Source: Puniceicoccaceae bacterium 5H (GTDB taxonomy: Bacteria; Verrucomicrobiota; Verrucomicrobiia; Opitutales; Oceanipulchritudinaceae). From it: a stretch of DNA of 64,000 nt. The stretch spans positions 1-64,000 of the forward strand of contig WOUP01000002.1 in assembly GCA_009772895.1 (NCBI GenBank), given 5' to 3'. Under the pieces are notes generated by a model. That model made no database searches. It saw only the letters and a list, made by a program, of their open reading frames with translations, and had not been told where the DNA came from. Shown piece after piece: positions 1 to 64,000 of the stretch. How positions within the stretch are numbered: position 1 is the stretch's first letter; each line of letters starts with the position of its first letter. Both the position numbers and the translations under genes were made by a program.

Positions 1-216
1 AGGGGTCACAGCCTATAGCCGGGGTGTCGCAGCGTAGCGAAGACCCCCGGTCGCCATCCTCTACGCGAAGGCACCCCGAAGCGGGTGCCAGAACCGTGCG
101 GGCGTTCAAGCACGGCCATTTCCTCCGGCACCTGCCGCGGGGCTGTTTGCGCCGCTCTTGCGGCCTGCGCGCCGGATTTCAGTTTACATCCTGGCCCGTT
201 GTGGTGTGCTTGAGAA
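1..216. other. left-edge non-coding stretch with hairpins
   Basis: No convincing gene is visible before aroK. The stretch has a perfect 7-bp hairpin at 70-89 (GGCACCC, loop, GGGTGCC) and a looser GGGGT/ACCCC pairing near 20-50. Both look like structured intergenic sequence. Reading frames here lack protein-like composition. The upstream gene, if there is one, lies outside the window. Confidence 0.5.
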
Positions 217-774
217 ATGGCCCGAGCCGCGTCCAGCAGTTTACCCAATCTGTATTTGACGGGATTCATGGGGGTCGGGAAAAGCGCCGTGGGGCGGAGC
301 GTGAGCAAGCAGCTCGGGCTCCACTTCATCGACAGCGATGCCGTGATCGAGGAAAGCGCCGGCAAGCCCATCACCCAGATCTTTGCCGAAGAGGGCGAGC
401 CGCGCTTCCGGGAGTGGGAGCGGTGGTTCGTTCAGCAGGGCCATGCCTCCACGGGGCAGGTGGTAGCCTGCGGCGGTGGGCTGATCATTCCGCCGGGGAT
501 GCGTGAGCTGTTGCTCTCCAAGGGCATCGTCATTTGCCTCTTCGCCCAGCCTGAGACCATCCTCCAGCGCACGATGCAGAGCGACAAGCGTCCGTTGCTG
601 AATGTGGAGGATTCTGCGCGCCGCATTCGCGAGTTGCTCGACCAGCGCATGCCCGTCTATATGCAGACCGGTATCGGCGTCTGTGCGGAGGGCCGTAGCC
701 TGACCGATGTGGTCCAGAACGTCGTCCGCATTTACCGCCGCGAATCGCGCCGCTTATCCCGCGCTACTTCCTGA
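217..774 (+). CDS. aroK: shikimate kinase
   Basis: Phosphorylates shikimate with ATP in the cytoplasmic chorismate pathway. The 185-residue protein has the usual family length. Seen: a P-loop GFMGVGKS at residues 16-23, the DSD shikimate/Mg motif at about 39-41, an FREWE segment near residue 69 with the substrate-binding arginine, and the glycine-rich CGGG near residue 90. The ATG at 217 puts the P-loop at the normal distance from the N terminus. The next gene starts 7 bases downstream, so the two are probably co-transcribed. No other aromatic-pathway gene is nearby. Confidence 0.95.
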   Translation: MARAASSSLPNLYLTGFMGVGKSAVGRSVSKQLGLHFIDSDAVIEESAGKPITQIFAEEGEPRFREWERWFVQQGHASTGQVVACGGGLIIPPGMRELLLSKGIVICLFAQPETILQRTMQSDKRPLLNVEDSARRIRELLDQRMPVYMQTGIGVCAEGRSLTDVVQNVVRIYRRESRRLSRATS

Positions 775-781
775 AAACGTT

Positions 782-1081
782 ATGATTCCTTCCCGAGACT
801 GGGTTCGCCGCCATCGGTGGGCGCTCATTTTTCTCTTCCCCTACTATGCGTTGGCGGTGATCCTGGCGGCCGCATTGGTGGGGGCGATTGGTCACGTCGT
901 AATCGGACTGATCTTCACCGACCGAACCTTCGCGTTTCTGCTGCGCAAAGGCCTCTACAATGGCGGATTTTACGGGATGATCTGGTCTTTCGGCATTTCT
1001 TTTGTCATCTGCGTGGTGCAGGCTCATGGGCGGCCTGAGGAGCCGTCGCCAGTTTCAAAAACAGATCAGGATGTGTATTAG
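782..1081 (+). CDS. small two-helix membrane protein
   Basis: A 99-residue protein that I cannot assign to a family. It has a basic N terminus (about residues 6-12), a hydrophobic helix at about 13-37 and a second at about 62-80, then a polar tail. It probably sits in the inner membrane. The ATG at 782 is preferred over an upstream in-frame ATG at 707 inside aroK, because the extra residues look like an aroK frame shadow. It follows aroK by 7 bases. No Shine-Dalgarno sequence is obvious, so translational coupling to aroK is likely. Confidence 0.6.
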   Translation: MIPSRDWVRRHRWALIFLFPYYALAVILAAALVGAIGHVVIGLIFTDRTFAFLLRKGLYNGGFYGMIWSFGISFVICVVQAHGRPEEPSPVSKTDQDVY

Positions 1082-1247
1082 CCTCCTTGCGACAAGGACT
1101 TAGGGCAATGGGCGGTCAAGATGATTTTTTTGCTTAACGGGCGGACAAATCTGACGAAATAATAGGGGTAAGGAGATAACGGAGAGAACTGAGGAATCCG
1201 CCGCACTTTTTATTTGATTTTTTCGTCAGAATTTTCTTAATTGTAAC

Positions 1248-1287
1248 CAGAAACTGACGCTTACCTAAGTAACAGTTTCTGTATAGA
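1248..1287 (+). promoter_or_regulatory. perfect 9-bp inverted repeat abutting a -10-like hexamer
   Basis: CAGAAACTG at 1248-1256 and CAGTTTCTG at 1273-1281 form a perfect inverted repeat with a 16-base spacer. TATAGA (1282-1287) follows directly and resembles a sigma70 -10 box. No good -35 hexamer lies at 17 bases, as would fit a promoter that needs an activator bound to the palindrome. It may also be only a hairpin. There is no coding gene across 1082-1593. Confidence 0.35.
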
Positions 1288-1293
1288 CAGAGC

Positions 1294-1379
1294 GACAAGA
1301 GCCAAGAAGAGCAGCGACTAACGAGATATCTGAGAGAGGTTAAGAGACGCCCGGGTAGAGCACCCGGGCGTTTTCTTTT
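1294..1379 (+). ncRNA. candidate small RNA (purine-rich, terminator-ended)
   Basis: Between the TATAGA box and the strong terminator at 1347-1379 lies about 85 bases rich in A and G, with no open reading frame of note. A promoter-like box followed closely by an intrinsic terminator, with no gene between them, is the layout of a small RNA. The alternative is that the terminator simply ends the aroK transcript. I do not recognise tmRNA, SRP RNA, 6S RNA or RNase P RNA here. Confidence 0.25.
1347..1379 (+). terminator. intrinsic terminator
   Basis: The stem ACGCCCGGG (1347-1355) pairs with CCCGGGCGT (1363-1371) around a 7-base loop and runs into a T-rich tract. The 9-bp GC-rich stem is strong. 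It ends either the aroK transcript or the possible small RNA. Confidence 0.85.
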
Positions 1380-1593
1380 GTCCGCATTTCGCACGTTTGG
1401 GTTGTAGAGGCCAGTGCAGACGCCCTTACGGGGTAAGGATGATGAAGATGATGTTAACTTTATCTATTTCTTAGTTAACAATGAGCGGATCAAAACAGGG
1501 TCCGACCGGTCGATTGGCATCGTAAATGGAAGAGGGGAGAGCCGAGCGCATGAACGCTCACCCACGTTAAATTCCCAAACCTATCGAATAGCC

Positions 1594-2418
1594 ATGTTCT
1601 ACCACGACGGAGGAAAGCTCCAATACGAAGTCAAAGTCGACCGCCCCAACCCTGTTTTCGCCCGTGCCTTGCAGCAGGCCATCGGCGGCATCCAGGGGGA
1701 AATCCGCGTCTGCCTGCAATACCTCTTCCAAGCCTGGGGTGCCCGCGGTCCGGCCAAGTATCGCGACATGCTGCTCGAGACTGGCACCGAGGAAATGAGC
1801 CACATCGAGATGCTTGCCACGGCCGTGGCCCTCAACCTGGAAGGTGCGCCGCTCGAGCAGGAGAAGGCAGCCAAGGACCCGATGGTGGCGGCCGCGATGG
1901 GCGGAATGAACCTGCAGCACGTCATCGCCACCACGATGGCCGCCATGCCGGTCGACAGCGAAGGCGTGCCCTTTAACTGCAGCCACGTCTACGCCAGCGG
2001 CAACGCAGCGGCGGATATGTTGGCCAACGCCACCGCCGAATCGACCGGGCGCATGCTCGCCTGTCAGCTCTACAAGATGACGGACGATCACGGTATGAAG
2101 GACATGCTGCGCTTCCTCGTCGCTCGCGACACCATGCACCAAAACCAGTGGATGGCAGCCTGGGAAGAGCTCGGGGGCCCGAAGAACCACCCGATCCCCA
2201 ACAGCTTCCCGCAGGAAGAAGAGCCGAAGGAATACAACTACACCTTCTACACCACGGGCAAGGACGACAGCGTGCCGAGCCCGGACGGTGCCTGGAGCGC
2301 CGGGGAGAGCTTCGATGGCCGTGCCACCTTCAAGAAGGATCGCATGCAGCCCACGGGGCAGAAGCCCGACCTCGGCAGCGCCGACCCGCGCTCTGCCGCC
2401 CAAAAAGGCCAGATGTAA
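1594..2418 (+). CDS. manganese (non-haem) catalase
   Basis: Breaks down hydrogen peroxide with a di-manganese centre. The 274-residue product has the family's four-helix bundle ligand pattern. Seen: GEIRVCLQY near residue 36 (first Glu), the EEMSHIEM motif near residue 66 (Glu and His), AESTGRM near residue 150 (Glu) and the DTMHQNQW segment near residue 180 (second His). The C terminus is Pro/Lys-rich, as in many family members. An upstream GTG at 1414 would add 60 residues of low-quality sequence and is rejected, because the family starts close to MFYHDG. It is a single-gene unit closed by the terminator at 2450. Upstream there is only non-coding sequence. Confidence 0.93.
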   Translation: MFYHDGGKLQYEVKVDRPNPVFARALQQAIGGIQGEIRVCLQYLFQAWGARGPAKYRDMLLETGTEEMSHIEMLATAVALNLEGAPLEQEKAAKDPMVAAAMGGMNLQHVIATTMAAMPVDSEGVPFNCSHVYASGNAAADMLANATAESTGRMLACQLYKMTDDHGMKDMLRFLVARDTMHQNQWMAAWEELGGPKNHPIPNSFPQEEEPKEYNYTFYTTGKDDSVPSPDGAWSAGESFDGRATFKKDRMQPTGQKPDLGSADPRSAAQKGQM

Positions 2419-2449
2419 CAGTCCGGCCTCGGCCCCATCGCTTTTTCAG

Positions 2450-2477
2450 GCTCCATCCACCCGGATGGAGCTTTTTT
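2450..2477 (+). terminator. intrinsic terminator of the catalase gene
   Basis: GCTCCATCC (2450-2458) pairs with GGATGGAGC (2463-2471) around a 4-base loop, followed by six Ts. It lies 31 bases after the catalase stop and separates it from the convergent toxin gene. Confidence 0.92.
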
Positions 2478-2491
2478 AGCTCCAGGCTTTT

Positions 2492-2893
2492 CTACCAGAT
2501 CGTCTCGATCAGGCCACTTTGAGTGATGAGCCTATCTCGGGATAAAAGCGTTAGCTGGTAGCGGCGCGCGGTTGCAACGATGATGCGATCAAACGGATCG
2601 CTCTGAGGCAGGTCGAGGGTCACGGCATCGGTGGCGATGCTCGGATCGATGGGAAGAACGCGGAAGCAGCGCCCGAGTTCGGCCAGCTTAGACTCCATTC
2701 CGCCAGCAAATTCGATCCGCCCTTTGCTGGCGAGCAGTGCTACCTCGAGCAGCGTCATATCGGAGATGCCCCACTCCGCGGTAGGGTTATCGGCAATCAA
2801 TTGGCGCGCGTTTGCTCCCAATCGTGCATCGTCTTCAATCGCCCAAAGGGCAGCATGCGTGTCGAGCAGATACCTCACAGGGTTGAATCCCAC
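2492..2893 (-). CDS. vapC: VapC-type PIN-domain ribonuclease toxin
   Basis: A 133-residue PIN-domain protein, probably an RNA-cleaving toxin of a type II toxin-antitoxin pair. Seen: the N-terminal LLDTHAALW with catalytic Asp at about residue 11, a conserved Glu in LLEVALL at about residue 50, and the C-terminal DPFDRIIVATA motif that typifies this VapC subgroup (acidic residues near 98 and 101). Its start overlaps the end of the upstream antitoxin gene by 19 bases, as expected for coupled translation. The N-terminal MGFNPVR extension could be shortened. The target RNA cannot be told from sequence. Confidence 0.88.
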   Translation of the reverse strand: MGFNPVRYLLDTHAALWAIEDDARLGANARQLIADNPTAEWGISDMTLLEVALLASKGRIEFAGGMESKLAELGRCFRVLPIDPSIATDAVTLDLPQSDPFDRIIVATARRYQLTLLSRDRLITQSGLIETIW

Positions 2894-3099
2894 TCATGAG
2901 GACTGGTAGTCGGCTGGTCCAGATCGTCTGGCAGACGGTTGAAGCTCCCTTTCATGCAGCCGAGGAGCCCGGTGTTTTGGCGGTCCGCCGTAATCCTCAA
3001 GTCGCCTTCCCGGGTTTTGACGATCACCGTTTCACCTGCCAGTGCGGCTTTGCGAATCGTTGGAAAATCGCGCAGCAGTTGTGTGACGGTCGTCTTCAT
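2875..3099 (-). CDS. Phd/VapB-like antitoxin
   Basis: A 74-residue protein just upstream of, and overlapping, the PIN toxin. The N terminus (TVTQLLRDFPTIRKAALAGE) and the following VIVKTREGDLRI strand resemble the Phd/YefM fold, which binds DNA at its N-terminal half and the toxin at its C-terminal half. The C terminus is acidic and probably disordered, as antitoxin tails are. A near-palindrome lies 10 bases upstream of the ATG and probably serves for autorepression. Similarity to named families is weak, so the call rests partly on the position next to the toxin. Confidence 0.7.
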   Translation of the reverse strand: MKTTVTQLLRDFPTIRKAALAGETVIVKTREGDLRITADRQNTGLLGCMKGSFNRLPDDLDQPTTSPHEWDSTL

Positions 3100-3108
3100 A
3101 TTCGCAAT

Positions 3109-3127
3109 CTGTCAAATAATTTGTCTG
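3109..3127 (-). promoter_or_regulatory. near-palindrome upstream of the antitoxin, probable operator
   Basis: The 19-base element centres on CAAAT-T-ATTTG (minus strand) with two flanking mismatched pairs. It lies 10 bases before the antitoxin ATG at 3099. Type II antitoxins usually repress their own promoter at such sites. TTGACA-like hexamers overlap the element on the minus strand. Confidence 0.45.
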
Positions 3128-3169
3128 ATGTCAATGCGGCCGAAGACGAGCGCGCGCTGCTTGTGCCTG

Positions 3170-3520
3170 TTACCGCGTCTCCTCCGTCGGGGGCACCCCT
3201 TGTTTCTCCATGCTGAGTAGCCGCTCGTGTTTGCGGTTGGTGATGTCGAGGTAGAGGTTGTAGAGGCTGACGGTGGCGGGGAAGGCGTTGGAGAGGATGC
3301 CGACCGAGTCGTTGCGGCCCCAGATGAAGTAGGTCAGCAGGCAGGCGCTGCCGCTAAGGCTCATGATCCAGAAGAGGGTGGGCATGGTGGGCTTGCGGGC
3401 GCGGCGCGAGGCCCACATTTGCACAAACCAGCGACTGGTGAACATGACGAGCCCGGTATAACCCACGAGCTTCCAGGGAGTGACCACCCAACCGGCGATC
3501 TCAAACAGAGGTGTATCCAT
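3170..3520 (-). CDS. LAB_N-domain membrane protein (lipid A biosynthesis-associated)
   Basis: A 116-residue protein matching the small LAB_N family, named after the N-terminal extension of some LpxB proteins. It has about three membrane helices (about residues 12-30, 47-67, 75-93) and conserved patterns FTSRWFVQMWASR, LFWIMSLSGSA and LSNAFPATVSLYNL. It lies 33 bases downstream of a GT2 glycosyltransferase on the same strand. That pairing is common and suggests a joint role in handling polyprenyl-linked or lipid A-linked sugars in the inner membrane. No enzymatic motif is visible, and the exact function of the stand-alone form is not firmly known. Confidence 0.85.
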   Translation of the reverse strand: MDTPLFEIAGWVVTPWKLVGYTGLVMFTSRWFVQMWASRRARKPTMPTLFWIMSLSGSACLLTYFIWGRNDSVGILSNAFPATVSLYNLYLDITNRKHERLLSMEKQGVPPTEETR

Positions 3521-3553
3521 GTGTTGTCTCTCGATGCGCAGACGCCAGAGGCG

Positions 3554-4288
3554 CTACGACTGGGATTGTTTGCCCGTGTCTTCGATCGCGGGAAAAACGA
3601 CTTTGCGCTTCAGCAGCCAGGAAACGCCCACCAGGTCGTAGATACCCCGCAGCGCACGGTCCCAATTCGTGTATTTGGAGGTGCCGCGTTCGCGGGCGCG
3701 GTGGTTGACGGGGATCTCCGTCATGCGCAGGCCGGCATGCTTGAAAATCGCGGGCAGGTAGCGGTGTAGGCCGTTGAAGGGCACCAGCAGCTCCACCGCT
3801 TCCTTTTTGAAGACCTTGAGGGAGCAACCGGTGTCGTGCACGCCGTCGTCGAGGAAGCTGCGGCGGATGCGGTTGGCGACCTTGGAGGCCACACGGCGGC
3901 TCCAGGTGTCCCGGCGCTTGGCGCGGCGGCCCACCACGACGTCGGCTTCACCCCGCTGCACGACTTCGACCATCTTGGGCAGGTCGGCGGGGTCGTTCTG
4001 GCCGTCGCCGTCCATCATGGCGCAGATGGGAGCCCGGGCAGCGCGGAGGCCGGCATAGAGGGCACCGCTCTGGCCGCGGTTCTCGGTCAGCCGCAGGCCA
4101 CGGATATCGGTCATGGCGGTAATGAGCTCCCACGTGCGGTCCTTGCTCCCATCGTCCACGGCGATGATTTCGGCGTCGGGCAGGCAGCGGCGCAGCTCTT
4201 CGAGCACCGGTTGCACGCTCTCTTCTTCATTGAAAAAGGGAACGACGACCGAGACCGGGGGGACGTCAGAAAGCGCGGCAGAATCCAT
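3554..4288 (-). CDS. GT2 family glycosyltransferase (dolichol-phosphate mannose synthase-like)
   Basis: A 244-residue family 2 glycosyltransferase, probably moving a sugar from a nucleotide donor to polyprenyl phosphate at the cytoplasmic face. Seen: [11 protein letters not shown] at the N terminus, the nucleotide-binding AVDDGSKD near residue 45, the metal-binding [10 protein letters not shown] (DxD-like) near residue 92, and a late [11 protein letters not shown] segment typical of the DPM1/ArnC-like group. No C-terminal membrane helices are evident. The upstream in-frame start at 4441 adds 51 residues without family match, so ATG 4288 is chosen. It forms an operon with the LAB_N gene, and a GT39 enzyme lies 1.4 kb away. 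Confidence 0.9.
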
Positions 4289-4619
4289 GGGAAAGACAGC
4301 AGGCAAACAAAGCCGTTCCCGGGCGTCAACCCCACAGGTTCGCGCGTCCGCCTTCATTCCCGGTCGCAGTAGGGGCGGTGCTGCTACCCGTGCGGCGAGA
4401 GGGTGCAATAAATCTTCCAAGAGAGCGGCTTGCGCGATCAATCAAATATGCCTGGATGCCCGCTGAGGTCTATTGTTTGCATGGATTCCGCCGGCAGGGG
4501 GCGTCAGCGGCGGGTGGTGAAGAATCTCAAGAAGATTCCGGGGCGTCTCATTCCAGAGCACGCTCAAATTCGCTAGATTGGAGGCACAGTCTTACCCCAT
4601 ACCCTCCAACTATACTTTT
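4289..4619. other. intergenic region between divergent glycosyltransferase and GH130 genes
   Basis: These 331 bases separate two divergent genes and must hold promoters for both. I see no convincing gene, terminator or long repeat. An in-frame TTG at 4578 could extend the GH130 gene, but it is not favoured. Confidence 0.5.
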
Positions 4620-5603
4620 ATGTCTGACGATTTGCGTAACGTGACAAACATGCCTTGGGAAGAAAAGCCGGCCGGCTGGCACCGCCCGCTCTGGCGCTTT
4701 TCGGGCAACCCTGTGATTGGCCGCAACCCCATCAAGAAGGCCTACGGTATTTACAACAGTGCGGTGATTGCGTTTGAAGGCGGCTTTGTGGGCGTGTTTC
4801 GCGCCGACTACCACGCCGGCAACCCGCGCCTCCACTTCGGCCGCAGCCCCGATGGCATCAACTGGAACATTGATGAGGAGCCGATCGAGTTCGTGACCCA
4901 GCTGCAGGACGGTCTGGAGAGCGAATACGCCTACGACCCCCGCATCTGCAAAGTCGAAGACACTTATTACATCACCTGGTGCAACGGCTACCACGGCCCG
5001 ACCATCGGGGTGGCGAGCACGAAGGATTTCAAGACCTTCGAGCGGCTCGAAAACGCGTTCCTGCCCTACAACCGCAACGGCGTGCTCTTCCCGGAGAAGT
5101 TCAACGGCAACTTCGCCATGTTGAGCCGCCCCAGCGACACCGGTCACACGCCCTTCGGCGACATTTTCTATTCCGAGAGCCCGGACATGGAGTTCTGGGG
5201 CCGTCACCGCCACGTCATGAGCAAAGGCATCAACTGGTGGCAGGGCACGAAGATCGGGGCCGGCCCGGTGCCGATCAAGCTCGAGGACGGCTGGCTGATG
5301 TTCTACCACGGCGTGATGAGCACCTGCAACGGCTTCATCTACCGCGTCGGCGCGGCGATCCTCGACCTCGAAAAGCCCTGGATCGTGAAGTATCGCTGCC
5401 GCGACGCCCTTATCGGGCCCGAAGAACCCTACGAGACCACCGGCTACGTGCCCAACGTGCTCTTCCCGGTTTGCGCCCTGACCGACTTCTCGAATGACCG
5501 CGTGGCCGTCTACTGCGGCGCCGCCGATACGTTCACGACGCTCGTCTTTGGTCACATCAGTGAGCTGGTCGCCTACATCAAGGAAAACAGCCAGCTGAGT
5601 TAG
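4620..5603 (+). CDS. GH130 family glycoside phosphorylase
   Basis: A 327-residue five-bladed beta-propeller enzyme of family GH130, which uses phosphate to cleave beta-mannosides (such as beta-1,4-mannooligosaccharides) to alpha-mannose 1-phosphate. Seen: N-terminal GNPVIGRNP, YNSAVIAFEGGFVGVFRAD with the conserved Arg-Asp, YAYDPRI holding the probable catalytic Asp near residue 108, and KIGAGPVPI near residue 216. There is no signal peptide, so it is cytoplasmic and would act on imported oligosaccharides. ATG 4620 is preferred over TTG 4578. The substrate within the family cannot be fixed from sequence. It is a stand-alone unit closed by a strong terminator. Confidence 0.9.
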   Translation: MSDDLRNVTNMPWEEKPAGWHRPLWRFSGNPVIGRNPIKKAYGIYNSAVIAFEGGFVGVFRADYHAGNPRLHFGRSPDGINWNIDEEPIEFVTQLQDGLESEYAYDPRICKVEDTYYITWCNGYHGPTIGVASTKDFKTFERLENAFLPYNRNGVLFPEKFNGNFAMLSRPSDTGHTPFGDIFYSESPDMEFWGRHRHVMSKGINWWQGTKIGAGPVPIKLEDGWLMFYHGVMSTCNGFIYRVGAAILDLEKPWIVKYRCRDALIGPEEPYETTGYVPNVLFPVCALTDFSNDRVAVYCGAADTFTTLVFGHISELVAYIKENSQLS

Positions 5604-5655
5604 TACGTTAGATACCCGTATTCCCCTTTCGTAAACAGGAATCCCTAGAGAAGGG

Positions 5656-5689
5656 CCGCACTCGGAGAACTCCGGGTGCGGTCTTTTTT
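5656..5689 (+). terminator. intrinsic terminator after the GH130 gene
   Basis: An 11-bp stem (5656-5666 with 5671-5681, one G-T pair) around a GAAC loop is followed by a T-rich run. It lies between the convergent GH130 and GT39 genes. Confidence 0.92.
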
Positions 5690-5699
5690 ATGGCCGATG

Positions 5700-7217
5700 C
5701 TACGGCTGCCAACCTCGACCGAGGAAGATCACGTAGTCGCGCGTGCGTACCGGCCCGACCGGGATCTCGATCCGGTGGGGCTCCAGGGGCAGGACTTCCT
5801 CAAAGTGTGCCGCCAGCGCCTCCGGCACCTGCGGGTTTTCGCCGCGCGGCTCGGCCAGGATGATCAGGGCATCCCAGCCCGCCCGTTGGGCGCCCGGCCC
5901 CGGCCAGAGCTGATACTGGCTGTCGATGTGCCCCGGCGTGGCCCAGTGGAAGACTTCTGGTTGCTCCGGTAGGTAAAAGGCCAGCTCACTGGCGTGGTAG
6001 CGGTGCCCGACCAGGTAAAAGAAGGTGCGGTCGGGCGCGGGCAGATCGTCCCGTACCTGGTCCACGGCTGCGGCATAAGCTTCCCAGCCGCGCAGTCGCA
6101 CAAACGGATCGGTGCGCACGCCTTGCGACATCGTGATCTGGATGATCCACGGCGCGACGACCACCAGTAGCGAAAATGCGCCCGCCGTCCAGAGTCCGCC
6201 CTTCAACCAGCCTCGCGGAGCCGGGGCATTGTCCGCCGCGCGCGGCTGCATCCACACGCCCACGATCAGGATCAGGCCCGCCGGATAAAAGGCGGCCGGC
6301 CAGTTGGGGTTGATGCCTTGCCGGAGCGACATCAGCACAAAGACGAAGAGGGCCGGGGCGGAGAAACACCAGAGGTAGCGCTGCTCGAGCCGGGCTTCGC
6401 GCCAGTTTTTCAGCACGCGAACCAGCACGATCACCAGCAGCACGGCGAGCACGGGCGAAAGCAGGCCGACCTGGCTGCCCAGAAACTCACCGAACCAGCC
6501 CAGGCGCTTGCCCCACGTCACCACTGCGTCGGTCTCGAAATGGTGGGCCGTGTGCGTGAAGGTGATCCAGTCGTTCTGCCAGTTCCAGTAAAGCGGGGGC
6601 AGCAGAGCGATATATTGGGCTGCGATGCCCACCCAGAGGGCCGGTCGCTTTAAAGTACCGCGCGTGGGGGGCGAAAGCGCGAGGTAGATGACGAAGATGA
6701 ACGGGAAGACCAGCATCATCTGCTTGGCCAGGGCGCCGACGGCGAGAAAAGCAACCCAAGCCCACCAGTAGCCGTCGAAGCGCGCACCCTTTTGCTGCCA
6801 CGCCCAGGCGGCCCAGAGCGCACCGGCCCAGCAGCAGAGCAGGGGAGCATCGATCGTCAGCAGCAGGTTGAGCGCGACATTGCCCGGGATCAGCGCCAAG
6901 GCTGCGGCGGACCAGAAGGCGACGCGAGGGCCGAAAAGCTGCCGCCCCAGCAGAAACGAAAAGACGAGGGTCAGGCTGCCCAGCGCCACCGCGACCAGGC
7001 GCAGGCCGATGGCCGTATTGCCGCCGATCCAGCCCGCAAAGCCCATCATCCAGCCAATCAGCGGCGGTTTGCTGAAGTAGCCCCACGCCAGGTGCCGGCC
7101 CCAGTCCCAATAGTAGGCCTCGTCGCCCACCAGCTCCAGGGGTACGCACAAAACGTAGAGCACGCGCAGCAGCGTCAGCACCAGCAGGCCCCGCCAAAAC
7201 CATTTCGTTTCCTTCAC
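5700..7217 (-). CDS. GT39/ArnT-like membrane glycosyltransferase
   Basis: A 505-residue polytopic membrane protein with about 10-12 helices. The first periplasmic loop holds GDEAYYWDWGRHL near residue 31, the acidic motif of the GT39/PMT_2 superfamily that includes ArnT. These enzymes take a sugar from a polyprenyl-phosphate carrier and attach it to lipid A or protein on the periplasmic side. The soluble C-terminal part (about 390-505) resembles the ArnT-like periplasmic domain. Neighbouring GT2 and LAB_N genes could supply the carrier-linked sugar, which is an inference from proximity. The acceptor and the sugar are unknown. Confidence 0.88.
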   Translation of the reverse strand: MKETKWFWRGLLVLTLLRVLYVLCVPLELVGDEAYYWDWGRHLAWGYFSKPPLIGWMMGFAGWIGGNTAIGLRLVAVALGSLTLVFSFLLGRQLFGPRVAFWSAAALALIPGNVALNLLLTIDAPLLCCWAGALWAAWAWQQKGARFDGYWWAWVAFLAVGALAKQMMLVFPFIFVIYLALSPPTRGTLKRPALWVGIAAQYIALLPPLYWNWQNDWITFTHTAHHFETDAVVTWGKRLGWFGEFLGSQVGLLSPVLAVLLVIVLVRVLKNWREARLEQRYLWCFSAPALFVFVLMSLRQGINPNWPAAFYPAGLILIVGVWMQPRAADNAPAPRGWLKGGLWTAGAFSLLVVVAPWIIQITMSQGVRTDPFVRLRGWEAYAAAVDQVRDDLPAPDRTFFYLVGHRYHASELAFYLPEQPEVFHWATPGHIDSQYQLWPGPGAQRAGWDALIILAEPRGENPQVPEALAAHFEEVLPLEPHRIEIPVGPVRTRDYVIFLGRGWQP

Positions 7218-7392
7218 GCGCTGGGATTCAGCAGGGCAGGACGGCGCGGCGCAAGCGGGAAAGGCGGAGGGCGGTTTTCGACCGTCGAGAATCTTGCGCG
7301 CGTGTCATTTGAGTAAAACGTATCGTCCAATCAGGATGAAATGATATTTTCCCCTTGCACTCACTCCGGACAGCAGCATGCTCGTAGGAATT

Positions 7393-8559
7393 ATGCCGTT
7401 GTCCTATCAATTCTCCTCCGAGTCTGTGGGTGAAGGTCACCCGGATAAGGTTGCTGACTACATTTCTGACAGCATCCTCGACGCCTGCTTGCAGCAGGAT
7501 CCGAACAGCCGTGTGGCGTGCGAGACGCTCGTGAAGAGCAACATCGTGTGCCTGGCTGGTGAGATCACCACCAACTCGAAGTTTGATTACAACGAGGTTG
7601 TTCGCGAAGCGATTCGCGACATCGGTTACATCAACGACGACGATGTCTTCCACGCCGACGATGTCTTCATCAATAATTACCTGACCAAGCAGTCCGCCGA
7701 CATCTCTCAAGGTGTCGATGCCAAGGGCGCCGAAGGTAAAGAGACGGAAGAACAAGGCGCTGGTGACCAAGGTATCATGTTCGGTTTCGCGACCAATGAG
7801 ACCGAAGAACTGATGCCGGCCCCGATCATGTTTGCCCACCGCATCCTGCGTAAGCTCGCCGAGCTGCGCAAGGGCAAGGCGGTCGATTGGCTCCGCCCCG
7901 ACGTGAAGAGCCAGGTGGCGATGCACTACGAGGGCTCGCAAGCGATCCGCATCGACAACGTGGTCGTCTCCACGCAGCACGCCGACGGGATCTCCCACGA
8001 CGAGATCAAGGATTTCATCGTGGAGAACGTGATCCGCAAGGTCCTACCCGAGAACCTCATTACCGACAAGACCCAGTACCTGATCAACCCGACCGGCAAG
8101 TTCGTGATCGGCGGGCCTCAGGGCGATGCCGGCCTCACGGGCCGCAAGATCATCGTCGACACCTATGGTGGTGTGGGCCGTCACGGTGGTGGCGCCTTCT
8201 CCGGCAAGGATGCGACGAAGGTCGACCGTTCCGCGGCCTACATGTGCCGCTGGGTGGCCAAGAACATCGTGGCTGCCGGTCTCGCCGACCGCTGCGAGCT
8301 CCAGGTCGCCTACGCCATCGGTTACCCGCGCCCGACCTCCATCCACGTCGATACCTTCGGTACCGGCAAGGTGGAAGCCGAAGCCATCATCCGCGCGGTC
8401 AACGAAGTGTTCTCCTTCAAGCCGGCCGACATCATGACCCAGCTGAACCTGCGCGAAGCTACCTTCCGCAAGTCCACGCACTACGGTCACTTCGGCAAGT
8501 CCGAGCTCTCCTGGGAAGATACCAGCAAGGCCGACGAGCTGAAGAAGGCGATCAAGTAA
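7393..8559 (+). CDS. metK: S-adenosylmethionine synthetase
   Basis: Makes S-adenosylmethionine from methionine and ATP. The protein has about 388 residues, the normal family length. Seen: [11 protein letters not shown] at the N terminus, GDQGIMFG in the middle, and the Gly-rich [13 protein letters not shown] and [12 protein letters not shown] motifs that form the active site. ATG 7393 gives the canonical spacing before SES. An in-frame ATG at 7378 would add five residues and cannot be excluded. A strong terminator separates it from ahcY, the next methyl-cycle gene. I looked for a SAM riboswitch upstream and saw no recognisable one. Confidence 0.97.
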
Positions 8560-8575
8560 CCTTGATTCGAGATTA

Positions 8576-8627
8576 CGGGAGGCATTCGCTGCGCCAGCAT
8601 CGGCGCGCCGGGCCTCCCGCTTTTTTT
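8576..8627 (+). terminator. intrinsic terminator between metK and ahcY
   Basis: CGGGAGGC (8576-8583) pairs with GCCTCCCG (8612-8619), with an inner GCGCC/GGCGC hairpin at 8591-8606, followed by seven Ts. It implies that metK and ahcY are at least partly separate transcripts. Confidence 0.9.
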
Positions 8628-8656
8628 CAATCCATCACCTCATACCTTTCGATATT

Positions 8657-10096
8657 ATGTCTACCGACACTTTGACCAAGGCCGACTATAAAGTCGCCAA
8701 CATTGATCTCGCCGATTTCGGCGCCAAGGAAATGCGCATCGCCGAGCACGAAATGCCCGGCCTGATGGCGACCCGCGAGAAGTACGCCAAGGACAAGCCG
8801 CTCGCCGGCGTCCGCATCATGGGCTCCCTGCACATGACCATCCAGACGGCTGTGCTGATCGAGACCCTGAAGGAACTCGGTGCCGACGTGCGCTGGTGCT
8901 CCTGCAACATTTTCTCCACCCAGGACCACGCCGCCGCTTATGTGGCCAAGCACCTCAACGTGCCGGTCTTTGCCTGGAAGGGCGAGACCCTCGAGGAATA
9001 CTGGTGGTGCACGAACCAGGCGCTGACCTGGCCGGACGGCAAGGGCCCGCAGCTGATCGTCGACGACGGTGGCGACGCGACCCTGCTCATCCATAAGGGC
9101 TACGAGCTCGAAAACGGCTCCGACTGGGTCAAGGGCGAAGCCGAGAGCGAAGAAGAAGCCGTCGTCAAGGGCCTGCTCAAGAAGATCCACGGCGAAGACC
9201 CGATGCATTGGCAGAACGTGGTCAAGGAGTGGAAGGGTGTTTCCGAGGAAACCACCACCGGTGTGCACCGCCTCTACGAGCGCCAGAAGGCCGGCTCCCT
9301 GCTCGTTCCCGCCATCAACGTGAACGACTCCGTCACCAAGTCCAAGTTCGACAATCTCTACGGCTGCCGCGAGTCCCTGCTCGATGGCATCAAGCGCGCC
9401 ACCGACGTGATGATCTCCGGCAAGGTGGCCGTCGTGTGTGGTTATGGCGACGTGGGCAAGGGCTGCGCCCAGGCTCTGCGTGGCGCCGGCGCCCAGGTGG
9501 TCGTGACCGAAATCGACCCGATCTGCGCCCTGCAGGCCGCCATGGAAGGCTTCCGCGTGCTGCCGGTCGAAGATACCCTCGGCTGGGGTAACATCTACGT
9601 TACCACCACCGGTAACAAGGACATCATCACGCTCGACCACATGAAGAAGATGGCCGACCAGGCGATCGTCTGTAACATCGGTCACTTCGACAACGAGATC
9701 CAGGTCGCCCCGATCGACAAGGATCCGTCCGTCAAGCGCGAGACGATCAAGCCGGACGCCGAAGGCGCCGTCGACAAGTACACCTTCGAAGATGGCCACA
9801 GCATCTACATGCTCGCCAAGGGCCGCCTCGTGAACCTCGGTTGCGCGACCGGTCACCCGAGCTTCGTGATGTCCAACAGCTTCACGAACCAGGTCCTCGC
9901 CCAGATCGAACTCTGGAAGAACGTCGAGCAATACACCCCGGGCGTCTACATCCTGCCCAAGCACCTCGACGAAGAAGTGGCCCGCCTGCACCTCGAAAAG
10001 ATCGGGGCCAAGCTGACCAAGCTGCACCAGTACCAGGCCGACTACATCGGCGTGCCGATGGAAGGTCCCTACAAGCCGGACCACTACCGCTACTAG
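8657..10096 (+). CDS. ahcY: adenosylhomocysteinase
   Basis: Hydrolyses S-adenosylhomocysteine to adenosine and homocysteine, closing the activated methyl cycle begun by metK. At 479 residues it is the long form, carrying the roughly 40-residue insert found in many bacterial and plant enzymes (about residues 150-195). Seen: [12 protein letters not shown], the [14 protein letters not shown] substrate region, [13 protein letters not shown] with the NAD-linked lysine, the Rossmann [10 protein letters not shown] near residue 265, [10 protein letters not shown] and the C-terminal HYRY. A terminator follows directly. Placement next to metK is functionally coherent. Confidence 0.97.
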
Positions 10097-10125
10097 GCAG
10101 CGCTTCACCCAGTGATTTGCTTTTC

Positions 10126-10155
10126 AGCCCGACCGGTTACGGTCGGGCTTTTTTT
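10126..10155 (+). terminator. intrinsic terminator of ahcY
   Basis: AGCCCGACCG (10126-10135) pairs perfectly with CGGTCGGGCT (10140-10149) around a GTTA loop, followed by a T run. Confidence 0.95.
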
Positions 10156-10262
10156 GTGACATCGCGGCAAAAATTCTAATGACTTCCGGGAAGGGAACTC
10201 AGTGCAATGGGAACCGAAAGAGGGTAGAGTAGCCTTATAGCGTTTCCCATCCCTGCTTAACC

Positions 10263-10451
10263 ATGAATCCCGATTGTCCACTGGCTCCCGAGTCGGCTGA
10301 CGCCTGTTGGCGACAGCGTCTCGAGCGATCACGCGTCGAGCACCAGCGATTGTCTCATCTGGTGCGTGCGCGGGTAAAGACATCGACCCGCCCCGGCGGT
10401 TTGGGGCTCACGCGTCCGCGTCCGAGCCACAACCGCCTGTATGTGATTTAG
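10263..10451 (+). CDS. small hypothetical protein, first of a paralogous pair
   Basis: A 62-residue Arg-rich ORF starting at ATG 10263. Its central segment CWRQRLERSRVEHQRLSHLV (about residues 15-34) aligns with the same region of the small ORF at 10656. The shared pattern is W-R-x-R-(L/V)-E-R-(S/T)-x-x-E-x-x-R-L-x-x-L-V-(R/K)-A-R. That similarity, in two neighbouring ORFs in the same orientation, is the main reason to believe either is a gene. It would be mostly helical and basic. No family is recognised. An 11-base direct repeat (AGTGCAATGGG) starts at 10201 and again at 10450, just before each ORF's leader. Confidence 0.5.
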   Translation: MNPDCPLAPESADACWRQRLERSRVEHQRLSHLVRARVKTSTRPGGLGLTRPRPSHNRLYVI

Positions 10452-10655
10452 TGCAATGGGCCTTGCGCCCGCCCCTTTGCCGGATGCAGGCTTGCGTCCG
10501 TTGGGTTGCCGTTCGGTAGACAAATTGGTAAATCGCGCGTTAACAGGCTGTTAATTTGCCGTCAATCGGTGGAATCGCTTGAGCAATCGCCAGGAACCCC
10601 TCATGCTGACGGGAATACCCTTTTCCATCTCGCCGTCTAACCAACCGAGAATCTG

Positions 10656-10829
10656 ATGATGAAGAGCGCGAAAGAACAAGCCAGAGACGCCTGGGAGGCG
10701 GCTTGGCGGATGCGCGTCGAGCGTACGGCGGGCGAAAATGAACGGCTGCGACGTCTCGTAAAAGCCCGCATGGGTGGCAGCGTCAAGGCCAGCTCGCCCA
10801 ACTTCCGCCGCAGTTCCCCGCTGTCCTGA
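10656..10829 (+). CDS. small hypothetical protein, second of a paralogous pair
   Basis: A 57-residue basic ORF (ATG 10656; a second ATG follows directly). Its core WRMRVERTAGENERLRRLVK (about residues 17-36) matches the core of the ORF at 10263 at roughly half of positions, while the ends differ. The core is probably an amphipathic helix. No transmembrane segment or known motif is visible. The two ORFs are 204 bases apart on the same strand. They are either a small-protein family or a small tandem duplication. Function unknown. Confidence 0.5.
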   Translation: MMKSAKEQARDAWEAAWRMRVERTAGENERLRRLVKARMGGSVKASSPNFRRSSPLS

Positions 10830-10875
10830 TCCGGGCTATTAGGCGCCCACGCCACGTTCGGGCTATCGAACGGGC

Positions 10876-12006
10876 TCAGTCTTTGCGCCGCTGCTGCTCT
10901 TGCAATACCCGGGCCGTTTCCTGATACGCCCAGTAGTAGTTCTGGTAGAGCGCGTAATATTTTTCGTATTCGGCCACGTAACGTTGGTAGTCCTTCACCA
11001 CGGTGGCATGTTGCTCCAGCTCCTCGCGTCGGCTCACTGCCTGCGCGTGCAAGATCCGCTGCCGCGCCGCCGATACCTCATGTGAGGGCACGTTGAGGCA
11101 AAAGCGCTCGATCAGGGGCACGTAGGCTTCCCGCGCGATCAGGCTGTCGCAGACGAGGATGTTGCCCAGTTCCCGGAAGATCTTGTCCGCCTGCGCCTCT
11201 TTCTCCGCATCGCCCGGTGCCTCTGCGTGATGGGGGGCGGGAAAGCGGGAAAGGTGTTGCAGCTGCGCGTAAGCACCATGGGCGTGGCTCATGGTGTAGG
11301 AAAACACGGCATTTTGACGCGGTCCCGTGCGGTTATTGAAAAATTCGCGTGCGAAGAACGACCAGTCTTCCTCGTCTGCCCCCCGGGGTAGGTCCAGAAA
11401 CTGGCGCAGTTCACCCACCAGCTCGGGCAGCGCATTAAAGCCGGCTTGCGCTTCCAGCACCATAAAGCGCTCGGGCTCCTGTTCCATGCGCTTGATCGCG
11501 GGCGCATAGTAAGTGTGGTAGCTGTGGAAGACGGCGGCGGGGCGTTGCAGCAGGTCGAAGTCTCCGCGCTTGAGGAACGACCAGTAGACCTCCAGCGGGT
11601 GGCGGTAGACCAGCACACACTTGGCGTCGGGCAGGCGATCGAGCCAGAAGTCGAGCAACAGGCAGGTGCGCGGATCCTTCCAGCCCCAGGCGCCCGGTCG
11701 GCTCTGGCGGGCGACGAGGGCCTCGGCTTCCGCCTTTTCCTCGTCCGTCGGCTCAAACTTCAATTCGGTATCGCAAAAGATGTCCTCGTCGTAGAGGTAG
11801 GGACCGCCGACGCGGTGTTTGCGCACCAGTTGACGCTGAAACTCGAGAAAGGCCACATCCTCGAAGTGGCCGTGCGGGTTGCCTTCGTTGCCTGCCAGCA
11901 GCACCTCCCCGACGCTGACGCCGAGCTTTTGCAGCAGGCTCGTCAGAAACGAGGTGCCGCTGCGGTGCATGCCAAGGATGAGGACGGGCTGCGACTTTGC
12001 CGACAT
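10876..12006 (-). CDS. sulfotransferase-like protein with Tyr-rich C-terminal tail
   Basis: A 376-residue protein of the sulfotransferase superfamily. Seen: LILGMHRSGTSFL at residues 9-21, the 5'-phosphosulfate-binding loop, and LVYRHPLEVYWSFLKR near residue 135, matching the 3'-phosphate-binding region with its Arg and Ser. GWKDPRTCLLL precedes it. It would transfer sulfate from PAPS to an unknown acceptor, often a glycan. The last 50 residues form a predicted coiled coil with about ten tyrosines in 28 positions (Y-Q-R-Y, Y-E-K-Y-Y, Y-Q-N-Y-Y). No PAPS synthesis gene is in the window. It is a single gene, facing its small-ORF neighbours. Confidence 0.8.
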   Translation of the reverse strand: MSAKSQPVLILGMHRSGTSFLTSLLQKLGVSVGEVLLAGNEGNPHGHFEDVAFLEFQRQLVRKHRVGGPYLYDEDIFCDTELKFEPTDEEKAEAEALVARQSRPGAWGWKDPRTCLLLDFWLDRLPDAKCVLVYRHPLEVYWSFLKRGDFDLLQRPAAVFHSYHTYYAPAIKRMEQEPERFMVLEAQAGFNALPELVGELRQFLDLPRGADEEDWSFFAREFFNNRTGPRQNAVFSYTMSHAHGAYAQLQHLSRFPAPHHAEAPGDAEKEAQADKIFRELGNILVCDSLIAREAYVPLIERFCLNVPSHEVSAARQRILHAQAVSRREELEQHATVVKDYQRYVAEYEKYYALYQNYYWAYQETARVLQEQQRRKD

Positions 12007-12052
12007 GCCCTCCGACCATGCGCCTTAAACGCCTGATGGCAAGCGGACTCGG

Positions 12053-13690
12053 CTAGGGCTGGCTGGTCGAGAGGCCGTCGTCGAGGGCCGGGGCGTCCGG
12101 CTCGCGACGCAGTACGGTGCGGGCGGCCATCGCGACCACCACCAGCCCCAGTGCGATCATGCCGAGCGCGATGGCGCCGAGCAGGCTGAAGGTGCCTTGC
12201 TCCTGCCAGATGAGGAAAAGCGCGGCCAGCGGCATCACGATCATGATGAGCGCGGGCACTACGATGAAGCCGTAGCGGATGCGGTTGCGCTTGAGGTAGA
12301 CGAGCACCGTGACGAGCGCGAGGGCGGCCATCAGCTGATTGGTGGCGCCGAAGAGCGGCCACACGGCCTTCCACACGGGCTGACCGTCGATGGTGGTAAA
12401 GGCGAGCGCACCGGGGGCGATCAGGACCGTTACCGTGCCCAGCCACCGCGTCATCTGGTTGCGCTGGCCCACCAGTTCTTCGACCAGAAAGCGGCTCAGG
12501 CGCGTGCAGGTATCCAGGGTGGTGAGCAGAAAGGTGGTCACGGCCAGGCTGGCAAACGTCGCACCCCAGGAGGGCGGCACACCGATTTGCGCCATAAACT
12601 TGGCCGCGCCCGTCGCGAAGATCTTCACCGCGTTGTTGCCGGTGCCCGCCAGTTCGTCCGGGCCGAGGATCGCCAGCGTCGCCAGGGCAAAGACCGCCAG
12701 CAGGCCCTCGACCAGCATGGCGCCGTAGTTGACCTTGCGCACGTCGCCTTCGGACTCGATTTGCCGGGCGGTAGTGCCGCTGGCCACAATGCTGTGAAAG
12801 CCGCTGCACGCCCCGCAGGCCACGGTGATGAACAGCACCGGCATCAGCATGCCCGCCTGCTCGCTTTTCCAACCGGTAAACACGTCGAGGTGGATCGGTT
12901 GCCCGAAGCTCAGCAAGGTGCCGCCGAGACCGAGCACGACCAGCCCATAGAGAAACGTCGCGCTGAGGAAGTCGCGCGGCTGTAGCAGCACGCTCACGGG
13001 CAGCGTGGCGGCGATCAGACAGTAGCCGAGTAACAGCAGCACCCAGGTTTCGCGCTGGTTGATCAGGTCGGCCGGGAAAAATTGACCGACCGCGAGCCCG
13101 GCCCACGTCAGGGGCACGAAGATCAGCAGCTGAGCCCAGAACGGCAGTTTGCTCTGACGCAGCACCCAGCCGAAGAGCAGGGCCACGGCCACGAACCAAC
13201 CCGAAGCGGTCGCGACGGCCGGGGTGGCCTGGAACGTGGCCGCGGTCAGGTCCAGAAAGACGATGATGACGTAGATCAGCGCCAGCAGCACGAAGACCAG
13301 AAACAGTCGCCCCGTCTGTGGGCCGATCAGCGTTTTGGCCGACTCGGCGATCGTCTTGCCGCGGTTGCGCACGCTGATGAACGCGGCCCCAAAGTCATGC
13401 ACGCCGCCGACGAAGATCGAGCCGAGCACGATCCACAGCCAGGTGGGCCCCCAGCCGAAATACATGCCGGCCAGAATGGGCCCAACGATCGGGCCGGCGC
13501 CAGCGATAGAGGAAAAGTGATGCCCGAACACGACGCTGGCGCGGGTGGGCACGAAGTCGACCCCGTCTTGTTGGTCGAACGCCGGGGTGAGGCGGTCGCG
13601 GTCGAGGCGAAAGCGGCGGTTGAGGAAGTTGCCGTACCAGCGATAGGCGAGCGCAAACAGCACGGCGCTGATCAGGAGCAGCCAGGTCAT
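12053..13690 (-). CDS. cstA: carbon starvation protein CstA (peptide/pyruvate transporter)
   Basis: A 545-residue inner-membrane protein with about 15 hydrophobic helices, of the CstA family implicated in peptide or pyruvate uptake. Seen: GVDFVPT near residue 49, HHFSSIAGAGPIVGPILA just after it, GWGPTWLWI, VHDFGAAFISVRNRG and a CGACSGFHSIVASGTTARQI segment in the middle, all typical of the family. It is shorter than E. coli CstA (about 700 residues) and matches the shorter class. ATG 13690 gives the canonical hydrophobic N terminus; 20 upstream in-frame residues are rejected. No two-component partner (BtsSR-like) is adjacent. Confidence 0.93.
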   Translation of the reverse strand: MTWLLLISAVLFALAYRWYGNFLNRRFRLDRDRLTPAFDQQDGVDFVPTRASVVFGHHFSSIAGAGPIVGPILAGMYFGWGPTWLWIVLGSIFVGGVHDFGAAFISVRNRGKTIAESAKTLIGPQTGRLFLVFVLLALIYVIIVFLDLTAATFQATPAVATASGWFVAVALLFGWVLRQSKLPFWAQLLIFVPLTWAGLAVGQFFPADLINQRETWVLLLLGYCLIAATLPVSVLLQPRDFLSATFLYGLVVLGLGGTLLSFGQPIHLDVFTGWKSEQAGMLMPVLFITVACGACSGFHSIVASGTTARQIESEGDVRKVNYGAMLVEGLLAVFALATLAILGPDELAGTGNNAVKIFATGAAKFMAQIGVPPSWGATFASLAVTTFLLTTLDTCTRLSRFLVEELVGQRNQMTRWLGTVTVLIAPGALAFTTIDGQPVWKAVWPLFGATNQLMAALALVTVLVYLKRNRIRYGFIVVPALIMIVMPLAALFLIWQEQGTFSLLGAIALGMIALGLVVVAMAARTVLRREPDAPALDDGLSTSQP

Positions 13691-13767
13691 AGTGGGGTAA
13701 TAAAGGGGTGGGGTAGCCGGTATTAGAAAATCCGATGGCTCGCCCGTCAACCATCCCGTGTGGACAC

Positions 13768-13806
13768 AAAAAAGCGGACGGCCCGGTTAAGGGCACGCCC
13801 GCCTGT
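13768..13806 (-). terminator. intrinsic terminator of the DUF3016-like gene
   Basis: On the minus strand a GC-rich stem of about 12 pairs with small bulges (13774-13806) runs into six Ts (13768-13773). It separates the DUF3016-like gene from cstA, which lies downstream on the same strand. Confidence 0.7.
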
Positions 13807-13828
13807 TAAAGATGTGTGGTTGACCCGA

Positions 13829-14353
13829 CTAGTTCTGGGCGACGGATTTATTCTTTACCGCGTCGCGCAGTTCGTAGTTGAAGAAGTCTTCCAGCAGCTC
13901 CTTTTCGTAATACAGGTTTTCCCAGTTGGAGCGGGGGCCGGCCGTCATCTGGAAGCCGAGGTCGGTCAGGTTCTTGGTCCCTTCGGAGACCACGTTGCCC
14001 TGGTCGTCCTTCAGCTTGTAGCTGATGACCATGCGGGGCGGGTAGATGTCCTTGATGATACGGGTATCATCGAGGTCCACACGCCACCATTCATACTCAC
14101 CGGCCAGGTCGATTTCTTCAAACGTGAGCTCGAGCGGCTGCGGGTTTTCCTTGCCAAAGTTCTTTTCGTAGAGCTTGGCGAGTTTTTCGTTCAGCTCTTT
14201 GGAAACCGCATTCAGTGCCTTCTGGTCGTCGCGGTTCGTCGGGTAGGCGATGTCCTTGTATTCGTCCGGTTCCAGGTAATTAACGGTCAGTTGTGCCTGG
14301 GCAAAGGGGGCGAATGCAAGCAGACTTAAGAAGTAGGTGATGGCTTGTTTCAT
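13829..14353 (-). CDS. secreted DUF3016-like protein
   Basis: A 174-residue protein with a signal peptide (MKQAITYFLSLLAFAPFAQA, cleavage after AQA), so periplasmic or secreted. The mature part begins with LTVNYLEPDEYKDIAYPT, matching the start of the DUF3016 family, and includes EYEWWRVDLDDTRIIKDIYPPRM in mid-sequence. No catalytic motif is evident. It is mainly acidic and mixed alpha/beta. Function unknown. It lies between the TlpA-like gene and cstA on the same strand, with its own terminator. Confidence 0.65.
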   Translation of the reverse strand: MKQAITYFLSLLAFAPFAQAQLTVNYLEPDEYKDIAYPTNRDDQKALNAVSKELNEKLAKLYEKNFGKENPQPLELTFEEIDLAGEYEWWRVDLDDTRIIKDIYPPRMVISYKLKDDQGNVVSEGTKNLTDLGFQMTAGPRSNWENLYYEKELLEDFFNYELRDAVKNKSVAQN

Positions 14354-14426
14354 AGCTTTTTACGGTTGTATTCTAACACTCGTTTAAACGCTTTTGCCAG
14401 CGAATTGTTGCGATTTATGCCCAATA

Positions 14427-14993
14427 TTAAAGCGATGTGCGTGCCGATTCGATCGAGCGCTTGAGTTCACCGGGCCTAACGCGTCCCTCAAAGCGCTTGA
14501 TAATGCGGCCGTCCGGGCTGATGACCAGGGTGGTCGGAAGCAGTCTTACGCCTCCAAACTGCTGCATGGTGGAGGCATCGGCAAAGGTGACGGGGAAGTT
14601 CAGGCCGTATTGCCGGGCCATCTGTTGCACGGCGGGAGATTTCTCGGGCCCCTCGATGTTGGCCCCTACGAATTGCACGCCCTCCCCGGTGTATTCACGT
14701 TGCATTTCGACAAAGTCGGGCAACTCCGCCCGACAGGGGCCGCACCACGTCGCCCAGAAGTTCAGGACCACCACCTGATCGGACAGGCCTTCGCTGGAAA
14801 GCGTCTGCTCGTCGAGCGTCGGCATCTGCCAGGCCGGGGCCATTTCCGGGGTGTCGTTGCCGCCGGTCAGCCAGTTGCCAACCAGGGTAGCGGGGCAGCT
14901 CTGGGAGCTTTGGGCTGCAATGACGTAGCCGCCGAAGGCGACCACCAGGAGGGCTTCAAACCAGTGTTTCTTCAGTTTCTGCAGCAGGGCCAT
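14427..14993 (-). CDS. TlpA-like membrane-anchored thioredoxin
   Basis: A 189-residue thiol-disulfide oxidoreductase. The N terminus has a single membrane helix (about residues 11-27) and the rest is a periplasmic thioredoxin fold. Seen: VVLNFWATWCGPCRAELPDF with the CGPC active site near residue 93, and LPTTLVISPDGRI with the cis-proline. Such proteins reduce periplasmic disulfides for cytochrome maturation or oxidase assembly. An in-frame start at 15035 adds 14 residues, but ATG 14993 fits the anchor better. No cytochrome-maturation genes are adjacent, so the client is unknown. Confidence 0.88.
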   Translation of the reverse strand: MALLQKLKKHWFEALLVVAFGGYVIAAQSSQSCPATLVGNWLTGGNDTPEMAPAWQMPTLDEQTLSSEGLSDQVVVLNFWATWCGPCRAELPDFVEMQREYTGEGVQFVGANIEGPEKSPAVQQMARQYGLNFPVTFADASTMQQFGGVRLLPTTLVISPDGRIIKRFEGRVRPGELKRSIESARTSL

Positions 14994-15122
14994 AAACTTC
15001 AAAATAGTAGGGTTATGGATGGGAGCCAGAAGCATCTTGATTATTCCCGGGCGGTCTGGCCTTGCAGGCTCAACGGGTCGGGCATAGGCTGACGTAGCTT
15101 CACCTCCTACGTCTTACCCTAT

Positions 15123-17084
15123 ATGAGTGTCGAAAATATTGAATCCGTGATGCAGGAAACGCGCAAGTTCGCCCCCTCGAGCGAATTTGCCTCCAAGGCC
15201 CGAATCGGCCGCTGGGAGGATTACGAGACCATGTATCGGCGCAGCATCGACGACCCCGGCGCCTTCTGGGGCGAGATCGCGCAAGAGCTGCACTGGTTTC
15301 AGCCCTGGAAACAGGTCCTCGACGAAAGCGAAAAGCCCTTTTTCAAATGGTTCACCGGTGGCAAGATCAACGCGTGCTACAACTGCGTCGACCGTCATGT
15401 GGCCAACGGCAAGGCCGATCAGGAAGCCATCATCTGGGAAGGTGAACCGGGCGATACCCGCACCCTGACCTACGCCCAACTGCTCGACGAGGTCCAGCGC
15501 TTTGCCAACGTGCTGAAGCAGCTCGGCATCGGCAAGGGCGATACGGTGGCCATCTACCTGCCGATGATTCCCGAACTGGCCATCGCCGTGCTGGCCTGCG
15601 CCCGCATCGGCGCCGTGCACAGCGTGATTTTTGCCGGCTTCAGCGCCGAATCCATCAAGGACCGCGTGCAGGACGGCCAGAGTAAGCTGGTCATCACCGG
15701 GGACGGTGCCTGGCGCCGCGGCAATGTGTTGAAGCTGAAGGATGTGGTCGACCAGGGCATCAAGGACTGCGCCAGCGTGGAAAACGTGCTCAACGTCGCC
15801 CGCAATCCCGATGGCGAACGCTTTGAATGCGCCATGCAGGACGGCCGCGACCACTGGTATCATGAGCTCGCGTCCCAGGTGTCCGCCGAGTGTCCCTGTG
15901 AAGAGCTCGACAGCGAAGACCTGCTCTTCCTGCTCTATACCAGCGGCTCGACCGGCAAGCCCAAGGGCATCATGCACACGGTCGGCGGCTACAGCGTTTA
16001 CACCTACCTCACCACGCGCTACGTCTTCGACCTGCAGGAAGACGACGTCTACTGGTGCACGGCGGATGTGGGCTGGATCACTGGTCACAGCTACCTCGTG
16101 TATGGCCCGCTGCAAAACGGCACCCGCGTCGTGATGTACGAGGGCGCGCCCAACCACCCGCAGCCCGACCGCTTTTGGGAGATCGTGGAAAAGCACAAGG
16201 TCAGCGTCTTTTACACTGCTCCCACGGCCATCCGCGCCTTCATGAAGTGGGGCGACGAGTGGGTGGAAAAGCACGACCTCTCCAGCCTGCGCCTGCTGGG
16301 CACCGTCGGCGAGCCGATCAACCCGGAGGCCTGGATGTGGTACCACGAGAAGGTCGGCGGCGGCCGCTGCCCGATCGTCGATACGTGGTGGCAGACGGAG
16401 ACCGGCGGCATTCTGCTGTCACCCCTGCCGGGGGTGACGCCCACCAAGCCGGGCAGCGCTACGCGTCCCTTCTTTGGGGTGGACGCGGCCATCCTCGATG
16501 CCGAGGGCAATGAACAGAAAGCAGGCCTGCTCGCAATCCGTAAGCCGTGGCCCAGCATCCTGCGCGGCATCTGGGGCGATCCCGAGCGCTTCAAGAACAC
16601 CTACTGGAACCACTGGAACGGCCAGTATTACTTCCCCGGCGATGGCGCGCGGGTGGACGACGATGGCTATTTCTGGATCGTCGGGCGCGTGGACGACGTC
16701 GTGAATGTCTCCGGCCACCGTATCGGCACGGCGGAGCTGGAAAGTGTCTTTGTCGAACACCCCAACGTGGCCGAAAGCGCGGTCATCGGGGTGCCGCACG
16801 ACATCAAGGGGCAGGGCCTCGTCGCCTTTGTGCTCTTGCGCGGCACCGATGCCGAGGGCAGCGACGCGCTGCGCCAGGAGCTGAACAAGATGGTGGAGGA
16901 AAAGATCGGCAAGTTTGCCCGTCCGGAGAAGATCATCTTCAGCGCCGACCTGCCCAAGACCCGCAGCGGAAAGATCATGCGCCGTCTGCTGCGCGATATT
17001 GCCACCGGCCAGGCCCTCGGCAACGTCACCACGCTCGCCGATCCCAGCGTCGTCGACAAGCTGAAGGCGCAGTACAGCAGCTGA
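15123..17084 (+). CDS. acs: acetyl-CoA synthetase (AMP-forming)
   Basis: Activates acetate to acetyl-CoA through acetyl-AMP. At 653 residues it has the classic length. Seen: [11 protein letters not shown] (ATP-binding loop, near residue 278), the WWQTETGG adenylate motif near residue 423, [23 protein letters not shown], and the C-terminal [12 protein letters not shown] with the lysine that is acetylated in regulated family members. It starts at ATG 15123 and ends at a strong stem-loop at 17119. It is divergent from the TlpA-like gene. With CstA nearby it may belong to low-nutrient carbon scavenging, which is only an inference from position. Confidence 0.96.
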
Positions 17085-17118
17085 GGCCTGTCGAGTTTCC
17101 CGATTTTGTGTGAATAGA

Positions 17119-17147
17119 AAACGCCGGAGCAAGGGCTCCGGCGTTTC
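17119..17147. terminator. bidirectional stem-loop between convergent acs and glycosidase genes
   Basis: AAACGCCGGAGC (17119-17130) pairs perfectly with GCTCCGGCGTTT (17135-17146) around AAGG. A/T ends on both sides allow it to act in both directions. It lies between two convergent genes. Confidence 0.85.
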
Positions 17148-17187
17148 AGTGCATAAAGGGCAACTGCAGCTTGAATAGCCGTCGTTG

Positions 17188-18099
17188 CTACTGGGCGAAG
17201 ATGCCCAGGTGGTTGCCGACGGGGCGTTGCCAGCCGGGCACGTAGCTGTGGATGGGGGCGTTGACCGCGTGGGCGCCGAACCAGCCGTCGACGACCATGG
17301 CGGAGGAGCCGCCACCGTCGAGGTTGAAGCCCTGGTAGGCGCCGATCTGGTGCAGGAAGGCGGCGAGTTCCGGCAGGGTCAGGCCCTCCGCATACTGGGG
17401 CTGGCTGCCGTCGCAGACGACGAGGTAGAGGTAGCGTCGGTCCTGCGAGAGCCCGACCGCAGTGCGCGGTTCGCGGTTTTTCCAGTAGCTGGGGGCCTGG
17501 CTATCGCTCAAGACGTTGCCGTTGTGCACGAGCCAGGGATAGCCCGAGAGCACCGTCTGCGCGTCGGAGGGCACCTCGGGCTCCATCACGGTGCCGCTGG
17601 GCGTGCGCACCAGCATGGGGCGATCCTCCAGCGTGTAGGAATACGTTACGCCATCGACCCGGGCAAAGCCCTTTACGTCCACCGGTTCGCCCGAGTGGGG
17701 CGCATAGTCGAACGGGCTGTTGAAGTGGCCGGGGTGAAAATAGTCGCCATTGACCGCGATCACGGCGCCCGTGCGTTCGAGGTAGGCGCTGACCGTCTGC
17801 GCCTGGAGCGGCTGCTCGTTGCGGTTGGTCGTAACCGGTTGCGTGATCGACCAGCTGAGTGTCGGTTCCTGCAGGTCGATCGTCGCCACGTGGATGATCT
17901 GGGGCAGAGGCTCCGCGATGACGTGGCGGGTGTAGGTGATGCTGGGCCGGAGCGTGCGCGAGACGGCCGCCGGCTGGGGACGCTCGTAATACCAGAAGAT
18001 CGCGCAGGCGAGGCCGAGCGCAATCCAGACCCCGAGCAGGAACAGGCCGACGATCCCGCGCAGCAGAATGTGACCGGGAGCCTGCCGCATGCGCTTCAT
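17188..18099 (-). CDS. phosphodiester glycosidase (NAGPA-domain) family protein
   Basis: A 303-residue protein with an N-terminal membrane anchor (about residues 14-37) and an exported domain of the NAGPA family, named after the enzyme that uncovers mannose-6-phosphate. Seen: AVIAVNGDYF near residue 115, EPRTAVGLSQD near residue 213 and FNLDGGGSSAMVVDG near residue 259, the three hallmark motifs. It may cleave sugar-phosphodiester linkages in the envelope; the substrate is unknown. Its ATG overlaps the lspA stop (ATGA, 18096-18099), so it is the last gene of the ileS - DksA-like - lspA operon. Confidence 0.88.
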   Translation of the reverse strand: MKRMRQAPGHILLRGIVGLFLLGVWIALGLACAIFWYYERPQPAAVSRTLRPSITYTRHVIAEPLPQIIHVATIDLQEPTLSWSITQPVTTNRNEQPLQAQTVSAYLERTGAVIAVNGDYFHPGHFNSPFDYAPHSGEPVDVKGFARVDGVTYSYTLEDRPMLVRTPSGTVMEPEVPSDAQTVLSGYPWLVHNGNVLSDSQAPSYWKNREPRTAVGLSQDRRYLYLVVCDGSQPQYAEGLTLPELAAFLHQIGAYQGFNLDGGGSSAMVVDGWFGAHAVNAPIHSYVPGWQRPVGNHLGIFAQ

Positions 18100-18596
18100 G
18101 AGGCGCGCTGGGTGGGTTGGGACTTAAAGGACCAGAGCAGGTAGAGGCAGATCCCGACCACGATGCCGCAGTCCGCGAAGTTAAAGGTCGGCCACTGGTA
18201 GAACTGCAGGTTGAAGTCCAGGAAGTCGATCACGTAGCCGTGGGCGAGGCGGTCGATCGTATTGCCGATGATGCCACCGACGATCAGGCCGAAGATGATC
18301 TGGAGGTAGGGGCGGTGCAGCTCCAGCGAGCGCCGGAAGCTGAAGATGCCGATCAATGCGGCGATCGCGAGCACGATCAGCAGCCAGCCCATGCCGGAGA
18401 GCATGCCCCAGGCGGCGCCGAAATTGACCGTGTAGACGATATGGAAAAAGCCGGGAATGACTTCCCAGCCGTCGTGCGGGTTGTTCAACGGCAGGCCTGA
18501 GACCTGGGCGATGTAGAGCTTGCTCAGCTGGTCCAGCCCCAGAATGAGGACCGAGACCAGCCAGAACCAGCGATAGGCCAGCAGACGCGCCTTCAT
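18096..18596 (-). CDS. lspA: lipoprotein signal peptidase (signal peptidase II)
   Basis: Removes signal peptides from prolipoproteins at the inner membrane. The 166-residue protein has four hydrophobic helices. Seen: LGLDQLSKLYI in helix 1, VNFGAAWGML, the first catalytic Asp in GNTIDRLAHG and the second in FNFADCGI, about 20 residues apart as required. A longer frame reaches 18800, but the extra 68 residues are Ser/Pro-rich shadow sequence of the upstream gene, so ATG 18596 is chosen. It lies 10 bases after the DksA-like gene and downstream of ileS. The ileS-lspA order is widely conserved. Confidence 0.95.
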   Translation of the reverse strand: MKARLLAYRWFWLVSVLILGLDQLSKLYIAQVSGLPLNNPHDGWEVIPGFFHIVYTVNFGAAWGMLSGMGWLLIVLAIAALIGIFSFRRSLELHRPYLQIIFGLIVGGIIGNTIDRLAHGYVIDFLDFNLQFYQWPTFNFADCGIVVGICLYLLWSFKSQPTQRAS

Positions 18597-18606
18597 TTGC
18601 GTCCGC

Positions 18607-19584
18607 TCAGCTTTCGTTGTCGTCGTCGCCAAACGAGACGTTGTCGGCCGAGCCCTCGTTGAGGAAGGCCCCGGCGCGTTGCACCCGGCGGCGGGCAGTG
18701 GACTCGAACTGGCGCTGGCCTTCGAGGGAGAAGCGGGTGAAGGGCACGGCTTCGAGGCGCTCTTCGGCAATCGGCTGGCCCGTGATCTCACAGACGCCAT
18801 AGGTGCCGTTGTAGATGCGTTCGATGGCGGCTTCGATCTCCTTCAGGGCTTCCTGCTCGGTCGAGAGCAGGCTGAGGGCAAATTCGCGGTCGAAGTTGTC
18901 GGAGCCAGAGTCCGCGCTGGTGGCGAGGTCGCCGGTGTCTTCCTTCTGGCTACGCTTGAGCGTGTCGCTGGAGTGCTCGTTGAGCTCGTCCCGCACGCTG
19001 TCGCGCAGCTCGACCAGCAGCTTGTGGTATTTCACCCACTTTTCCGGCACCTTGCGTTCGCCCTTGGGCGTCGTCTTGACCGGGGTGGCGGGGCTGCTGC
19101 TGCCGCCACCGCCGCCAATGCCGAAGCCGAGGATGTCGGCCAGGGAGGCGGCGTTGCGCTTGGTCGCCTGGGCGGGCGTCTCCTCCTCGACTGGTTGAGT
19201 CGGGGCGGGGGTAGCGCTGGAGGCGGTTGCGGCCGGAGCCTTGCTCACCTTGTCCGGCGCCACGTCGGGCGAGTCACCCGCTTCCGGTTTTGCGCTTTTG
19301 CGCTTGCTCAGCACCTCGCGCACATCCTCCAGCGTAAACATCACCGGGGTGGACTTGCGGGCGGGGACCTTGAAAATCGCGGGGGTGTTGCGGTTTTTGC
19401 GACGTACGACCGAGCCGGCGGAAGTCTTGGTGGACTTCACTTCGCCAGAGGTTTCGTCGCTCGCCGTCGCCGCAGCCTCGTCGACCGCTTTGCTGGCGGC
19501 AACTTTGGAGGCGGTCTGTTCGTTGGCGGCACTCTTGCTGGCCGTCTTCTTCGTGGTTTTCTTGGCGGCTTTCTTGGCAGGCAT
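18607..19584 (-). CDS. TraR/DksA-family protein with Lys/Ala-rich tail and degenerate zinc finger
   Basis: A 325-residue protein. Residues 1-40 are Lys/Ala-rich (PAKKAAKKTTKKTASK), like a histone H1 tail. Residues 40-190 are low-complexity, with a GFGIGGGGGSSS run near 155-166. Residues 190-325 match the TraR/DksA family: a coiled coil with NFDREFALSLL, then YGVCEITG...RLEAVPFTRFSLEG. Only the first of four zinc cysteines remains (Cys265). The usual CxxC pairs read CEIT and FSLE. Related proteins bind RNA polymerase or starvation signals. It sits 24 bases after ileS and 10 bases before lspA, an order that seems shared by relatives. Its target is unknown. Confidence 0.8.
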   Translation of the reverse strand: MPAKKAAKKTTKKTASKSAANEQTASKVAASKAVDEAAATASDETSGEVKSTKTSAGSVVRRKNRNTPAIFKVPARKSTPVMFTLEDVREVLSKRKSAKPEAGDSPDVAPDKVSKAPAATASSATPAPTQPVEEETPAQATKRNAASLADILGFGIGGGGGSSSPATPVKTTPKGERKVPEKWVKYHKLLVELRDSVRDELNEHSSDTLKRSQKEDTGDLATSADSGSDNFDREFALSLLSTEQEALKEIEAAIERIYNGTYGVCEITGQPIAEERLEAVPFTRFSLEGQRQFESTARRRVQRAGAFLNEGSADNVSFGDDDNES

Positions 19585-19608
19585 GGTGAGAAATGGGTTG
19601 AAAGTTAT

Positions 19609-22371
19609 TTAGCCAACAATGGCGTCAGCGCAACGCGGGCAGACATCTCCTGCCTCGGTGTGCACTGTTTCGCCGACACGGCGCCAGCAGCGCGGGCAGC
19701 GTTCCTCTTTCGCTGCCTGGGCATGGATCGCGAGCTCGGACGCGCTCTCATCCGGCGTCAGCGTGACGCGGGATACCACGAACAGCTCGGGTAGGGAGGC
19801 CTCGTATTGCTGGAGGGTGGCAAACACGGGATCTTGAGATTGGCCCTTAAGATCGACCGTTGCGTCGGTGGGTTTACCGATGATTTTTTCGGTGCGCAGC
19901 GCCTCGAGGCGCTCGTTTACCTGGTCGCGCACGGCAAGTAAACGCTCGAAGTCGGTCGCAAGTTGCGGCGTTTTCCATTCCGCCGGAGCCTCAGGGAAGC
20001 CTTGCAGGTGCACGGAGCCCTCGGGCAGGCCGATTTCGCGCGCACCTTGGTTCCACGCCTCGTCGCTCGTAAAGACGAGGATCGGCGCGAGCAGCTTCAC
20101 CAGCGACTCGTAGTGGTGGTAGATCACGGTTTGCGCACTGCGGCGTTCCTTGCCATCGGCGCGCATCGTGTAGAGGCGGTCCTTGAGGAAGTCGTGGTAG
20201 CGGGCGCTGAGCGTGACCGTAAAGTAGCGGTTGAGATACTGGTAGCCGCGGTGGAACTCGTAGGACTGGAAGGCGGCGGTGACCTGTTCGATCAGCGTGG
20301 CCAGCTCGTTGAGCGCCCAGCGGTCGAGCGGCAACAGTTCGTCGACCGGCACCGCATCCTTGGCGATGTCGAAGTCGTAGAGGTTGCCCAGCTGGAAGCG
20401 CAGGCTGTTGCGGATCGTGCGGTAGGTGTCCGCCGTGATCTTGATGATCTCCTCGGAAAGCGCGACGTCGTTGCGGTAATCCGTGCTGGCGACCCAGAGG
20501 CGCAGGATGTCCGCGCCGTATTTCTTGATCAGGTCGAGCGGGCTGATGGTGTTGCCCTTGCTCTTGGACATCGCCTCGCCCTTGCCGTCGAGGATGAAGC
20601 CGTGGGTCAGCACTGCCTTGAACGGCGTCGCGTCGTGCGCGCCGATGCCGAGCAGCAGGGAGCTCTGGAACCAGCCGCGGTGTTGGTCGCTGCCTTCGAG
20701 GTAGAGGTCGGCCGGGTAGGTCTGGTTTTCGCGCGTCTTGAGCACGGCGGTGTGGCTGGCACCGGAGTCGAACCACACGTCGAGAATGTCGAATTCGCGC
20801 TCATAGTCGCTCGCGTCCCAGCCCTCCGGCAGGAAGCTCTCCAGCGGCTCGCTGTACCAGGCATTGGTGCCCTTCTCGGCCACCAGGGCGACGAATTTGG
20901 CCACCACCTGCGCGTCCAGCACGCTCTCGTTGGTGGAGAGGCGGCGCAGCGCGGGGATGGGCACGCCCCAATGGCGTTGACGGCTGATGCACCATTCCGG
21001 TCGGCGTTCGACCATCGAGCGGATGCGGTCGCGGCCCCAGGACGGGATCCATTCCACCTCGTTGTCGATCGCCTTGAGCGCCTTGTCGCGGATCTGCGAA
21101 CTGAGGTCGACAAACCACTGCTCGGTCGCGCGGAAAATGATCGGTTGCTTGGAGCGCCAGGAGTAGGGGTAGTCGTGCTTCACCTTGCGGTAGCCGACCA
21201 GCAGGCCCTTTTCGTTGAGCAGCTCGACGACCTTCGGGTTGGCGTCGAAGACGAAGGTGCCTTCCATTTCCGGGTATTCCGCGGTGTAGCAGCCCTTGGC
21301 GTCCACCGGGCAGAAGACCGGCAGACCGTAGGCGCGCCCGATGATAAAGTCGTCGGCACCGTGACCCGGGGCGGTGTGGACGCAACCCGTGCCCTGTTCG
21401 AGCGTCACGTGCTCGCCGAGCATCACCAGGCTGTCCTTGTCGTCAAAAATCGGGTGCTGGGCCTGGGCGCGGTCCAGCTCGGTGGCCTTGAACTTGGCGA
21501 GCACCCGGGTGTCTTCGAGCTTGCAGGCCTGCTCGAAGGCTTCGCGCAATCCCTCGGCCACGATGAAGACCTGGTCCCCGGCCTCGAGCGCGATGTAGTC
21601 GAACTCCGGGTGCAGGGTGATGCCCAGATTGGCGGGCATGGTCCACGGGGTCGTCGTCCAGATGACGAAGCTGGCGTCGGTGATGCCGGCGGCGGCGAGG
21701 CTCGGATAGTTGCCGGCGTCCTTCAGGCGCATGGAGACGTAGATCGAGGGCGATTCGTGCTCCTCGTATTCGATCTCGGCTTCGGCCAGAGCGGTGCGAA
21801 AGACGGGGTCCCACGACACGGTCTTGAAGCCCTTGTAGATCTGCCCCTTTTCGACCAGGCGCTGCAACACGGTGAGGATGCCCACCTCGTAGCGCGGGTT
21901 GGTCGTGAGGTAAGGGTCTTCCCATTCGGCAAGGATGCCCAGGCGCTTGAACTGTTCGCGCTGGGTGTCGACCCACTGCATGGCGAAGTCGTGGCACAGG
22001 TTGCGCAGCTCCAGCGGCTCCATGTCGTGGATCTTGTCGCCCACCTTTTTCAGCACCTGTTGCTCGATGGGCAGGCCGTGGCAGTCCCAGCCGGGCACGT
22101 AGTCGCAGCGGTGGCCGCGCATGCTTTGGAAGCGCAGGACGAGGTCCTTTAACACCTTGTTCAAGGTGTGGCCCATGTGCAGGTTGCCGTTGGCGTAGGG
22201 CGGACCGTCATGGAGGATGTAAGACGGATCCTCTTCGTGCTCTGCAATCACCCGCTCATACAGCTTGTCCTGTTCCCATTGGGCCAGGCGCTCGGGCTCT
22301 CGCTGCGCGAGCGAAGCGCGCATCGGAAATTGAGTCTGGGGTAGATTGAGGGTGTCCTTGAAGTCGGCCAT
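19609..22371 (-). CDS. ileS: isoleucyl-tRNA synthetase
   Basis: Charges tRNA-Ile, with editing of valine. The 920-residue class I synthetase shows DGPPYANGNLHMGH with the HIGH-type motif HMGH at residues 65-68, the editing-domain TTTPWTMPANLG, DVWFDSGASH, and AMSKSKGN (KMSKS-type loop) with Met at residue 601. The C terminus has a zinc site made of CPRCWRRVG and CPRCADAI. The start at ATG 22371 gives MADFKDTLNLP, typical of the family; six upstream in-frame residues are not favoured. It is the first gene of a four-gene operon. I saw no T-box leader upstream. Confidence 0.97.
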   Translation of the reverse strand: MADFKDTLNLPQTQFPMRASLAQREPERLAQWEQDKLYERVIAEHEEDPSYILHDGPPYANGNLHMGHTLNKVLKDLVLRFQSMRGHRCDYVPGWDCHGLPIEQQVLKKVGDKIHDMEPLELRNLCHDFAMQWVDTQREQFKRLGILAEWEDPYLTTNPRYEVGILTVLQRLVEKGQIYKGFKTVSWDPVFRTALAEAEIEYEEHESPSIYVSMRLKDAGNYPSLAAAGITDASFVIWTTTPWTMPANLGITLHPEFDYIALEAGDQVFIVAEGLREAFEQACKLEDTRVLAKFKATELDRAQAQHPIFDDKDSLVMLGEHVTLEQGTGCVHTAPGHGADDFIIGRAYGLPVFCPVDAKGCYTAEYPEMEGTFVFDANPKVVELLNEKGLLVGYRKVKHDYPYSWRSKQPIIFRATEQWFVDLSSQIRDKALKAIDNEVEWIPSWGRDRIRSMVERRPEWCISRQRHWGVPIPALRRLSTNESVLDAQVVAKFVALVAEKGTNAWYSEPLESFLPEGWDASDYEREFDILDVWFDSGASHTAVLKTRENQTYPADLYLEGSDQHRGWFQSSLLLGIGAHDATPFKAVLTHGFILDGKGEAMSKSKGNTISPLDLIKKYGADILRLWVASTDYRNDVALSEEIIKITADTYRTIRNSLRFQLGNLYDFDIAKDAVPVDELLPLDRWALNELATLIEQVTAAFQSYEFHRGYQYLNRYFTVTLSARYHDFLKDRLYTMRADGKERRSAQTVIYHHYESLVKLLAPILVFTSDEAWNQGAREIGLPEGSVHLQGFPEAPAEWKTPQLATDFERLLAVRDQVNERLEALRTEKIIGKPTDATVDLKGQSQDPVFATLQQYEASLPELFVVSRVTLTPDESASELAIHAQAAKEERCPRCWRRVGETVHTEAGDVCPRCADAIVG

Positions 22372-22530
22372 AACGAAGGTTTCGCGCACGCCTGGCGCAC
22401 GAAGCCGCCGAAAATGGGGAGAAATGCACTAAAGTCAAGCTAACCCGCTCATATGCATGAAAAAGTAATAGCAAACCGCAGGCCAAGGCACCGTTCAGGC
22501 CCGACCGAGTCGAGGCAGGCCGTCTGCTCA

Positions 22531-22552
22531 GCCGCGTGACGCGGCGTTTTTT
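22531..22552 (+). terminator. orphan intrinsic terminator on the plus strand
   Basis: GCCGCG (22531-22536) pairs with CGCGGC (22540-22545) around TGA, followed by G and six Ts. No plus-strand gene ends here: the flanking genes ileS and the secreted-protein gene are both on the minus strand. It may end a small RNA starting in 22372-22530, or be a fortuitous repeat hairpin. Confidence 0.55.
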
Positions 22553-22587
22553 CCTCGGGCAGCACGCGGATTCCCGCATTCCTTGCG

Positions 22588-22679
22588 TCCACGGATTTTC
22601 AGGACCGGAGGGAGCTTGGTCAGCAGGACAAAGGTGACTCTTTCCCAACTCAATCCCTGCAATCCTGCACAGCTGTGGA
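22588..22679. repeat. palindromic intergenic element, copy A
   Basis: One end reads TCCACGGATTTTCAGGA (22588-22604). The other end is its rough inverted counterpart, ending in CCTGCACAGCTGTGGA (to 22679). Similar ends, TCCACAG... and ...CTGTGGA or CTGTGAA, bound two other elements at 23404-23584 and 43944-44064. The right end is part of a 47-base sequence (22652-22698) repeated with one mismatch at 23557-23603. It looks like a REP- or MITE-type non-coding repeat without a transposase. Confidence 0.5.
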
Positions 22680-22698
22680 CGAAAAGAGTCGCGAGATC
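22652..22698 (+). repeat. 47-bp direct repeat, left copy
   Basis: Identical to 23557-23603 except for one base (C at 22660, T at 23565). It contains the palindrome CACAGCTGTG and ends with GAGTCGCGAGATC. The two copies bracket the secreted-protein gene at 22760-23329, so homologous recombination between them could delete that gene. Confidence 0.9.
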
Positions 22699-22759
22699 AC
22701 TACCACCCGGGACGATCTGCATCCTGCTGCGCCAGCCTGCGGATCAACCCTGCCTGTTG

Positions 22760-23329
22760 TCACTCCGGCAGCGCCGCGATAAAGGTGCCGGTGTGAACGC
22801 ATACGACGCAGGCAGAGGTCCCAAGTTCGCCCATCAGGCTGTAGCTGCCGGTGTATTCATCGGAAAAATCGAGCGTGACGGAGAAGCTGTGCATCACTTC
22901 GGTCGTGGTGTCGTAATAGTGGGCAAAGATCGTGGCTTCGCTGCGGGCATGGTTGAGCGTGTAGGCATAGTGGGCCTCGAAGGGAGCGTTGTCGAAAAAC
23001 TGGACGTCCCCCGTCTCGCGTCCGCTGTAGTTGAGGGTAAGGCTCAGCCACGGCAGCGCGTCGAGCGGATCCTGATAAAACTCCAGCCTGAGCGCCGTGG
23101 TGTCGAAGACGGGGGCGACGTCTGGACCCGGCATACTGAAAGGGTTGGGGATCCAACTCTGCAGGCTGTTCGACCAGGCGAGCAGTGGCGTATCTGGTTG
23201 GTAAATCCAGTCACCGGGCGTCGCCGCCCAGCTCCAGGGAGAATCCGTTTCGTGATAATACCACTGAGCCTGCAGGGCAGGGGTAGTGAGGGGCAACGAT
23301 AGGCAAGAGAAGAGAGCAAGCGTTTTCAT
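22760..23329 (-). CDS. hypothetical secreted protein
   Basis: A 189-residue protein with a signal peptide (MKTLALFSCLSLPLTTPALQA, cleavage after LQA). The mature part is rich in Trp, Tyr and Asp, probably beta-structured, with two closely spaced cysteines in SACVVCVH near the C terminus. No family is recognised. It stands alone between ileS and gpmI, flanked by the 47-bp direct repeats and by palindromic elements A and C. That setting suggests accessory status. The role is unknown; its composition would suit a small carbohydrate-binding or surface protein, but this is a guess. Confidence 0.65.
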   Translation of the reverse strand: MKTLALFSCLSLPLTTPALQAQWYYHETDSPWSWAATPGDWIYQPDTPLLAWSNSLQSWIPNPFSMPGPDVAPVFDTTALRLEFYQDPLDALPWLSLTLNYSGRETGDVQFFDNAPFEAHYAYTLNHARSEATIFAHYYDTTTEVMHSFSVTLDFSDEYTGSYSLMGELGTSACVVCVHTGTFIAALPE

Positions 23330-23403
23330 CGCGCTTTAGATTGCCAATCTAAAATACGTTGTTCAAGCCGTCTTCGCTGAGGAAAAATCCGGAGGGGAGG
23401 GGA

Positions 23404-23584
23404 TCCACAGAATATTGGGTTGGATTTCTCCGTCTTGAAGTCGGCGTGTGCTTTGAAGGCCTGGACTCGCGGTCGGCGTCCCGCTGCTCTCATTTGCGGG
23501 TAAAAACTCCGAGTTGTGAGCCATTCCCGCCAAGGGGCTCCGCCTCGCTCCCCCAAAATCCCTGTAATCCTGCACAGCTGTGGA
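23404..23584. repeat. palindromic intergenic element, copy C
   Basis: The left end starts TCCACAGAATATTGGG and the right end closes with CCTGCACAGCTGTGGA, the same termini as elements A and B. The inside holds no gene. It sits just upstream of the secreted-protein gene, so that gene has an element on each side. Assignment rests on the short inverted ends and on the shared 47-bp right end. Confidence 0.4.
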
Positions 23585-23603
23585 CGAAAAGAGTCGCGAG
23601 ATC
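23557..23603 (+). repeat. 47-bp direct repeat, right copy
   Basis: Matches 22652-22698 with one mismatch. It forms the right end of palindromic element C and continues about 20 bases past it. Confidence 0.9.
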
Positions 23604-23689
23604 GATAAATTCAACCCGCTGCTCTCGTCTCGCCGGCTTCTCCGTCTCCCGCCTTGCCATCTTGGGCTAAAGCGCCACCGTTCTAGAGG

Positions 23690-23731
23690 ACCTCGTCCGC
23701 GAGGTGCCGACAAGCCATCCTTTGGCTTGTC
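23690..23731 (+). promoter_or_regulatory. tandem hairpins in the gpmI leader
   Basis: Two adjacent stem-loops lie 80-120 bases before gpmI: ACCTCG/CGAGGT around TCCG (23690-23705), and GACAAGCCA/TGGCTTGTC around TCCTT (23709-23731). Neither is followed by a T run, so they are not plain terminators. They may protect or regulate the gpmI-pfp messenger. No known riboswitch is recognised. The rest of 23604-23813 shows nothing further. Confidence 0.4.
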
Positions 23732-23813
23732 ATCTGCGGGCGGACGTTTACAGAGTCGCTTGCAGCGGCTTTAGTCGTGCTTATTTAATCACAACCCAAG
23801 AAAAGAAAACATT

Positions 23814-25388
23814 ATGTCGCGCCAACCGGTAGTGCTCATCATCCGTGATGGCTGGGGTGAAAACCACAACTCCGCCCATGATTCCTATAACGCCGTCAAG
23901 CTGGCCAACACGCCGGTGGCGGACAAGCTGACCGCGAACTGGCCCCGCACCGAAATCATGGCGTGCGGCCGCGACGTGGGCCTGCCGAAGGGCGTGATGG
24001 GCAACAGCGAAGTCGGCCACCAGAACATCGGGGCCGGCCGCATCGTGGACCAGGAAATCACGCGCATCGACAAGGCTTTCGAAGAGGGCACGGTGAGCGA
24101 CAACGCGGTGCTCAACGCCGCGGTGGACCACACCAAAAACAGCGGCGGCGCCCTGCACCTGATGGGCCTCGTTTCCGACGCCGGCGTGCACGCCATGCTC
24201 GATCACCTCTACGGCCTGCTCCAGTTTGCGAAGGACAAGGGCGTGGAAAAGCTCTACGTGCACTGCTTCACCGACGGCCGCGACACGGGTCCGTTTTCCG
24301 GCAAGGGCTACATCGAGCAGCTCGAAAAGAAGATGCTCGAGATCGGCATCGGCCAGATCGCCAGCGTTTCGGGCCGTTTCTGGGCCATGGACCGCGACCA
24401 GCGCTGGGACCGCGTCGAAAAGGCATACAACTGCCTGACCGCTCGCAAGATCGAGCGCAAGGCCGGTAGCGCGAGCGACGCCGTGCAGGCCTATTATGAC
24501 AAGCCGCTGGACGACAACCGCAAGGGCGACGAGTTCGTCGTGCCGACCGCGATCGTCAACAATCAGGACGAGCCGGTGGGCCCGATCTCCAACGGCGACG
24601 CCGTGGTGTTCTTCAATTTCCGCGGCGACCGTCCGCGCGAGCTGACCCGCGCCTTTATCCAGTCCGACTTCGACGGCTTCGACCGTGGCGACCAGCTCGA
24701 CATCTACTACGCCACGATGACGGAATACCAGAAGGACCTCTGCGACCACGTGGTGTTTCGCAAGCCGGCGAAGATGCCGAGCATCCTCGGCTCCTACGTG
24801 TCCGAACTCGGGATCCAGCAGTTTCGCTGCGCCGAGACCGAGAAGTTCCCGCACGTGACCTTTTTCTTCAACGACTACCGGGAAGAGCCCTTCGAGGGTG
24901 AAGACCGCGAGCTCATCCAGAGCCCGAAGGACGTCTCGACCTACGACCAGAAGCCCGAAATGAGCGCCTACCAGGTGAAGGATGCCACCAAGAAGGCCAT
25001 CCTCTCCGGCAAATACGGCCTCATCGTCGTCAACTTCGCCAATGCCGACATGGTGGGCCACACCGGCGTGATCGACGCCGCGGTCAAGGCCTGCGAAACG
25101 GTCGACGCCTGCGTGGGCGAACTGCTCGAAGCGCTCGACGAAGTGGGCGGCAAGGCCGTCATCACCGCCGACCACGGCAACAGCGACCAGCTGCGCATGG
25201 AAGACGGCTCCGGCGCCCACACCTCCCACACGCTCAACCCGGTTGAAGTCGTCGTCTACGGCAAGGGCTGCGAACAGATGAAGCTGAAGGATGGCGGTCG
25301 CCTGGCCGATATCGCCCCCACCATGCTCAAGCTGATGGACCTGCCGCAGCCGGAACCGATGACCGGCGACTGCCTGATCCAGGGCTAA
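23814..25388 (+). CDS. gpmI: 2,3-bisphosphoglycerate-independent phosphoglycerate mutase
   Basis: Interconverts 3- and 2-phosphoglycerate using two Mn ions and a phosphoserine intermediate. The 524-residue protein is typical. Seen: [10 protein letters not shown] at the N terminus (metal Asp), [15 protein letters not shown] with the catalytic Ser near residue 64, [35 protein letters not shown], and [11 protein letters not shown] near residue 445. The Shine-Dalgarno region AAGAAAAGAAAA is weak. pfp follows after 5 bases, forming a glycolytic operon, and the shared terminator is at 26698. Confidence 0.96.
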
Positions 25389-25393
25389 ACCCG

Positions 25394-26668
25394 ATGTCCG
25401 ACTCCAAAATCGTTCCATTCTCCCCCGATTACAGACCGACCATGAAACCGAAGAAAGTGGCTATCCTCACCGCCGGCGGCCTTGCCCCGTGCCTCAACAG
25501 CGCGATCGGCATGCTGATCGAGCGTTACACGGAGATCGATCCCTCCATCGAGATCATTTGCTACCGCGGCGGCTATAAAGGCCTGCTGTTGGGCGACGCG
25601 ATCGTCGTCGACGACATGATCCGTCAGGACGCGGCTGTCCTGACCCGCCACGGCGGCAGCGCGATCGGCAACAGCCGGGTCAAGCTGACCAACGTGAAGG
25701 ACTGCGTGAAGCGCGGCCTCGTGCAGGACGGCGAAGATCCGCAGAAGAAGGCCGCCGACCAGCTCGTGAAGGACGGCGTCGACGTGCTGCACACCATCGG
25801 CGGCGACGACACCAATACCGCGGCGGCCGACCTCGCCAAGTTCCTCAAGGAAAACGATTACGAGCTGACCGTGATCGGCCTGCCCAAGACGATCGACAAC
25901 GACGTGTTCCCGATTCGCCAGAGCCTCGGTGCCTGGACGGCGGCCGAGCAGGGCGCGGAGTTTTTCCTCAACGCGGTGGGCGAGCACAACGCCAATCCGC
26001 GCATGTTGATCGTGCATGAGGTGATGGGCCGCCACTGCGGCTGGCTCACGGCCTTCACCGCCGTCGAATACATGGACCTCATCGACCATGACGACTACCT
26101 GCCGGAAATGGGCCTGACCAAGGAGCGCTACTCCATTCACGGCATCTACGTGCCTGAGATGGCCATTGATCTCGAGGCCGAGTCCAAGCGCCTGAAGGAG
26201 ATCCTGGACGAGCACGACAACGTGAATATCTTCATCTCCGAAGGTGCGGGTGTGGACGACATCGTGCGTGAGATGGAAGCCGCCGGCAAGGACGTGCCGC
26301 GCGACGCCTTCGGCCACGTGAAGCTCGATGCCGTGAACCCGGGCAAGTACTTCGCGGAAGAAATCGCCAAGAAGATCGGCGCCGAAAAGGTGCTGGTGCA
26401 AAAGAGTGGTTACTATTCCCGTGCCTCCGCCCCGAACGCCGAAGACCTGCGCCTGATCAAGAGCTGCGTCGATATGGCCGTCGAATGCGCGATGAAGCGC
26501 GAGGGCGGTGTCATCGGTCACGACGAAGACCAGGACAACGTGCTGCGGGCGATCGAGTTTGACCGCATCAAGGGCGGCAAGCCGTTCGACATCGACACCG
26601 AGTGGTTTGAAGACCTGCTCGACGAGATCGGCCAGCCCAAGGGCGCCAAGGCCGACACCAGCCACTAA
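25394..26668 (+). CDS. pfp: pyrophosphate-dependent 6-phosphofructokinase
   Basis: Phosphorylates fructose 6-phosphate, reversibly if it uses pyrophosphate. The 424-residue protein carries the pyrophosphate signature: GGDDT at residues 136-140 (second Asp where ATP-type enzymes have Gly) and PKTIDND near residue 162 (Lys where ATP-type enzymes have Gly). Other motifs are ILTAGGLAPCLN at the N terminus, VMGRHCGWLT and the late RASAPNAED. It is co-transcribed with gpmI, 5 bases upstream. Pyrophosphate use saves ATP and is common in Verrucomicrobiota-like genomes. Confidence 0.92.
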   Translation: MSDSKIVPFSPDYRPTMKPKKVAILTAGGLAPCLNSAIGMLIERYTEIDPSIEIICYRGGYKGLLLGDAIVVDDMIRQDAAVLTRHGGSAIGNSRVKLTNVKDCVKRGLVQDGEDPQKKAADQLVKDGVDVLHTIGGDDTNTAAADLAKFLKENDYELTVIGLPKTIDNDVFPIRQSLGAWTAAEQGAEFFLNAVGEHNANPRMLIVHEVMGRHCGWLTAFTAVEYMDLIDHDDYLPEMGLTKERYSIHGIYVPEMAIDLEAESKRLKEILDEHDNVNIFISEGAGVDDIVREMEAAGKDVPRDAFGHVKLDAVNPGKYFAEEIAKKIGAEKVLVQKSGYYSRASAPNAEDLRLIKSCVDMAVECAMKREGGVIGHDEDQDNVLRAIEFDRIKGGKPFDIDTEWFEDLLDEIGQPKGAKADTSH

Positions 26669-26697
26669 GGCTACGGGCTTTCCCGTTCTTTATCCCT

Positions 26698-26730
26698 CAG
26701 CCCGTCGGTTATTCCGGCGGGCTGTTTTTT
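26698..26730 (+). terminator. intrinsic terminator of gpmI-pfp
   Basis: An 11-bp stem (26698-26708 with 26714-26724, one G-T pair) with a 5-base loop is followed by six Ts. Confidence 0.93.
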
Positions 26731-26751
26731 GTCTAGTCGGGGCTAGGCCAT

Positions 26752-26780
26752 AAAAAAGGCCCGCCATGTCGGCGAGCCTT
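26752..26780 (-). terminator. intrinsic terminator of the MBL hydrolase gene
   Basis: On the minus strand AAGGCTCGCC pairs with GGCGGGCCTT around a 5-base loop, then a T run (the A run at 26752-26757 on the plus strand). It lies 28 bases past the stop of the gene at 26809. Confidence 0.9.
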
Positions 26781-26808
26781 AGGATAGAACCATCCTGCTT
26801 GCGAAAGG

Positions 26809-27729
26809 TTAGTCCTGCTGGCGGCGCAGGGCGTCGACCTCGGCCGGTGTGTGCTTGGCGACTGCCGTGGCATCGGGCGTCCAGACAAAGGTGTCGTTTT
26901 GCTTCCTCACGTAGCCGAAGCCGGGAAACTCAAAGTGCGTGGCGAAGACGCGCATGCCATTTTCGGCCAGCGTATCTAAGGTTTCCTGGCGAGTTTCGAT
27001 CGCCTCTTTATGGTCGAGGTCCAGTAGGAAGTCCCACTCGGGATTGGCGAGGTAGACGTGCTGGTGCAGGGCCAGGTCGGAAAGGTGGAAGAGCAGGTGG
27101 TGGCCTTCGTGTGAGAGGCGCACGCCACAGTGGCCGGGCGTATGGCCGGGCAGGGGCACCAGCTGGATGCCGGGCAGAATTTCCTGCCAGTCTTCACACG
27201 AAATGACGTTGCTGCGGATGGCTTCCCAGATTTCCGTCAGGGCTTGGGCGTTGGCATCCTGGTTTTCACCGGGCTTGATCTGCTCCCACCAGTGGGCGAG
27301 CTCTGCCTCGTGCAGGTAAAAGGTGGCGTTGGTGAAGACGGCGCGGCCTTCTTCGTCGACCAGACCGCCCGCGTGGTCGAGGTGGGCGTGGGTGAGGATG
27401 ACCTTGTCGATCGCATCGGGGCTGAAGCCAGCGGCGCGCAGGCTTTTGACCAGCTTGCCGGCAAGGGGGTGGCTCTGCCGACCGCGGCCGCAGCCGGCGT
27501 CGATCAGGATCAACTCGTCGGGGGATTGGAGTAGCAAGGCGAGGACGGGCAGGCGCAAGGTGTCGCCGGCTTCGTCCGTGGCGGCCAGCGCGCGCTGGAC
27601 TTCAGGCTGCGTGGCCGTGCGGGGGGCGATAAACTCGTCGACCGGCACCTCCATGAAGCCGTCGTGGAGGGCCCAGGCTTTCCAGGGGCCGATCTCTTGT
27701 TGCAGGGCAATCGAGTGCGGGTAGCTCAT
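26809..27729 (-). CDS. MBL-fold metallo-hydrolase
   Basis: A 306-residue metallo-beta-lactamase-fold hydrolase. Seen: the metal-binding THAHLDHAGG near residue 113, an LPGHTPGH His motif near residue 195, a later DLALHQHV region with Asp/His, and ATHFEFPGFG near residue 265. LIDAGCGRG near residue 75 is the usual strand before the motif. No signal peptide. Members act on lactones, thioesters or phosphodiesters, and the substrate here is not clear. It is divergent from tmk. The 244-base gap to tmk holds a CGACAA/TTGTCG inverted repeat (27827-27840) of unknown use. Confidence 0.85.
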   Translation of the reverse strand: MSYPHSIALQQEIGPWKAWALHDGFMEVPVDEFIAPRTATQPEVQRALAATDEAGDTLRLPVLALLLQSPDELILIDAGCGRGRQSHPLAGKLVKSLRAAGFSPDAIDKVILTHAHLDHAGGLVDEEGRAVFTNATFYLHEAELAHWWEQIKPGENQDANAQALTEIWEAIRSNVISCEDWQEILPGIQLVPLPGHTPGHCGVRLSHEGHHLLFHLSDLALHQHVYLANPEWDFLLDLDHKEAIETRQETLDTLAENGMRVFATHFEFPGFGYVRKQNDTFVWTPDATAVAKHTPAEVDALRRQQD

Positions 27730-27973
27730 GGCTGTGCGGTTGAATGGGTGAATGAGTGACGTGTGTATTGCGAAATGCTGTTCGTATATATGTCTGCGCC
27801 TCTTTTAGGCGTTTGTCCAGAATAAACGACAAAATTGTCGCAAATTATTCGCCGTGAGTACGACAACGACGGGTATGCTTGCCAAGGCTAGGGCAGGGCC
27901 TTAACAAACTAGCCATTCCGTTTCCATTTGCGACCCGCAGCGCACTTCTACATTCTCCCCTGAACCTGACACT

Positions 27974-28624
27974 ATGCCGAAACAGAACGATGATACCCGT
28001 GGCTACCTGATCACCTTCGAAGGATCCGAAGGCAGTGGCAAATCCACCCAGATCAGCCGCATCGCCAACCGCTTTGAAGATGCGGGCTACGAAGTGGTCG
28101 TCACTCGTGAGCCGGGTGGCACGCGCATCGGCGAAGAGGTGCGTCAGATCCTGATGCACAACGACTCTTCTTCTAATATGACACCCGAAGCCGAGCTGCT
28201 GCTGTTTGCCGCCAGCCGCGCCCAGCTCGTGCGCGAGGTGATCTCTCCCGCCATCGAAAACGGCTGCATCGTGTTGTGCGACCGCTTTATGGATTCCACC
28301 ACGGTGTACCAGGGCATCGCCCGCCAGATCGCTTCGGAGCCGGTGAAGCTGATCAACGAGTTTGCGGTGGGCGATGTGGAGCCCGACGTGACGGTCGTCA
28401 TCGATGTGCCGGCGGAGCTGGGCTTCGAGCGCATCAAGACGCGCGTGAGCGATCTGACCGACCGCATGGAGGAGGAGAACATCGATTTTTACCAGAAGGT
28501 GCGTAACGGCTACCTGATGCTGGCCAAGGCCATGCCCGAGCGCTTCATCATCGTCGACGGGCAGCCGCAGCGCGCTGAAGTCGAAGAGACGATCTGGCGC
28601 GCCTTGCGCGATCGCGTGATATAG
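27974..28624 (+). CDS. tmk: thymidylate kinase
   Basis: Phosphorylates dTMP to dTDP. The 216-residue protein shows the P-loop EGSEGSGKST at residues 16-25, TREPGGTRIGEEVR near residue 45, the LFAASRAQLV helix, and CDRFMDSTTVYQG near residue 101. The lid region (RMEEENIDFY) lacks an obvious extra Arg loop. It is first in a tight operon with holB (4 bases away) and hisI, the tmk-holB pairing being very common in bacteria. Confidence 0.95.
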   Translation: MPKQNDDTRGYLITFEGSEGSGKSTQISRIANRFEDAGYEVVVTREPGGTRIGEEVRQILMHNDSSSNMTPEAELLLFAASRAQLVREVISPAIENGCIVLCDRFMDSTTVYQGIARQIASEPVKLINEFAVGDVEPDVTVVIDVPAELGFERIKTRVSDLTDRMEEENIDFYQKVRNGYLMLAKAMPERFIIVDGQPQRAEVEETIWRALRDRVI

Positions 28625-28628
28625 GCTC

Positions 28629-29603
28629 ATGGCGCTCTCGAGTATCCTCCCGCCCGCTTTGCAGCAGACGCGCCCGGTCCAGGTGCTGGAGCGGCTGCAT
28701 GCGCGCAATCGCCTGCCGCACGCCATGCTGTTGCACGGTGAGTCGATGCCCTCCCTCGTGGAGTTGGCGCAGGCTCTCGCGGGGGAGATTCTGGGCACCA
28801 AGGCTGCCAGGGCCGAGGCACACCCGGATTGCTTCGTCCTGCGCCCCGCTCGCCGGGGCCGGCAGATCCGCATCGTCGACGACAAGGGCAAGGCCAGTCC
28901 TAATACGATGCGCTGGATGCTGCAGCAGCTCATGCAGAGTTCCAGCGCGGGCGGCTGCAAGGTGGGCATCATCTACGAGGCCGATCGTCTGAATCGTTCG
29001 GCCGAAAACGCCTTTCTCAAGACGCTGGAGGAGCCGCCGCGCGAGACGCACCTGCTACTGGTGACGACCCGGCCCTACGAGCTGCTGCCCACGACGCGCA
29101 GCCGTTGCTTCCACTTCCGCCTGCCACTGGCGGAGCGGCCCCTGCAGCACGAGGGCTGGCGCCAGTGGATCGCCGACTACCAGCGCTGGCTGGAAAAGGC
29201 GCGCGAGGTGGCGGGCGACGCCGGTGCCCGCGCCGACGTGATCATGCTCACCTACGGGCTCATCTCGCGCTTCAGCGGCTTGCTGGACGAGATCGTGGGC
29301 GAGGCGTGGAAGGAGGAAAAGGAGGGCATCTCCGAGGAGTGGAGCGACGAAGAAATCGAGGCGCAGGAAGTCGGCTTGAAGCGCGGAATGCGCGTGCGCC
29401 TGTGGCAGGAGATCGAGCTGGCCACGCGTGATAGGGTACTGACCAGCACTTTTAGCCGCGCCACGGCCCAGGGCCTGGCCCAAGCCGTCGAAACGCTCGA
29501 GGAGATGGACTTTTTGACCAGCGTCTTCAACCTCAACGACGAGGTGGCGTTGGAGCAGTATTTCCTGCGCTCGCTGCGCATCTGGGCCATGGCCCAGCAC
29601 TAA
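28629..29603 (+). CDS. holB: DNA polymerase III delta-prime subunit
   Basis: Part of the clamp loader that opens the sliding clamp. The 324-residue protein has the RecA-like fold, but its Walker A loop is lost (LLHGESMPSLVEL near residue 34), as is normal for delta-prime. Seen: IIYEADRLNRSAENAFLKTLEEPP near residue 116 and TTRSRCFHF, the SRC motif, near residue 155. The usual zinc-finger cysteines are absent. The C-terminal part (200-324) is helical and charged. It is placed between tmk and hisI. The assignment rests on position and SRC motif as much as overall similarity. Confidence 0.88.
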   Translation: MALSSILPPALQQTRPVQVLERLHARNRLPHAMLLHGESMPSLVELAQALAGEILGTKAARAEAHPDCFVLRPARRGRQIRIVDDKGKASPNTMRWMLQQLMQSSSAGGCKVGIIYEADRLNRSAENAFLKTLEEPPRETHLLLVTTRPYELLPTTRSRCFHFRLPLAERPLQHEGWRQWIADYQRWLEKAREVAGDAGARADVIMLTYGLISRFSGLLDEIVGEAWKEEKEGISEEWSDEEIEAQEVGLKRGMRVRLWQEIELATRDRVLTSTFSRATAQGLAQAVETLEEMDFLTSVFNLNDEVALEQYFLRSLRIWAMAQH

Positions 29604-29613
29604 GGAGCAAGAC

Positions 29614-30036
29614 ATGACGCACCACGAACTCGAAGAGGGCACCGTCGAGGCCCTGGATTTTACGAAGCTCAACCAGATCGGCCAGAGCGGCCTGCAGGTG
29701 ATCCCGGCCATCGCCCAGGATGTGGAGACGGGTGACGTGCTCATGATGGGCTACGTCAATCGCGAGGCGCTGGAGTACGCCCAAAAGGAGCGCAAGGCCG
29801 TCTTTTGGAGCACCAGCCGCAACGAGCTCTGGATCAAGGGGCTGACGAGTGGCAACTGGCTGGCGCTGGAAGACATCCGCGTGAACTGCGAACAGAACAG
29901 CATCCTCTATCGGGTGCGCCTGCAGGGCGACGGCGCCTGTCACACGCTGGAAGAGGGGCAAAAAAAACGCCACCGCCGCAGCTGCTATTATCGCCGGCTG
30001 CGGGGTGACGGAAGTCTCGAAAAAATCGAGGAGTAG
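29614..30036 (+). CDS. hisI: phosphoribosyl-AMP cyclohydrolase
   Basis: Opens the purine ring of phosphoribosyl-AMP in histidine synthesis. The 140-residue protein is the single-domain HisI without a fused HisE. Seen: VLMMGYVNREAL near residue 43, VFWSTSRNELWIKGLTSGN near residue 64, IRVNCEQNSILY with a metal Cys, and GACHT followed by RRSCYYR near the C terminus. The ATG at 29614 follows holB by 10 bases. Its stop codon abuts that of the convergent prepilin gene with no base between. Confidence 0.95.
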   Translation: MTHHELEEGTVEALDFTKLNQIGQSGLQVIPAIAQDVETGDVLMMGYVNREALEYAQKERKAVFWSTSRNELWIKGLTSGNWLALEDIRVNCEQNSILYRVRLQGDGACHTLEEGQKKRHRRSCYYRRLRGDGSLEKIEE

Positions 30037-30507
30037 CTACTCTACCTCTTCGATGATGTAGGTCAGGCTATTGCCCCCCAGTTTTTGAAAGGAACCTGTG
30101 GTCAAGTCCCCATCGTCCAGCAGGGCATCGATTTTACGCTGGTAATCTTCGTTGATGGTTGGATCGGTAATGGCCAGAGCGGCATAGACGCCGTTCTGTT
30201 GATATTGCCAGTCCCAATGGCCACCAATCTTGGAGGTTGCCGTGAAGTCGTCGGCGACGAACGCGTCTTCGAGACCGGGAGGTACGACCCCGGGGGCGGT
30301 ATCCGCCGGCCAGGCTCCCTGCTCAAAACCATAGTGTTCGAAGATACCGACAAACGTCCGGAACTCCTTGGCTGTCGTCGAAGCGTGCGTGGTCGCACGC
30401 AAGCCACGGAAGGTCGGGATCGCAATCGCGGCCAACAGACCGATGATCACAACCACTACCATCAGCTCTAGCAGCGTAAAGCCTGAGCGCTGGCTCCGTG
30501 TGTTCAT
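30037..30507 (-). CDS. prepilin-like protein (N-terminal methylation motif)
   Basis: A 156-residue protein with a type IV prepilin signal: a short basic leader ending in Gly, then FTLLELMVVVVIIGLLAAIA, with the conserved Glu at mature position 5. It would be processed by a prepilin peptidase and assemble into a pilus or type II secretion pseudopilus. The C-terminal part has no recognised fold. No pilus assembly genes are nearby. Verrucomicrobia-type genomes often hold many isolated copies like this, so its own role is open. Confidence 0.9.
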   Translation of the reverse strand: MNTRSQRSGFTLLELMVVVVIIGLLAAIAIPTFRGLRATTHASTTAKEFRTFVGIFEHYGFEQGAWPADTAPGVVPPGLEDAFVADDFTATSKIGGHWDWQYQQNGVYAALAITDPTINEDYQRKIDALLDDGDLTTGSFQKLGGNSLTYIIEEVE

Positions 30508-30829
30508 GTTATAAGAGATGATATAATGTTCTTTAGATGTGATCGTCCGCTAGGGGCGATCCCTGAAGAAGAAATCATCTCTTACCCTAATTCGCAACGC
30601 TTTCCTGAGGATGCTTGCGTAAGTGTCAATAGGGTAATAACATCACAATCCGCTCTCTTTGCGCGATTTGTGAATTTCTTTACAAGTAAGGCCGTACGTT
30701 TCTGTCGGCGCCGCTTTTCTGGCGAACCCGGGCTGGCTTGAGGAGGTCTGCCGTGGGAAACCGTTTGGTTGGCGCACTATAAGCTGCGCTAACCTGCCGC
30801 GTAGGGGGTGCGATCGTTGGGAATGGCCG
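30508..30829. other. intergenic region between prepilin and LON-domain genes
   Basis: These 322 bases contain the prepilin promoter (minus strand) and the 3' side of the LON-domain gene. A plus-strand frame (30526-30741, 71 codons) lacks a ribosome site and protein-like composition and is not called. I see no clear terminator or repeat. Confidence 0.4.
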
Positions 30830-31510
30830 TTAATTCCGCTCGATCTCGTCATCGCGCGTGCGGCCTTGCAGGAGGCTCTGAATGTTGCGGCGGTGGGACT
30901 CCTGACGCAGGAAGTTGAGCAGAATGTCGTAGCGTTTGCCGACCTCGATCGAGTTGAGGATGTCCTGGCGCAGGCAGGCGTCTTCACAAAAGGTGGAGGC
31001 TGCCAGGTCGGCGAAGGTCGCGGGGTCTTCGACTTTGGCCAGGCAGTCGAGCAGCTCTTCGGGCGCCTCGCTCTGCAGGGCCGGCTCCTCGCGGATGATC
31101 TGCACCGCTTCTTCCTGCATCTGGCGGGCCGCCTGGAGCGTAACGGAATACTGGCTCTGGAGCGGCGCGATGCGGGCGACCCGGTAGGGCTGCTCGCGCA
31201 CGATGCCCTGGATCTCCACGCGCGCCACTCCGTGCAAGACGAGGTTGGAAGTCCCGTCGGGTTGCAGGTAGCTGGCGCGGATGATGCCGACCGTGCCGAC
31301 GCCGCACATGGGCTCCGGATGATCGAAGCCTTCGCCGCCCGGTTGCTCCTGCACGATCGCAAACATGCGGTGCGTCTCGAGCACGTCGCGCAGCATTTCG
31401 CGGTAGCGCGGCTCGAAAATATGCAAGGGCATGACCGCCCGGGGGAAACGCACCACAGATGACAGCGTCATCACCGGTAGCTCCTCCGGCAGATTCCCAT
31501 CAAAATCCAT
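30830..31510 (-). CDS. LON substrate-binding domain protein
   Basis: A 226-residue stand-alone LON N-terminal domain, without the ATPase or protease parts of Lon. Seen: LPVMTLSSVVRFPRAVMPLHIFEPRYREML in the first 50 residues, then GVGTVGIIRASYLQPDGTSNLVLHGVARVEI, the typical beta-barrel core, followed by a helical C terminus. Such proteins are thought to bind unfolded proteins or peptides, but the role is poorly known. ATG 31510 is chosen; the in-frame extension to 31570 looks non-coding. It ends a minus-strand run with the Cdd1 and aldo/keto reductase genes. Confidence 0.88.
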   Translation of the reverse strand: MDFDGNLPEELPVMTLSSVVRFPRAVMPLHIFEPRYREMLRDVLETHRMFAIVQEQPGGEGFDHPEPMCGVGTVGIIRASYLQPDGTSNLVLHGVARVEIQGIVREQPYRVARIAPLQSQYSVTLQAARQMQEEAVQIIREEPALQSEAPEELLDCLAKVEDPATFADLAASTFCEDACLRQDILNSIEVGKRYDILLNFLRQESHRRNIQSLLQGRTRDDEIERN

Positions 31511-31624
31511 ATGTAAGTTTATGCAGAGAGGCGTGGACGCGCAACGGCTTGAGAATCTTTTCCCAATCATCGGCCCGGTGGGAGCGGTTCGCCGCCGCTA
31601 GGGCCGCAAGCTGGCGGCCAACGC

Positions 31625-31930
31625 CTAGTCCAGCCATTGCCACACCTGGAGGCGTTGCGGGTCGGGGTCGGGCGTTTCGGCGTAGTAGACGGCCAGTCGC
31701 AGGGCGCCGAGGCGATCGTCCGGCGCCTTGGGCTTCAGCTTGCGCAAGTCGTCGAAGAGCGTCTCCGGCGAGCGCCCCTGCAGCTCGTCCACGTTCCAGA
31801 ACCCCAGGTCGATCAAGTCCCGGGCGGCCGCGATGGGCAACCCGGGGATGCGGGAGAGCGGCGAGCGCAGGGCCTCGTAGTCGGCCTCCTTCTTTTTCTT
31901 GCGCCCCGGCGGGGGAGGGAATGCGTCCAT
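31625..31930 (-). CDS. Cdd1-family helix-hairpin-helix protein
   Basis: A 101-residue protein resembling the small Cdd1 (pathogenicity locus) family. It begins with a Pro/Lys-rich tail (PPPPGRKKKKE), then the helix-hairpin-helix LSRIPGLPIAAARDLIDLGFW near residue 26, and the conserved end AVYYAETPDPDPQRLQVWQW. The fold suggests nucleic-acid binding. It starts 3 bases after the aldo/keto reductase stop, so the two are translated together. Function unproven. Confidence 0.8.
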   Translation of the reverse strand: MDAFPPPPGRKKKKEADYEALRSPLSRIPGLPIAAARDLIDLGFWNVDELQGRSPETLFDDLRKLKPKAPDDRLGALRLAVYYAETPDPDPQRLQVWQWLD

Positions 31931-31933
31931 GCG

Positions 31934-32953
31934 CTAGTCTCGGATAATCCGGTCGAAGGTGTCACCACGGAAAAAGTGCTTCGGCCCGTCGCTCTGCAGA
32001 AAATCATGCGGGAAGCCGAGTTCGATGGCGCTCACGTCGTCGAGACGCTGCACCTGCTCCGGCGCAAGCTCCCAGTCGACACAGGCGAGGTTGTCCTTCA
32101 GCTGGTCCAGCTTGCGGGCACCGATGATGGGCATGGCCTGCTTGGCGCGCAGCCAGTTGAGGGCGACCTGGGCCGGACTGTGGCCAACTTCTCGGGCCAC
32201 GGCGATCACTTCGTCCGCGATCTTCAAGTTGGCCTCGGTCAAGCGCTCGTTGTCGCCGCGCGTGGTATCCACCTGATCCTTGTTCTGGCTGGAGAACTTG
32301 CCGCTGAGCAGTCCCGCGCCGAGCGGCGACCAGGCCAACACGCTCAGGCCCAGATGCGCGGCCATGGGCGTCAACTCGCGCTCCACGGTGCGCTGGGCCA
32401 GATTGTATTCGATCTGGATCGCGGCAAAAGGCGTCCAGTCCTTTTGCTCGGCCAGCGTATTGGCGCGCGCAACGAGCCAGGCCGGCATGTCGGAGACGCC
32501 CACGTGCAGGATCTTGCCGGCCCGCACCAGTTCGTCCAACGCCCGCATCACTTCGTCGATCGGCGTGATGAGGTCCCAGGCGTGCAGCCACAGCAAGTCG
32601 ATGTAGTCCGTCTGCATGCGCTGCAGGCTGCCCTCGACGGACTGGCGCAGGTTCTTCTTGTGGTTGCCCCCGCTGTTGGGGTCGCCCTGACGCTTCATGA
32701 AGGTGTATTTGGTGGCGATGACGAAGCGGTCGCGCGCGCTTTTGGCGAACTCGCCGACATATTTCTCGCTCGTGCCGTTGGTGTAGCCGTCGGCCGTGTC
32801 GATAAAGTTGCCGCCGGCTTCGGCGTAAGCGTCCCACTGCTGCTGCGAGGTCTTCTTGTCGGCGCCAAAGCCCCAGTCTTCGCCAAAGGTCATCGTGCCG
32901 AGCGCAAGTTCCGCTACGCGGAGGCCGGTGTTTCCGAGCAATCGATAGTGCAT
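31934..32953 (-). CDS. aldo/keto reductase
   Basis: A 339-residue NADPH-dependent oxidoreductase. Seen: LGLGxM-like start MHYRLLGNTGLRVAELALG, NFIDTADGYTNG with catalytic Asp and Tyr near residues 50-55, VIATKYTF with Lys near residue 80, LLWLHAWD with the active-site His, and the NADP-binding IGARKLDQLKDNL near residue 285. It resembles the YajO/Tas-like subfamily. ATG 32953 is used in place of an in-frame start five codons upstream. The substrate is unknown. Confidence 0.9.
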   Translation of the reverse strand: MHYRLLGNTGLRVAELALGTMTFGEDWGFGADKKTSQQQWDAYAEAGGNFIDTADGYTNGTSEKYVGEFAKSARDRFVIATKYTFMKRQGDPNSGGNHKKNLRQSVEGSLQRMQTDYIDLLWLHAWDLITPIDEVMRALDELVRAGKILHVGVSDMPAWLVARANTLAEQKDWTPFAAIQIEYNLAQRTVERELTPMAAHLGLSVLAWSPLGAGLLSGKFSSQNKDQVDTTRGDNERLTEANLKIADEVIAVAREVGHSPAQVALNWLRAKQAMPIIGARKLDQLKDNLACVDWELAPEQVQRLDDVSAIELGFPHDFLQSDGPKHFFRGDTFDRIIRD

Positions 32954-33178
32954 GTAGGAGTCTAACACGCCTTACCGCAGCTGCAACCAGCGCGACGAGG
33001 GGCGGGGGCTTACGGTAAGCCGGAACCAGCGTTGAAACGGCAGTGCTCTTCTGGATTCTGCTGATCTATCGGGTGGAGGGGATCGCATGGCCTTGCGGCT
33101 CGCCGCCTTACTCAACCGTTCACTGAACGCGGCTTGCCAAGGTGGGTTGACGGTGGACATGCTGCGCGCTTTTGGCTC

Positions 33179-34069
33179 ATGGATCTTTCTTGGCTCTATC
33201 TTCTGCCGGTTGCGGCGGCGCTCATGTACACGGTGGCCAGCCTGCTGCAAAAGCAGGCGATGGACTTCCAGGTGGGGGCGACGCGGGTGCTGTTCATCAG
33301 CCACTGGGTCTTCTTCGTCTGCGTCATGCCGGCCTATTGGCTGGGGCCTACATCGCCGGACTGGAGCTTGTGGTGGACGCCGCTGCTGGCGGGCACTCTG
33401 TCGGCCTTGGGCGCGCTCTTCACGATCCTTGCGATCAAGCTGGGTGACGTGTCCGTCGCGACGCCGCTGATGGGGATCAAGGTGCTGGCGGTGGCGGTGA
33501 TCGCGGTGGTGTTCCTGACCCAGCCCGTGCCGCTCTCCTGGTGGCTGGCCGCCGTCATCACGGTTGTGGCGGTGTATTTGCTGGGGCGCAAACCCAGTGC
33601 CAGCGGCCGGTCCGTCTGGCCGACGGTGTGTCTGGCGACGCTGGCGAGCGTGTTTTACGCGGGCATGGACGTCACCTTCAGCGCCTTCGCCAAGCCCTTC
33701 GGCTTCTTCCAGTTTGTGGCGTTGGCGCAAGTGGTGGTGGTGGCGACATCTTTCCTGCTCTGGCCGTTCTTCTCCGCGCCCTTGCGGGCGGTGCCACCGG
33801 TTGCGCTACGCTGGATCGTGCCGGGCGCGGTGTTGATGGCGGCCCAGTTTTACTGCATGGCGTTCAGCCTGGCGGAGTCGGGCGAGCCGACTGCGGTCAA
33901 CATCCTCTACAGCTCGCGCGGCATGTGGTCGGTCGTGCTGGTGGCGTTGGTCGGGCACTGGTTCAACAACCGAGAGCGACATGCGGGCCGGGCGGTCATG
34001 ATCGAGCGCTTCACCGGCGCGGGACTTTTGTTGGTTGCCATCGCCATCGTGATGATGACAAGCCATTAA
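33179..34069 (+). CDS. EamA-family membrane transporter
   Basis: A 296-residue protein with ten predicted membrane helices in two repeats of five, as in the drug/metabolite transporter superfamily. Seen: MDLSWLYLLPVAAALMYTVASLL at the start, IKLGDVSVATPLMGIKVLAVAVIAVVF at the end of repeat 1, and EPTAVNILYSSRGMWSVVLVALVG near the end of repeat 2. ATG 33179 fits the first helix; a GTG/ATG-type extension to 33134 is not favoured. dtd begins one base after its stop. The substrate is unknown. Confidence 0.88.
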   Translation: MDLSWLYLLPVAAALMYTVASLLQKQAMDFQVGATRVLFISHWVFFVCVMPAYWLGPTSPDWSLWWTPLLAGTLSALGALFTILAIKLGDVSVATPLMGIKVLAVAVIAVVFLTQPVPLSWWLAAVITVVAVYLLGRKPSASGRSVWPTVCLATLASVFYAGMDVTFSAFAKPFGFFQFVALAQVVVVATSFLLWPFFSAPLRAVPPVALRWIVPGAVLMAAQFYCMAFSLAESGEPTAVNILYSSRGMWSVVLVALVGHWFNNRERHAGRAVMIERFTGAGLLLVAIAIVMMTSH

Positions 34070-34070
34070 C

Positions 34071-34526
34071 ATGCGAGCAGTCGTGCAACGAGTCGCGTCC
34101 GCCTCTGTGGCGGTCGATGGAAACGTAAAGGCTTCGATTGGGCGGGGCCTGCTGGTCTTCCTCGGGGTGTCCGCCGAAGACGGTGAGCAGGACATCCCCT
34201 GGTTGGCGCACAAGATCCCCCATATTCGGATCTTCGAGGATGACGAGGGGCGCATGAACCGTAGCGTGATCGACGAGGGTGGGGACATCCTGCTGATCAG
34301 CCAGTTCACGCTCTTCGGCAATCTGAAGAAGGGCACGCGGCCATCCTTCAACCGCGCCGCGCCGCCGGAACAGGCCTTGGCGCTCTACGAGGCCTTCCAC
34401 CGCGTGCTGGAGCAGGAGCTGGGCAAGCCCATCGGCACGGGACAGTTTGGCGGCGATATGCACATACCGGCTGAGAACGACGGCCCGATCACGCTGTTCA
34501 TCGACTCCAACCAGCGCGATCTCTAG
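34071..34526 (+). CDS. dtd: D-aminoacyl-tRNA deacylase
   Basis: Removes D-amino acids wrongly attached to tRNA. The 151-residue protein starts MRAVVQRVASASV and has the catalytic SQFTLFGN near residue 78 and the ENDGPITLFIDS strand (cross-subunit Gly-cisPro motif) near residue 137. Length and both motifs are standard. Only one base separates it from the EamA gene, so the two are co-translated. A weak GC stem-loop at 34551 follows. Confidence 0.96.
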   Translation: MRAVVQRVASASVAVDGNVKASIGRGLLVFLGVSAEDGEQDIPWLAHKIPHIRIFEDDEGRMNRSVIDEGGDILLISQFTLFGNLKKGTRPSFNRAAPPEQALALYEAFHRVLEQELGKPIGTGQFGGDMHIPAENDGPITLFIDSNQRDL

Positions 34527-34550
34527 GCCCGCTTGGGCCGGAGACAAAGA

Positions 34551-34582
34551 CGCCCCGCTCACGGCGAAGCGAGAGCGGGGCG
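34551..34582. terminator. GC-rich stem-loop between dtd and leuS
   Basis: CGCCCCGCTC (34551-34560) pairs with GAGCGGGGCG (34573-34582) around a 12-base loop. T runs are short on both strands, so termination is likely but less certain than elsewhere. It lies between convergent genes. Confidence 0.5.
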
Positions 34583-34611
34583 CGTAAAAGGAAATCCCGA
34601 AGCGTCGGGAC

Positions 34612-37200
34612 CTAGTTGGCGACGACGTTGAGGATCTTGCCCGGCACGTAGATCACCTTGCGCACGGTCTTGCCCTCGAGGTGGGGGGCTACCTTCGGAT
34701 CGGCCTTGGCCTGTTCGAGCACCTGGGCCTGGGTGGCGTCCTTGGCCACCATGGCCTCGCCGCGCGGTTTGCCGTTGATCAGCAGGCCGATCTTGACCTC
34801 CGCCGACTCGAGCAGGGCCGCGTCGTATTTCGGCCACTGGGCCTTGGCCACGGTGCCTTCGCCGCCGAGACGCTGCCACAGCTCTTCGCTGATGTGCGGG
34901 CAGATGGGGGCGAGCAGTTGCACGAAAGCGCGTGCTGTCGAGGCCTGCACGGTCTCGGCCTTGGCCACGTGATTCATGAAGATCATCATCTGGCTCAACG
35001 CGGTGTTGAAGCGCTGGTGCTCCATGTCGTCGCCGACCTTCTTGATCGTTTCGTGCAGGAGCTTGAGCGTGTCCTTCTGCTCTTCGCCCTCGTCCTGGAC
35101 CTTGGAATTCACCGCACCGTCGCGGCCGGCGAACTCGTTCCAGACCTTTTGCAGGAAGCGGAAGACGCCCTTGATGCCGTCGGTCTTCCACGGCTTCATG
35201 TCGTCCAGCGGCCCCATGAACATCAGGTAGGCGCGCAGGGCGTCGGCCCCGAACTCCTGGATGTAGTCGTCGGGGTTGACCACGTTGCCGCGGCTCTTGG
35301 ACATCTTTTCGCCGTCTTCGCCCAGGATGATGCCCTGGTGGTAGAGGCGCAGGAAGGGCTCCGGCTCTTTCAGCACGCCGATGTCGACGAGGAACTGGTG
35401 CCAGAAGCGCGCGTAGAGCAAGTGCAGGGTCACGTGCTCGGTGCCGCCCATGTAAAAGTCGACGCTGCCCCAGTAGTCGCGGATCTCCGGCGCGATGAGC
35501 TGCTCGGTGTTCTTGGGGTCGAGATAGCGCAGGTAATACCAGCAGCTGCCGGCCCATTGCGGCATCGTGTTGGTTTCACGGGACGCGGGCACCCAGGCGT
35601 CGCCTGCGGGCTGCGTCTCGGTGCGGCTGACAGTCTCGCCCGTCTCCAGGTTGAACCACACGTCGACCCATTCGGTGACCTTCGAGAGCGGGCTCTCGCC
35701 GGTGCCGCTGGGCTTGTAATTCTCCGTCCTGGGCAGCACGAGCGGCAGTTGCTCCGCCGGGATCGGCAGCGCGTAGTAGGTCTGGCCGCCGTCTTCGTAA
35801 GAGACGGTTTCCTCCGGCATGTCGCGGGCGACCACGCCGCCCAGCTCCCTGGCCTTGCGGTAGGCCGCCTCGTCGACAAAGACGATGGGGAAGGGCTCGC
35901 CCCAGTAGCGCTGACGGCTGAAGAGCCAGTCGCGCAGGCGGTAGTTGACCTGCGCCTCGCCGCGCTGGTGCTGCTCCAGCCATTTGATCATGGCCTCCTT
36001 GGCCTCGGCGATCTGCAAGCCGTTGAGGAAATCGCTGTTGATGCAGGGGCCGTCTCCGGTGTAGGCCTTGCCGGTGAAGTCCTCCGGCGGTTGCACGGTG
36101 CGCACGATCGGCAGGTCGTAAGTCTCGGCAAAATCCCAGTCGCGCTCGTCCTGCGCCGGCACAGCCATGATCGCGCCGGTGCCGTAGCTCGCCAGCACGT
36201 AGTCGGCGATCCAGATGGGCACGCGCTTGCCGTTGACGGGGTTGATCGCGTAGCTGCCGGTGAAGACGCCCGTCTTGATCTTGGCCAGCTCGGTGCGCTC
36301 CAGGTCGCTCTTCTTGGCTGCGGCCTCGATGTAGGCGTCCACCAGTTCGCGCTGGTCGCCGGTCGTCAGCTGCTGCACCAGTTTGTGCTCGGGCGAGAGC
36401 ACCATATAGGTGACGCCGAAGAGGGTGTCGGGCCGGGTGGTGTAGACCTCGATCTTCGCGTCCTGCTCCTCGATGTCGAACACCACTTGCGCGCCCGTGC
36501 TGCGGCCGATCCAGTGGGCCTGCTGCTTCTTGGACGATTCGGGCCAGTCGAGCTTTTCGAGGCCTTGCAGCAGCTTTTCGGCGTAGGCGGTGATGCGCAG
36601 CACCCATTGGCGCAGGTTTTTGCGCACCACGGGGTGCCCGCCGACTTCGCTCTTGCCGTCGATCACTTCCTCATTGGCCAGCACGGTGCCGAGCTCGGGG
36701 CACCAGTTGACCGGCTGCTCGCTGACGTAGGCCAGACCGTGCTTGTAGAGCTGCAGGAAGATCCACTGCGTCCACTTGTAGTAGATCTCGTCGGTGGTGT
36801 TGATCTCGCGGTCCCAGTCGATGGCGAGGCCCAGCTTGTTGAGCTGACGGGTGAAGGTGGCCACGTTGCGCTGGGTCGTCACGCGCGGATGCTGGCCGGT
36901 CTTGACCGCATACTGCTCGGCGGGCAGGCCGAAGGCGTCCCAACCCATCGGGTGCAGCACGTTGTGGCCGGTTGCCCACTTGTAGCGCGCGATGACGTCG
37001 CCGCCGGTAAAGTTTTCAGCATGGCCGGCGTGGAGACCCGCCCCGGAAGGGTAGGGATACATCTCCATCACATAATACTTGGGCCGCTGGGTGTCCCCGT
37101 CGATCGCCTTGAAGGTCTTTTCCTGCGCCCACTGATCCTGCCAATGGGCTTCGATCGCGGTAAAATCGTAGTCTTTGCACTGCGTGGCCATATCGCTCAT
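34612..37200 (-). CDS. leuS: leucyl-tRNA synthetase
   Basis: Charges tRNA-Leu. The 862-residue class I enzyme has MYPYPSGAGLHAGHAENF with the HIGH-type HAGH at residues 57-60, the editing domain with VYTTRPDTLFGVTYM and GTGAIMAVPAQDERDWDF, the YWGEPFPI region, and EKMSKSRGN (KMSKS loop). The C terminus ends with the GKTVRKVIYVPGKILNVV domain. The codon at 37203 is TTG, so ATG 37200 is the likeliest start; ATG 37191 (MATQ) is also possible. It is monocistronic and convergent with dtd. Confidence 0.97.
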   Translation of the reverse strand: MSDMATQCKDYDFTAIEAHWQDQWAQEKTFKAIDGDTQRPKYYVMEMYPYPSGAGLHAGHAENFTGGDVIARYKWATGHNVLHPMGWDAFGLPAEQYAVKTGQHPRVTTQRNVATFTRQLNKLGLAIDWDREINTTDEIYYKWTQWIFLQLYKHGLAYVSEQPVNWCPELGTVLANEEVIDGKSEVGGHPVVRKNLRQWVLRITAYAEKLLQGLEKLDWPESSKKQQAHWIGRSTGAQVVFDIEEQDAKIEVYTTRPDTLFGVTYMVLSPEHKLVQQLTTGDQRELVDAYIEAAAKKSDLERTELAKIKTGVFTGSYAINPVNGKRVPIWIADYVLASYGTGAIMAVPAQDERDWDFAETYDLPIVRTVQPPEDFTGKAYTGDGPCINSDFLNGLQIAEAKEAMIKWLEQHQRGEAQVNYRLRDWLFSRQRYWGEPFPIVFVDEAAYRKARELGGVVARDMPEETVSYEDGGQTYYALPIPAEQLPLVLPRTENYKPSGTGESPLSKVTEWVDVWFNLETGETVSRTETQPAGDAWVPASRETNTMPQWAGSCWYYLRYLDPKNTEQLIAPEIRDYWGSVDFYMGGTEHVTLHLLYARFWHQFLVDIGVLKEPEPFLRLYHQGIILGEDGEKMSKSRGNVVNPDDYIQEFGADALRAYLMFMGPLDDMKPWKTDGIKGVFRFLQKVWNEFAGRDGAVNSKVQDEGEEQKDTLKLLHETIKKVGDDMEHQRFNTALSQMMIFMNHVAKAETVQASTARAFVQLLAPICPHISEELWQRLGGEGTVAKAQWPKYDAALLESAEVKIGLLINGKPRGEAMVAKDATQAQVLEQAKADPKVAPHLEGKTVRKVIYVPGKILNVVAN

Positions 37201-37723
37201 CAAGTAAAGCGGCCAGCTTGCGTGCCCGTGCGGGAGAGGTCAACGCCGGAGGGCAAGGATCGCAACCGCGGGTGTGCACGGTGGTTTTGCTGGATGATTG
37301 CAAAATGCTTTATTGCGCCGACCTCAGTCATGCAATTAACCGAAATCCGCTGATTTAGCTGGCTCAGGGAGGTTCAGGAGGTTGCACCCCGCGATGCGAT
37401 CCGGTCGAAGATTCAGTTCCGATCCCATAAATCCTGTAGCAGAACGTTCATGTGTAGGGGCTCGCCCTGCGCCGCGAAGGCCCTTTCCCCGGGGTTGGGC
37501 GGCTGGTACAGGAACCGCTAGAACGGGTCAAATTGATCTGAGGCCGATACAAGGCTTTATTTGCGAAAAGCTTACAACATTCGAGCTGTCTAGCCGCGCG
37601 TTTGTCTTCGACGAATGGTCGTGGGTGTGAGCGCATGGTTTTCGAAATTGGCAGACTTTTGGCTAGGGTTTCAGACCTAGTCTTATCGCGGGGGCTTTCG
37701 GCCCTCCGCTACATTCCAGTGTC
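37201..37723. other. long intergenic region upstream of the zinc-ribbon trio
   Basis: These 523 bases hold the leuS promoter region and the leader of the first zinc-ribbon gene. A strong bulged hairpin (GCGGGGGC with GGCCCTCCGC, 37688-37709) lies about 15 bases before the ATG at 37724. A short CTAGG/CCTAG inverted repeat lies near 37661-37678. An 82-codon plus-strand frame at 37382 has no ribosome site and unconvincing composition. I see no RNA gene. Confidence 0.4.
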
Positions 37724-38008
37724 ATGAGCATTCAACGCGAAATCCAGAAACGCCGCTGGCGTCAGTTGCTGCTGCTGGCGATCGTCTTACCGGCCCTGAC
37801 CCTCTTTGTCTCACACGAATTGGGGCTGCACGTATTCCACTTGCCCAAAGCGGGCGTCTTCAGCCTCGCCTTTCTGTTTGTCTGCGGCGGCGCCATCCTT
37901 ACCGCCAGTAACTGGCGCTGTCCCGTGTGTCGGACGTATCTCGGCGGGTCGATCAACCCGGAGCGCTGCCGGGGGTGTGGACGCCGTCTGCGCGGTGTGG
38001 GTGATTAG
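37724..38008 (+). CDS. small two-helix membrane protein with C-terminal zinc ribbon, copy 1
   Basis: A 94-residue protein: a basic N terminus (about residues 5-13, QKRRWRQ), two hydrophobic helices (about 14-32 and 45-62), then a CPVC...CRGC zinc ribbon (about 67-87) and a basic end. It is the first of three tandem genes with the same design. The ribbon is expected on the cytoplasmic side if both ends are inside. No named family is recognised. It could act as an anchored adaptor or sensor. It stands 143 bases before copy 2. Confidence 0.7.
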   Translation: MSIQREIQKRRWRQLLLLAIVLPALTLFVSHELGLHVFHLPKAGVFSLAFLFVCGGAILTASNWRCPVCRTYLGGSINPERCRGCGRRLRGVGD

Positions 38009-38151
38009 CGTCATGAGCAACGGTTTGGGGTAAGACTGCGTTCTCAAAAACGGTGAGGAGCGCGGTATTTCGCTTGCAGTCAGGGCCTGAACAGGCGAAC
38101 GTAACAGGCCGCGCCTGCGCGGACGCCTACCCCAGCCCCTATTTTCGTTTG

Positions 38152-38445
38152 ATGAACACGCAGACCTTGAACGTGAAGCGGAAGTTCGAACGACGCCGCA
38201 AGTGGTTTCTGATCCTGCAGCTATTGTCGTTCACGGTCTTTCTGTTGCTGTTCGTGGTCGACCCCGGGGATTCGCTCCTGCCGGGGGTATCGAGCTCGCT
38301 GATCCTGTCGATCATCCTGGGCGTCCTGTTGCTCAACCCGATCCTTTCGCTCCTGATCTGGCGCTGCCCGTCTTGCGGACACCTGCTCGGGCGCTCCTGC
38401 AACCTCAAGCACTGTCGCCACTGCGGGGTGCGACTCGAGGAGTAG
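38152..38445 (+). CDS. small two-helix membrane protein with C-terminal zinc ribbon, copy 2
   Basis: A 97-residue protein with a very basic start (KRKFERRRKW), two helices (about residues 18-34 and 45-64) and a CPSC...CRHC ribbon near the C terminus, preceded by WR as in copy 1. ATG 38152 is chosen because residues upstream in the frame (from 38053) are not hydrophobic or conserved. The WRCP-(V/S)-C...C-R-x-C-G-x-R-L pattern shared with copy 1 points to gene duplication. Function unknown. Confidence 0.7.
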   Translation: MNTQTLNVKRKFERRRKWFLILQLLSFTVFLLLFVVDPGDSLLPGVSSSLILSIILGVLLLNPILSLLIWRCPSCGHLLGRSCNLKHCRHCGVRLEE

Positions 38446-38521
38446 AGGGGCGCGATAAGGGCTTGCCGTTTCGCCGTCGCCCGTTGACGGTTGGGAGACG
38501 GGCGCATGGGGCGTCCGCGGC

Positions 38522-38842
38522 ATGATGGATAACCCAGCGGCTTATAGAAAGCGCAAGCGACTCGAGGGCAGGGTGCAACTCGCGATGGGCCTGCTCGTCG
38601 TGCTGGCGACCGTCTACATGGCGACGGCCGACCGCTGGCTGCCCGGTTTGCCCGAAGGACTCGCGCAGGTGTTGCGCGCGACGGTGCCGTATCTCGCTTT
38701 GCTGGCGGTGGTCATTTGTGCGGCCTTGCTCGACTATGCTGGACGCTGCCCCGCCTGCCAAAAGCGCGTGCGCGGCCACGACCCGGCGACCTGTCCCCAA
38801 TGCGGCGCGCCCCTCCACGATTCGGCCCGGAGCTCCGACTGA
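38522..38842 (+). CDS. small two-helix membrane protein with C-terminal zinc ribbon, copy 3
   Basis: A 106-residue protein of the same build: basic N terminus (YRKRKRLEGR), two helices (about residues 20-36 and 53-70), and CPAC...CPQCGAPL at about 76-97. It is more diverged than copies 1 and 2. Only 76 bases separate it from copy 2 and 9 bases from the next membrane gene, so this end of the cluster is an operon. Confidence 0.7.
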   Translation: MMDNPAAYRKRKRLEGRVQLAMGLLVVLATVYMATADRWLPGLPEGLAQVLRATVPYLALLAVVICAALLDYAGRCPACQKRVRGHDPATCPQCGAPLHDSARSSD

Positions 38843-38851
38843 CTTTTTCTC

Positions 38852-39214
38852 ATGGCAATCATTCTCGCGGTTTTTATGGCGATCGTCGCCCTCGATACCA
38901 TGCGCAAGCGCGCCCGACTGCGCCAGATGGCGGACTCGCCCCTCAGCAAGGCGAGTCCCGAGCAGTTTCAGGAATGGCGCGGCTACGAGACCCTGGCGCT
39001 CAAGCGGTTGATGATCGGCTGCAAGATCTTCTTCTTCATCTGCGTGCCGCTCAGCTTAGTGCTGCCGCAGCTGACGAGTCCGGAGCTCCAGCGGGGCGTC
39101 ATGCTCGTGATCCTGGCTGGCTTGCTCGGGGTGGTGGTCTTCGCCGCCCTGCACCTGCAACCCGCGATCAAGGCCCGCAAGCTGCGCAAGCAGTATCACA
39201 TTCTCTTTGTCTGA
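38852..39214 (+). CDS. small membrane protein of unknown function
   Basis: A 120-residue protein with an N-terminal hydrophobic segment (residues 1-14), a basic stretch (MRKRARLRQ), then two longer helices (about 54-72 and 82-101). It has no cysteine ribbon. It begins 9 bases after zinc-ribbon copy 3 and is probably co-expressed. No family is recognised. Because it sits last in the cluster and lacks the ribbon, it could be a partner of the zinc-ribbon proteins. Confidence 0.6.
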   Translation: MAIILAVFMAIVALDTMRKRARLRQMADSPLSKASPEQFQEWRGYETLALKRLMIGCKIFFFICVPLSLVLPQLTSPELQRGVMLVILAGLLGVVVFAALHLQPAIKARKLRKQYHILFV

Positions 39215-39232
39215 GCCGTTGGAGGCCGCGCC

Positions 39233-39850
39233 TTACGAAGACGGCACCAGGCGCGAGTCGTCCAGGTCTGGGTGGTCGGACTGGCCCAACAGTCGATGCG
39301 GTGACAGTGCGTAGAGGATGGCGGCGGAGAGGATCAGCAGGGCGCCATCCAGTTCCACCAGTTCTTCGAGGAAGGGGTGGTGCGTTTGCTCGAAGAGCGA
39401 GCCCAACACCAGCAACGCACCGCCGCCGATACAAAACAGCGCGATCCGCGTGCGCACGATGGTCCAGAACTCCCGCAGGTGCTGCCGATAGGTGACGCCA
39501 AAGCGCACGATCAGCGCGAGAAAGGCGAAGGCCAGCAGCAGGTCCTTGCTCGTGCCACCGGTGAAGAACTTCACGACCTCGGGCAGATTCAGCTCCGCCA
39601 TGTCCACTTCGCGCAGGAAGAAGGTCAGGCAGGCGAGCGAAAAGGCTGCCCCCAGCCACCGCTCGAAGCGCTGCACATGCAGCAGCCCCCAAAGCGCGCA
39701 GAAGAAGCCGCCCGCGTAAAAGCAGGCCTGCAGATTCTCGATCAGCTCGTTCTCGGCGTAGAGCTCGGAGCGTCCCTGCAGCATTACCTCTTCAATCAGA
39801 ACGCCGTTCAGCAGCAGAACGGCGAGGATGGCAAACGTGTTATTGATCAT
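39233..39850 (-). CDS. multi-pass membrane protein of unknown function
   Basis: A 205-residue protein with about six hydrophobic helices, acidic loops (ELYAENELIENLQ, REVDMAELNLPEV) and a polar C-terminal tail. ATG 39850 is preferred over the GTG at 39898, because it starts directly before the first helix. No enzyme motif is seen. The upstream region has an unusual set of palindromes (39882-40006), so the gene may be tightly regulated. It is convergent with the zinc-ribbon cluster, 18 bases from its last gene. Confidence 0.6.
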   Translation of the reverse strand: MINNTFAILAVLLLNGVLIEEVMLQGRSELYAENELIENLQACFYAGGFFCALWGLLHVQRFERWLGAAFSLACLTFFLREVDMAELNLPEVVKFFTGGTSKDLLLAFAFLALIVRFGVTYRQHLREFWTIVRTRIALFCIGGGALLVLGSLFEQTHHPFLEELVELDGALLILSAAILYALSPHRLLGQSDHPDLDDSRLVPSS

Positions 39851-39881
39851 GACTTGAGTGCGCTTTCGTGCCGCGGCGGAA

Positions 39882-40006
39882 TGTGACGCAGTTGTCACAA
39901 TTCCGTTGCACGACTGAGACAGAAATCGCTTTCAAGCCGTATCAAACTGTCAGAATCGCTTTAAATCAAACGATTGTATGTAAAATGTTATCTATCTTTT
40001 TACATA
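39882..40006 (-). promoter_or_regulatory. AT-rich control region with palindromes and direct repeats
   Basis: Upstream of the membrane gene at 39850 lie TGTGAC/GTCACA (39882-39899), an 18-base palindrome resembling a CRP-type site but with an 8-base spacer between TGTGA and TCACA, a direct repeat AATCGCTTT at 39924 and 39954 (30 bases apart, about three helical turns) and a perfect inverted repeat TATGTAAAA/TTTTACATA (39977-40006). A second TTGTCACA is at 40041. The AT content is far above the window norm. This looks like a regulated promoter, but no factor can be named. Confidence 0.4.
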
Positions 40007-40106
40007 ATAAGGGCTCTTCTTGGTTTGTTTCGCTACGTAATTGTCACACTGAGGTCCAATTTACCGCACTTAAAAAAAACGCAAAGGCGAGTATCCGCTA
40101 CAGGCA

Positions 40107-40137
40107 CATAAAAAAGGCGGCCCGTGAGTAGGCCGCC
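40107..40137 (-). terminator. intrinsic terminator of gcvP
   Basis: GGCGGCC (40116-40122) pairs with GGCCGCC (40131-40137). On the minus strand the stem is followed by a T run (A run at 40107-40115 on the plus strand). It lies 26 bases past the gcvP stop. Confidence 0.9.
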
Positions 40138-40163
40138 TGAAAGGAGGGGCGTTGGTGCGTGGG

Positions 40164-43136
40164 CTAGCCCTGTTTGGCCAGCTTTTGCTCGGCTGCCTGG
40201 ACGATGCGTTGCTTCAGCGCTTGCACATCAGTGTCGAGCAGCTCCTGCGGATCGACGGGGTTCGGGTGGATCGGCGGCAGGGTGTCGAGCTGGTCGTTGA
40301 GCACCAGGTTGCGGTTCGCGGCTACCTCGTCGATGCGGTCCGTAGGCTGGAAGAGCGGCACGACCTGCAACACCTCCGGATGGTCCTGAACGATTTCGCC
40401 GATGGCGAGCACGGCCTGGCTGAAGCGGTCGAGCTCGGCCTGCGTAAAGCTTTCCGTCGGCTCGATCATCACGCCAAAGGTCTCGGGCCAGGCCACGGTG
40501 GGGGCGTGATAGCCGAAGTCGAGGAACAGCTTGCCGATGCGGGCGATGACGGCCGCCTTCGCGATACCGGCTTCCTCGAGGCGTTTGAAGTCGGCCTCGC
40601 TCAGCGTCATGATGAACTCGTGCATGCGCTTTTCTTCGCTGCCGGCGGGCAGGAGCGGGAAGCGTTTTTGCACATCCTGCATGCAGTAGCGGGCGGCGAG
40701 CACGGCCACGGCAGACATGCGGCGCACGCCCTCCTTGCCGAGGCGGCAGAGGTAGGTGTAGGCGCGCACCTTGTGGCCGAAGTTGCCCCAGTGACGGTGG
40801 AAGCGGCCGATGCTGTGCTGCGGATTGACGGTGACGAACTTGTCGCCGCGCTTCTCGATCTGCACCCCGGGCAGGAAGCTCTCGAGCGCGGAGCTGACGG
40901 CGACGAAGCCGTCGCCCGGACCGCCGCCGCCGTGGGGGATGGACCAGGTCTTGTGCAGGTTGTTGTGCACCGCATCGACGCCCAGCGCACCGAGGTCGAC
41001 CCAGCCCGCGATGGCGTTCATGTTCGCGCCGTCCATATAGACCAGGCCGCCGGCGTCGTGAACCTTGTCGGCGATTTCCTTGAACTTGCGCTCGAAGAGG
41101 CCCGTGGTGTTGGGATTGGTGACCATGATGCCGGCCAGGTTGGCACCGTGCTTCTCGATCTGGGCGTCGAGATCCTCATCGTCGATCAGGCCGTTTTCAC
41201 CGCTCTTGAGCAGGGCCAGGGTGCAACCTGCCATGCTGGCGGTGGCGAAGTTCGTGCCGTGGGCGGAGGCGGGGATCAGCAACACCTTGCGGTGGCCTTC
41301 GCCGCGGCTGCGATGGTAGGCCTGAAAGAGCTTGATACCGACCAGTTCGCCCTGGGCGCCGGCCACCGGCATGGTGGTGACGGCCGCCAGCCCGGTGATC
41401 TTGCGGAACCATTCCTGCGACTCCCACAGCACCTCCAGCGCGCCCTGGGCATCCTCGAGCGGCGTCTGCGGGTGCAGATCGGCAAAGCCCGGCAACGCGG
41501 CGGCCCAGTCGTTGAGGTAGGGGTTGTATTTCATGGTGCAGGAGCCGAGTGGGTAGATTCCCTCGTCGGGGCTCACGTTCATTTCCGCCAGCTGGCTGTA
41601 GTAGTCCTTCAGCTTTTCCTCGCTGTAGCGCGGCAGGGCGGGGGCCTGCTTGCGCTGGAAGGGCGCGGGAACCTTGGGCAAATGAGCGGAAGGCTGGGTG
41701 GGCTCGCCATAGCGCTGGGTAAAGAACGCCACGGCCTTGGCCACGACGTCGGTATCCTGGCGGTCGCTGGTGGAGAGCTTCAGCAATTGGCGTCGACCGC
41801 CGATACGTTCGCTGACGTCGACCCCCAGGTGCAGGCCGGCTTCGCGGGCGGCGGTCAACAGTTCGTCGACAGGCTCCGGCACCTCGAGCGTCACCTCGTT
41901 AAAGAACGGGGCCTCCTGGAATGCCGGCAGCACGCCCTGGAAGCGGGTCAGCTGTTCGTAGAGCTCGACTGCGATGGAGCGAGCCTGCCGCAGCATGGCG
42001 CCGAGGCCTTCGGCCCCGCGTTCGAGCATGGAAGCGCCGGCGAGGGTGGCGAGAAAGGCCTGGTTGGAGCAGATGTTGGAGGTCGCCTTCTCCTTGCGGA
42101 TGTGCTGCTCGCGGGTGCTCAGGACCATCACGCGGCAATCGCGGCCGGCCGCGTCCTGGCCCTTGCCCACATAGCGGCCCGGAGTGTAGCGGATGCTGTT
42201 CTTGCTCTTGTCGTTGTAGCGCACGCCAAAGAGGCCGAGGCCGGGGCCGCCGAAGTTGGGTCCGAGGGCGAGGTGTTGGGCTTCACCGACCATCAGGTTG
42301 GCACCGTCGGTGCCGAAAGCGCTGGGCTCCTTCAGGCCGTCCGGGCCGAGCAGCATGGGATCGACCACGGCGACGCTCTGCACCTTCAGCTCGGCGCACA
42401 AGTCGGTCATGGCGTCGACGTCTTCGAGCAGGCCCAGCGTGTTGACCTGCGGGAAGACGATGGCGCCGAGGCGCGGGCCCAGTTCTTCGGCCTTTTCACG
42501 CACGGCCTCGAGGGAGATGCGGCCGGTTTCCGGATCCAGCGGCACGCGCTCGATCGAGTTGTCGGTGTCGGCGATCAGGGTGTCGACGACTTCGAGGTCG
42601 GCCGGGTAGAGGCCGTCGCAGACAATAGCGACATCGGCCTTGCGCTGGATGCGCAGCGCCGTCGCAATGGCTTCGTAGAGGCCGCTGGCGCGGTCGTAAA
42701 GGGAGCTGTTGATCGCCTCGAAGCCGGTCAGCTGGGTCAACGCGCACTGGTAGATCCAGTGGCAGATCAGCGTGCCTTGCGAGCGCTCCGGCTGGTACGG
42801 CGTGTAGGAGGTGGTCAGCTTGCGCAGGCCCAACACGTAGGGCACGATGGGGCTGACGCTGAAGTGAGGCAGGCCGTCGCCCAGGAAGCCCGGCAGCACA
42901 TGGTTGCGTTGCGAGATAGCTTCCAGGTGCGCCGCCGTTTCCTCGTAGCCCAACTCCTCCGGCAGATCGGGCGCCTTGGAGAAGCGCACGTCACTGGGCA
43001 CGTGGGCGAAGAGGTCCTCGAGTTTGCTCAGGTTCAGCCGCTCCAGCATCGACTGGAGTTCGGCATCGCTCGCCGGCAGGTAGTGACGGTGCGATTCGCG
43101 GGGGAGGGCGGCGGGATCGTACGGAAGTTTGGACAT
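40164..43136 (-). CDS. gcvP: glycine dehydrogenase (P-protein), GcvPA-GcvPB fusion
   Basis: Decarboxylates glycine with PLP and passes the aminomethyl group to lipoyl-GcvH. The 990-residue protein fits a head-to-tail fusion of the two-subunit type. Residues 1-450 follow GcvPA: RHYLPASDAELQSML, LFAHVPSDVRF, YTPYQPERSQGTL. After a Pro/Ala-rich linker (about 455-495) the rest follows GcvPB: GIYPLGSCTMKYNPY, then NLHKTWSIPHGGGGPG with the PLP Lys730. Classic one-chain P-proteins read differently at both ends. ATG 43136 is chosen; 16 extra upstream residues are unlikely. No gcvT or gcvH is in the window. Confidence 0.93.
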   Translation of the reverse strand: MSKLPYDPAALPRESHRHYLPASDAELQSMLERLNLSKLEDLFAHVPSDVRFSKAPDLPEELGYEETAAHLEAISQRNHVLPGFLGDGLPHFSVSPIVPYVLGLRKLTTSYTPYQPERSQGTLICHWIYQCALTQLTGFEAINSSLYDRASGLYEAIATALRIQRKADVAIVCDGLYPADLEVVDTLIADTDNSIERVPLDPETGRISLEAVREKAEELGPRLGAIVFPQVNTLGLLEDVDAMTDLCAELKVQSVAVVDPMLLGPDGLKEPSAFGTDGANLMVGEAQHLALGPNFGGPGLGLFGVRYNDKSKNSIRYTPGRYVGKGQDAAGRDCRVMVLSTREQHIRKEKATSNICSNQAFLATLAGASMLERGAEGLGAMLRQARSIAVELYEQLTRFQGVLPAFQEAPFFNEVTLEVPEPVDELLTAAREAGLHLGVDVSERIGGRRQLLKLSTSDRQDTDVVAKAVAFFTQRYGEPTQPSAHLPKVPAPFQRKQAPALPRYSEEKLKDYYSQLAEMNVSPDEGIYPLGSCTMKYNPYLNDWAAALPGFADLHPQTPLEDAQGALEVLWESQEWFRKITGLAAVTTMPVAGAQGELVGIKLFQAYHRSRGEGHRKVLLIPASAHGTNFATASMAGCTLALLKSGENGLIDDEDLDAQIEKHGANLAGIMVTNPNTTGLFERKFKEIADKVHDAGGLVYMDGANMNAIAGWVDLGALGVDAVHNNLHKTWSIPHGGGGPGDGFVAVSSALESFLPGVQIEKRGDKFVTVNPQHSIGRFHRHWGNFGHKVRAYTYLCRLGKEGVRRMSAVAVLAARYCMQDVQKRFPLLPAGSEEKRMHEFIMTLSEADFKRLEEAGIAKAAVIARIGKLFLDFGYHAPTVAWPETFGVMIEPTESFTQAELDRFSQAVLAIGEIVQDHPEVLQVVPLFQPTDRIDEVAANRNLVLNDQLDTLPPIHPNPVDPQELLDTDVQALKQRIVQAAEQKLAKQG

Positions 43137-43248
43137 CAGTTGCGGTGGACTTTTCGAAGTTGCTTCGTGGCGGCGAAAGGTCATTCAACAAGCTTGCTTT
43201 ATCCGCAAGCCGGAACTGAAGATGACAGTTTCAGGCCGACTCTTTGCC

Positions 43249-43911
43249 ATGAACAAAAAGGAACGTGCTGCAATTGTCTACCAACAGCTCCAAGATTTCT
43301 GCCCAAAACCCATCATCCCATTAAGATATTATGATGCCTACTCATTGCTAGTAGCTGTGCTACTGAGCGCCCAGTGCACCGATGAGCGGGTAAATCAGGT
43401 GACGCCAAGGCTTTGGGAACTGGCGCGCACGCCGCAAGAGATGATGAAGATCCCGGAGGAGAAGATCCTGGAGATCGTGCGTCCCTGCGGACTGGGCCCG
43501 CGCAAGGCCAAAGCGATCAAGGAACTGTCCCGAATCTTGAGCGAGGAATACGGCGGTGAGGTGCCCCAGGAAGAGGCGCAACTCGAGGCGCTGCCGGGCG
43601 TCGGGCACAAGACGGCCGAGGTCGTGCGTGCGCAGGCCTTCGACATCCCGGCATTTCCGGTCGATACCCATATCCACCGCCTCGCCCAGCGCTTCGGCCT
43701 GACCAGTGGCAAGAACGTCGTTCAGACGGAGAAAGACCTGAAGGCGCTCTACCCGCCGGAGACCTGGGGCCATTTGCACTTGCAGTTCATCTACTACGGG
43801 CGCCAGCACTGCACGGCCCGCAAGAAGTGCGACGGCAGCACCGATGCCTGCCCGCTGTGCCCGATCGTCAACGCTGGTCGGAAGACGCCGCGCAAGACGA
43901 AGAAGGCCTAG
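43249..43911 (+). CDS. nth: endonuclease III (DNA glycosylase/AP lyase)
   Basis: Removes oxidised pyrimidines and cuts the abasic site. The 220-residue protein has the helix-hairpin-helix LPGVGHKTAEVV near residue 120, the catalytic Lys in it, and VDTHIHRL with the catalytic Asp near residue 142. Near the C terminus a four-cysteine cluster is present, but its spacing (C-x5-C-x6-C-x2-C) differs from the canonical C-x6-C-x2-C-x5-C. ATG 43249 is the natural start; the upstream frame overlaps gcvP. Divergent from gcvP, with the promoters in a 112-base gap. Confidence 0.92.
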   Translation: MNKKERAAIVYQQLQDFCPKPIIPLRYYDAYSLLVAVLLSAQCTDERVNQVTPRLWELARTPQEMMKIPEEKILEIVRPCGLGPRKAKAIKELSRILSEEYGGEVPQEEAQLEALPGVGHKTAEVVRAQAFDIPAFPVDTHIHRLAQRFGLTSGKNVVQTEKDLKALYPPETWGHLHLQFIYYGRQHCTARKKCDGSTDACPLCPIVNAGRKTPRKTKKA

Positions 43912-43943
43912 CGTCTTCGGGAGGTGAAGTCGGAGGTCTTTGA

Positions 43944-44066
43944 TCCACAGATTGCACCGATTTTCAGGATGATCTTTTATTAAAACACGGTTATTTGTCG
44001 GCGCGCCTTCTCCCAGGGCTGCCGCCTCTCAAAAGAAAAAACCGTTGAATCTGCGTCATCTGTGAA
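43944..44066. repeat. palindromic intergenic element, copy B
   Basis: The left end CACAGATTGCACCGATT (43946-43962) has an imperfect inverted match AATCTGCGTCATCTGTG (44048-44064), four mismatches in 17. The flanking TCCACAG start and TGTGAAGGA end match the style of elements A and C near 22.6 and 23.5 kb. The inside carries no gene and is AT-richer than the surroundings. It occupies most of the 308-base gap between nth and the PspA gene. Confidence 0.5.
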
Positions 44067-44219
44067 GGACATAAAATGTCTTCAAGGCTGACGCTCCATG
44101 TCTGTTGAATCGGCGGTTCAATGCTCGGGCCTGTTTTTATGCTGGTCGGATCATGCTGAAGGATAGCGTCTTAAGCGTGTTGTCCCGAACTTTGGCGCAG
44201 GAGGTGTTTTAGGTTGGGC

Positions 44220-44873
44220 ATGAACCTCTGGAAACGATTCAACCTGACCTTCCGCACCGAAGTCACCCGTCTGCTGGACGAGGTGGAAAACCACGAGGCC
44301 GTCGCAGATGCGCTGCTCGCGAAAGCCCGTCAACAACTCGCGCGCGCCGAGATGCGGCTGGACCGCCTGCAGCGCGAACGGGAAGACCTGGACCAGCAAC
44401 AGGCGGAAGCCCGCAACAAGGCTGAGCAATGGCAGCAACGCGCGCTCCAGCACGCGGATAAGGACGAGGCGCTGGCCCTCCAGTGTCTGCAGCGCAAGAA
44501 GGCTGCCGAGACGTGGGAGCGGCAGTGCACTCAGGAGGCGGCCGAGCTCGAGGCCTTGATCCACGAGGTTGAGCAGGAGTTGGCCGAGAGTCGCCGTTTG
44601 ATCGCGGAGTTGAACCGGCGCAAACAGGGCCTCGCCGCGCGCGAACTGACCGCCAGGGCGCAATCGGATACCCGGGCTGCGGCGGGAGATGAGGAGCTGA
44701 CGGGTCTGCTCGATCGCTGGGAAGAGAAGGTGCGTGCGCGGGAGTTGCAGCGTCCGGTGACGGGTGGCAAGCAGCGGGACGCCCTGGAACATCGTTTTGC
44801 GCGGGAAGAGGAGCAGGCCGAGCTGGCGGCCGAGCTCGCCGCCCTGCGTGCCCATCCCCAAACGGAGGCCTAA
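44220..44873 (+). CDS. PspA/IM30-like coiled-coil protein
   Basis: A 217-residue, almost wholly helical and highly charged protein, resembling the PspA/IM30 family that binds membranes under envelope stress. The first helix (MNLWKRFNLTFRTEVTRLLDEVEN) is amphipathic, as in PspA. Residues 35-150 form a long coiled coil rich in Glu, Gln and Arg. The TTG at 44214 is not used; ATG 44220 has an AGG upstream. The next gene, a multi-pass membrane protein, starts 3 bases after the stop. Psp sensor genes are missing. Coiled-coil similarity is weak evidence, so the call is moderate. Confidence 0.65.
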   Translation: MNLWKRFNLTFRTEVTRLLDEVENHEAVADALLAKARQQLARAEMRLDRLQREREDLDQQQAEARNKAEQWQQRALQHADKDEALALQCLQRKKAAETWERQCTQEAAELEALIHEVEQELAESRRLIAELNRRKQGLAARELTARAQSDTRAAAGDEELTGLLDRWEEKVRARELQRPVTGGKQRDALEHRFAREEEQAELAAELAALRAHPQTEA

Positions 44874-44876
44874 ACG

Positions 44877-46160
44877 ATGAGCACCCGCGCTGAACCGCCC
44901 CCGTTGCCTCCAGTGGCCGCATCGAATGAAGAACCGTCTTCCACGGGCCGCCACTTTGCTTTCTCCCAACTGCTGCGTTGGGCAGGTGGGCTCCTGCTCG
45001 CGGCCTCCGCCGGCAAATTCGTCATCACCGACCTGATCCAGCGGGGTCCTCTCGGCCAATACGGTGCCTTTCTCGGCTTTACGCTGCTGCTCGCGCTTTG
45101 CGGCTGGTTTGTCACCCGCCGTTGGCGGGATGCCGCGACCGGGAGGGCCTTGCTGGGCCTGGCGGCTGGCTTTGTGCCCGCGCACTTCGGGCAGCTCGGC
45201 GGCATGCTCTACGATAGCACGTGGGGCACCCTACACCTGGGGGTGCCGCTGTGGGGGCTGCTGGCCGTGGCCTTTCCGGTTCTGGCGGGCGTCACCTGGC
45301 TGGGCATGTCATCCCTGTGCCGCTCGCGGGCGAACCTGTTGACGGTGACCTATCTCGGCGGACTGGCGCTGCTGTTGCCGACCTGGCGGGAGCCGTGGAT
45401 CATCGAGTCGGTCACCCTGGGCCTGCTGCTCGGTACCGTCGTGCTGCTCGAGGTGCTGCGCCGGCGCGGGACCGGCTTCGTCGGCCTTGAGGGCCTGCTC
45501 ACGCAAGTGGCGTTCTTTCCGGCCGTGCTGCTGTTGCCGTTGCGTCAATTTATCTGGCACGACGCAGGGACCTCGCTCGCGCTTCATGTGCTGACTGCGG
45601 CCACCCTGGGCTATCTAGTCACCGGCGTGCTGGCGCGTGGCATCCGCAGCCCCATCCTGAAGCGTCCGGTCGAAGTCTTCGGCCTGGGCTTCTGGTTTGT
45701 CGGCTGGGCGTATCTGTTGGGGATGGGCGGCTGGTTGTCCACGTTGCCCACGGTGGCCTGGATGCTGTGTTTCTCGGTGCCGGTGGTGATTTGGAGCCTG
45801 ACGCGCCCGGTGGAAGATGGCCAATGGCTGCGCAGCTTGACTGCGATCCTGCTCGCCGTTGCCTCGCTGGCCCTGCTGCCGGAAGATTTCACCCGTGGGG
45901 CCGAGCCCATCCTCTTTGGCTTGGGGCTGTTGCTGATCGGCCTCGCCTGCCACCTGCGCGAGCGGCTGCTGTTGGGCTTCGCGCTGTTGACCGTGCTGAT
46001 AGCGGGCCTCGATAGCTTCGGCACGGTGCTCGGCTCGCTCTTCCACTGGCACTGGAGCCTGCTCGGCGTCGCCGGCCTGTTGACGATCCTGTTCGGTGCC
46101 TGGCTCGAACGCCTCGACGCCCGCCACGTCTACCGCCGCTTCCGCACGGAATGGCGCTAG
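44877..46160 (+). CDS. multi-pass membrane protein partnered with a PspA-like protein
   Basis: A 427-residue membrane protein with about 12 helices and a Pro-rich, disordered N terminus (residues 1-25). It has no recognised enzyme or transporter motif. Some of its layout recalls the DUF2157/DUF2339-like membrane families, but I cannot confirm this. Its ATG lies 3 bases after the PspA-like stop, so the two proteins are probably made together and may act together at the inner membrane. Its C terminus is charged and cytoplasmic in topology. Confidence 0.7.
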   Translation: MSTRAEPPPLPPVAASNEEPSSTGRHFAFSQLLRWAGGLLLAASAGKFVITDLIQRGPLGQYGAFLGFTLLLALCGWFVTRRWRDAATGRALLGLAAGFVPAHFGQLGGMLYDSTWGTLHLGVPLWGLLAVAFPVLAGVTWLGMSSLCRSRANLLTVTYLGGLALLLPTWREPWIIESVTLGLLLGTVVLLEVLRRRGTGFVGLEGLLTQVAFFPAVLLLPLRQFIWHDAGTSLALHVLTAATLGYLVTGVLARGIRSPILKRPVEVFGLGFWFVGWAYLLGMGGWLSTLPTVAWMLCFSVPVVIWSLTRPVEDGQWLRSLTAILLAVASLALLPEDFTRGAEPILFGLGLLLIGLACHLRERLLLGFALLTVLIAGLDSFGTVLGSLFHWHWSLLGVAGLLTILFGAWLERLDARHVYRRFRTEWR

Positions 46161-46161
46161 G

Positions 46162-46395
46162 CTAGGGCAGGTCGTCCGTCCCGGTGCGTTGGAGACCCAA
46201 CGCGCCGCGTTCGTAGTCATGGGCCAGCACGATCAGGCAGCGCTTGCACAGGCAATCGTCGTAGTGGTCGTCGATGTAGTCGATCAACGGTTTCGGCAAG
46301 GCGACGCTGGAGCAATCGCAGTGCACGATGTTGTTCATCTTGCAGACGAGGTCGCCGCCGCAGCGCGGGCAGGCTTTGTGTTCATGTTTTTCCAT
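46162..46395 (-). CDS. cysteine-rich CWC-family protein
   Basis: A 77-residue protein with a C-terminal half like the Cys-rich CWC family. Seen: CPRCGGDLVC, then HCDC near residue 26 (in place of the usual CWC), and CLCKRCLIVLA near residue 48. Eight cysteines suggest two metal-binding knuckles. Function is unknown for the family. It ends two bases after the convergent 427-residue membrane protein's stop. A poorly defined promoter region of about 160 bases separates its start from the Phd-VapC locus. Confidence 0.75.
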   Translation of the reverse strand: MEKHEHKACPRCGGDLVCKMNNIVHCDCSSVALPKPLIDYIDDHYDDCLCKRCLIVLAHDYERGALGLQRTGTDDLP

Positions 46396-46534
46396 CGCGT
46401 GTCGCCCTTGCAGATTCAGTATGACAATCGACTGTCATTTAGAATGCTTAAGGGCCATAACGCGAGAGGCAAATGGGCGTGCCGGCAGTTTTGGGGAAGT
46501 GCTTGGGCCGGGCCGAGAAAGTTGACTTCTATAG

Positions 46535-46557
46535 TAAACCAGACCAGACTTGGTTTA
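46535..46557 (+). promoter_or_regulatory. palindromic operator at the Phd-VapC start
   Basis: TAAACCA (46535-46541) and TGGTTTA (46551-46557) form a perfect inverted repeat that ends one base before the antitoxin ATG. A TTGACT (46522-46527) just upstream could be the -35 box. The site is well placed for autorepression by the Phd-like antitoxin. Confidence 0.6.
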
Positions 46558-46785
46558 ATGAAGATGGTCAATATCCAAGAGGCCAAGACAAACCTCTCAC
46601 GCCTGACGGAAGAGGCGGCTGGTGGGGAAGAGATCATTTTGGCCAAGGCAGGCAAACCCGTGGCGAAGTTGGTGGGCTTTGAAAAACCCAAGAGCCCTCG
46701 AAAGGGAGGAAGCATGCGCGGATTGGTGGTTCCTGATGATTTCGATGCTCCGAGTCCTGAAATTGAAGCACTCTTTAACCAGTGA
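46558..46785 (+). CDS. Phd-family antitoxin
   Basis: A 75-residue antitoxin. Its N-terminal half (VNIQEAKTNLSRLTEEAAGGEEIILAKAGKPVAKL) is a clear Phd/YefM DNA-binding domain, and the acidic C-terminal part should wrap the toxin. ATG 46558 directly follows a palindromic operator. Its stop overlaps the toxin start by four bases (GTGA). It neutralises the VapC-type toxin encoded next. Confidence 0.92.
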   Translation: MKMVNIQEAKTNLSRLTEEAAGGEEIILAKAGKPVAKLVGFEKPKSPRKGGSMRGLVVPDDFDAPSPEIEALFNQ

Positions 46786-47165
46786 AGCTGCTTCTGGACA
46801 CCCACATCGTGCTCTGGTGGCTGGGGATGCCCGAACGCCTGAGACCCGAGGTGCATCGAACGATTGCCGATTCGGACAACCTCGTTTTTTTTAGTGCGGT
46901 CAATAGCTGGGAAATCGCGATCAAAGTGAGCTTGGGGAAGCTACCGGTCCTCGACCTTGAAGAAATGCATCGGGATCTTGAGAAAGATTACATTCGGCCC
47001 CTGCCGGTCCTTCCAGAGCATACGCAAGCCCTGGTTGATTTACCGTGGTTGCATAAGGATCCCTTTGATCGCCTGTTGCTTGCTCAGGCGCAACACGAAG
47101 AACTGACCTTGGTCACTCGCGATGAAGCGATTTTGGCCTATCCCGTTTCACTGCTACAAGGATGA
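46782..47165 (+). CDS. vapC: VapC-type PIN-domain toxin
   Basis: A 127-residue PIN-domain ribonuclease. Seen: LLLDTHIVLWWL with catalytic Asp6, the conserved Glu in NSWEIAIKVSLGKL near residue 43, and DPFDRLLLAQAQ near residue 93. It starts at GTG 46782, overlapping the antitoxin stop, which points to coupled translation. It is the same broad subgroup as the pair at 2492-3099, but the antitoxins differ. A tRNA-Val gene lies 18 bases downstream on the other strand. PIN toxins often cut tRNA or rRNA, but no target can be named here. Confidence 0.92.
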   Translation: MKLLLDTHIVLWWLGMPERLRPEVHRTIADSDNLVFFSAVNSWEIAIKVSLGKLPVLDLEEMHRDLEKDYIRPLPVLPEHTQALVDLPWLHKDPFDRLLLAQAQHEELTLVTRDEAILAYPVSLLQG

Positions 47166-47183
47166 TCGGGATTCCTTCAAAAA

Positions 47184-47260
47184 TGGTGGGAGATGGCAGA
47201 GTTGAACTGCCGACCTCCAGTGTGTCATACTGGCGCTCTAACCAACTGAGCTAATCCCCC
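47184..47260 (-). tRNA. tRNA-Val (GAC)
   Basis: Read on the minus strand it gives a full cloverleaf: acceptor GGGGGAT/ATCTCCC (one wobble), D arm GCTC-AGTTGGTTA-GAGC, anticodon stem CCAGT/ACTGG around ATGACAC with anticodon GAC, and T arm GGCAG-TTCAACT-CTGCC. The discriminator A and CCA are encoded. GAC reads the valine codon GUC. It is the only tRNA in the window. Confidence 0.95.
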
Positions 47261-47327
47261 AAAGAAGAAAAACATTGATAAAACCACGGTTGCTGGTTGT
47301 TTCAAGACAAAAATCACACTCTTTTTC

Positions 47328-48998
47328 ATGCTTCACTACCTGCGGATCCGAAACCTGGCGTTGATCGAGGAGATCGAGCTCGAGTTTGGCCCTGGGCTGA
47401 CCGCGGTAACGGGCGAGACCGGCGCGGGTAAGTCCATCTTGCTCGGGGCGTTAAAGCTGCTCTCCGGTTCACGGGGAGACAAGTCGGTCATCCGGCAGGG
47501 GCAGGGCCGCTGCGAGGTGGAGGCCGTGCTGCATTTTGAGGATGCGACGGAGGTCGATGCCCGGTTGGAAGCCTTGGGTTTGCCGCCGACCGAGGAGGGC
47601 AACCTGATCCTGCAGCGCAGCATCGACCGCAAGAAGCCGGCACGCGTGCAAATCAACGGCAGCCTCAGCACGGTGGCCTTGCTGCAGGAGCTGGGCACGG
47701 AGTGGATTGACTTTCACGGGCCGGGCGAACCGCAGAAGCTGCACCACGAGCGCTGGCAGCTGTCGCTGCTCGACGCCTATGGACAAAACGAAAAACTGCT
47801 CGCTCGGTATGGCGAGGCCTACCGCGCATGGCAGCGCAAGCTGAAGCAGATCGAGCAACTGCGCCAGAGCGAGCGGTTGAGCCCCGATGAGGTGGACTTC
47901 TTGCAGCACCAGATCGACGCGATCGACGAGGCCGCATTGTCCGAAGACGGCGTGCTGCAGCTGGAGCGCGACTTCGCCCGCTTGACCAGTGCACAGGAGC
48001 TGACCGAGGGCGCGTCGATGATTTCTGCCGGCATTACCGGCGAGGAGGGGGCCGTGGAGCGCCTGCGACCGCTCATCAATACGGCCTACGAGCTGGCGGA
48101 GATCGATACGACCTTGATGCCGCTGGCCGACCGCCTGCAGTCGCTGCTGATCGAGGCGGAGGACATCGCCTCCGAATACGAAGACCTGGCCCAGGCGGAT
48201 GAGCTGGACGAAGAGACTGCGCAGGAGCTGCAGCAGCGTATGGAGCAGTGGTTGGCCTTGCAGCGCAAATACGGGCCGGATGTGTCGGTGATCTTGCAGC
48301 GCCGCGACGAGATGGCGCGCAGGATCGAGCAGCAGGGCGATATCGAGGGTACGCTGGAGCGCTGGCAGGCCGAGGCCGCCCAGCAGGAGAAGGATCTGAC
48401 CGCGCAGGCCGAGGGGCTCCGGGAGAGCCGGGTGCGTGCGGCGAAGGACCTGGGCCAGAAGGCGAGTCAGGGCCTGCTGCAGCTGGGCTTCAAGAAAGCG
48501 CAGCTGAGCATCGACGTCGTGCGCGAAGAGCGCCTGCAGCCCCACGGCAACTCCACCTGCCAATTTCTCTTCACGCCCAACGCGGGGCAATCCTTGCAGC
48601 CGCTGAACAAGATCGCCTCCAGTGGCGAGACCGCGCGGGTGATGCTGGCGCTCAAGAGCGTGCTGGCTCAGGTCGATGCGACGCCGGTGCTGGTCTTCGA
48701 CGAAGTGGATGCCAACGTGGGCGGCGAGATCGCCAAGGAAGTCGGACGCCTCCTGGGTGAATTAGGCGGGCAGGGGCACCAGGTCTTTTGCGTCACGCAC
48801 TTGCCTCAGGTTGCCAGCCTCGCGCAGGCGCACTACCTCGTGCGCAAGGACCAGACCGACGAAACGACCGACGTGCATATCGTGCCGCTGCACCCGGAGC
48901 GGGATTCCCGCCTCGACGAGTTGGCCCGCATGTTGGGGGACCGTCACAGCCCGATCGCCCGCGAACACGCACAGGCGCTGCTGGCGGGGCAGGCCTGA
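47328..48998 (+). CDS. recN: DNA repair protein RecN
   Basis: An SMC-like ATPase that helps repair double-strand breaks. The 556-residue protein starts MLHYLRIRNLALIEEIELEF, with Walker A GETGAGKS at residues 29-36, a long central coiled coil (about 150-395), the ABC signature region KIASSGETARVMLAL, Walker B VLVFDEVDANVGG near residue 465, and the CVTHLPQVAS switch His. All are typical. It is often linked with nadK and tlyA; here those genes are 10 kb away. It starts 67 bases past the tRNA, on the opposite strand. Confidence 0.96.
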   Translation: MLHYLRIRNLALIEEIELEFGPGLTAVTGETGAGKSILLGALKLLSGSRGDKSVIRQGQGRCEVEAVLHFEDATEVDARLEALGLPPTEEGNLILQRSIDRKKPARVQINGSLSTVALLQELGTEWIDFHGPGEPQKLHHERWQLSLLDAYGQNEKLLARYGEAYRAWQRKLKQIEQLRQSERLSPDEVDFLQHQIDAIDEAALSEDGVLQLERDFARLTSAQELTEGASMISAGITGEEGAVERLRPLINTAYELAEIDTTLMPLADRLQSLLIEAEDIASEYEDLAQADELDEETAQELQQRMEQWLALQRKYGPDVSVILQRRDEMARRIEQQGDIEGTLERWQAEAAQQEKDLTAQAEGLRESRVRAAKDLGQKASQGLLQLGFKKAQLSIDVVREERLQPHGNSTCQFLFTPNAGQSLQPLNKIASSGETARVMLALKSVLAQVDATPVLVFDEVDANVGGEIAKEVGRLLGELGGQGHQVFCVTHLPQVASLAQAHYLVRKDQTDETTDVHIVPLHPERDSRLDELARMLGDRHSPIAREHAQALLAGQA

Positions 48999-49010
48999 CG
49001 CTTGGGCACG

Positions 49011-49041
49011 AAAAAGGGCCGATCTTGATGAGATCGGCCCT
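49011..49041 (-). terminator. intrinsic terminator of the PpiD-like gene
   Basis: AGGGCCGATCT (49015-49025) pairs with AGATCGGCCCT (49031-49041). The A run (49011-49015) gives a T run on the minus strand. It lies between convergent recN and the PpiD-like gene. Confidence 0.93.
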
Positions 49042-49067
49042 CGTGGGAAAGGTCGTTGTGGGAGGGC

Positions 49068-50747
49068 TCAGGCGCCCTGCTGCGCTGCTTCTTCCTGCTC
49101 GGAGAGCGAACGCAGTGTCTGGTTGGCGACTTCCATCACGGCCTGCCAGCCGAAGACTGGGGCGAGCTGCTCGGCGTTTTCCGCCACATACTGCTTCACC
49201 TCTTCGCTGTCCGGGCTGATTTCCGGCACTTGCTTGTCCTGAATGTAGACAAACATGCCCTTGCCTTCGCGCTGGATCATCGGGGTCAGGTCGTGCACCG
49301 CCAGTTGGCGAGCCTGCTCCCAGCTGCGATCTTGCAGCAGCTCGCGCGGCACCTCGTCGCCCAGGAACGGCTCCGGCTCGCGCACGGTGAGCCCCAGATC
49401 CTGAGCGGCGGTCACAAAGTCCTCACCGTTGGCGACGGCTTCACGCAGTTGCTTGCGCAGCTCCTGCCCGCGGGCGGTGAAGGCGCGGCGCTTGTTTTCG
49501 TCGCGCCAATCCTGTTCCACCTGCTCCCACGCGCTGGCGTAGGGCGGGACCGTCTCCGGGATGATCTTGTCGCGCAGCAACACGACACCGCCCGCATTCG
49601 TTTGCGCGGGAGAGGAGTAGTAGCGGCCGCCGGCAGTGTAGTTCCAGAGGTCCTGCAACACGGCGCGGCTGAGCTGGCTGTTGTCCGTCGGCAGGTTGTT
49701 GCGGCTGTAGGGCTCGATGTCCTCGAGCTTGGCCTGGTAGTGCTGCACCAGCGCGTCGAACTGCTCCGAATCGCGGGCAACTTCCTGCTCGTTGAGGGCG
49801 ACGGCAAAGTCTTCGGCGGCGCGGGCGGCGAGACCGCGGGCGCGTTCCCGCTTCAGGTCGGCCATGACTTGGGGGCGAGCCTCTTCCAGCGGCAGTGGCT
49901 GGGGTTGCTCCTGTTCGCCGGTCTCCGCGTTCACCGTCGGCTCACCCATGTAGCGCCAGCCGTTGCGGTTGTAGTAGTTCTGGATCTCGTTTTCCTGCAG
50001 CGGCGGCACCTTGTCCAGATACTGGGCGACGGGGAAGATCACGGCAGTGGCGTCGATCTTCTCGGGCTCGGTATAGGCGCCCGGGTTTTGGTTGTAGTAG
50101 GCTTCCAGTTCCTCGTCGGTCGGTTGCTCGGTGAACTCGAAATTTTCGTAGTTCAGCTCGGCGATCGCGATATCGTAAGTCGTTTCGCGCCCCTCGAACT
50201 GCTTGTAGCCAATAAATTCGTTGCCGTAGCCGGGGCCGGACATCGCCTCGACGACCTGCTGGATTTTCCAGTCTTCGCGCAGCAGCTCGTTGAAGCTCTT
50301 TTCGTCAAGCATGTCGTTGCCCGTGACGGTCTCCACGATCTGCTTGTAGCGCTCGGTGCTGAACTCGCCCGTCTGCGGATCCTGGAAAACCTGAAGGCCG
50401 CGCACATACACTTTCAGCTCGTCCTGGGTCGGGTTGACGATGCCCAGCTGGTTGGCCAGGCCGAGGGCGGCGACGCGACCGTAGAAGTAGTCCTGCGGGC
50501 CGGAGATGGCCGGCGGGCGGTTGAGGCTGAAGCTGACCTGTGCCTTGGCCTGGAGCTCGCGGACCGTGTTCGGGTCCTTCAGGTTGAATCCGTAGTATTC
50601 AACGGAGGCCCGCTCGCGCTCGTTGCTTTGCTTGAAAAAGCTGGTGGGACCGACCGACAAGACGAAGACGGCAATAATCACCACCAAGAGGCTGCTCATC
50701 AGCCAAGAGTTGTGCTTAAGTAGAAGGTTCTGCAGCCAGGTAATCAT
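49068..50747 (-). CDS. SurA_N/PpiD-like membrane-anchored periplasmic protein
   Basis: A 559-residue protein with one N-terminal membrane anchor (about residues 15-33) and a long periplasmic part. The layout, with SFFKQSNERE right after the anchor and a SurA-type N-terminal helical domain (NQLGIVNPTQDELKVYVRGL...FNELLREDWKIQQVV, about 100-170), matches PpiD-like folding factors. I do not see the hallmark parvulin-type proline isomerase domain, so its catalytic status is doubtful. Its role is likely chaperoning of exported proteins. It is a stand-alone unit upstream of its own terminator. Confidence 0.72.
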   Translation of the reverse strand: MITWLQNLLLKHNSWLMSSLLVVIIAVFVLSVGPTSFFKQSNERERASVEYYGFNLKDPNTVRELQAKAQVSFSLNRPPAISGPQDYFYGRVAALGLANQLGIVNPTQDELKVYVRGLQVFQDPQTGEFSTERYKQIVETVTGNDMLDEKSFNELLREDWKIQQVVEAMSGPGYGNEFIGYKQFEGRETTYDIAIAELNYENFEFTEQPTDEELEAYYNQNPGAYTEPEKIDATAVIFPVAQYLDKVPPLQENEIQNYYNRNGWRYMGEPTVNAETGEQEQPQPLPLEEARPQVMADLKRERARGLAARAAEDFAVALNEQEVARDSEQFDALVQHYQAKLEDIEPYSRNNLPTDNSQLSRAVLQDLWNYTAGGRYYSSPAQTNAGGVVLLRDKIIPETVPPYASAWEQVEQDWRDENKRRAFTARGQELRKQLREAVANGEDFVTAAQDLGLTVREPEPFLGDEVPRELLQDRSWEQARQLAVHDLTPMIQREGKGMFVYIQDKQVPEISPDSEEVKQYVAENAEQLAPVFGWQAVMEVANQTLRSLSEQEEAAQQGA

Positions 50748-50870
50748 GGGGCAAAGGCGATTGGTAAATCCGCCAGCCTAGAGCGAGGGTGCTGGCTGGC
50801 AAGGAAGAAGGGCCGGGCAAAAAGGGAAGAAATGCGGTCGTTGGGACCGTAAGGGTGCCCGGGATTAACG

Positions 50871-52379
50871 TTAACGGCCGTCGACCGGGGCAGGGGCGGG
50901 CTTGAGGGCATCTTCGGACTGTTCCCGGTCAAGCAACTCTTCAACCGTCGTGCCGCCGCTTTCGGTTTTCAGGTGGTTTTCGCGGTGGTCGAGGTAGTCC
51001 TTCAGCAGCGGGTCGACGCCCGCCACGAGATCCAGCCCTCCGTTGTTCCCCTGATGTTCCAAGGCCTGATGCACCTCGGCCAGCTGAAGGTATTTCAGCG
51101 GTCGCGCCGGTTGATAGCGGAACTCTTCCTGCACGTCCGGGTTTTCGTCCGGCACCTTGGAGACCAGCCCCAGTTCGACCAGTTTGTTGATCGACTCGTT
51201 GAGCATGTTACGGGGGGCGCGCAGGTGTGCGGAAAGCTGATCGAGGCCCGTTGGCGGCTCGCCGTGGTGGAAGCGGCGGCAGATGTAGAGCAGGGCGCCG
51301 ATCGTCAGGCTATGGCGGACGAGTTGGCTGCTGCGGTCCCAGGCGCTCTGGTCAGCCAGGAAATGTACATTCTGCGCCGCATACGATATCTGACCTCCGA
51401 CCAGCACCAGCATCCATGAGAAATACAGGCCGATCATCAAGACCGGGACGATGGCGACGGACCCGTAGAGGCTCTGCAGGCGGATGACCTGGCCGACGTA
51501 AATCGTGGAGATGAAGTTGTTGGCGATGAGCAGCGTGGCTGCGACCGCACCGCCCAGGAGCGCCGGGCGCACGTTGACCTGCGTGTTGGGGAAGAAAAGG
51601 TAGAAGAACGTCAGCAGCAGGGTGAGGATGCACAGTGATGGGACGAGCGCCAGGAATCGCGTGAGGGGGCCGAAGTCGGGCAGCCAATCGAAAAAGCCGC
51701 CGAGAAAGGAGGCCGAGAGGAAGGCGCCCGTGCCGAGGCCCAGGATCGTGCCGAGGCTGATGAAGGCCCAGTAAAAGACGATGCGGTAGCCCCATTCGCG
51801 CCCCTTCTTGACGCCCCAGATGTCGTTGAGCGTGTTTTCGATCGTGGTGAGCAACTGGATGACGATCCAGATGAGGACCAGCAGGCCGATGATGCCGAAG
51901 AGGGTAGAGCCGCCGGTGCTGATGCCACTGAGCGTGTTTTGCGCGCCGTTGATGATCTCCGAGATCAGCGAATCCAGCTCGGAGGCGGCGTGTTGGGTGG
52001 CGGTGCCGGCTGCGTTGACGGCGTCCGCCGTGGCGGCACTACCGGGTTGTTCCAGGCGGATGTATTCGCCCAGCGAGGGCGCGAGGAAAATCATCAACCG
52101 CTTGATCTGATCTTCCGCGTTGCTGGGCCAGAACGAGGAGGAGATCAGCACCACGATGACCACCAGCGGCCCCAGCGCGAGCAGCGTGGAGTAGGCGAGG
52201 GCGGCGGCTCGGGTGAGGATGCCGTTTTGCAGCACGCCGTGGTAGGTGATGGCCACGAGACGGGCGATCTTCACCTTCCAGGTGGCAACGTTTTCCCGCG
52301 CCTGGAGCGGCGTTTGGGCCCAGATGTCATGGCTCCAGTAGCGCTGGACCTTGGCGATGTTGTTTTGCAGCGATTTCAC
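50871..52379 (-). CDS. YihY/virulence factor BrkB family membrane protein
   Basis: A 502-residue protein. Residues 40-340 carry the six-helix YihY/BrkB domain: ILTRAAALAYSTLLALGPLVVI near residue 55, the WIVIQLLTTIENTLNDIWGVKKGR segment near residue 170, and SLYGSVAIVPVLMIGLYFSWMLVLVGGQISY near residue 305. The last 150 residues form a soluble domain that includes a winged-helix-like region (LDQLSAHLRAPRNMLNESINKLVELGLVSKV). YihY proteins were once taken for RNase BN, which is now considered wrong; they may transport or handle membrane lipids. Function not established. Confidence 0.88.
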   Translation of the reverse strand: MKSLQNNIAKVQRYWSHDIWAQTPLQARENVATWKVKIARLVAITYHGVLQNGILTRAAALAYSTLLALGPLVVIVVLISSSFWPSNAEDQIKRLMIFLAPSLGEYIRLEQPGSAATADAVNAAGTATQHAASELDSLISEIINGAQNTLSGISTGGSTLFGIIGLLVLIWIVIQLLTTIENTLNDIWGVKKGREWGYRIVFYWAFISLGTILGLGTGAFLSASFLGGFFDWLPDFGPLTRFLALVPSLCILTLLLTFFYLFFPNTQVNVRPALLGGAVAATLLIANNFISTIYVGQVIRLQSLYGSVAIVPVLMIGLYFSWMLVLVGGQISYAAQNVHFLADQSAWDRSSQLVRHSLTIGALLYICRRFHHGEPPTGLDQLSAHLRAPRNMLNESINKLVELGLVSKVPDENPDVQEEFRYQPARPLKYLQLAEVHQALEHQGNNGGLDLVAGVDPLLKDYLDHRENHLKTESGGTTVEELLDREQSEDALKPAPAPVDGR

Positions 52380-52426
52380 GGCCGAGCATCAAGATAAAGG
52401 GCCGCGCCGCTTCCGGCAAGAGGTCT

Positions 52427-53326
52427 CTAGCTCAAAGCGCTGAACCAATGTCCCAGCAGGGTGGTCGCCTTTTCGCTTTCTTCGGCGCGTTCGGCCAGAA
52501 TCTGCGCGATTTGCAGGTAGGCGAAGTAGCCTGTGCCCAAAATGGCGACGCCCGCGGCGGGCAGGAAGATGCGCATGCGCGTGGTGAGGGTGGCGACGTA
52601 GATGCCGACGGAGGAGCCGATGGTGGCCCAGATGAGGGCTTGTGCATGCGGGTCGTCCAGCAGCATACGCCCCCAATAATAGAGACCGAAATAGCCCAGG
52701 AAAAACATGCAACGCACGCGCAACAGCGGGTAGATGGTCGTCATGCCGGCGAGTGCCAGCAGGGCAAACAACACATCGATCATGGCCAGCAGCACCGCGA
52801 CGGAAAACTGAGGCATGACAGCTGGATCCGCACCCTGCTCAGGCGTGCTGAAACCCGCGAACTCCATGTAATAGCGGTAGACGCCCTGGAAGAAATCGAG
52901 GTGGGAGAGGATCAGGAACGCGGCGGTGGCCAGCAGGCAGATCCCAATGATATTGGTCGACCAGCCGGCGATGCGCTTGCGCCAGTCGAGGTTGGCGCTC
53001 AGGTGCCGGGTATCCTCGGTCTTGCCTTCGGCGGCGGCGAGGATGTCCTGCACGCTGACGACCTCGTCGTCTTCGTCTTCTCCGGTCAGCAGGCTGATTT
53101 CCTCCGAGCTCTTTTTGCGCAACGAGAGGCGCCTCCGCTCGGGGAAGACCTGTTGTTTCAGCTCTTCGTTGGAGCCTACGGCCGCCCACGATTCGAGCTC
53201 GTCATCGTAATACAGCGTTTCTCGCGTTACCTGGCCTGCTTCGGCCAGCGTCACGAGCTTGTCCACGCTATAGGGCCCCTTCGCGTTTTCCGAATCGGGC
53301 TGACGGATGTAGTATTCCTCGGGCAT
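52427..53326 (-). CDS. GYF-domain membrane protein
   Basis: A 299-residue protein. Residues 4-50 form a GYF_2-type domain (YYIRQPDSENAKGPYSVDKL...YDDELESWAAV), which binds peptides in other proteins. Residues 55-110 are charged linker, then about five membrane helices (about 120-280). The GYF part faces the cytoplasm. No known membrane domain is recognised. It lies 47 bases upstream of the YihY/BrkB gene on the same strand and may share its transcript. Function unknown. Confidence 0.7.
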   Translation of the reverse strand: MPEEYYIRQPDSENAKGPYSVDKLVTLAEAGQVTRETLYYDDELESWAAVGSNEELKQQVFPERRRLSLRKKSSEEISLLTGEDEDDEVVSVQDILAAAEGKTEDTRHLSANLDWRKRIAGWSTNIIGICLLATAAFLILSHLDFFQGVYRYYMEFAGFSTPEQGADPAVMPQFSVAVLLAMIDVLFALLALAGMTTIYPLLRVRCMFFLGYFGLYYWGRMLLDDPHAQALIWATIGSSVGIYVATLTTRMRIFLPAAGVAILGTGYFAYLQIAQILAERAEESEKATTLLGHWFSALS

Positions 53327-53396
53327 GGGAAGCAGGGGACATCCTTAGTGGGCTAACCTTGAACAGCAAGCAAAATGCGCGCCTCAAACGACAGAA

Positions 53397-53424
53397 AAGC
53401 CCCCAGCCAGAGGCCGGAGGCTAC
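53397..53424 (-). terminator. intrinsic terminator of the GH51 gene
   Basis: On the minus strand a stem AGCCTCCGGCC with GGCTGGGGGCT (G-T pairs allowed) around TCTG is followed by TTTTC. It lies 27 bases past the GH51 stop. Confidence 0.75.
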
Positions 53425-53450
53425 GTATATAAATACCTGAAGCAGTGCGT

Positions 53451-55460
53451 TTAACGTTTCTTTAACCGAAGCACTGTCAGCGAATTGGCTGGCGCGGCCA
53501 GGCTCACCCCTCCGCTCACCTTTACCGTCGATTTCTCGGGCTTGAGGGTGTCCGGTTGTTCCCAGGTGTTCACGGCCTTGGGCTCACCGGTCAGCACCCA
53601 CTGCTGGGCCTGCGACCGGAAGGAACCGAACTGGGCCGGGTCGAGCGTGAGCTCTTCGGCCGCGTCGGAGGGGTTGACGATCTTCACGATCACGTCACCG
53701 CTCTGCGAGTCCTCGACCACGGAGACCGCGAGGGCGGAATCTTCGGCGGAGAGATCGCTCGGCAGGTAGGTGTCGCCCGCGTTCACGGAGAAGAGCTTTT
53801 GCACGTAGTAGTTGGGGGTGTGCAGGATGTCCGTGCCGGTGAAGTAAATCATGTCCGGCCGCCACTGAGTGTGTCCTTCGCGCCCCAGCAGCGGGGCGTA
53901 GGAGGCGAGCTCGACCAGGTCGCCGTTGCGCTCGATTCCGGTCAGGTAGGCGGCTTCGGCCAAGGCAGAGCGCAGGGTATTGGCGCGGTCCGGTTCGTGG
54001 GCCGCATATTCCCCCAGGTAGACGTGCGGGCCGTTGCGGTCGTAGCTGTCATAGCGGTCCAGATTGTCCAGCAGCCATTCCGGCGGCACGTAGTAGTGTT
54101 CGTCGACCATCTCGAGGTCCATCTTGCGGGCGAGTTCCCAGCCGTCCTCGAAGTCCGGGCCGCTGTGGAAGGGGCCGACGGTGCCGATGACGGTGATGTC
54201 CGGATACTGTTCGCGCACCGCGTCGGTGATCATCTTGAAGCGCTCGCCAAAGACGTCGGTGATGTGGTCTTCGTTGCCCACGCCGAGGTATTTGAGGTTG
54301 AAGGGCTCCGGGTGGCCCGCTTCGGCGCGCCTGGAGCCCCACTCGGAGTCGGCGGGCCCGTTGGCGTATTCGATCAGGTCCAGCACTTCCTGCACGTAAG
54401 CGTCCATCTCGTCCATCGGGATGCCTCGCTGCCCGGCGCCCTTGGTGTGGCCGGCGTTCTGGCAGGTGACGCCCGCCGGCACCACCGGCAGCGGTTCGGC
54501 GCCAATGTCTTCACAGAACTGGAAATACTCGAAGTAGCCGAGGCCGAGGCTCTGCTGGTAGCCCCAGAGGTTGAACTGCGACTTGCGCGTCTCGATCGGG
54601 CCGATGGTATCCTTCCAGCGGTACATGTTGTCGAGGTTGTGCCCGTGGGCGACGCAGCCACCAGGGAAGCGGATAAACTTGGGCTGCATGTTGGCCAAGG
54701 TCTGGGCCAGGTCCTTGCGCAAGCCGTTCTGGCGTCCCTTGAAGGTGTCCTCCGGGAAGAGCGAGATCATGTCCAGCGCGACGCCACCCTGGCCTTTGGC
54801 CAGCAGGACCAGCCGTGCCTTTGGGTCGGTCTGACGCGCGGTCAGCGTGGTTTCGACCTTCTGCCATTCATCGCCCTGAACCTCAAAGGTTTCCTTGGCC
54901 AGCACCTTTCCGTCCTGGCTTTCGATCCGCACCTCCATCGGCATCGGCTCGCCGTTGTGGAAGGGTTCGCCGCCCCAGCGCGGACCCATGTAGGTTAGTC
55001 GGGCGAAAACGGAGAAATCGTACTGCTTGCCCTTGGTTACCGGGATGCCGTCGTAGCCGGGGTTCATCAGGCCGACGCCGTCGCCCACCTCCTTGGTATG
55101 CAACACGAGGGCGTGCGGATTGTTTTCGTGCAGGGGCACGGCGCCGTCGAGGCTCCAGCCGCCCTTGGCCCCGCCCCGCTCGACGAGCTCCCAACTGGTA
55201 AAGTTGTTCCACTTGGGGTTGGAGTAGGCCGAATATTCAAAGGAGCGGTTCTGGACCAGCTCGCCATACAGGCCACCATCGGCGCCCCAGTTGATGTCTT
55301 CGAAGAACAGGCCGAAGAGGTCGGGGCTGATTTCCTTGGCCTGGTCGGCATGGACGCTCAGCTCGACCGGTGCAGCCGAGAGTGTGGGTGAAAGGGCAGG
55401 TGCCAGCGTGGCGAGGGCCAACGTGCCGGCGAGGAGGGAACGGGGTTTTGCAGGGGTCAT
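53451..55460 (-). CDS. alpha-L-arabinofuranosidase, GH51 family, secreted
   Basis: Releases arabinose from arabinan or arabinoxylan. The 669-residue protein has a signal peptide (about residues 1-30), then DLFGLFFEDINWGADGG, an N-terminal carbohydrate-binding-like region (about 100-220), and the catalytic barrel. Seen: FIRFPGGCVAHGHNL near residue 265, YLGVGNEDH with the acid/base Glu near residue 393, and VYLGEYAAH with the nucleophile Glu near residue 482. The end of the protein is the usual beta-sandwich. It supports plant polysaccharide degradation, as does the GH130 enzyme at 4.6 kb. No sugar transporter or regulator is adjacent. Confidence 0.93.
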   Translation of the reverse strand: MTPAKPRSLLAGTLALATLAPALSPTLSAAPVELSVHADQAKEISPDLFGLFFEDINWGADGGLYGELVQNRSFEYSAYSNPKWNNFTSWELVERGGAKGGWSLDGAVPLHENNPHALVLHTKEVGDGVGLMNPGYDGIPVTKGKQYDFSVFARLTYMGPRWGGEPFHNGEPMPMEVRIESQDGKVLAKETFEVQGDEWQKVETTLTARQTDPKARLVLLAKGQGGVALDMISLFPEDTFKGRQNGLRKDLAQTLANMQPKFIRFPGGCVAHGHNLDNMYRWKDTIGPIETRKSQFNLWGYQQSLGLGYFEYFQFCEDIGAEPLPVVPAGVTCQNAGHTKGAGQRGIPMDEMDAYVQEVLDLIEYANGPADSEWGSRRAEAGHPEPFNLKYLGVGNEDHITDVFGERFKMITDAVREQYPDITVIGTVGPFHSGPDFEDGWELARKMDLEMVDEHYYVPPEWLLDNLDRYDSYDRNGPHVYLGEYAAHEPDRANTLRSALAEAAYLTGIERNGDLVELASYAPLLGREGHTQWRPDMIYFTGTDILHTPNYYVQKLFSVNAGDTYLPSDLSAEDSALAVSVVEDSQSGDVIVKIVNPSDAAEELTLDPAQFGSFRSQAQQWVLTGEPKAVNTWEQPDTLKPEKSTVKVSGGVSLAAPANSLTVLRLKKR

Positions 55461-55583
55461 TGTAGATATATGCGCTAATTGTAAACGAAACCCGCCCGCT
55501 TTTCGCGACCACGAAAATCAGAACGTAAACCCGCCGTGCGGTTTCTGTTGCCAGCGGCCCGGAGACCCGCGCAATTTGGTGGG

Positions 55584-56732
55584 ATGCACAGACAGGCGTT
55601 CGATCAGCCAGATTATTACGTCGCCAATTGCCGGGCGGGCCTGGAGCCGGTGTTGGAGCGCGAATTGAAGGAGCTCGGCTGCGAGATCGCCTTTGTCGGC
55701 ACGCGCATGGTAGCCTTTCACGGCAGCGTCGAAGACTTCTACCGCGCCAACATGGCCCTGCGCACCGCCATCAATGTGCTGCGCCCGATCCGGAAGTTCC
55801 GCGCCAAGGATTACGACATTCTCTACTTTCAGGCGCGCAAGGCCCCGTGGCACAAGCTGTTCGAGGTGGACAAGACGATCCGCATCGACGTGAAGGGCCA
55901 GTCGCAGAACTTCCGCAACTCCCAATACACCGTGCACCGCGTGAAGGACGCCATCGTCGACACCTTCCGCAAGCTCACCGACGGCTACCGCCCCTCGATC
56001 GAAAAGCGCGAGCCCGATGTGCACGTGGTGGCCTTCGTGCACCGCGATGAGGTGACGCTCTATCTCGACGGCGCGGGCGAGCCGCTCTTCAAGCGCGGCT
56101 ATCGCCTCGAGCACGGCGAGGCCCCGCTGAAGGAAGACCTCGCGGCCGGGCTGCTGCAGCTGGCCGGCTACAAGGGCGACCGCGATTTCGTCGACCCCAT
56201 GTGCGGCTCGGGCACGTTTCTCTGCGAAGCCTACCTGCTCGCCAATCGCATCGCGCCCAACCTCAACCGGCACTTCGCTTTCCAGAACTGGCTCGATTTC
56301 GACGAGGCGGCCTTCGAGCGTGCGCGCCAGTCGCTGATCGAGCGCCAGCAGGAGGCGGCGGTGGCCTTCCACGGTTTCGAGGAAGACGCTGCTACGCGCA
56401 AGGTGCTCGAGCGCATCGTCGTGGACCACTTCGGCGACGACCCGGCCTTCCGGATCCACCCCCACCGCTTCCAGGACGGCGACGAGACGTTTGCCCAAAG
56501 CCTGGTGGTGACCAATCCGCCATACGGGGTGCGCCTGCAGTCGAAGGAGGGCGACCTCAACCGCCTTTACGCCGACCTCGGCAACTTCCTGCGCCACCGT
56601 TGCGAAAAAAGCACCGCCGCCGTGTTTTCCAGCAACTCGGAAGCGCTCAACGCCCTCGGCCTCAAAGTCGCGCACAAGTGGAAGCTCTACAACGGCCAGA
56701 TCGAGGCCCGCCTGGTCCAATACCGGGTGTAA
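55584..56732 (+). CDS. THUMP-domain class I RNA methyltransferase (RlmL N-terminal-like)
   Basis: A 382-residue SAM-dependent methyltransferase. Residues 1-160 contain the THUMP RNA-binding region, and the rest is a Rossmann fold with FVDPMCGSGTFLCEAY near residue 198 (SAM binding) and VVTNPPYGVRL near residue 313, the NPPY motif of N2-guanine or N6-adenine methylation. It resembles RlmL/YpsC proteins modifying 23S rRNA. ATG 55584 is chosen over an in-frame codon at 55536. It lies divergent from the GH51 gene. The exact base is unproven. Confidence 0.9.
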   Translation: MHRQAFDQPDYYVANCRAGLEPVLERELKELGCEIAFVGTRMVAFHGSVEDFYRANMALRTAINVLRPIRKFRAKDYDILYFQARKAPWHKLFEVDKTIRIDVKGQSQNFRNSQYTVHRVKDAIVDTFRKLTDGYRPSIEKREPDVHVVAFVHRDEVTLYLDGAGEPLFKRGYRLEHGEAPLKEDLAAGLLQLAGYKGDRDFVDPMCGSGTFLCEAYLLANRIAPNLNRHFAFQNWLDFDEAAFERARQSLIERQQEAAVAFHGFEEDAATRKVLERIVVDHFGDDPAFRIHPHRFQDGDETFAQSLVVTNPPYGVRLQSKEGDLNRLYADLGNFLRHRCEKSTAAVFSSNSEALNALGLKVAHKWKLYNGQIEARLVQYRV

Positions 56733-56747
56733 CGGGCCGGGTTGATA

Positions 56748-56767
56748 TTGCATAAGAATTTATGCAA
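56748..56767 (+). promoter_or_regulatory. palindrome overlapping the BrnT-like start codon
   Basis: TTGCATAA (56748-56755) and TTATGCAA (56760-56767) form a perfect 8-bp inverted repeat with a 4-base spacer. The right arm contains the toxin ATG at 56762. An antitoxin bound here would block both transcription and translation of the locus. Confidence 0.55.
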
Positions 56768-57047
56768 GTTAAGTGGGTGGAGTTTGAATTCGACCCTGTA
56801 AAAAGCCGGAGCAATCTGGAGAAGCACGGGATCGACTTCGATGCTGCACAGGTACTATGGTCTGATCCTGATGCGGTTATTCTGCCATCTAGATATCCGC
56901 AAGAGCCGCGCTTTCTGGCGATTGCTCGATTAAAGGAGAAACACTGGAGTGCCATCTTTACCGAAAGGGGGCGAACGCATCCGTATCATCAGTGTACGGC
57001 GCGCCCGCGATAATGAGAGGAGTCTCTATGAGCAAAACAGATCATGA
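56762..57047 (+). pseudogene. brnT: BrnT-like toxin gene broken by a frameshift
   Basis: The first 69 codons match the BrnT ribonuclease toxin family: FEFDPVKSRSNLEKHGIDFDAAQ at the N terminus and LAIARLKEKHWSAIFTERG. After the G5 run at 56967-56971 the frame slips and reaches a stop at 57013 with an unrelated ending (HPYHQCTARPR). Dropping one G restores the family ending ERIRIISVRRARDNER and carries the frame to a stop at 57047, overlapping the next gene by 20 bases. So the gene is either a recent pseudogene, a sequencing error or a frame-shifted gene. Normal length would be about 94 residues. Confidence 0.75.
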
Positions 57048-57294
57048 GAATCTGGAAGACCGCTTCGACACAGGGGAGGATGTGCTCGATCACTTCGAGA
57101 CGGACGTCATTGTCACGACGCGACGCTTGAAGGAGCTTAGCCCCATTCTGAACCTTTCCGCTCTGGCGCGCGAGGCAGGGATCAATATCCAAACGTTGCA
57201 GGCAAAAATCCGACGCGATACGCCGCTTTCGGGTGAAGAGACGGCCCGCATCGTGGCCGCTCTCAAGCGGTTCCACCTCGCAACAGTCGCCTGA
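57028..57294 (+). CDS. probable antitoxin of the BrnT-like locus
   Basis: An 88-residue protein encoded right after the BrnT-like gene. It starts MSKTDHENLEDRFDTGEDVLDHFE; the FDxGEDV motif recurs in antitoxins of BrnT/CopG-type pairs. Its C-terminal half (LSALAREAGINIQTLQAKIRRDTPLS...) looks like a helix-turn-helix rather than the ribbon-helix-helix of typical BrnA. It would bind the operator at 56748. The ATG at 57028 overlaps the restored toxin frame. Convergent with nadK, 3 bases from its stop. Confidence 0.7.
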   Translation: MSKTDHENLEDRFDTGEDVLDHFETDVIVTTRRLKELSPILNLSALAREAGINIQTLQAKIRRDTPLSGEETARIVAALKRFHLATVA

Positions 57295-57297
57295 GGC

Positions 57298-58155
57298 CTA
57301 CTGCTCCTGTTGCAGGCGGGAGGGGGTGTCGCCGGTCCAGCGGAGTTTGTTGCGCAGGACTTCAAAGTGCGAGTGGCCCTTGGGCTCGATCAGTTTGAGG
57401 ATGCACTCGGAGCAAATCTGCACCTTCACCGGAAAGCTGTCGGGGTCGCGGGAGAGCTCCTTGCCGTCGGCCGCGATCTGCATGTCCGTCGCGGGGCGCT
57501 CGATGTTGACCGATACGACGCGCCCGTGCGGCATGACGATGGCGCGATTGGAAAGCGTGTGCGGGTTGATCGGCGTGAGCACGAGCCCGTGGGTCTCCGG
57601 GTGCACGATGGGGCCGCCGGCGGCGAGGTTGTAGGCGGTGGAGCCGGTCGGGGTGGCGCAGATCAGGCCGTCGGCGTGGTAGTGGTTTACCAGACGGCCC
57701 CGTTGGGTGACTTCCAGCCGCACGAGGCGGGAGGAGTAGGTCTTGATCACCAGGTCGTTCAACGCCAGCATCGGTTCGCCTTTGTTCAGCTGACACTCCA
57801 GCATGGTGCGCTCACTCAACTCGAACTCGCCCTGCAGCACCATCGGCCATTGGAGCGTGATCTCCTGGGCGGTGAAGTGTGCCATGAAGCCCAAGGTGCC
57901 GAGGTTGACGCCCATGACGGGCACCTGGGCCTGGGCGGCCGCATTGGCCACGCCGAGGATGGAGCCGTCTCCGCCGATCACGACCACGAGCGCAAAGCCC
58001 TGCAGCGACACGGGGTGCTTGGGAAAGTTGGGCAGGATGTCGCCCTCTACGCCCAGTTTGCGGGCGGCCTCGAGCAGCTGGCGGGCAAGGTCTTCGGCCC
58101 CGGCCTTGGAGGTGTTGGGGACGATGGCGATGGGAGAGAGCAGCGGTTGAGTCAT
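57298..58155 (-). CDS. nadK: NAD kinase
   Basis: Makes NADP from NAD and ATP. The 285-residue protein has the [10 protein letters not shown] motif near residue 60, [12 protein letters not shown] near residue 83, [18 protein letters not shown], and the [24 protein letters not shown] segment near residue 165. ATG 58155 overlaps the tlyA stop (ATGA), so the two genes are translationally coupled. The longer frame to 58257 lies inside tlyA and is rejected. Confidence 0.94.
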
Positions 58156-58952
58156 GCGACGGGCGCAATCTGTACCACGTCGTCGTCGGAAGCAACTTTC
58201 TTCCACCCCAAGAGAAACTCGCGGTTGCCATCCATGCCTTCGATCGGGGAGTCGCATTGGCCGATCAGCTCCGACCAGGGCATGTGCTGTTCGGCGAAAG
58301 TGCGGATCTTTTCGATCACGGCCTCGTGGATCGCCGGATCGCGGATGATGCCGTGGCCCATGTCGACCTCCTTCTTGCCGGCCTCGAACTGCGGTTTCAC
58401 GAGTGCCACCAGATAGCCGTCGGGGCGCACGCGGTTCCAGGCCGGTCCAAGGATGAGGGTCAGCGAGATAAAGGAGAGGTCCATCACCACCAGATCGTAG
58501 GTCGGGTAGGGTAGCTCCATTTCGTCCAGCTGGCGTGCGTTCACCCGTTCGAAGTTCGTGACGCGCGGGTCCTGCCGCAGCTTGTAGTGCAGCTGCCCAT
58601 GGCCGACGTCCACGCAGGTAGCGTCCTTGGCTCCCGCTTGCAGCAGGCAGTCCGTAAAGCCGCCGGTGGAGGCGCCGACGTCGAGGATGTGCCAGCCGGT
58701 GACGTCCATCGGATAGTTGTCGAGGAAGCCCGCCATCTTCTCCCCGCCGCGGCTGACGAAGCGGGGCGGCTGGATGACGGTCAGCTCGAGGTCGCTGGGG
58801 TAGGTCTTGCCCGGCTTGTCGAGCACCTCGGTGCCATGGCGCACCTTGCCCGCCATGATCAACAGCTTGGCTTGTTCGCGTGAGGGGGCGAGGCTCTGCT
58901 CCACCAGCAGGGCATCGAGGCGCATTTTACGAGGTTTGCCCGAGGCGGCCAT
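58152..58952 (-). CDS. tlyA: TlyA-family 16S/23S rRNA methyltransferase
   Basis: A 266-residue protein with an N-terminal S4 RNA-binding domain ([23 protein letters not shown], residues 10-32) and an FtsJ-like methyltransferase domain: [28 protein letters not shown] near residue 91 (SAM site), the [14 protein letters not shown] strand and the [10 protein letters not shown] catalytic Lys near residue 184. Members 2'-O-methylate ribose in rRNA; some were named haemolysins in error. It precedes nadK in an operon, a common arrangement. Confidence 0.93.
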
Positions 58953-59290
58953 GGGCGTAATGAGCGCCGCCAGCCAGAGGGTGTCAACGCCGAAGCGGCG
59001 GATGTGTGTTCATAACCCCGCCTGCAAGAGGCCCTTAGTGAGCTTCTATGTCGGGCATTCTGCATCTGCTGAGGTTTTGGGCCCAAGCAGGGCGTTGCCC
59101 TTAAGTAACTGGTGACCATGTGCATGTGTACTAAGTTGATCACCGCGGGCGGTGTGCCCGTGCTTCGCAATAGCGTTTGGAAAGGGTTGAGAATATTGTG
59201 AATAACGTGTGAGTATCTTAATAAAGAACCGTGTGCGAGGACCTTAGCGGAGCTAAAACCGCTGTTTTTCCGGCTTCCGCCTTGACCAAT
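58953..59290. other. promoter region upstream of the dcw cluster
   Basis: This gap separates tlyA (minus) from mraZ (plus). It is AT-rich near 59190-59225, with -35 and -10 candidates such as TTGTGA (59196-59201) and TTAATA (59218-59223), spacing 16, though they are weak. A short AGCGG/CCGCT stem followed by five Ts (59246-59268) might attenuate. No gene is visible. Confidence 0.4.
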
Positions 59291-59330
59291 GTGGGAGATG
59301 GTGGCAAGAAATGGGGAGAAGTGGGAGATG
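59291..59330 (+). promoter_or_regulatory. MraZ box: four TGG-repeats at 10-bp period
   Basis: The ten-base units GTGGGAGATG, GTGGCAAGAA, ATGGGGAGAA and GTGGGAGATG occur in exact 10-base phase from 59291. This is the classic target of MraZ, which binds TGGGN repeats upstream of its own operon. The last unit also serves as the Shine-Dalgarno sequence (GGGAG, 59323-59327) of mraZ, so binding should block transcription and translation together. Confidence 0.85.
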
Positions 59331-59333
59331 CTG

Positions 59334-59795
59334 ATGGTGGCTGAAGACGCGGACACATTCGATACCAAGGTCTACGTGGGTGAATACTCCCACCGCCTGG
59401 ATCAACGTGGCCGTGTCACAGTGCCGTCGGACTTCCGCGTCGAGGGGGACGAAGGAAACTACTACTTCGCCTGGCCGCACCCCGAGGGTTACGTGGCTGT
59501 CTTCCCGCCCGCCATGCAGCAGGAGCTGCTGGAAAAAACCCGTGCGATCAAACAGAGCGACCGGGATGGGCAGAAGATGCTGCGCCAGCTCTTCGGCAAC
59601 GGCTGCCAGTTTGGTTGCGACAAGCAGGGCCGCATCCTCATTCCCCAAAAGCTCCTGCAAAAGGTTGGAATCGAGAAGGACGTCACCTTCGTCGGGACTG
59701 GCCGCACCTTTCAGATCTGGTCGACGGAACGCTACACCACGGAAGACGAGGAAGATTTCGACTTTGTCTCCACCATGAGCGCCCTCGGCATCTAA
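59334..59795 (+). CDS. mraZ: transcriptional regulator MraZ
   Basis: Binds the MraZ box and represses the division and cell wall cluster. The protein has two AbrB-like swapped-hairpin domains: VYVGEYSHRLDQRGRVTVPSDFR near residue 15 and FGCDKQGRILIPQKLLQKVGIEKD near residue 95. The start is placed at ATG 59334 (153 residues), six bases after GGGAG. ATG 59328 would be too close to the ribosome site, and an upstream ATG would translate through the operator repeats. It is first in the run to rsmH, ftsL, ftsI and murE. Confidence 0.92.
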   Translation: MVAEDADTFDTKVYVGEYSHRLDQRGRVTVPSDFRVEGDEGNYYFAWPHPEGYVAVFPPAMQQELLEKTRAIKQSDRDGQKMLRQLFGNGCQFGCDKQGRILIPQKLLQKVGIEKDVTFVGTGRTFQIWSTERYTTEDEEDFDFVSTMSALGI

Positions 59796-59927
59796 CCCTT
59801 CATGCAACTTTCCTCCATCAGTCACACCCCCCATCGCCGCTTCTATTCGGGCTAGGCCCCACGGCACGCCCGCTGTCCGCCTCCCGATTCTCTCCGCACT
59901 TCATTCACCTGTTCTCTGATTCTGTTG

Positions 59928-60854
59928 ATGCCATCGCATGTGCCAGTCCTGTTTCGCGAGACGCTCGCGGCCCTCGAGGTCGAGCAGGGAGGACGGCATG
60001 TACTCGACGGGACTTTTGGCGGCGGCGGCCACACGCGCGGCATTCTGGAAGCCGCGCCGGACAACCGGGTGACGGCCTTTGATTGCGACCCGGAGGCGCA
60101 AGCGCGTGCCGAGGCGCTGCAGGCCGAATTTGGCGACCGTCTCCACTTCGTTTCCGCCAATTTCGACGAGCTGGGGGATTACGTGCAGGCATCGCTCGAC
60201 GGCGTGCTGTTCGACTTCGGCCTGTCCTCCTTCCACTACGATTTGCCGGATCGCGGCTTCTCCTTCCGTTTCGACGGCCCGGCCGACATGCGTCTCGACA
60301 CCCGCCGGGGCCGCACCGCCGCCGATTTTCTGGAAAACGCCGCCGAGCAGGAGCTGGTCAAAGCCATCCGCGACTACGGTGAAGAGCCGCGCTGGAAACC
60401 CGTGCTACGCGCCATCGTCTCTGCCCGCGGTACCGGGAAGCTGCAGCGCACGGCGTCGCTGGCCGAAGTGGTGGAATCCGCCGCGGCCGCGCGCCATCAG
60501 AAGGCCAGCCGCATCCATCCCGCCACGCGCACCTTTCAGGGCGTGCGGATTGCGATCAACGACGAGCTGGGCGTGATCGAGCGCGCGCTGCCGCAAGCAT
60601 TCGAGGTCCTGCGCCCGGGCGGGATCCTGGCCGTCATCAGCTTCCACTCGCTCGAAGACCGCATCGTCAAACGCTATTTCCGCCGGCTTGCCGGCCAACC
60701 TGAACACGGGCGCGACAACCGCCCGCAACAGGAACGTCTCGTCCAGGCCGAGCTCCTCACCCGTCGTCCCATCGAGGCCGGCGACGAGGAGATCGAGCTC
60801 AACCCACGTTCTCGCTCCGCCAAACTGCGCGTGCTGCGCAAGCTCCCTCTCTGA
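59928..60854 (+). CDS. rsmH: 16S rRNA m4C1402 methyltransferase
   Basis: Methylates C1402 of 16S rRNA; also called MraW. The 308-residue protein has HVPVLFRETL at the N terminus, LDGTFGGGGHTRGILE near residue 28 (SAM site), VLFDFGLSSF, RFDGPADMRLDTRRGRTAADFL, and the C-terminal VISFHSLEDRIVKRYFR near residue 240. The codon at 59925 is TTG, so ATG 59928 is preferred. A 132-base gap separates it from mraZ. ftsL follows by 2 bases. Confidence 0.95.
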   Translation: MPSHVPVLFRETLAALEVEQGGRHVLDGTFGGGGHTRGILEAAPDNRVTAFDCDPEAQARAEALQAEFGDRLHFVSANFDELGDYVQASLDGVLFDFGLSSFHYDLPDRGFSFRFDGPADMRLDTRRGRTAADFLENAAEQELVKAIRDYGEEPRWKPVLRAIVSARGTGKLQRTASLAEVVESAAAARHQKASRIHPATRTFQGVRIAINDELGVIERALPQAFEVLRPGGILAVISFHSLEDRIVKRYFRRLAGQPEHGRDNRPQQERLVQAELLTRRPIEAGDEEIELNPRSRSAKLRVLRKLPL

Positions 60855-60856
60855 TC

Positions 60857-61267
60857 ATGAAGAACGCACCCTCCAGCACCTTTTCCAAGGCCTACGGTTC
60901 CACCATCCTCACCCTCGTTGTCGCCATCGTGGTCGTGGCCGGCATCGGCGGGCTCGGGCAATTGTGGCTGCAGCAGCAGCGCGGCGAGATGATCCGACGG
61001 ACCGAAGAGGCCCAGCAGCAGATCACCCAGGTGGAGCGCAAGCTGCGTTACCTGGACAGCGAGATCGCGCGCGTGCACCGCCCGGACAATTTGCAGAACC
61101 GTGCCGTCGAGCTCGGCCTCAACCTGCGCCCGCCCACGTCGGGCCAGATCGTCTACCTCTCCCGCGAACCGCTGCCGGACGAGGTCGATAACGACGTGCC
61201 CAACCTTTTTGCTCAACTGCCGGATGCCCCCGCGGCCTGGGGTGCGACCGGCGTCGCGAGTCGTTGA
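60857..61267 (+). CDS. ftsL: FtsL-like cell division protein
   Basis: A 136-residue single-pass membrane protein: short cytoplasmic N terminus, one helix (about residues 16-37) and a periplasmic coiled coil (about 40-75, LQQQRGEMIRRTEEAQQQITQVE). The sequence of FtsL is poorly conserved, so the call rests on size, topology and position between rsmH and ftsI. FtsL bridges FtsB and FtsQ at the division site. The RPPTSGQIVYL segment near 92 is not recognised. Confidence 0.75.
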   Translation: MKNAPSSTFSKAYGSTILTLVVAIVVVAGIGGLGQLWLQQQRGEMIRRTEEAQQQITQVERKLRYLDSEIARVHRPDNLQNRAVELGLNLRPPTSGQIVYLSREPLPDEVDNDVPNLFAQLPDAPAAWGATGVASR

Positions 61268-61273
61268 TTTATT

Positions 61274-63067
61274 ATGTCCCGCGCATTCCTCCCAGCATGG
61301 CGTTTTTGGCTGATCGTGGTGGTTGTCGCCGCCTCGTTCGGAGCCGTCTGGGCCCGCCTGTACTACCTGCAGGTGACGGATGCGCCCAATCTGGCCGCCT
61401 ATGCGGCGGATTCGCGCCAGCGCACCCAGCGTCTGGAAGCCCGGCGCGGCGACATTACGGATTTGCACGGCAACCTGCTGGCGACGGCCCGCCCGGTGAT
61501 CGACCTGGGCGTCGACCCGCATGCGCTGACCGAGGCGGATGTCTCCAAGCTGCCGCAACTGGCCGAGATCCTGAAGCAACCGCTGAACGAGGTCCGCTCG
61601 GCCTGCGCCGACTTGTGGCGTGAGGACAGCAACGGCCATCAGCGAGCCGTGCGCTGGAAGAAGCTCGCGACCTTGACGGAGGGCGACTACCAGCGCGTGC
61701 TGGATCTAGACTTCAAGGCCATCTACGGCAACCGACGTTACGAGCGCTATTACCCGGCCAACGAACTGGCTGCGCACGTCGTGGGCTACATTAATAAAGA
61801 GGGCACGCCCGTGATGGGGGTGGAGCGTTACCTCGACTTTTATCTGGAGGGGCAGGCGGGCTGGCGCGACATCGAGCGCGATGGCCGCCGCCGCGAGCTG
61901 GCGATGTTCCGCCAGCGCGACGTGATGCCGACCGACGGCCTGACCGTGCAGCTGACGATCGACTGGGTCGTGCAGAGCATGGTGGAGCGCGAGATCGACA
62001 AGATCGTCGAGAAATACAATCCCGAAGGCGTCAGCATCATCGTGAGCGATCCCCGCACGGGCGAGATCCGCGCGATGGGCAATTACCCGAAGTTCGATCC
62101 CAACGAGTTCTGGGAATACCCGATCGAAAATCAGCGCAACCGCGCCGTGACGGATGTCTACGAACCGGGTTCGACTTTCAAGATCGTGGCCGCGTCCGGT
62201 GCCCTCGAAGAAGGCCTGGTGACGCCCGATACGATCATCGACTGCAGCAAGCCGGTGGTGGAATACCGCGGCCGCCGCATCCGGATGCCTAATGACGACC
62301 ACGCGCTGGGCGAGATCCCGGTGTCGACCGTCATCGCCAAGTCCAGCAATCGCGGGGCGGCAACGCTGGGCATGATGCTGGGCGACCAACGCATGCACGA
62401 TTACGCGGCCAGCTTCGGCTTCGGCACGGAAACGGGCTGGGGCCCGGCGGGCGAAGTCGGCGGCATCCTCCACGATGTGAAGGACTGGGACGGCCTCACC
62501 ATTTCGCGCCTGCCGGCCGGTTATGCGGTCTCGGCGACCCCCTTGCAGGTGCACATGGCGATGTCGACCATCGCCAACGATGGTGTGTTGATGCACCCGC
62601 GCGTCGTGCATGAGATCAAGGACCGTAACGGCAACGCCATTGTGGAATTTACCCCGCGCCCGCGTGAACGCGTGATCTCGGACGAGACGGCGCGCAAGGT
62701 CCGGGCCATGCTCAACCGCGTGGTCAGCACGGAGGGCACGGCCCGCCGCGCGATGATCGACGGCTACACCGTGGCCGGCAAGACCGGCACCTCCCGCAAG
62801 ATCGTGAACGGGCACTACTCGCACCGCGAGCACGTCGGCTCGTTCTCCGGCTTCTTCCCGGTCAGCGATCCACAGGTGGTCATCACGGTGATGGTCAACA
62901 ACCCGCGCTTTCCGGGCATCGGCTACGGCGGCGTGGTGGCGGCCCCGGCCTTTCAGTCGCTCGGCGAACAGTTGGCGTCCTACTACGCGATCCCGCGCGA
63001 CGACGAAGACGAATCTAAACGGCCTGGCGGGCTTTACGTGGCCCAACAGATGGAGACGGTACGGTGA
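61274..63067 (+). CDS. ftsI: penicillin-binding protein, division transpeptidase FtsI
   Basis: Crosslinks septal peptidoglycan. The 597-residue protein has an N-terminal anchor (about residues 10-30), a PBP dimerisation region (RRGDITDLHGNLLATA, about 58-75) and the transpeptidase domain with the catalytic Ser300 in GSTFK (S-x-x-K), the SSN triad near residue 357 and KTGTS with Lys503. The protein is class B. It follows ftsL by 6 bases. A GTG four bases before its end could be an alternative murE start. Confidence 0.95.
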   Translation: MSRAFLPAWRFWLIVVVVAASFGAVWARLYYLQVTDAPNLAAYAADSRQRTQRLEARRGDITDLHGNLLATARPVIDLGVDPHALTEADVSKLPQLAEILKQPLNEVRSACADLWREDSNGHQRAVRWKKLATLTEGDYQRVLDLDFKAIYGNRRYERYYPANELAAHVVGYINKEGTPVMGVERYLDFYLEGQAGWRDIERDGRRRELAMFRQRDVMPTDGLTVQLTIDWVVQSMVEREIDKIVEKYNPEGVSIIVSDPRTGEIRAMGNYPKFDPNEFWEYPIENQRNRAVTDVYEPGSTFKIVAASGALEEGLVTPDTIIDCSKPVVEYRGRRIRMPNDDHALGEIPVSTVIAKSSNRGAATLGMMLGDQRMHDYAASFGFGTETGWGPAGEVGGILHDVKDWDGLTISRLPAGYAVSATPLQVHMAMSTIANDGVLMHPRVVHEIKDRNGNAIVEFTPRPRERVISDETARKVRAMLNRVVSTEGTARRAMIDGYTVAGKTGTSRKIVNGHYSHREHVGSFSGFFPVSDPQVVITVMVNNPRFPGIGYGGVVAAPAFQSLGEQLASYYAIPRDDEDESKRPGGLYVAQQMETVR

Positions 63068-63174
63068 CCCCTTTTTCCCTGCTTGCTCATACGCCTGCCT
63101 CCGCAGGCGACCAACGACTGCACGAGGCGAGTTCAGTCCTGCTGCAGCGCATGGTCCAGCCCAGGAATGTGACG

Positions 63175-64000
63175 ATGATGACATTGGCCCAACTCTTCCG
63201 CGATCTCCCCGGTATGGAGCTGAAAGGCCCGGATGACGTGTCGGTGCGGGCCCTGTGCATCGACAGCCGTCGCGTGGCTCCAGGGGCGGTCTTTTTCGCC
63301 CTGCCGGGGCGCCGCACCCACGGCCTCAAATACATCGAGGAGGCCATGGACCGCGGGGCGACCGCCATCGTGACCGATCAGGATATCTGGGTGCCGCGCA
63401 AGACTGCGCTCGTGCACGTGCCCAACGTGCGGGCGGCGCTCGTGACGGCTTCCCGCCGCTTTTACCACAATCCGCAGCAACACCTGCACCTCGTGGGCGT
63501 GACGGGCACCAGCGGCAAGACGGTGGTCTCCAGCCTCCTGCATGACTGGTGGAGCGCGGAAGCCCCGACCGGCCTGCTCGGCACGATCCACTATGCGCTC
63601 GGCAGCCGCACACTGCCGGCCAACCGCACGACGCCGGAACCGATCGACCTCTATGCCATGTTGGCGCAGATGCACCAGGCCGGTTGTCAGCGCGCGGTGA
63701 TGGAGGTCAGTTCGCACGCGCTCGACCAGGAACGGGTGCGCGATCTGGCCTACGAGACGGTTGCCTTTCTCAACCTGACGCCCGAGCACCTCGATTACCA
63801 CGGCTCGATGGAGGGCTATTTCGAGTCGGTGGCGCGACTCTTCGACGGTCGCAACGGTCCGGCGCCCAAGCGCGCGGTGATCAACCTCGACGACCCGTAT
63901 GGCGATATGCTCATTTCCCGCCTGCCGGCGGACGCGAAAGTCGTGACCTTTGGCCGCGATCCACGGGCGGACCTGCGGCTGGAGGATGTCCAGTGCAGCC
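63175..64000 (+). CDS. murE: UDP-MurNAc-tripeptide synthetase MurE, 3' end outside window
   Basis: Adds the third amino acid to UDP-MurNAc-L-Ala-D-Glu. The visible part (about 275 residues) has the Mur N-terminal domain (CIDSRRVAPGAVFFALPG), the ATP-binding VGVTGTSGKT near residue 107, the substrate-binding RTTPEP, MEVSSHALDQERV and LTPEHLDYHG. ATG 63175 is likely, with AGGA nine bases upstream. A GTG at 63064 that overlaps the ftsI stop would add 37 residues and is possible. A 7-bp hairpin (CGCCTGC/GCAGGCG) lies near 63091-63108, before the start. The remainder is cut off by the window. Confidence 0.93.
   Translation, partial: MMTLAQLFRDLPGMELKGPDDVSVRALCIDSRRVAPGAVFFALPGRRTHGLKYIEEAMDRGATAIVTDQDIWVPRKTALVHVPNVRAALVTASRRFYHNPQQHLHLVGVTGTSGKTVVSSLLHDWWSAEAPTGLLGTIHYALGSRTLPANRTTPEPIDLYAMLAQMHQAGCQRAVMEVSSHALDQERVRDLAYETVAFLNLTPEHLDYHGSMEGYFESVARLFDGRNGPAPKRAVINLDDPYGDMLISRLPADAKVVTFGRDPRADLRLEDVQCS

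Follow-up and report, generated by a model that had tools for sequence, protein, structure and literature searches.

Zinc ribbons anchored in the membrane are already known, and the hairpin-ribbon family described here is not presented as a new system. LITAF is a membrane-associated zinc ribbon in which a hydrophobic stretch lies between two Cys pairs. Rubredoxin and the C-terminal domain of rubrerythrin carry Cys knuckles in a short ribbon with W before the first knuckle, and in rubredoxin four Cys bind iron and a glycine follows both knuckles. LapB (YciM) of Escherichia coli is a protein of about 389 amino acids that acts with FtsH on LpxC. According to excerpts of its description, it combines an N-terminal membrane anchor and nine TPR motifs with a cytoplasmic C-terminal Cys4 domain that works by docking, and this docking joins the rubredoxin domain to the TPR repeats of the same protein (PMC8745692).

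The window analyzed here, a stretch of 64,000 nucleotides from Puniceicoccaceae bacterium 5H (contig WOUP01000002.1), encodes three small ribbon proteins (genes 1 to 3) and a fourth small membrane protein (gene 4). The ribbon proteins share with LapB a membrane anchor and a C-terminal Cys4 domain predicted to be cytoplasmic, and the rubredoxin-type domain of LapB (PF18073) showed weak profile similarity to 4 of the 8 members of alignment A6, which includes gene 3 and one look-alike (best E 0.0073). Unlike LapB as it appears in those excerpts, they have two helices, 91–102 residues and no TPR; for the window proteins (94–106 aa) no TPR model was found among the matches listed. LITAF-like PF10601 weakly matched 2 of the 8 members of A6 (best E 0.0054), whereas both Cys pairs here come after the hairpin, with 12 residues between them in all seven firm family members. 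Cys4 knuckles with a similar motif are also found in Pfam DZR_2 (PF18912), Zn_ribbon_3 (PF13248) and DZR (PF12773), but window scores were all below the cut-offs and these profiles of 26–56 positions are too short to cover the hairpin. Likewise, the knuckles in a short ribbon and the W before the first knuckle recall rubredoxin and rubrerythrin, but the scores fell below cut-off and the glycine after the first knuckle is mostly absent.

No Pfam or NCBIfam model scored above its curated cut-off for the four window proteins (for gene 3 in Pfam, among the matches listed), in agreement with the initial annotation, which knew of no described system with this build. PADLOC gave no match at E ≤ 0.1 for any of the four, and a defense system was rejected on this ground; in PHROGs the matches had E values of 0.004 or weaker. 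Fold searches with two weak models (mean pLDDT 68.5 and 72.5) returned nothing below E 0.001, and the best PDB profile match was ribosomal protein eS31 (E 0.02). At the level of titles and abstract openings, nothing in the literature searched was recognized as this family.

Gene layout and protein build beside leuS

Four open reading frames on the same strand lie within 37724–39214 (+), next to a divergent gene that, judged by its sequence, is taken to be leuS, encoding leucyl-tRNA synthetase:

34612..37203 (-), leuS, divergent neighbour of gene 1, present in 28/28 genomes searched
37688..37709 (+), nucleic acid hairpin lying 15–36 bases ahead of gene 1, found once in the genome and not in the sister species
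37724..38008 (+), gene 1, 94 aa, firmly placed in the family, with a predicted pair of membrane helices and a Cys4 ribbon at the C-terminus
38152..38445 (+), gene 2, 97 aa, of the family of gene 1 and its distant paralogue
38522..38842 (+), gene 3, 106 aa, plan like genes 1 and 2, no convincing relative in 89 genomes
38852..39214 (+), gene 4, 120 aa, predicted to have three helices, ribbon lacking

The genes are separated by 143, 76 and 9 bases; the length of gene 2 is counted from the ATG at 38152, its longest frame opening at a GTG at 38053. GC at third positions is 0.75–0.88 in the four small genes and 0.91 in leuS. The genes look real because of this resemblance to leuS and because homologues of genes 1, 2 and 4 exist. 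Two very long open frames are also present, at 34681–37353 (+, 890 aa) and 40152–43334 (+, 1060 aa); the former lies opposite the presumed leuS and the latter opposite what, by reading, is presumably a glycine dehydrogenase-like gene, and both are probably shadows of high-GC coding and not genes. A convergent gene at 39233–39898 (-) encodes a membrane protein of 221 aa, predicted to have four helices, for which neither a Pfam match at E ≤ 1 nor, in stretch L010 of the sister species, a homologue was found.

Open reading frames, Kyte–Doolittle profiles and Cys4 patterns agree with the common build first proposed for genes 1 to 3, each of which begins with a basic segment (net charge +4, +6 and +4), followed by two hydrophobic helices and a C-terminal CxxC…CxxC ribbon. 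The ribbon reads C-x2-C-x12-C-x2-CG in genes 1 and 2 and C-x2-C-x11-C-x2-CG in gene 3. In the AlphaFold model of gene 1, a weak one (mean pLDDT 68.5), helices at residues 3–34 and 42–63 are followed by a ribbon of short strands. The Cys4 pattern occurs nine times in stop-free frames of at least 60 codons in the window, genes 1–3 included, and is thus by itself not rare; the non-random feature is the adjoining of two family members, genes 1 and 2.

The strong hairpin reported before gene 1 was also recovered, with a fold of −16.5 kcal/mol on 44 nt (z −3.1) that 1 of 200 shuffles equalled. Three identities were rejected for it: a terminator (no terminator pattern), a repeat element (one copy in the genome) and a conserved leader (no counterpart in the sister species, whose upstream region folds no better than shuffles). 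At the gathering threshold, Rfam gave a single match in the window, a tRNA.

The family of genes 1 and 2

Genes 1 and 2 carry, besides the membrane hairpin, the signature WRCPxCxxxLG-x7-CxxCGxxL directly after the second helix, and on sequence evidence they are true relatives. A search of the whole genome with gene 1 returned three matches, namely itself, gene 2 (E 2e-6) and a locus at E 0.02, which was rejected as a family member with at most 0.8 bits against the family profile. The firm members amount to seven proteins in five genomes of one phylum:

genes 1 and 2 of the window
one protein in the sister species (G001)
one protein in L025/G715; L025 is a Kiritimatiellae MAG contig, JAGOHE010000015.1
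two adjoining proteins in G528, at L062 7386–7694 and 7771–8049
one protein in G754

The L025 protein came from a single scan of named genomes with narrow peptide patterns from three sequences, and L025 and G715 were counted once because their proteins are identical and both contigs have 22,200 bases. In leave-one-out scoring the seven members reached 50.4–118.0 bits (gene 1, 75.0; gene 2, 61.8), and the part before the ribbon reached 14.9–78.7 bits, which sets the family apart from a generic ribbon. A six-member alignment shows no variation in W-R-C-P-x-C, LG, the second CxxCG or the final L. The four cysteines and their 12-residue spacer are kept in all seven, as is the glycine after the second knuckle; that after the first knuckle is found in 2/7. 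Loss of the ribbon in homologues, which the initial annotation had named as a possible counter-finding, was thus not seen in the seven firm members, a result obtained with search profiles that include the ribbon, so that ribbon-less homologues could have escaped.

The family is sparsely distributed in the samples searched, which overlap between order, phylum and class; as the genome profile searches were confined to one phylum, its rarity may be overstated. Convincing or firm matches were found as follows: in the order, only in the own genome and G001 (7 of 372 genomes matched at E ≤ 0.01); in the phylum, in the own genome and G528 (6/387 at E ≤ 0.001); among relatives of G528, in G528 and G715 (3/116); in the class of G528, in G528, G715 and G754 (10/345); and in the own class, in the own genome alone (2/169). 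The remaining matches, many of them re-scored against the seven-member profile, were set aside. These comprised five of the seven in the order (E 6e-4 or weaker, 2.1–20.5 bits, none with the Cys4 pattern) and three of the five genomes found with gene 1 (E 0.004–0.009, 2.2–9.5 bits). Four of the six in the phylum were not firm: G425 is a look-alike, G563 scored 19.9 bits within a 204-aa protein, G520 scored 19.5 bits without Cys4, and the match in G519, which was also the one dropped among the three relatives of G528, sits inside a protein that reads as transposase-like. In the class of G528, seven of the ten were not firm (four look-alikes, in G773, G675, G902 and G854, and three inside larger proteins, in G733, G803 and G519), and in the own class G974 was dropped, with stops present and at most 4.2 bits. 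Ribbon relatives were found neither in viral_contigs with alignment A5, nor among phages with the L025 protein, nor among plasmids with the G528 and L025 proteins (L025 had one plasmid match, at E 9), and a phage or plasmid origin was rejected on this basis.

Tandem pairs occur in two of the five genomes and singles in the other three. Of the initial proposal of repeated duplication in place, the homology of genes 1 and 2 is supported, and the pair has a parallel in the adjoining members of G528; gene 3 as a duplicate is not supported, its 28.4 bits being like those of the look-alikes. A recent duplication giving rise to genes 1 and 2 is likewise unsupported by the tree, in which gene 1 groups with the G001 gene at 97% bootstrap and gene 2 stands outside. 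Because of this grouping the duplication may be older than the split of the two species, although the tree holds eight short sequences with one well-supported split, and long branches could produce the same picture. The ribbon proteins of the sister species and the window genome are 46% identical, against 87% for leuS; by this comparison the family evolves fast.

Gene 3, gene 4 and the gene neighbourhoods

Gene 3 scored 28.4 bits with the family profile, compared with 19.3 for the best of 300 segment shuffles with fixed Cys, and 3.1 bits without its ribbon; the signature W and LG are absent. Look-alikes at unrelated loci outscore it (G675, 29.2 bits; G425, 31.3; G773, 37.0), and two further proteins with a plan like genes 1–3 scored lower (G902, 23.8 bits; G854, 21.6). 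The look-alikes, with two helices followed by a Cys4 ribbon and weak similarity to the family, are located at:

L063:3477-3884 (-)
L085:5544-5831
L086:5540-5857 (-)
L074 and L076, near base 1480

Their Cys pairs are 16 (G773), 12 (G425) and 10 (G675) residues apart, and further apart in G902 and G854. Since these look-alikes stand at unrelated loci in the phylum, the plan is either wider than the firm family or arose repeatedly. Among 89 genomes, G001 included, gene 3 had no convincing relative (7/89 matched at E ≤ 0.01; six of the seven were dropped at E 2e-4 or weaker), nor any match at E ≤ 0.01 in the genome of the sister species. Its resemblance to genes 1 and 2 could, judged by these scores, reflect convergence on a common plan. 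A PDB profile search with the gene 3 ribbon gave 27 matches at E ≤ 10, the best being the designed C2H2 finger array Aart (E 7.5e-7, no single stretch passing alone), while a consensus zinc finger reached E 7e-4. C2H2 fingers bind via Cys2His2 and not Cys4, and these matches were therefore judged repeat-driven.

Gene 4 starts 9 bases after gene 3 and lacks the ribbon, as first described. With 2.3 bits against the family profile and no Cys ribbon it falls outside the family. Its only convincing homologue among 372 genomes of the order is in the sister species (5/372 matched, three of the five dropped at E 0.006–0.008), at 58% identity and with two helices above threshold compared with three in gene 4; viral_contigs contained no relative. 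From these comparisons, gene 4 appears to be a membrane protein unrelated to genes 1–3 and was seen beside ribbon genes only within this genus.

At the G001 locus, leuS is followed by a single ribbon gene, then by a hexapeptide-repeat acyltransferase (Pfam) and the gene 4 homologue; the ribbon gene and the homologue are 908 bases apart, and genes 2 and 3 are absent. The acyltransferase, at L010:10088-10756, stands where the window carries genes 2 and 3. No small ORF with the Cys4 pattern was detected at the 26 remaining leuS loci, examined over about 1.5 kb, where the pattern allowed 6–25 residues between Cys pairs (longer loops would escape), 4 of the 28 loci end at contig ends and L053 has almost no upstream flank. 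In four relatives (L034, L040, L043 and L051) the gene divergent from leuS resembles, by eye, an HtrA-type serine protease, so the spot beside leuS seems variable.

Elsewhere the ribbon genes have other company. That of G754 lies between genes that read as a beta-galactosidase-like gene and guanylate kinase. About 3 kb away, L084:9069-9407 (-) encodes a 112-aa protein with a seemingly reversed plan, two Cys pairs first and then hydrophobic helices (both by eye), which scored 1.2 bits with the family profile and had no Pfam match at E ≤ 0.001. Upstream of the G528 pair are a Band 7 gene (Pfam) and a gene of 128 aa that has no Pfam match, and after the pair come a short ORF and an aldo/keto reductase (Pfam); the 92-aa ORF beside the pair, at L062:8089-8367 (-), has by eye the look of a SelW/Rdx-type redox protein. 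The L025 gene precedes a large gene that reads as hydrolase-like. In the loci read, no partner was common to the ribbon genes, the three distant genomes having differing neighbours. The earlier idea of a local system is not borne out by these distant neighbourhoods or by the sister species, which lacks genes 2 and 3. The alternative it had raised, scattered singles without shared neighbours, is true of two of the three single-copy genomes (L025/G715 and G754) and not of G001, which retains leuS and gene 4.

Possible roles of the ribbon proteins

It is tentatively proposed, as the likeliest reading but one that may well prove wrong, that genes 1 and 2, and gene 3 by its build, encode docking adaptors anchored in the membrane, their ribbon on the cytoplasmic side. 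The protein is predicted to span the cytoplasmic membrane two times and to have both termini inside, the charges of genes 1–3 pointing to this side under the positive-inside rule. In G528b the first helix is below the Kyte–Doolittle threshold and in G528a the N-terminal stretch has net charge 0, so the predicted topology depends chiefly on how basic the C-terminal side is. The Cys4 metal ribbon would abut helix 2 and be held at the inner membrane face. Its metal would be zinc rather than iron, in a structural site, and the presence of the first-knuckle glycine in only 2/7 members leans to zinc. The ribbon would bind a cytoplasmic or membrane-bound partner and keep it at the membrane, and tandem paralogues may give slightly different specificities. 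Partner binding is suggested by what small ribbons generally do and by the parallel with LapB as described in the excerpted text. Against the adaptor stand the absence of a partner beside the genes in the loci read, the failure to find a relative of known function, the fast evolution of the family, and the lack in the ribbon proteins of TPR repeats, the docking partner within LapB in that same text. The missing functional link stands against adaptors and all rivals alike.

It is unlikely, though it suits the absence of common neighbours, that the proteins are small accessory subunits belonging to some larger membrane complex whose genes lie elsewhere, the ribbon serving as a structural clamp. 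Many small two-helix proteins have such a role, but presence is patchy (firm in 2/372 genomes of the order and 3/345 of the class of G528), and the ribbon gene would therefore be dispensable in most genomes.

Electron transfer by a rubredoxin-like iron center at the membrane seems rather improbable. The C-x2-C-x12-C-x2-CG spacing and the WRCPxC start resemble rubredoxin-like domains, and gene 3 scored 24 bits with an NCBIfam rubrerythrin-like domain (cut-off 32), gene 2 16.8 bits with the RCKP rubredoxin-like domain (cut-off 45), the L025 ribbon E 0.32 with rubredoxin 9w1v and the gene 3 ribbon E 1.5 with rubrerythrin. Nevertheless, each of these matches either falls short of its cut-off or lacks significance, 5/7 firm members have no glycine after the second Cys, and by reading no redox partner was recognized as a common neighbour, the aldo/keto reductase gene lying near the G528 pair.

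Metal handling at the membrane, with the protein buffering, sensing or chaperoning zinc or iron, is improbable: a Cys4 site beside a membrane hairpin, small size and tandem copies would suit it, but no transporter or metal regulator was recognized by reading among the neighbours, and ribbons usually serve as structural sites that bind very tightly. For a four-gene local system, the 9-base gap between genes 3 and 4 and the ribbon gene and gene 4 kept beside leuS in the sister species are outweighed by the absence there of genes 2 and 3, the acyltransferase gene in between, the 26 leuS loci without a ribbon gene and the other neighbours in three distant genomes, and it is considered very improbable.

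Beyond the adaptor reading proper, a highly speculative extension would have the hairpin-ribbon family multiply in tandem, its paralogues forming a mixed assembly that recruits cytoplasmic proteins, with gene 3 and the look-alikes as diverged branches and gene 4 as a membrane partner.

At present, genes 1 and 2 belong to an orphan family without a known role, a small one that Pfam and NCBIfam miss above cut-off and that has no convincing match in PHROGs or PADLOC. Its compact build of hairpin and ribbon is simple enough for laboratory testing, and should the ribbons recruit proteins, they would count as very small adaptors at the membrane.
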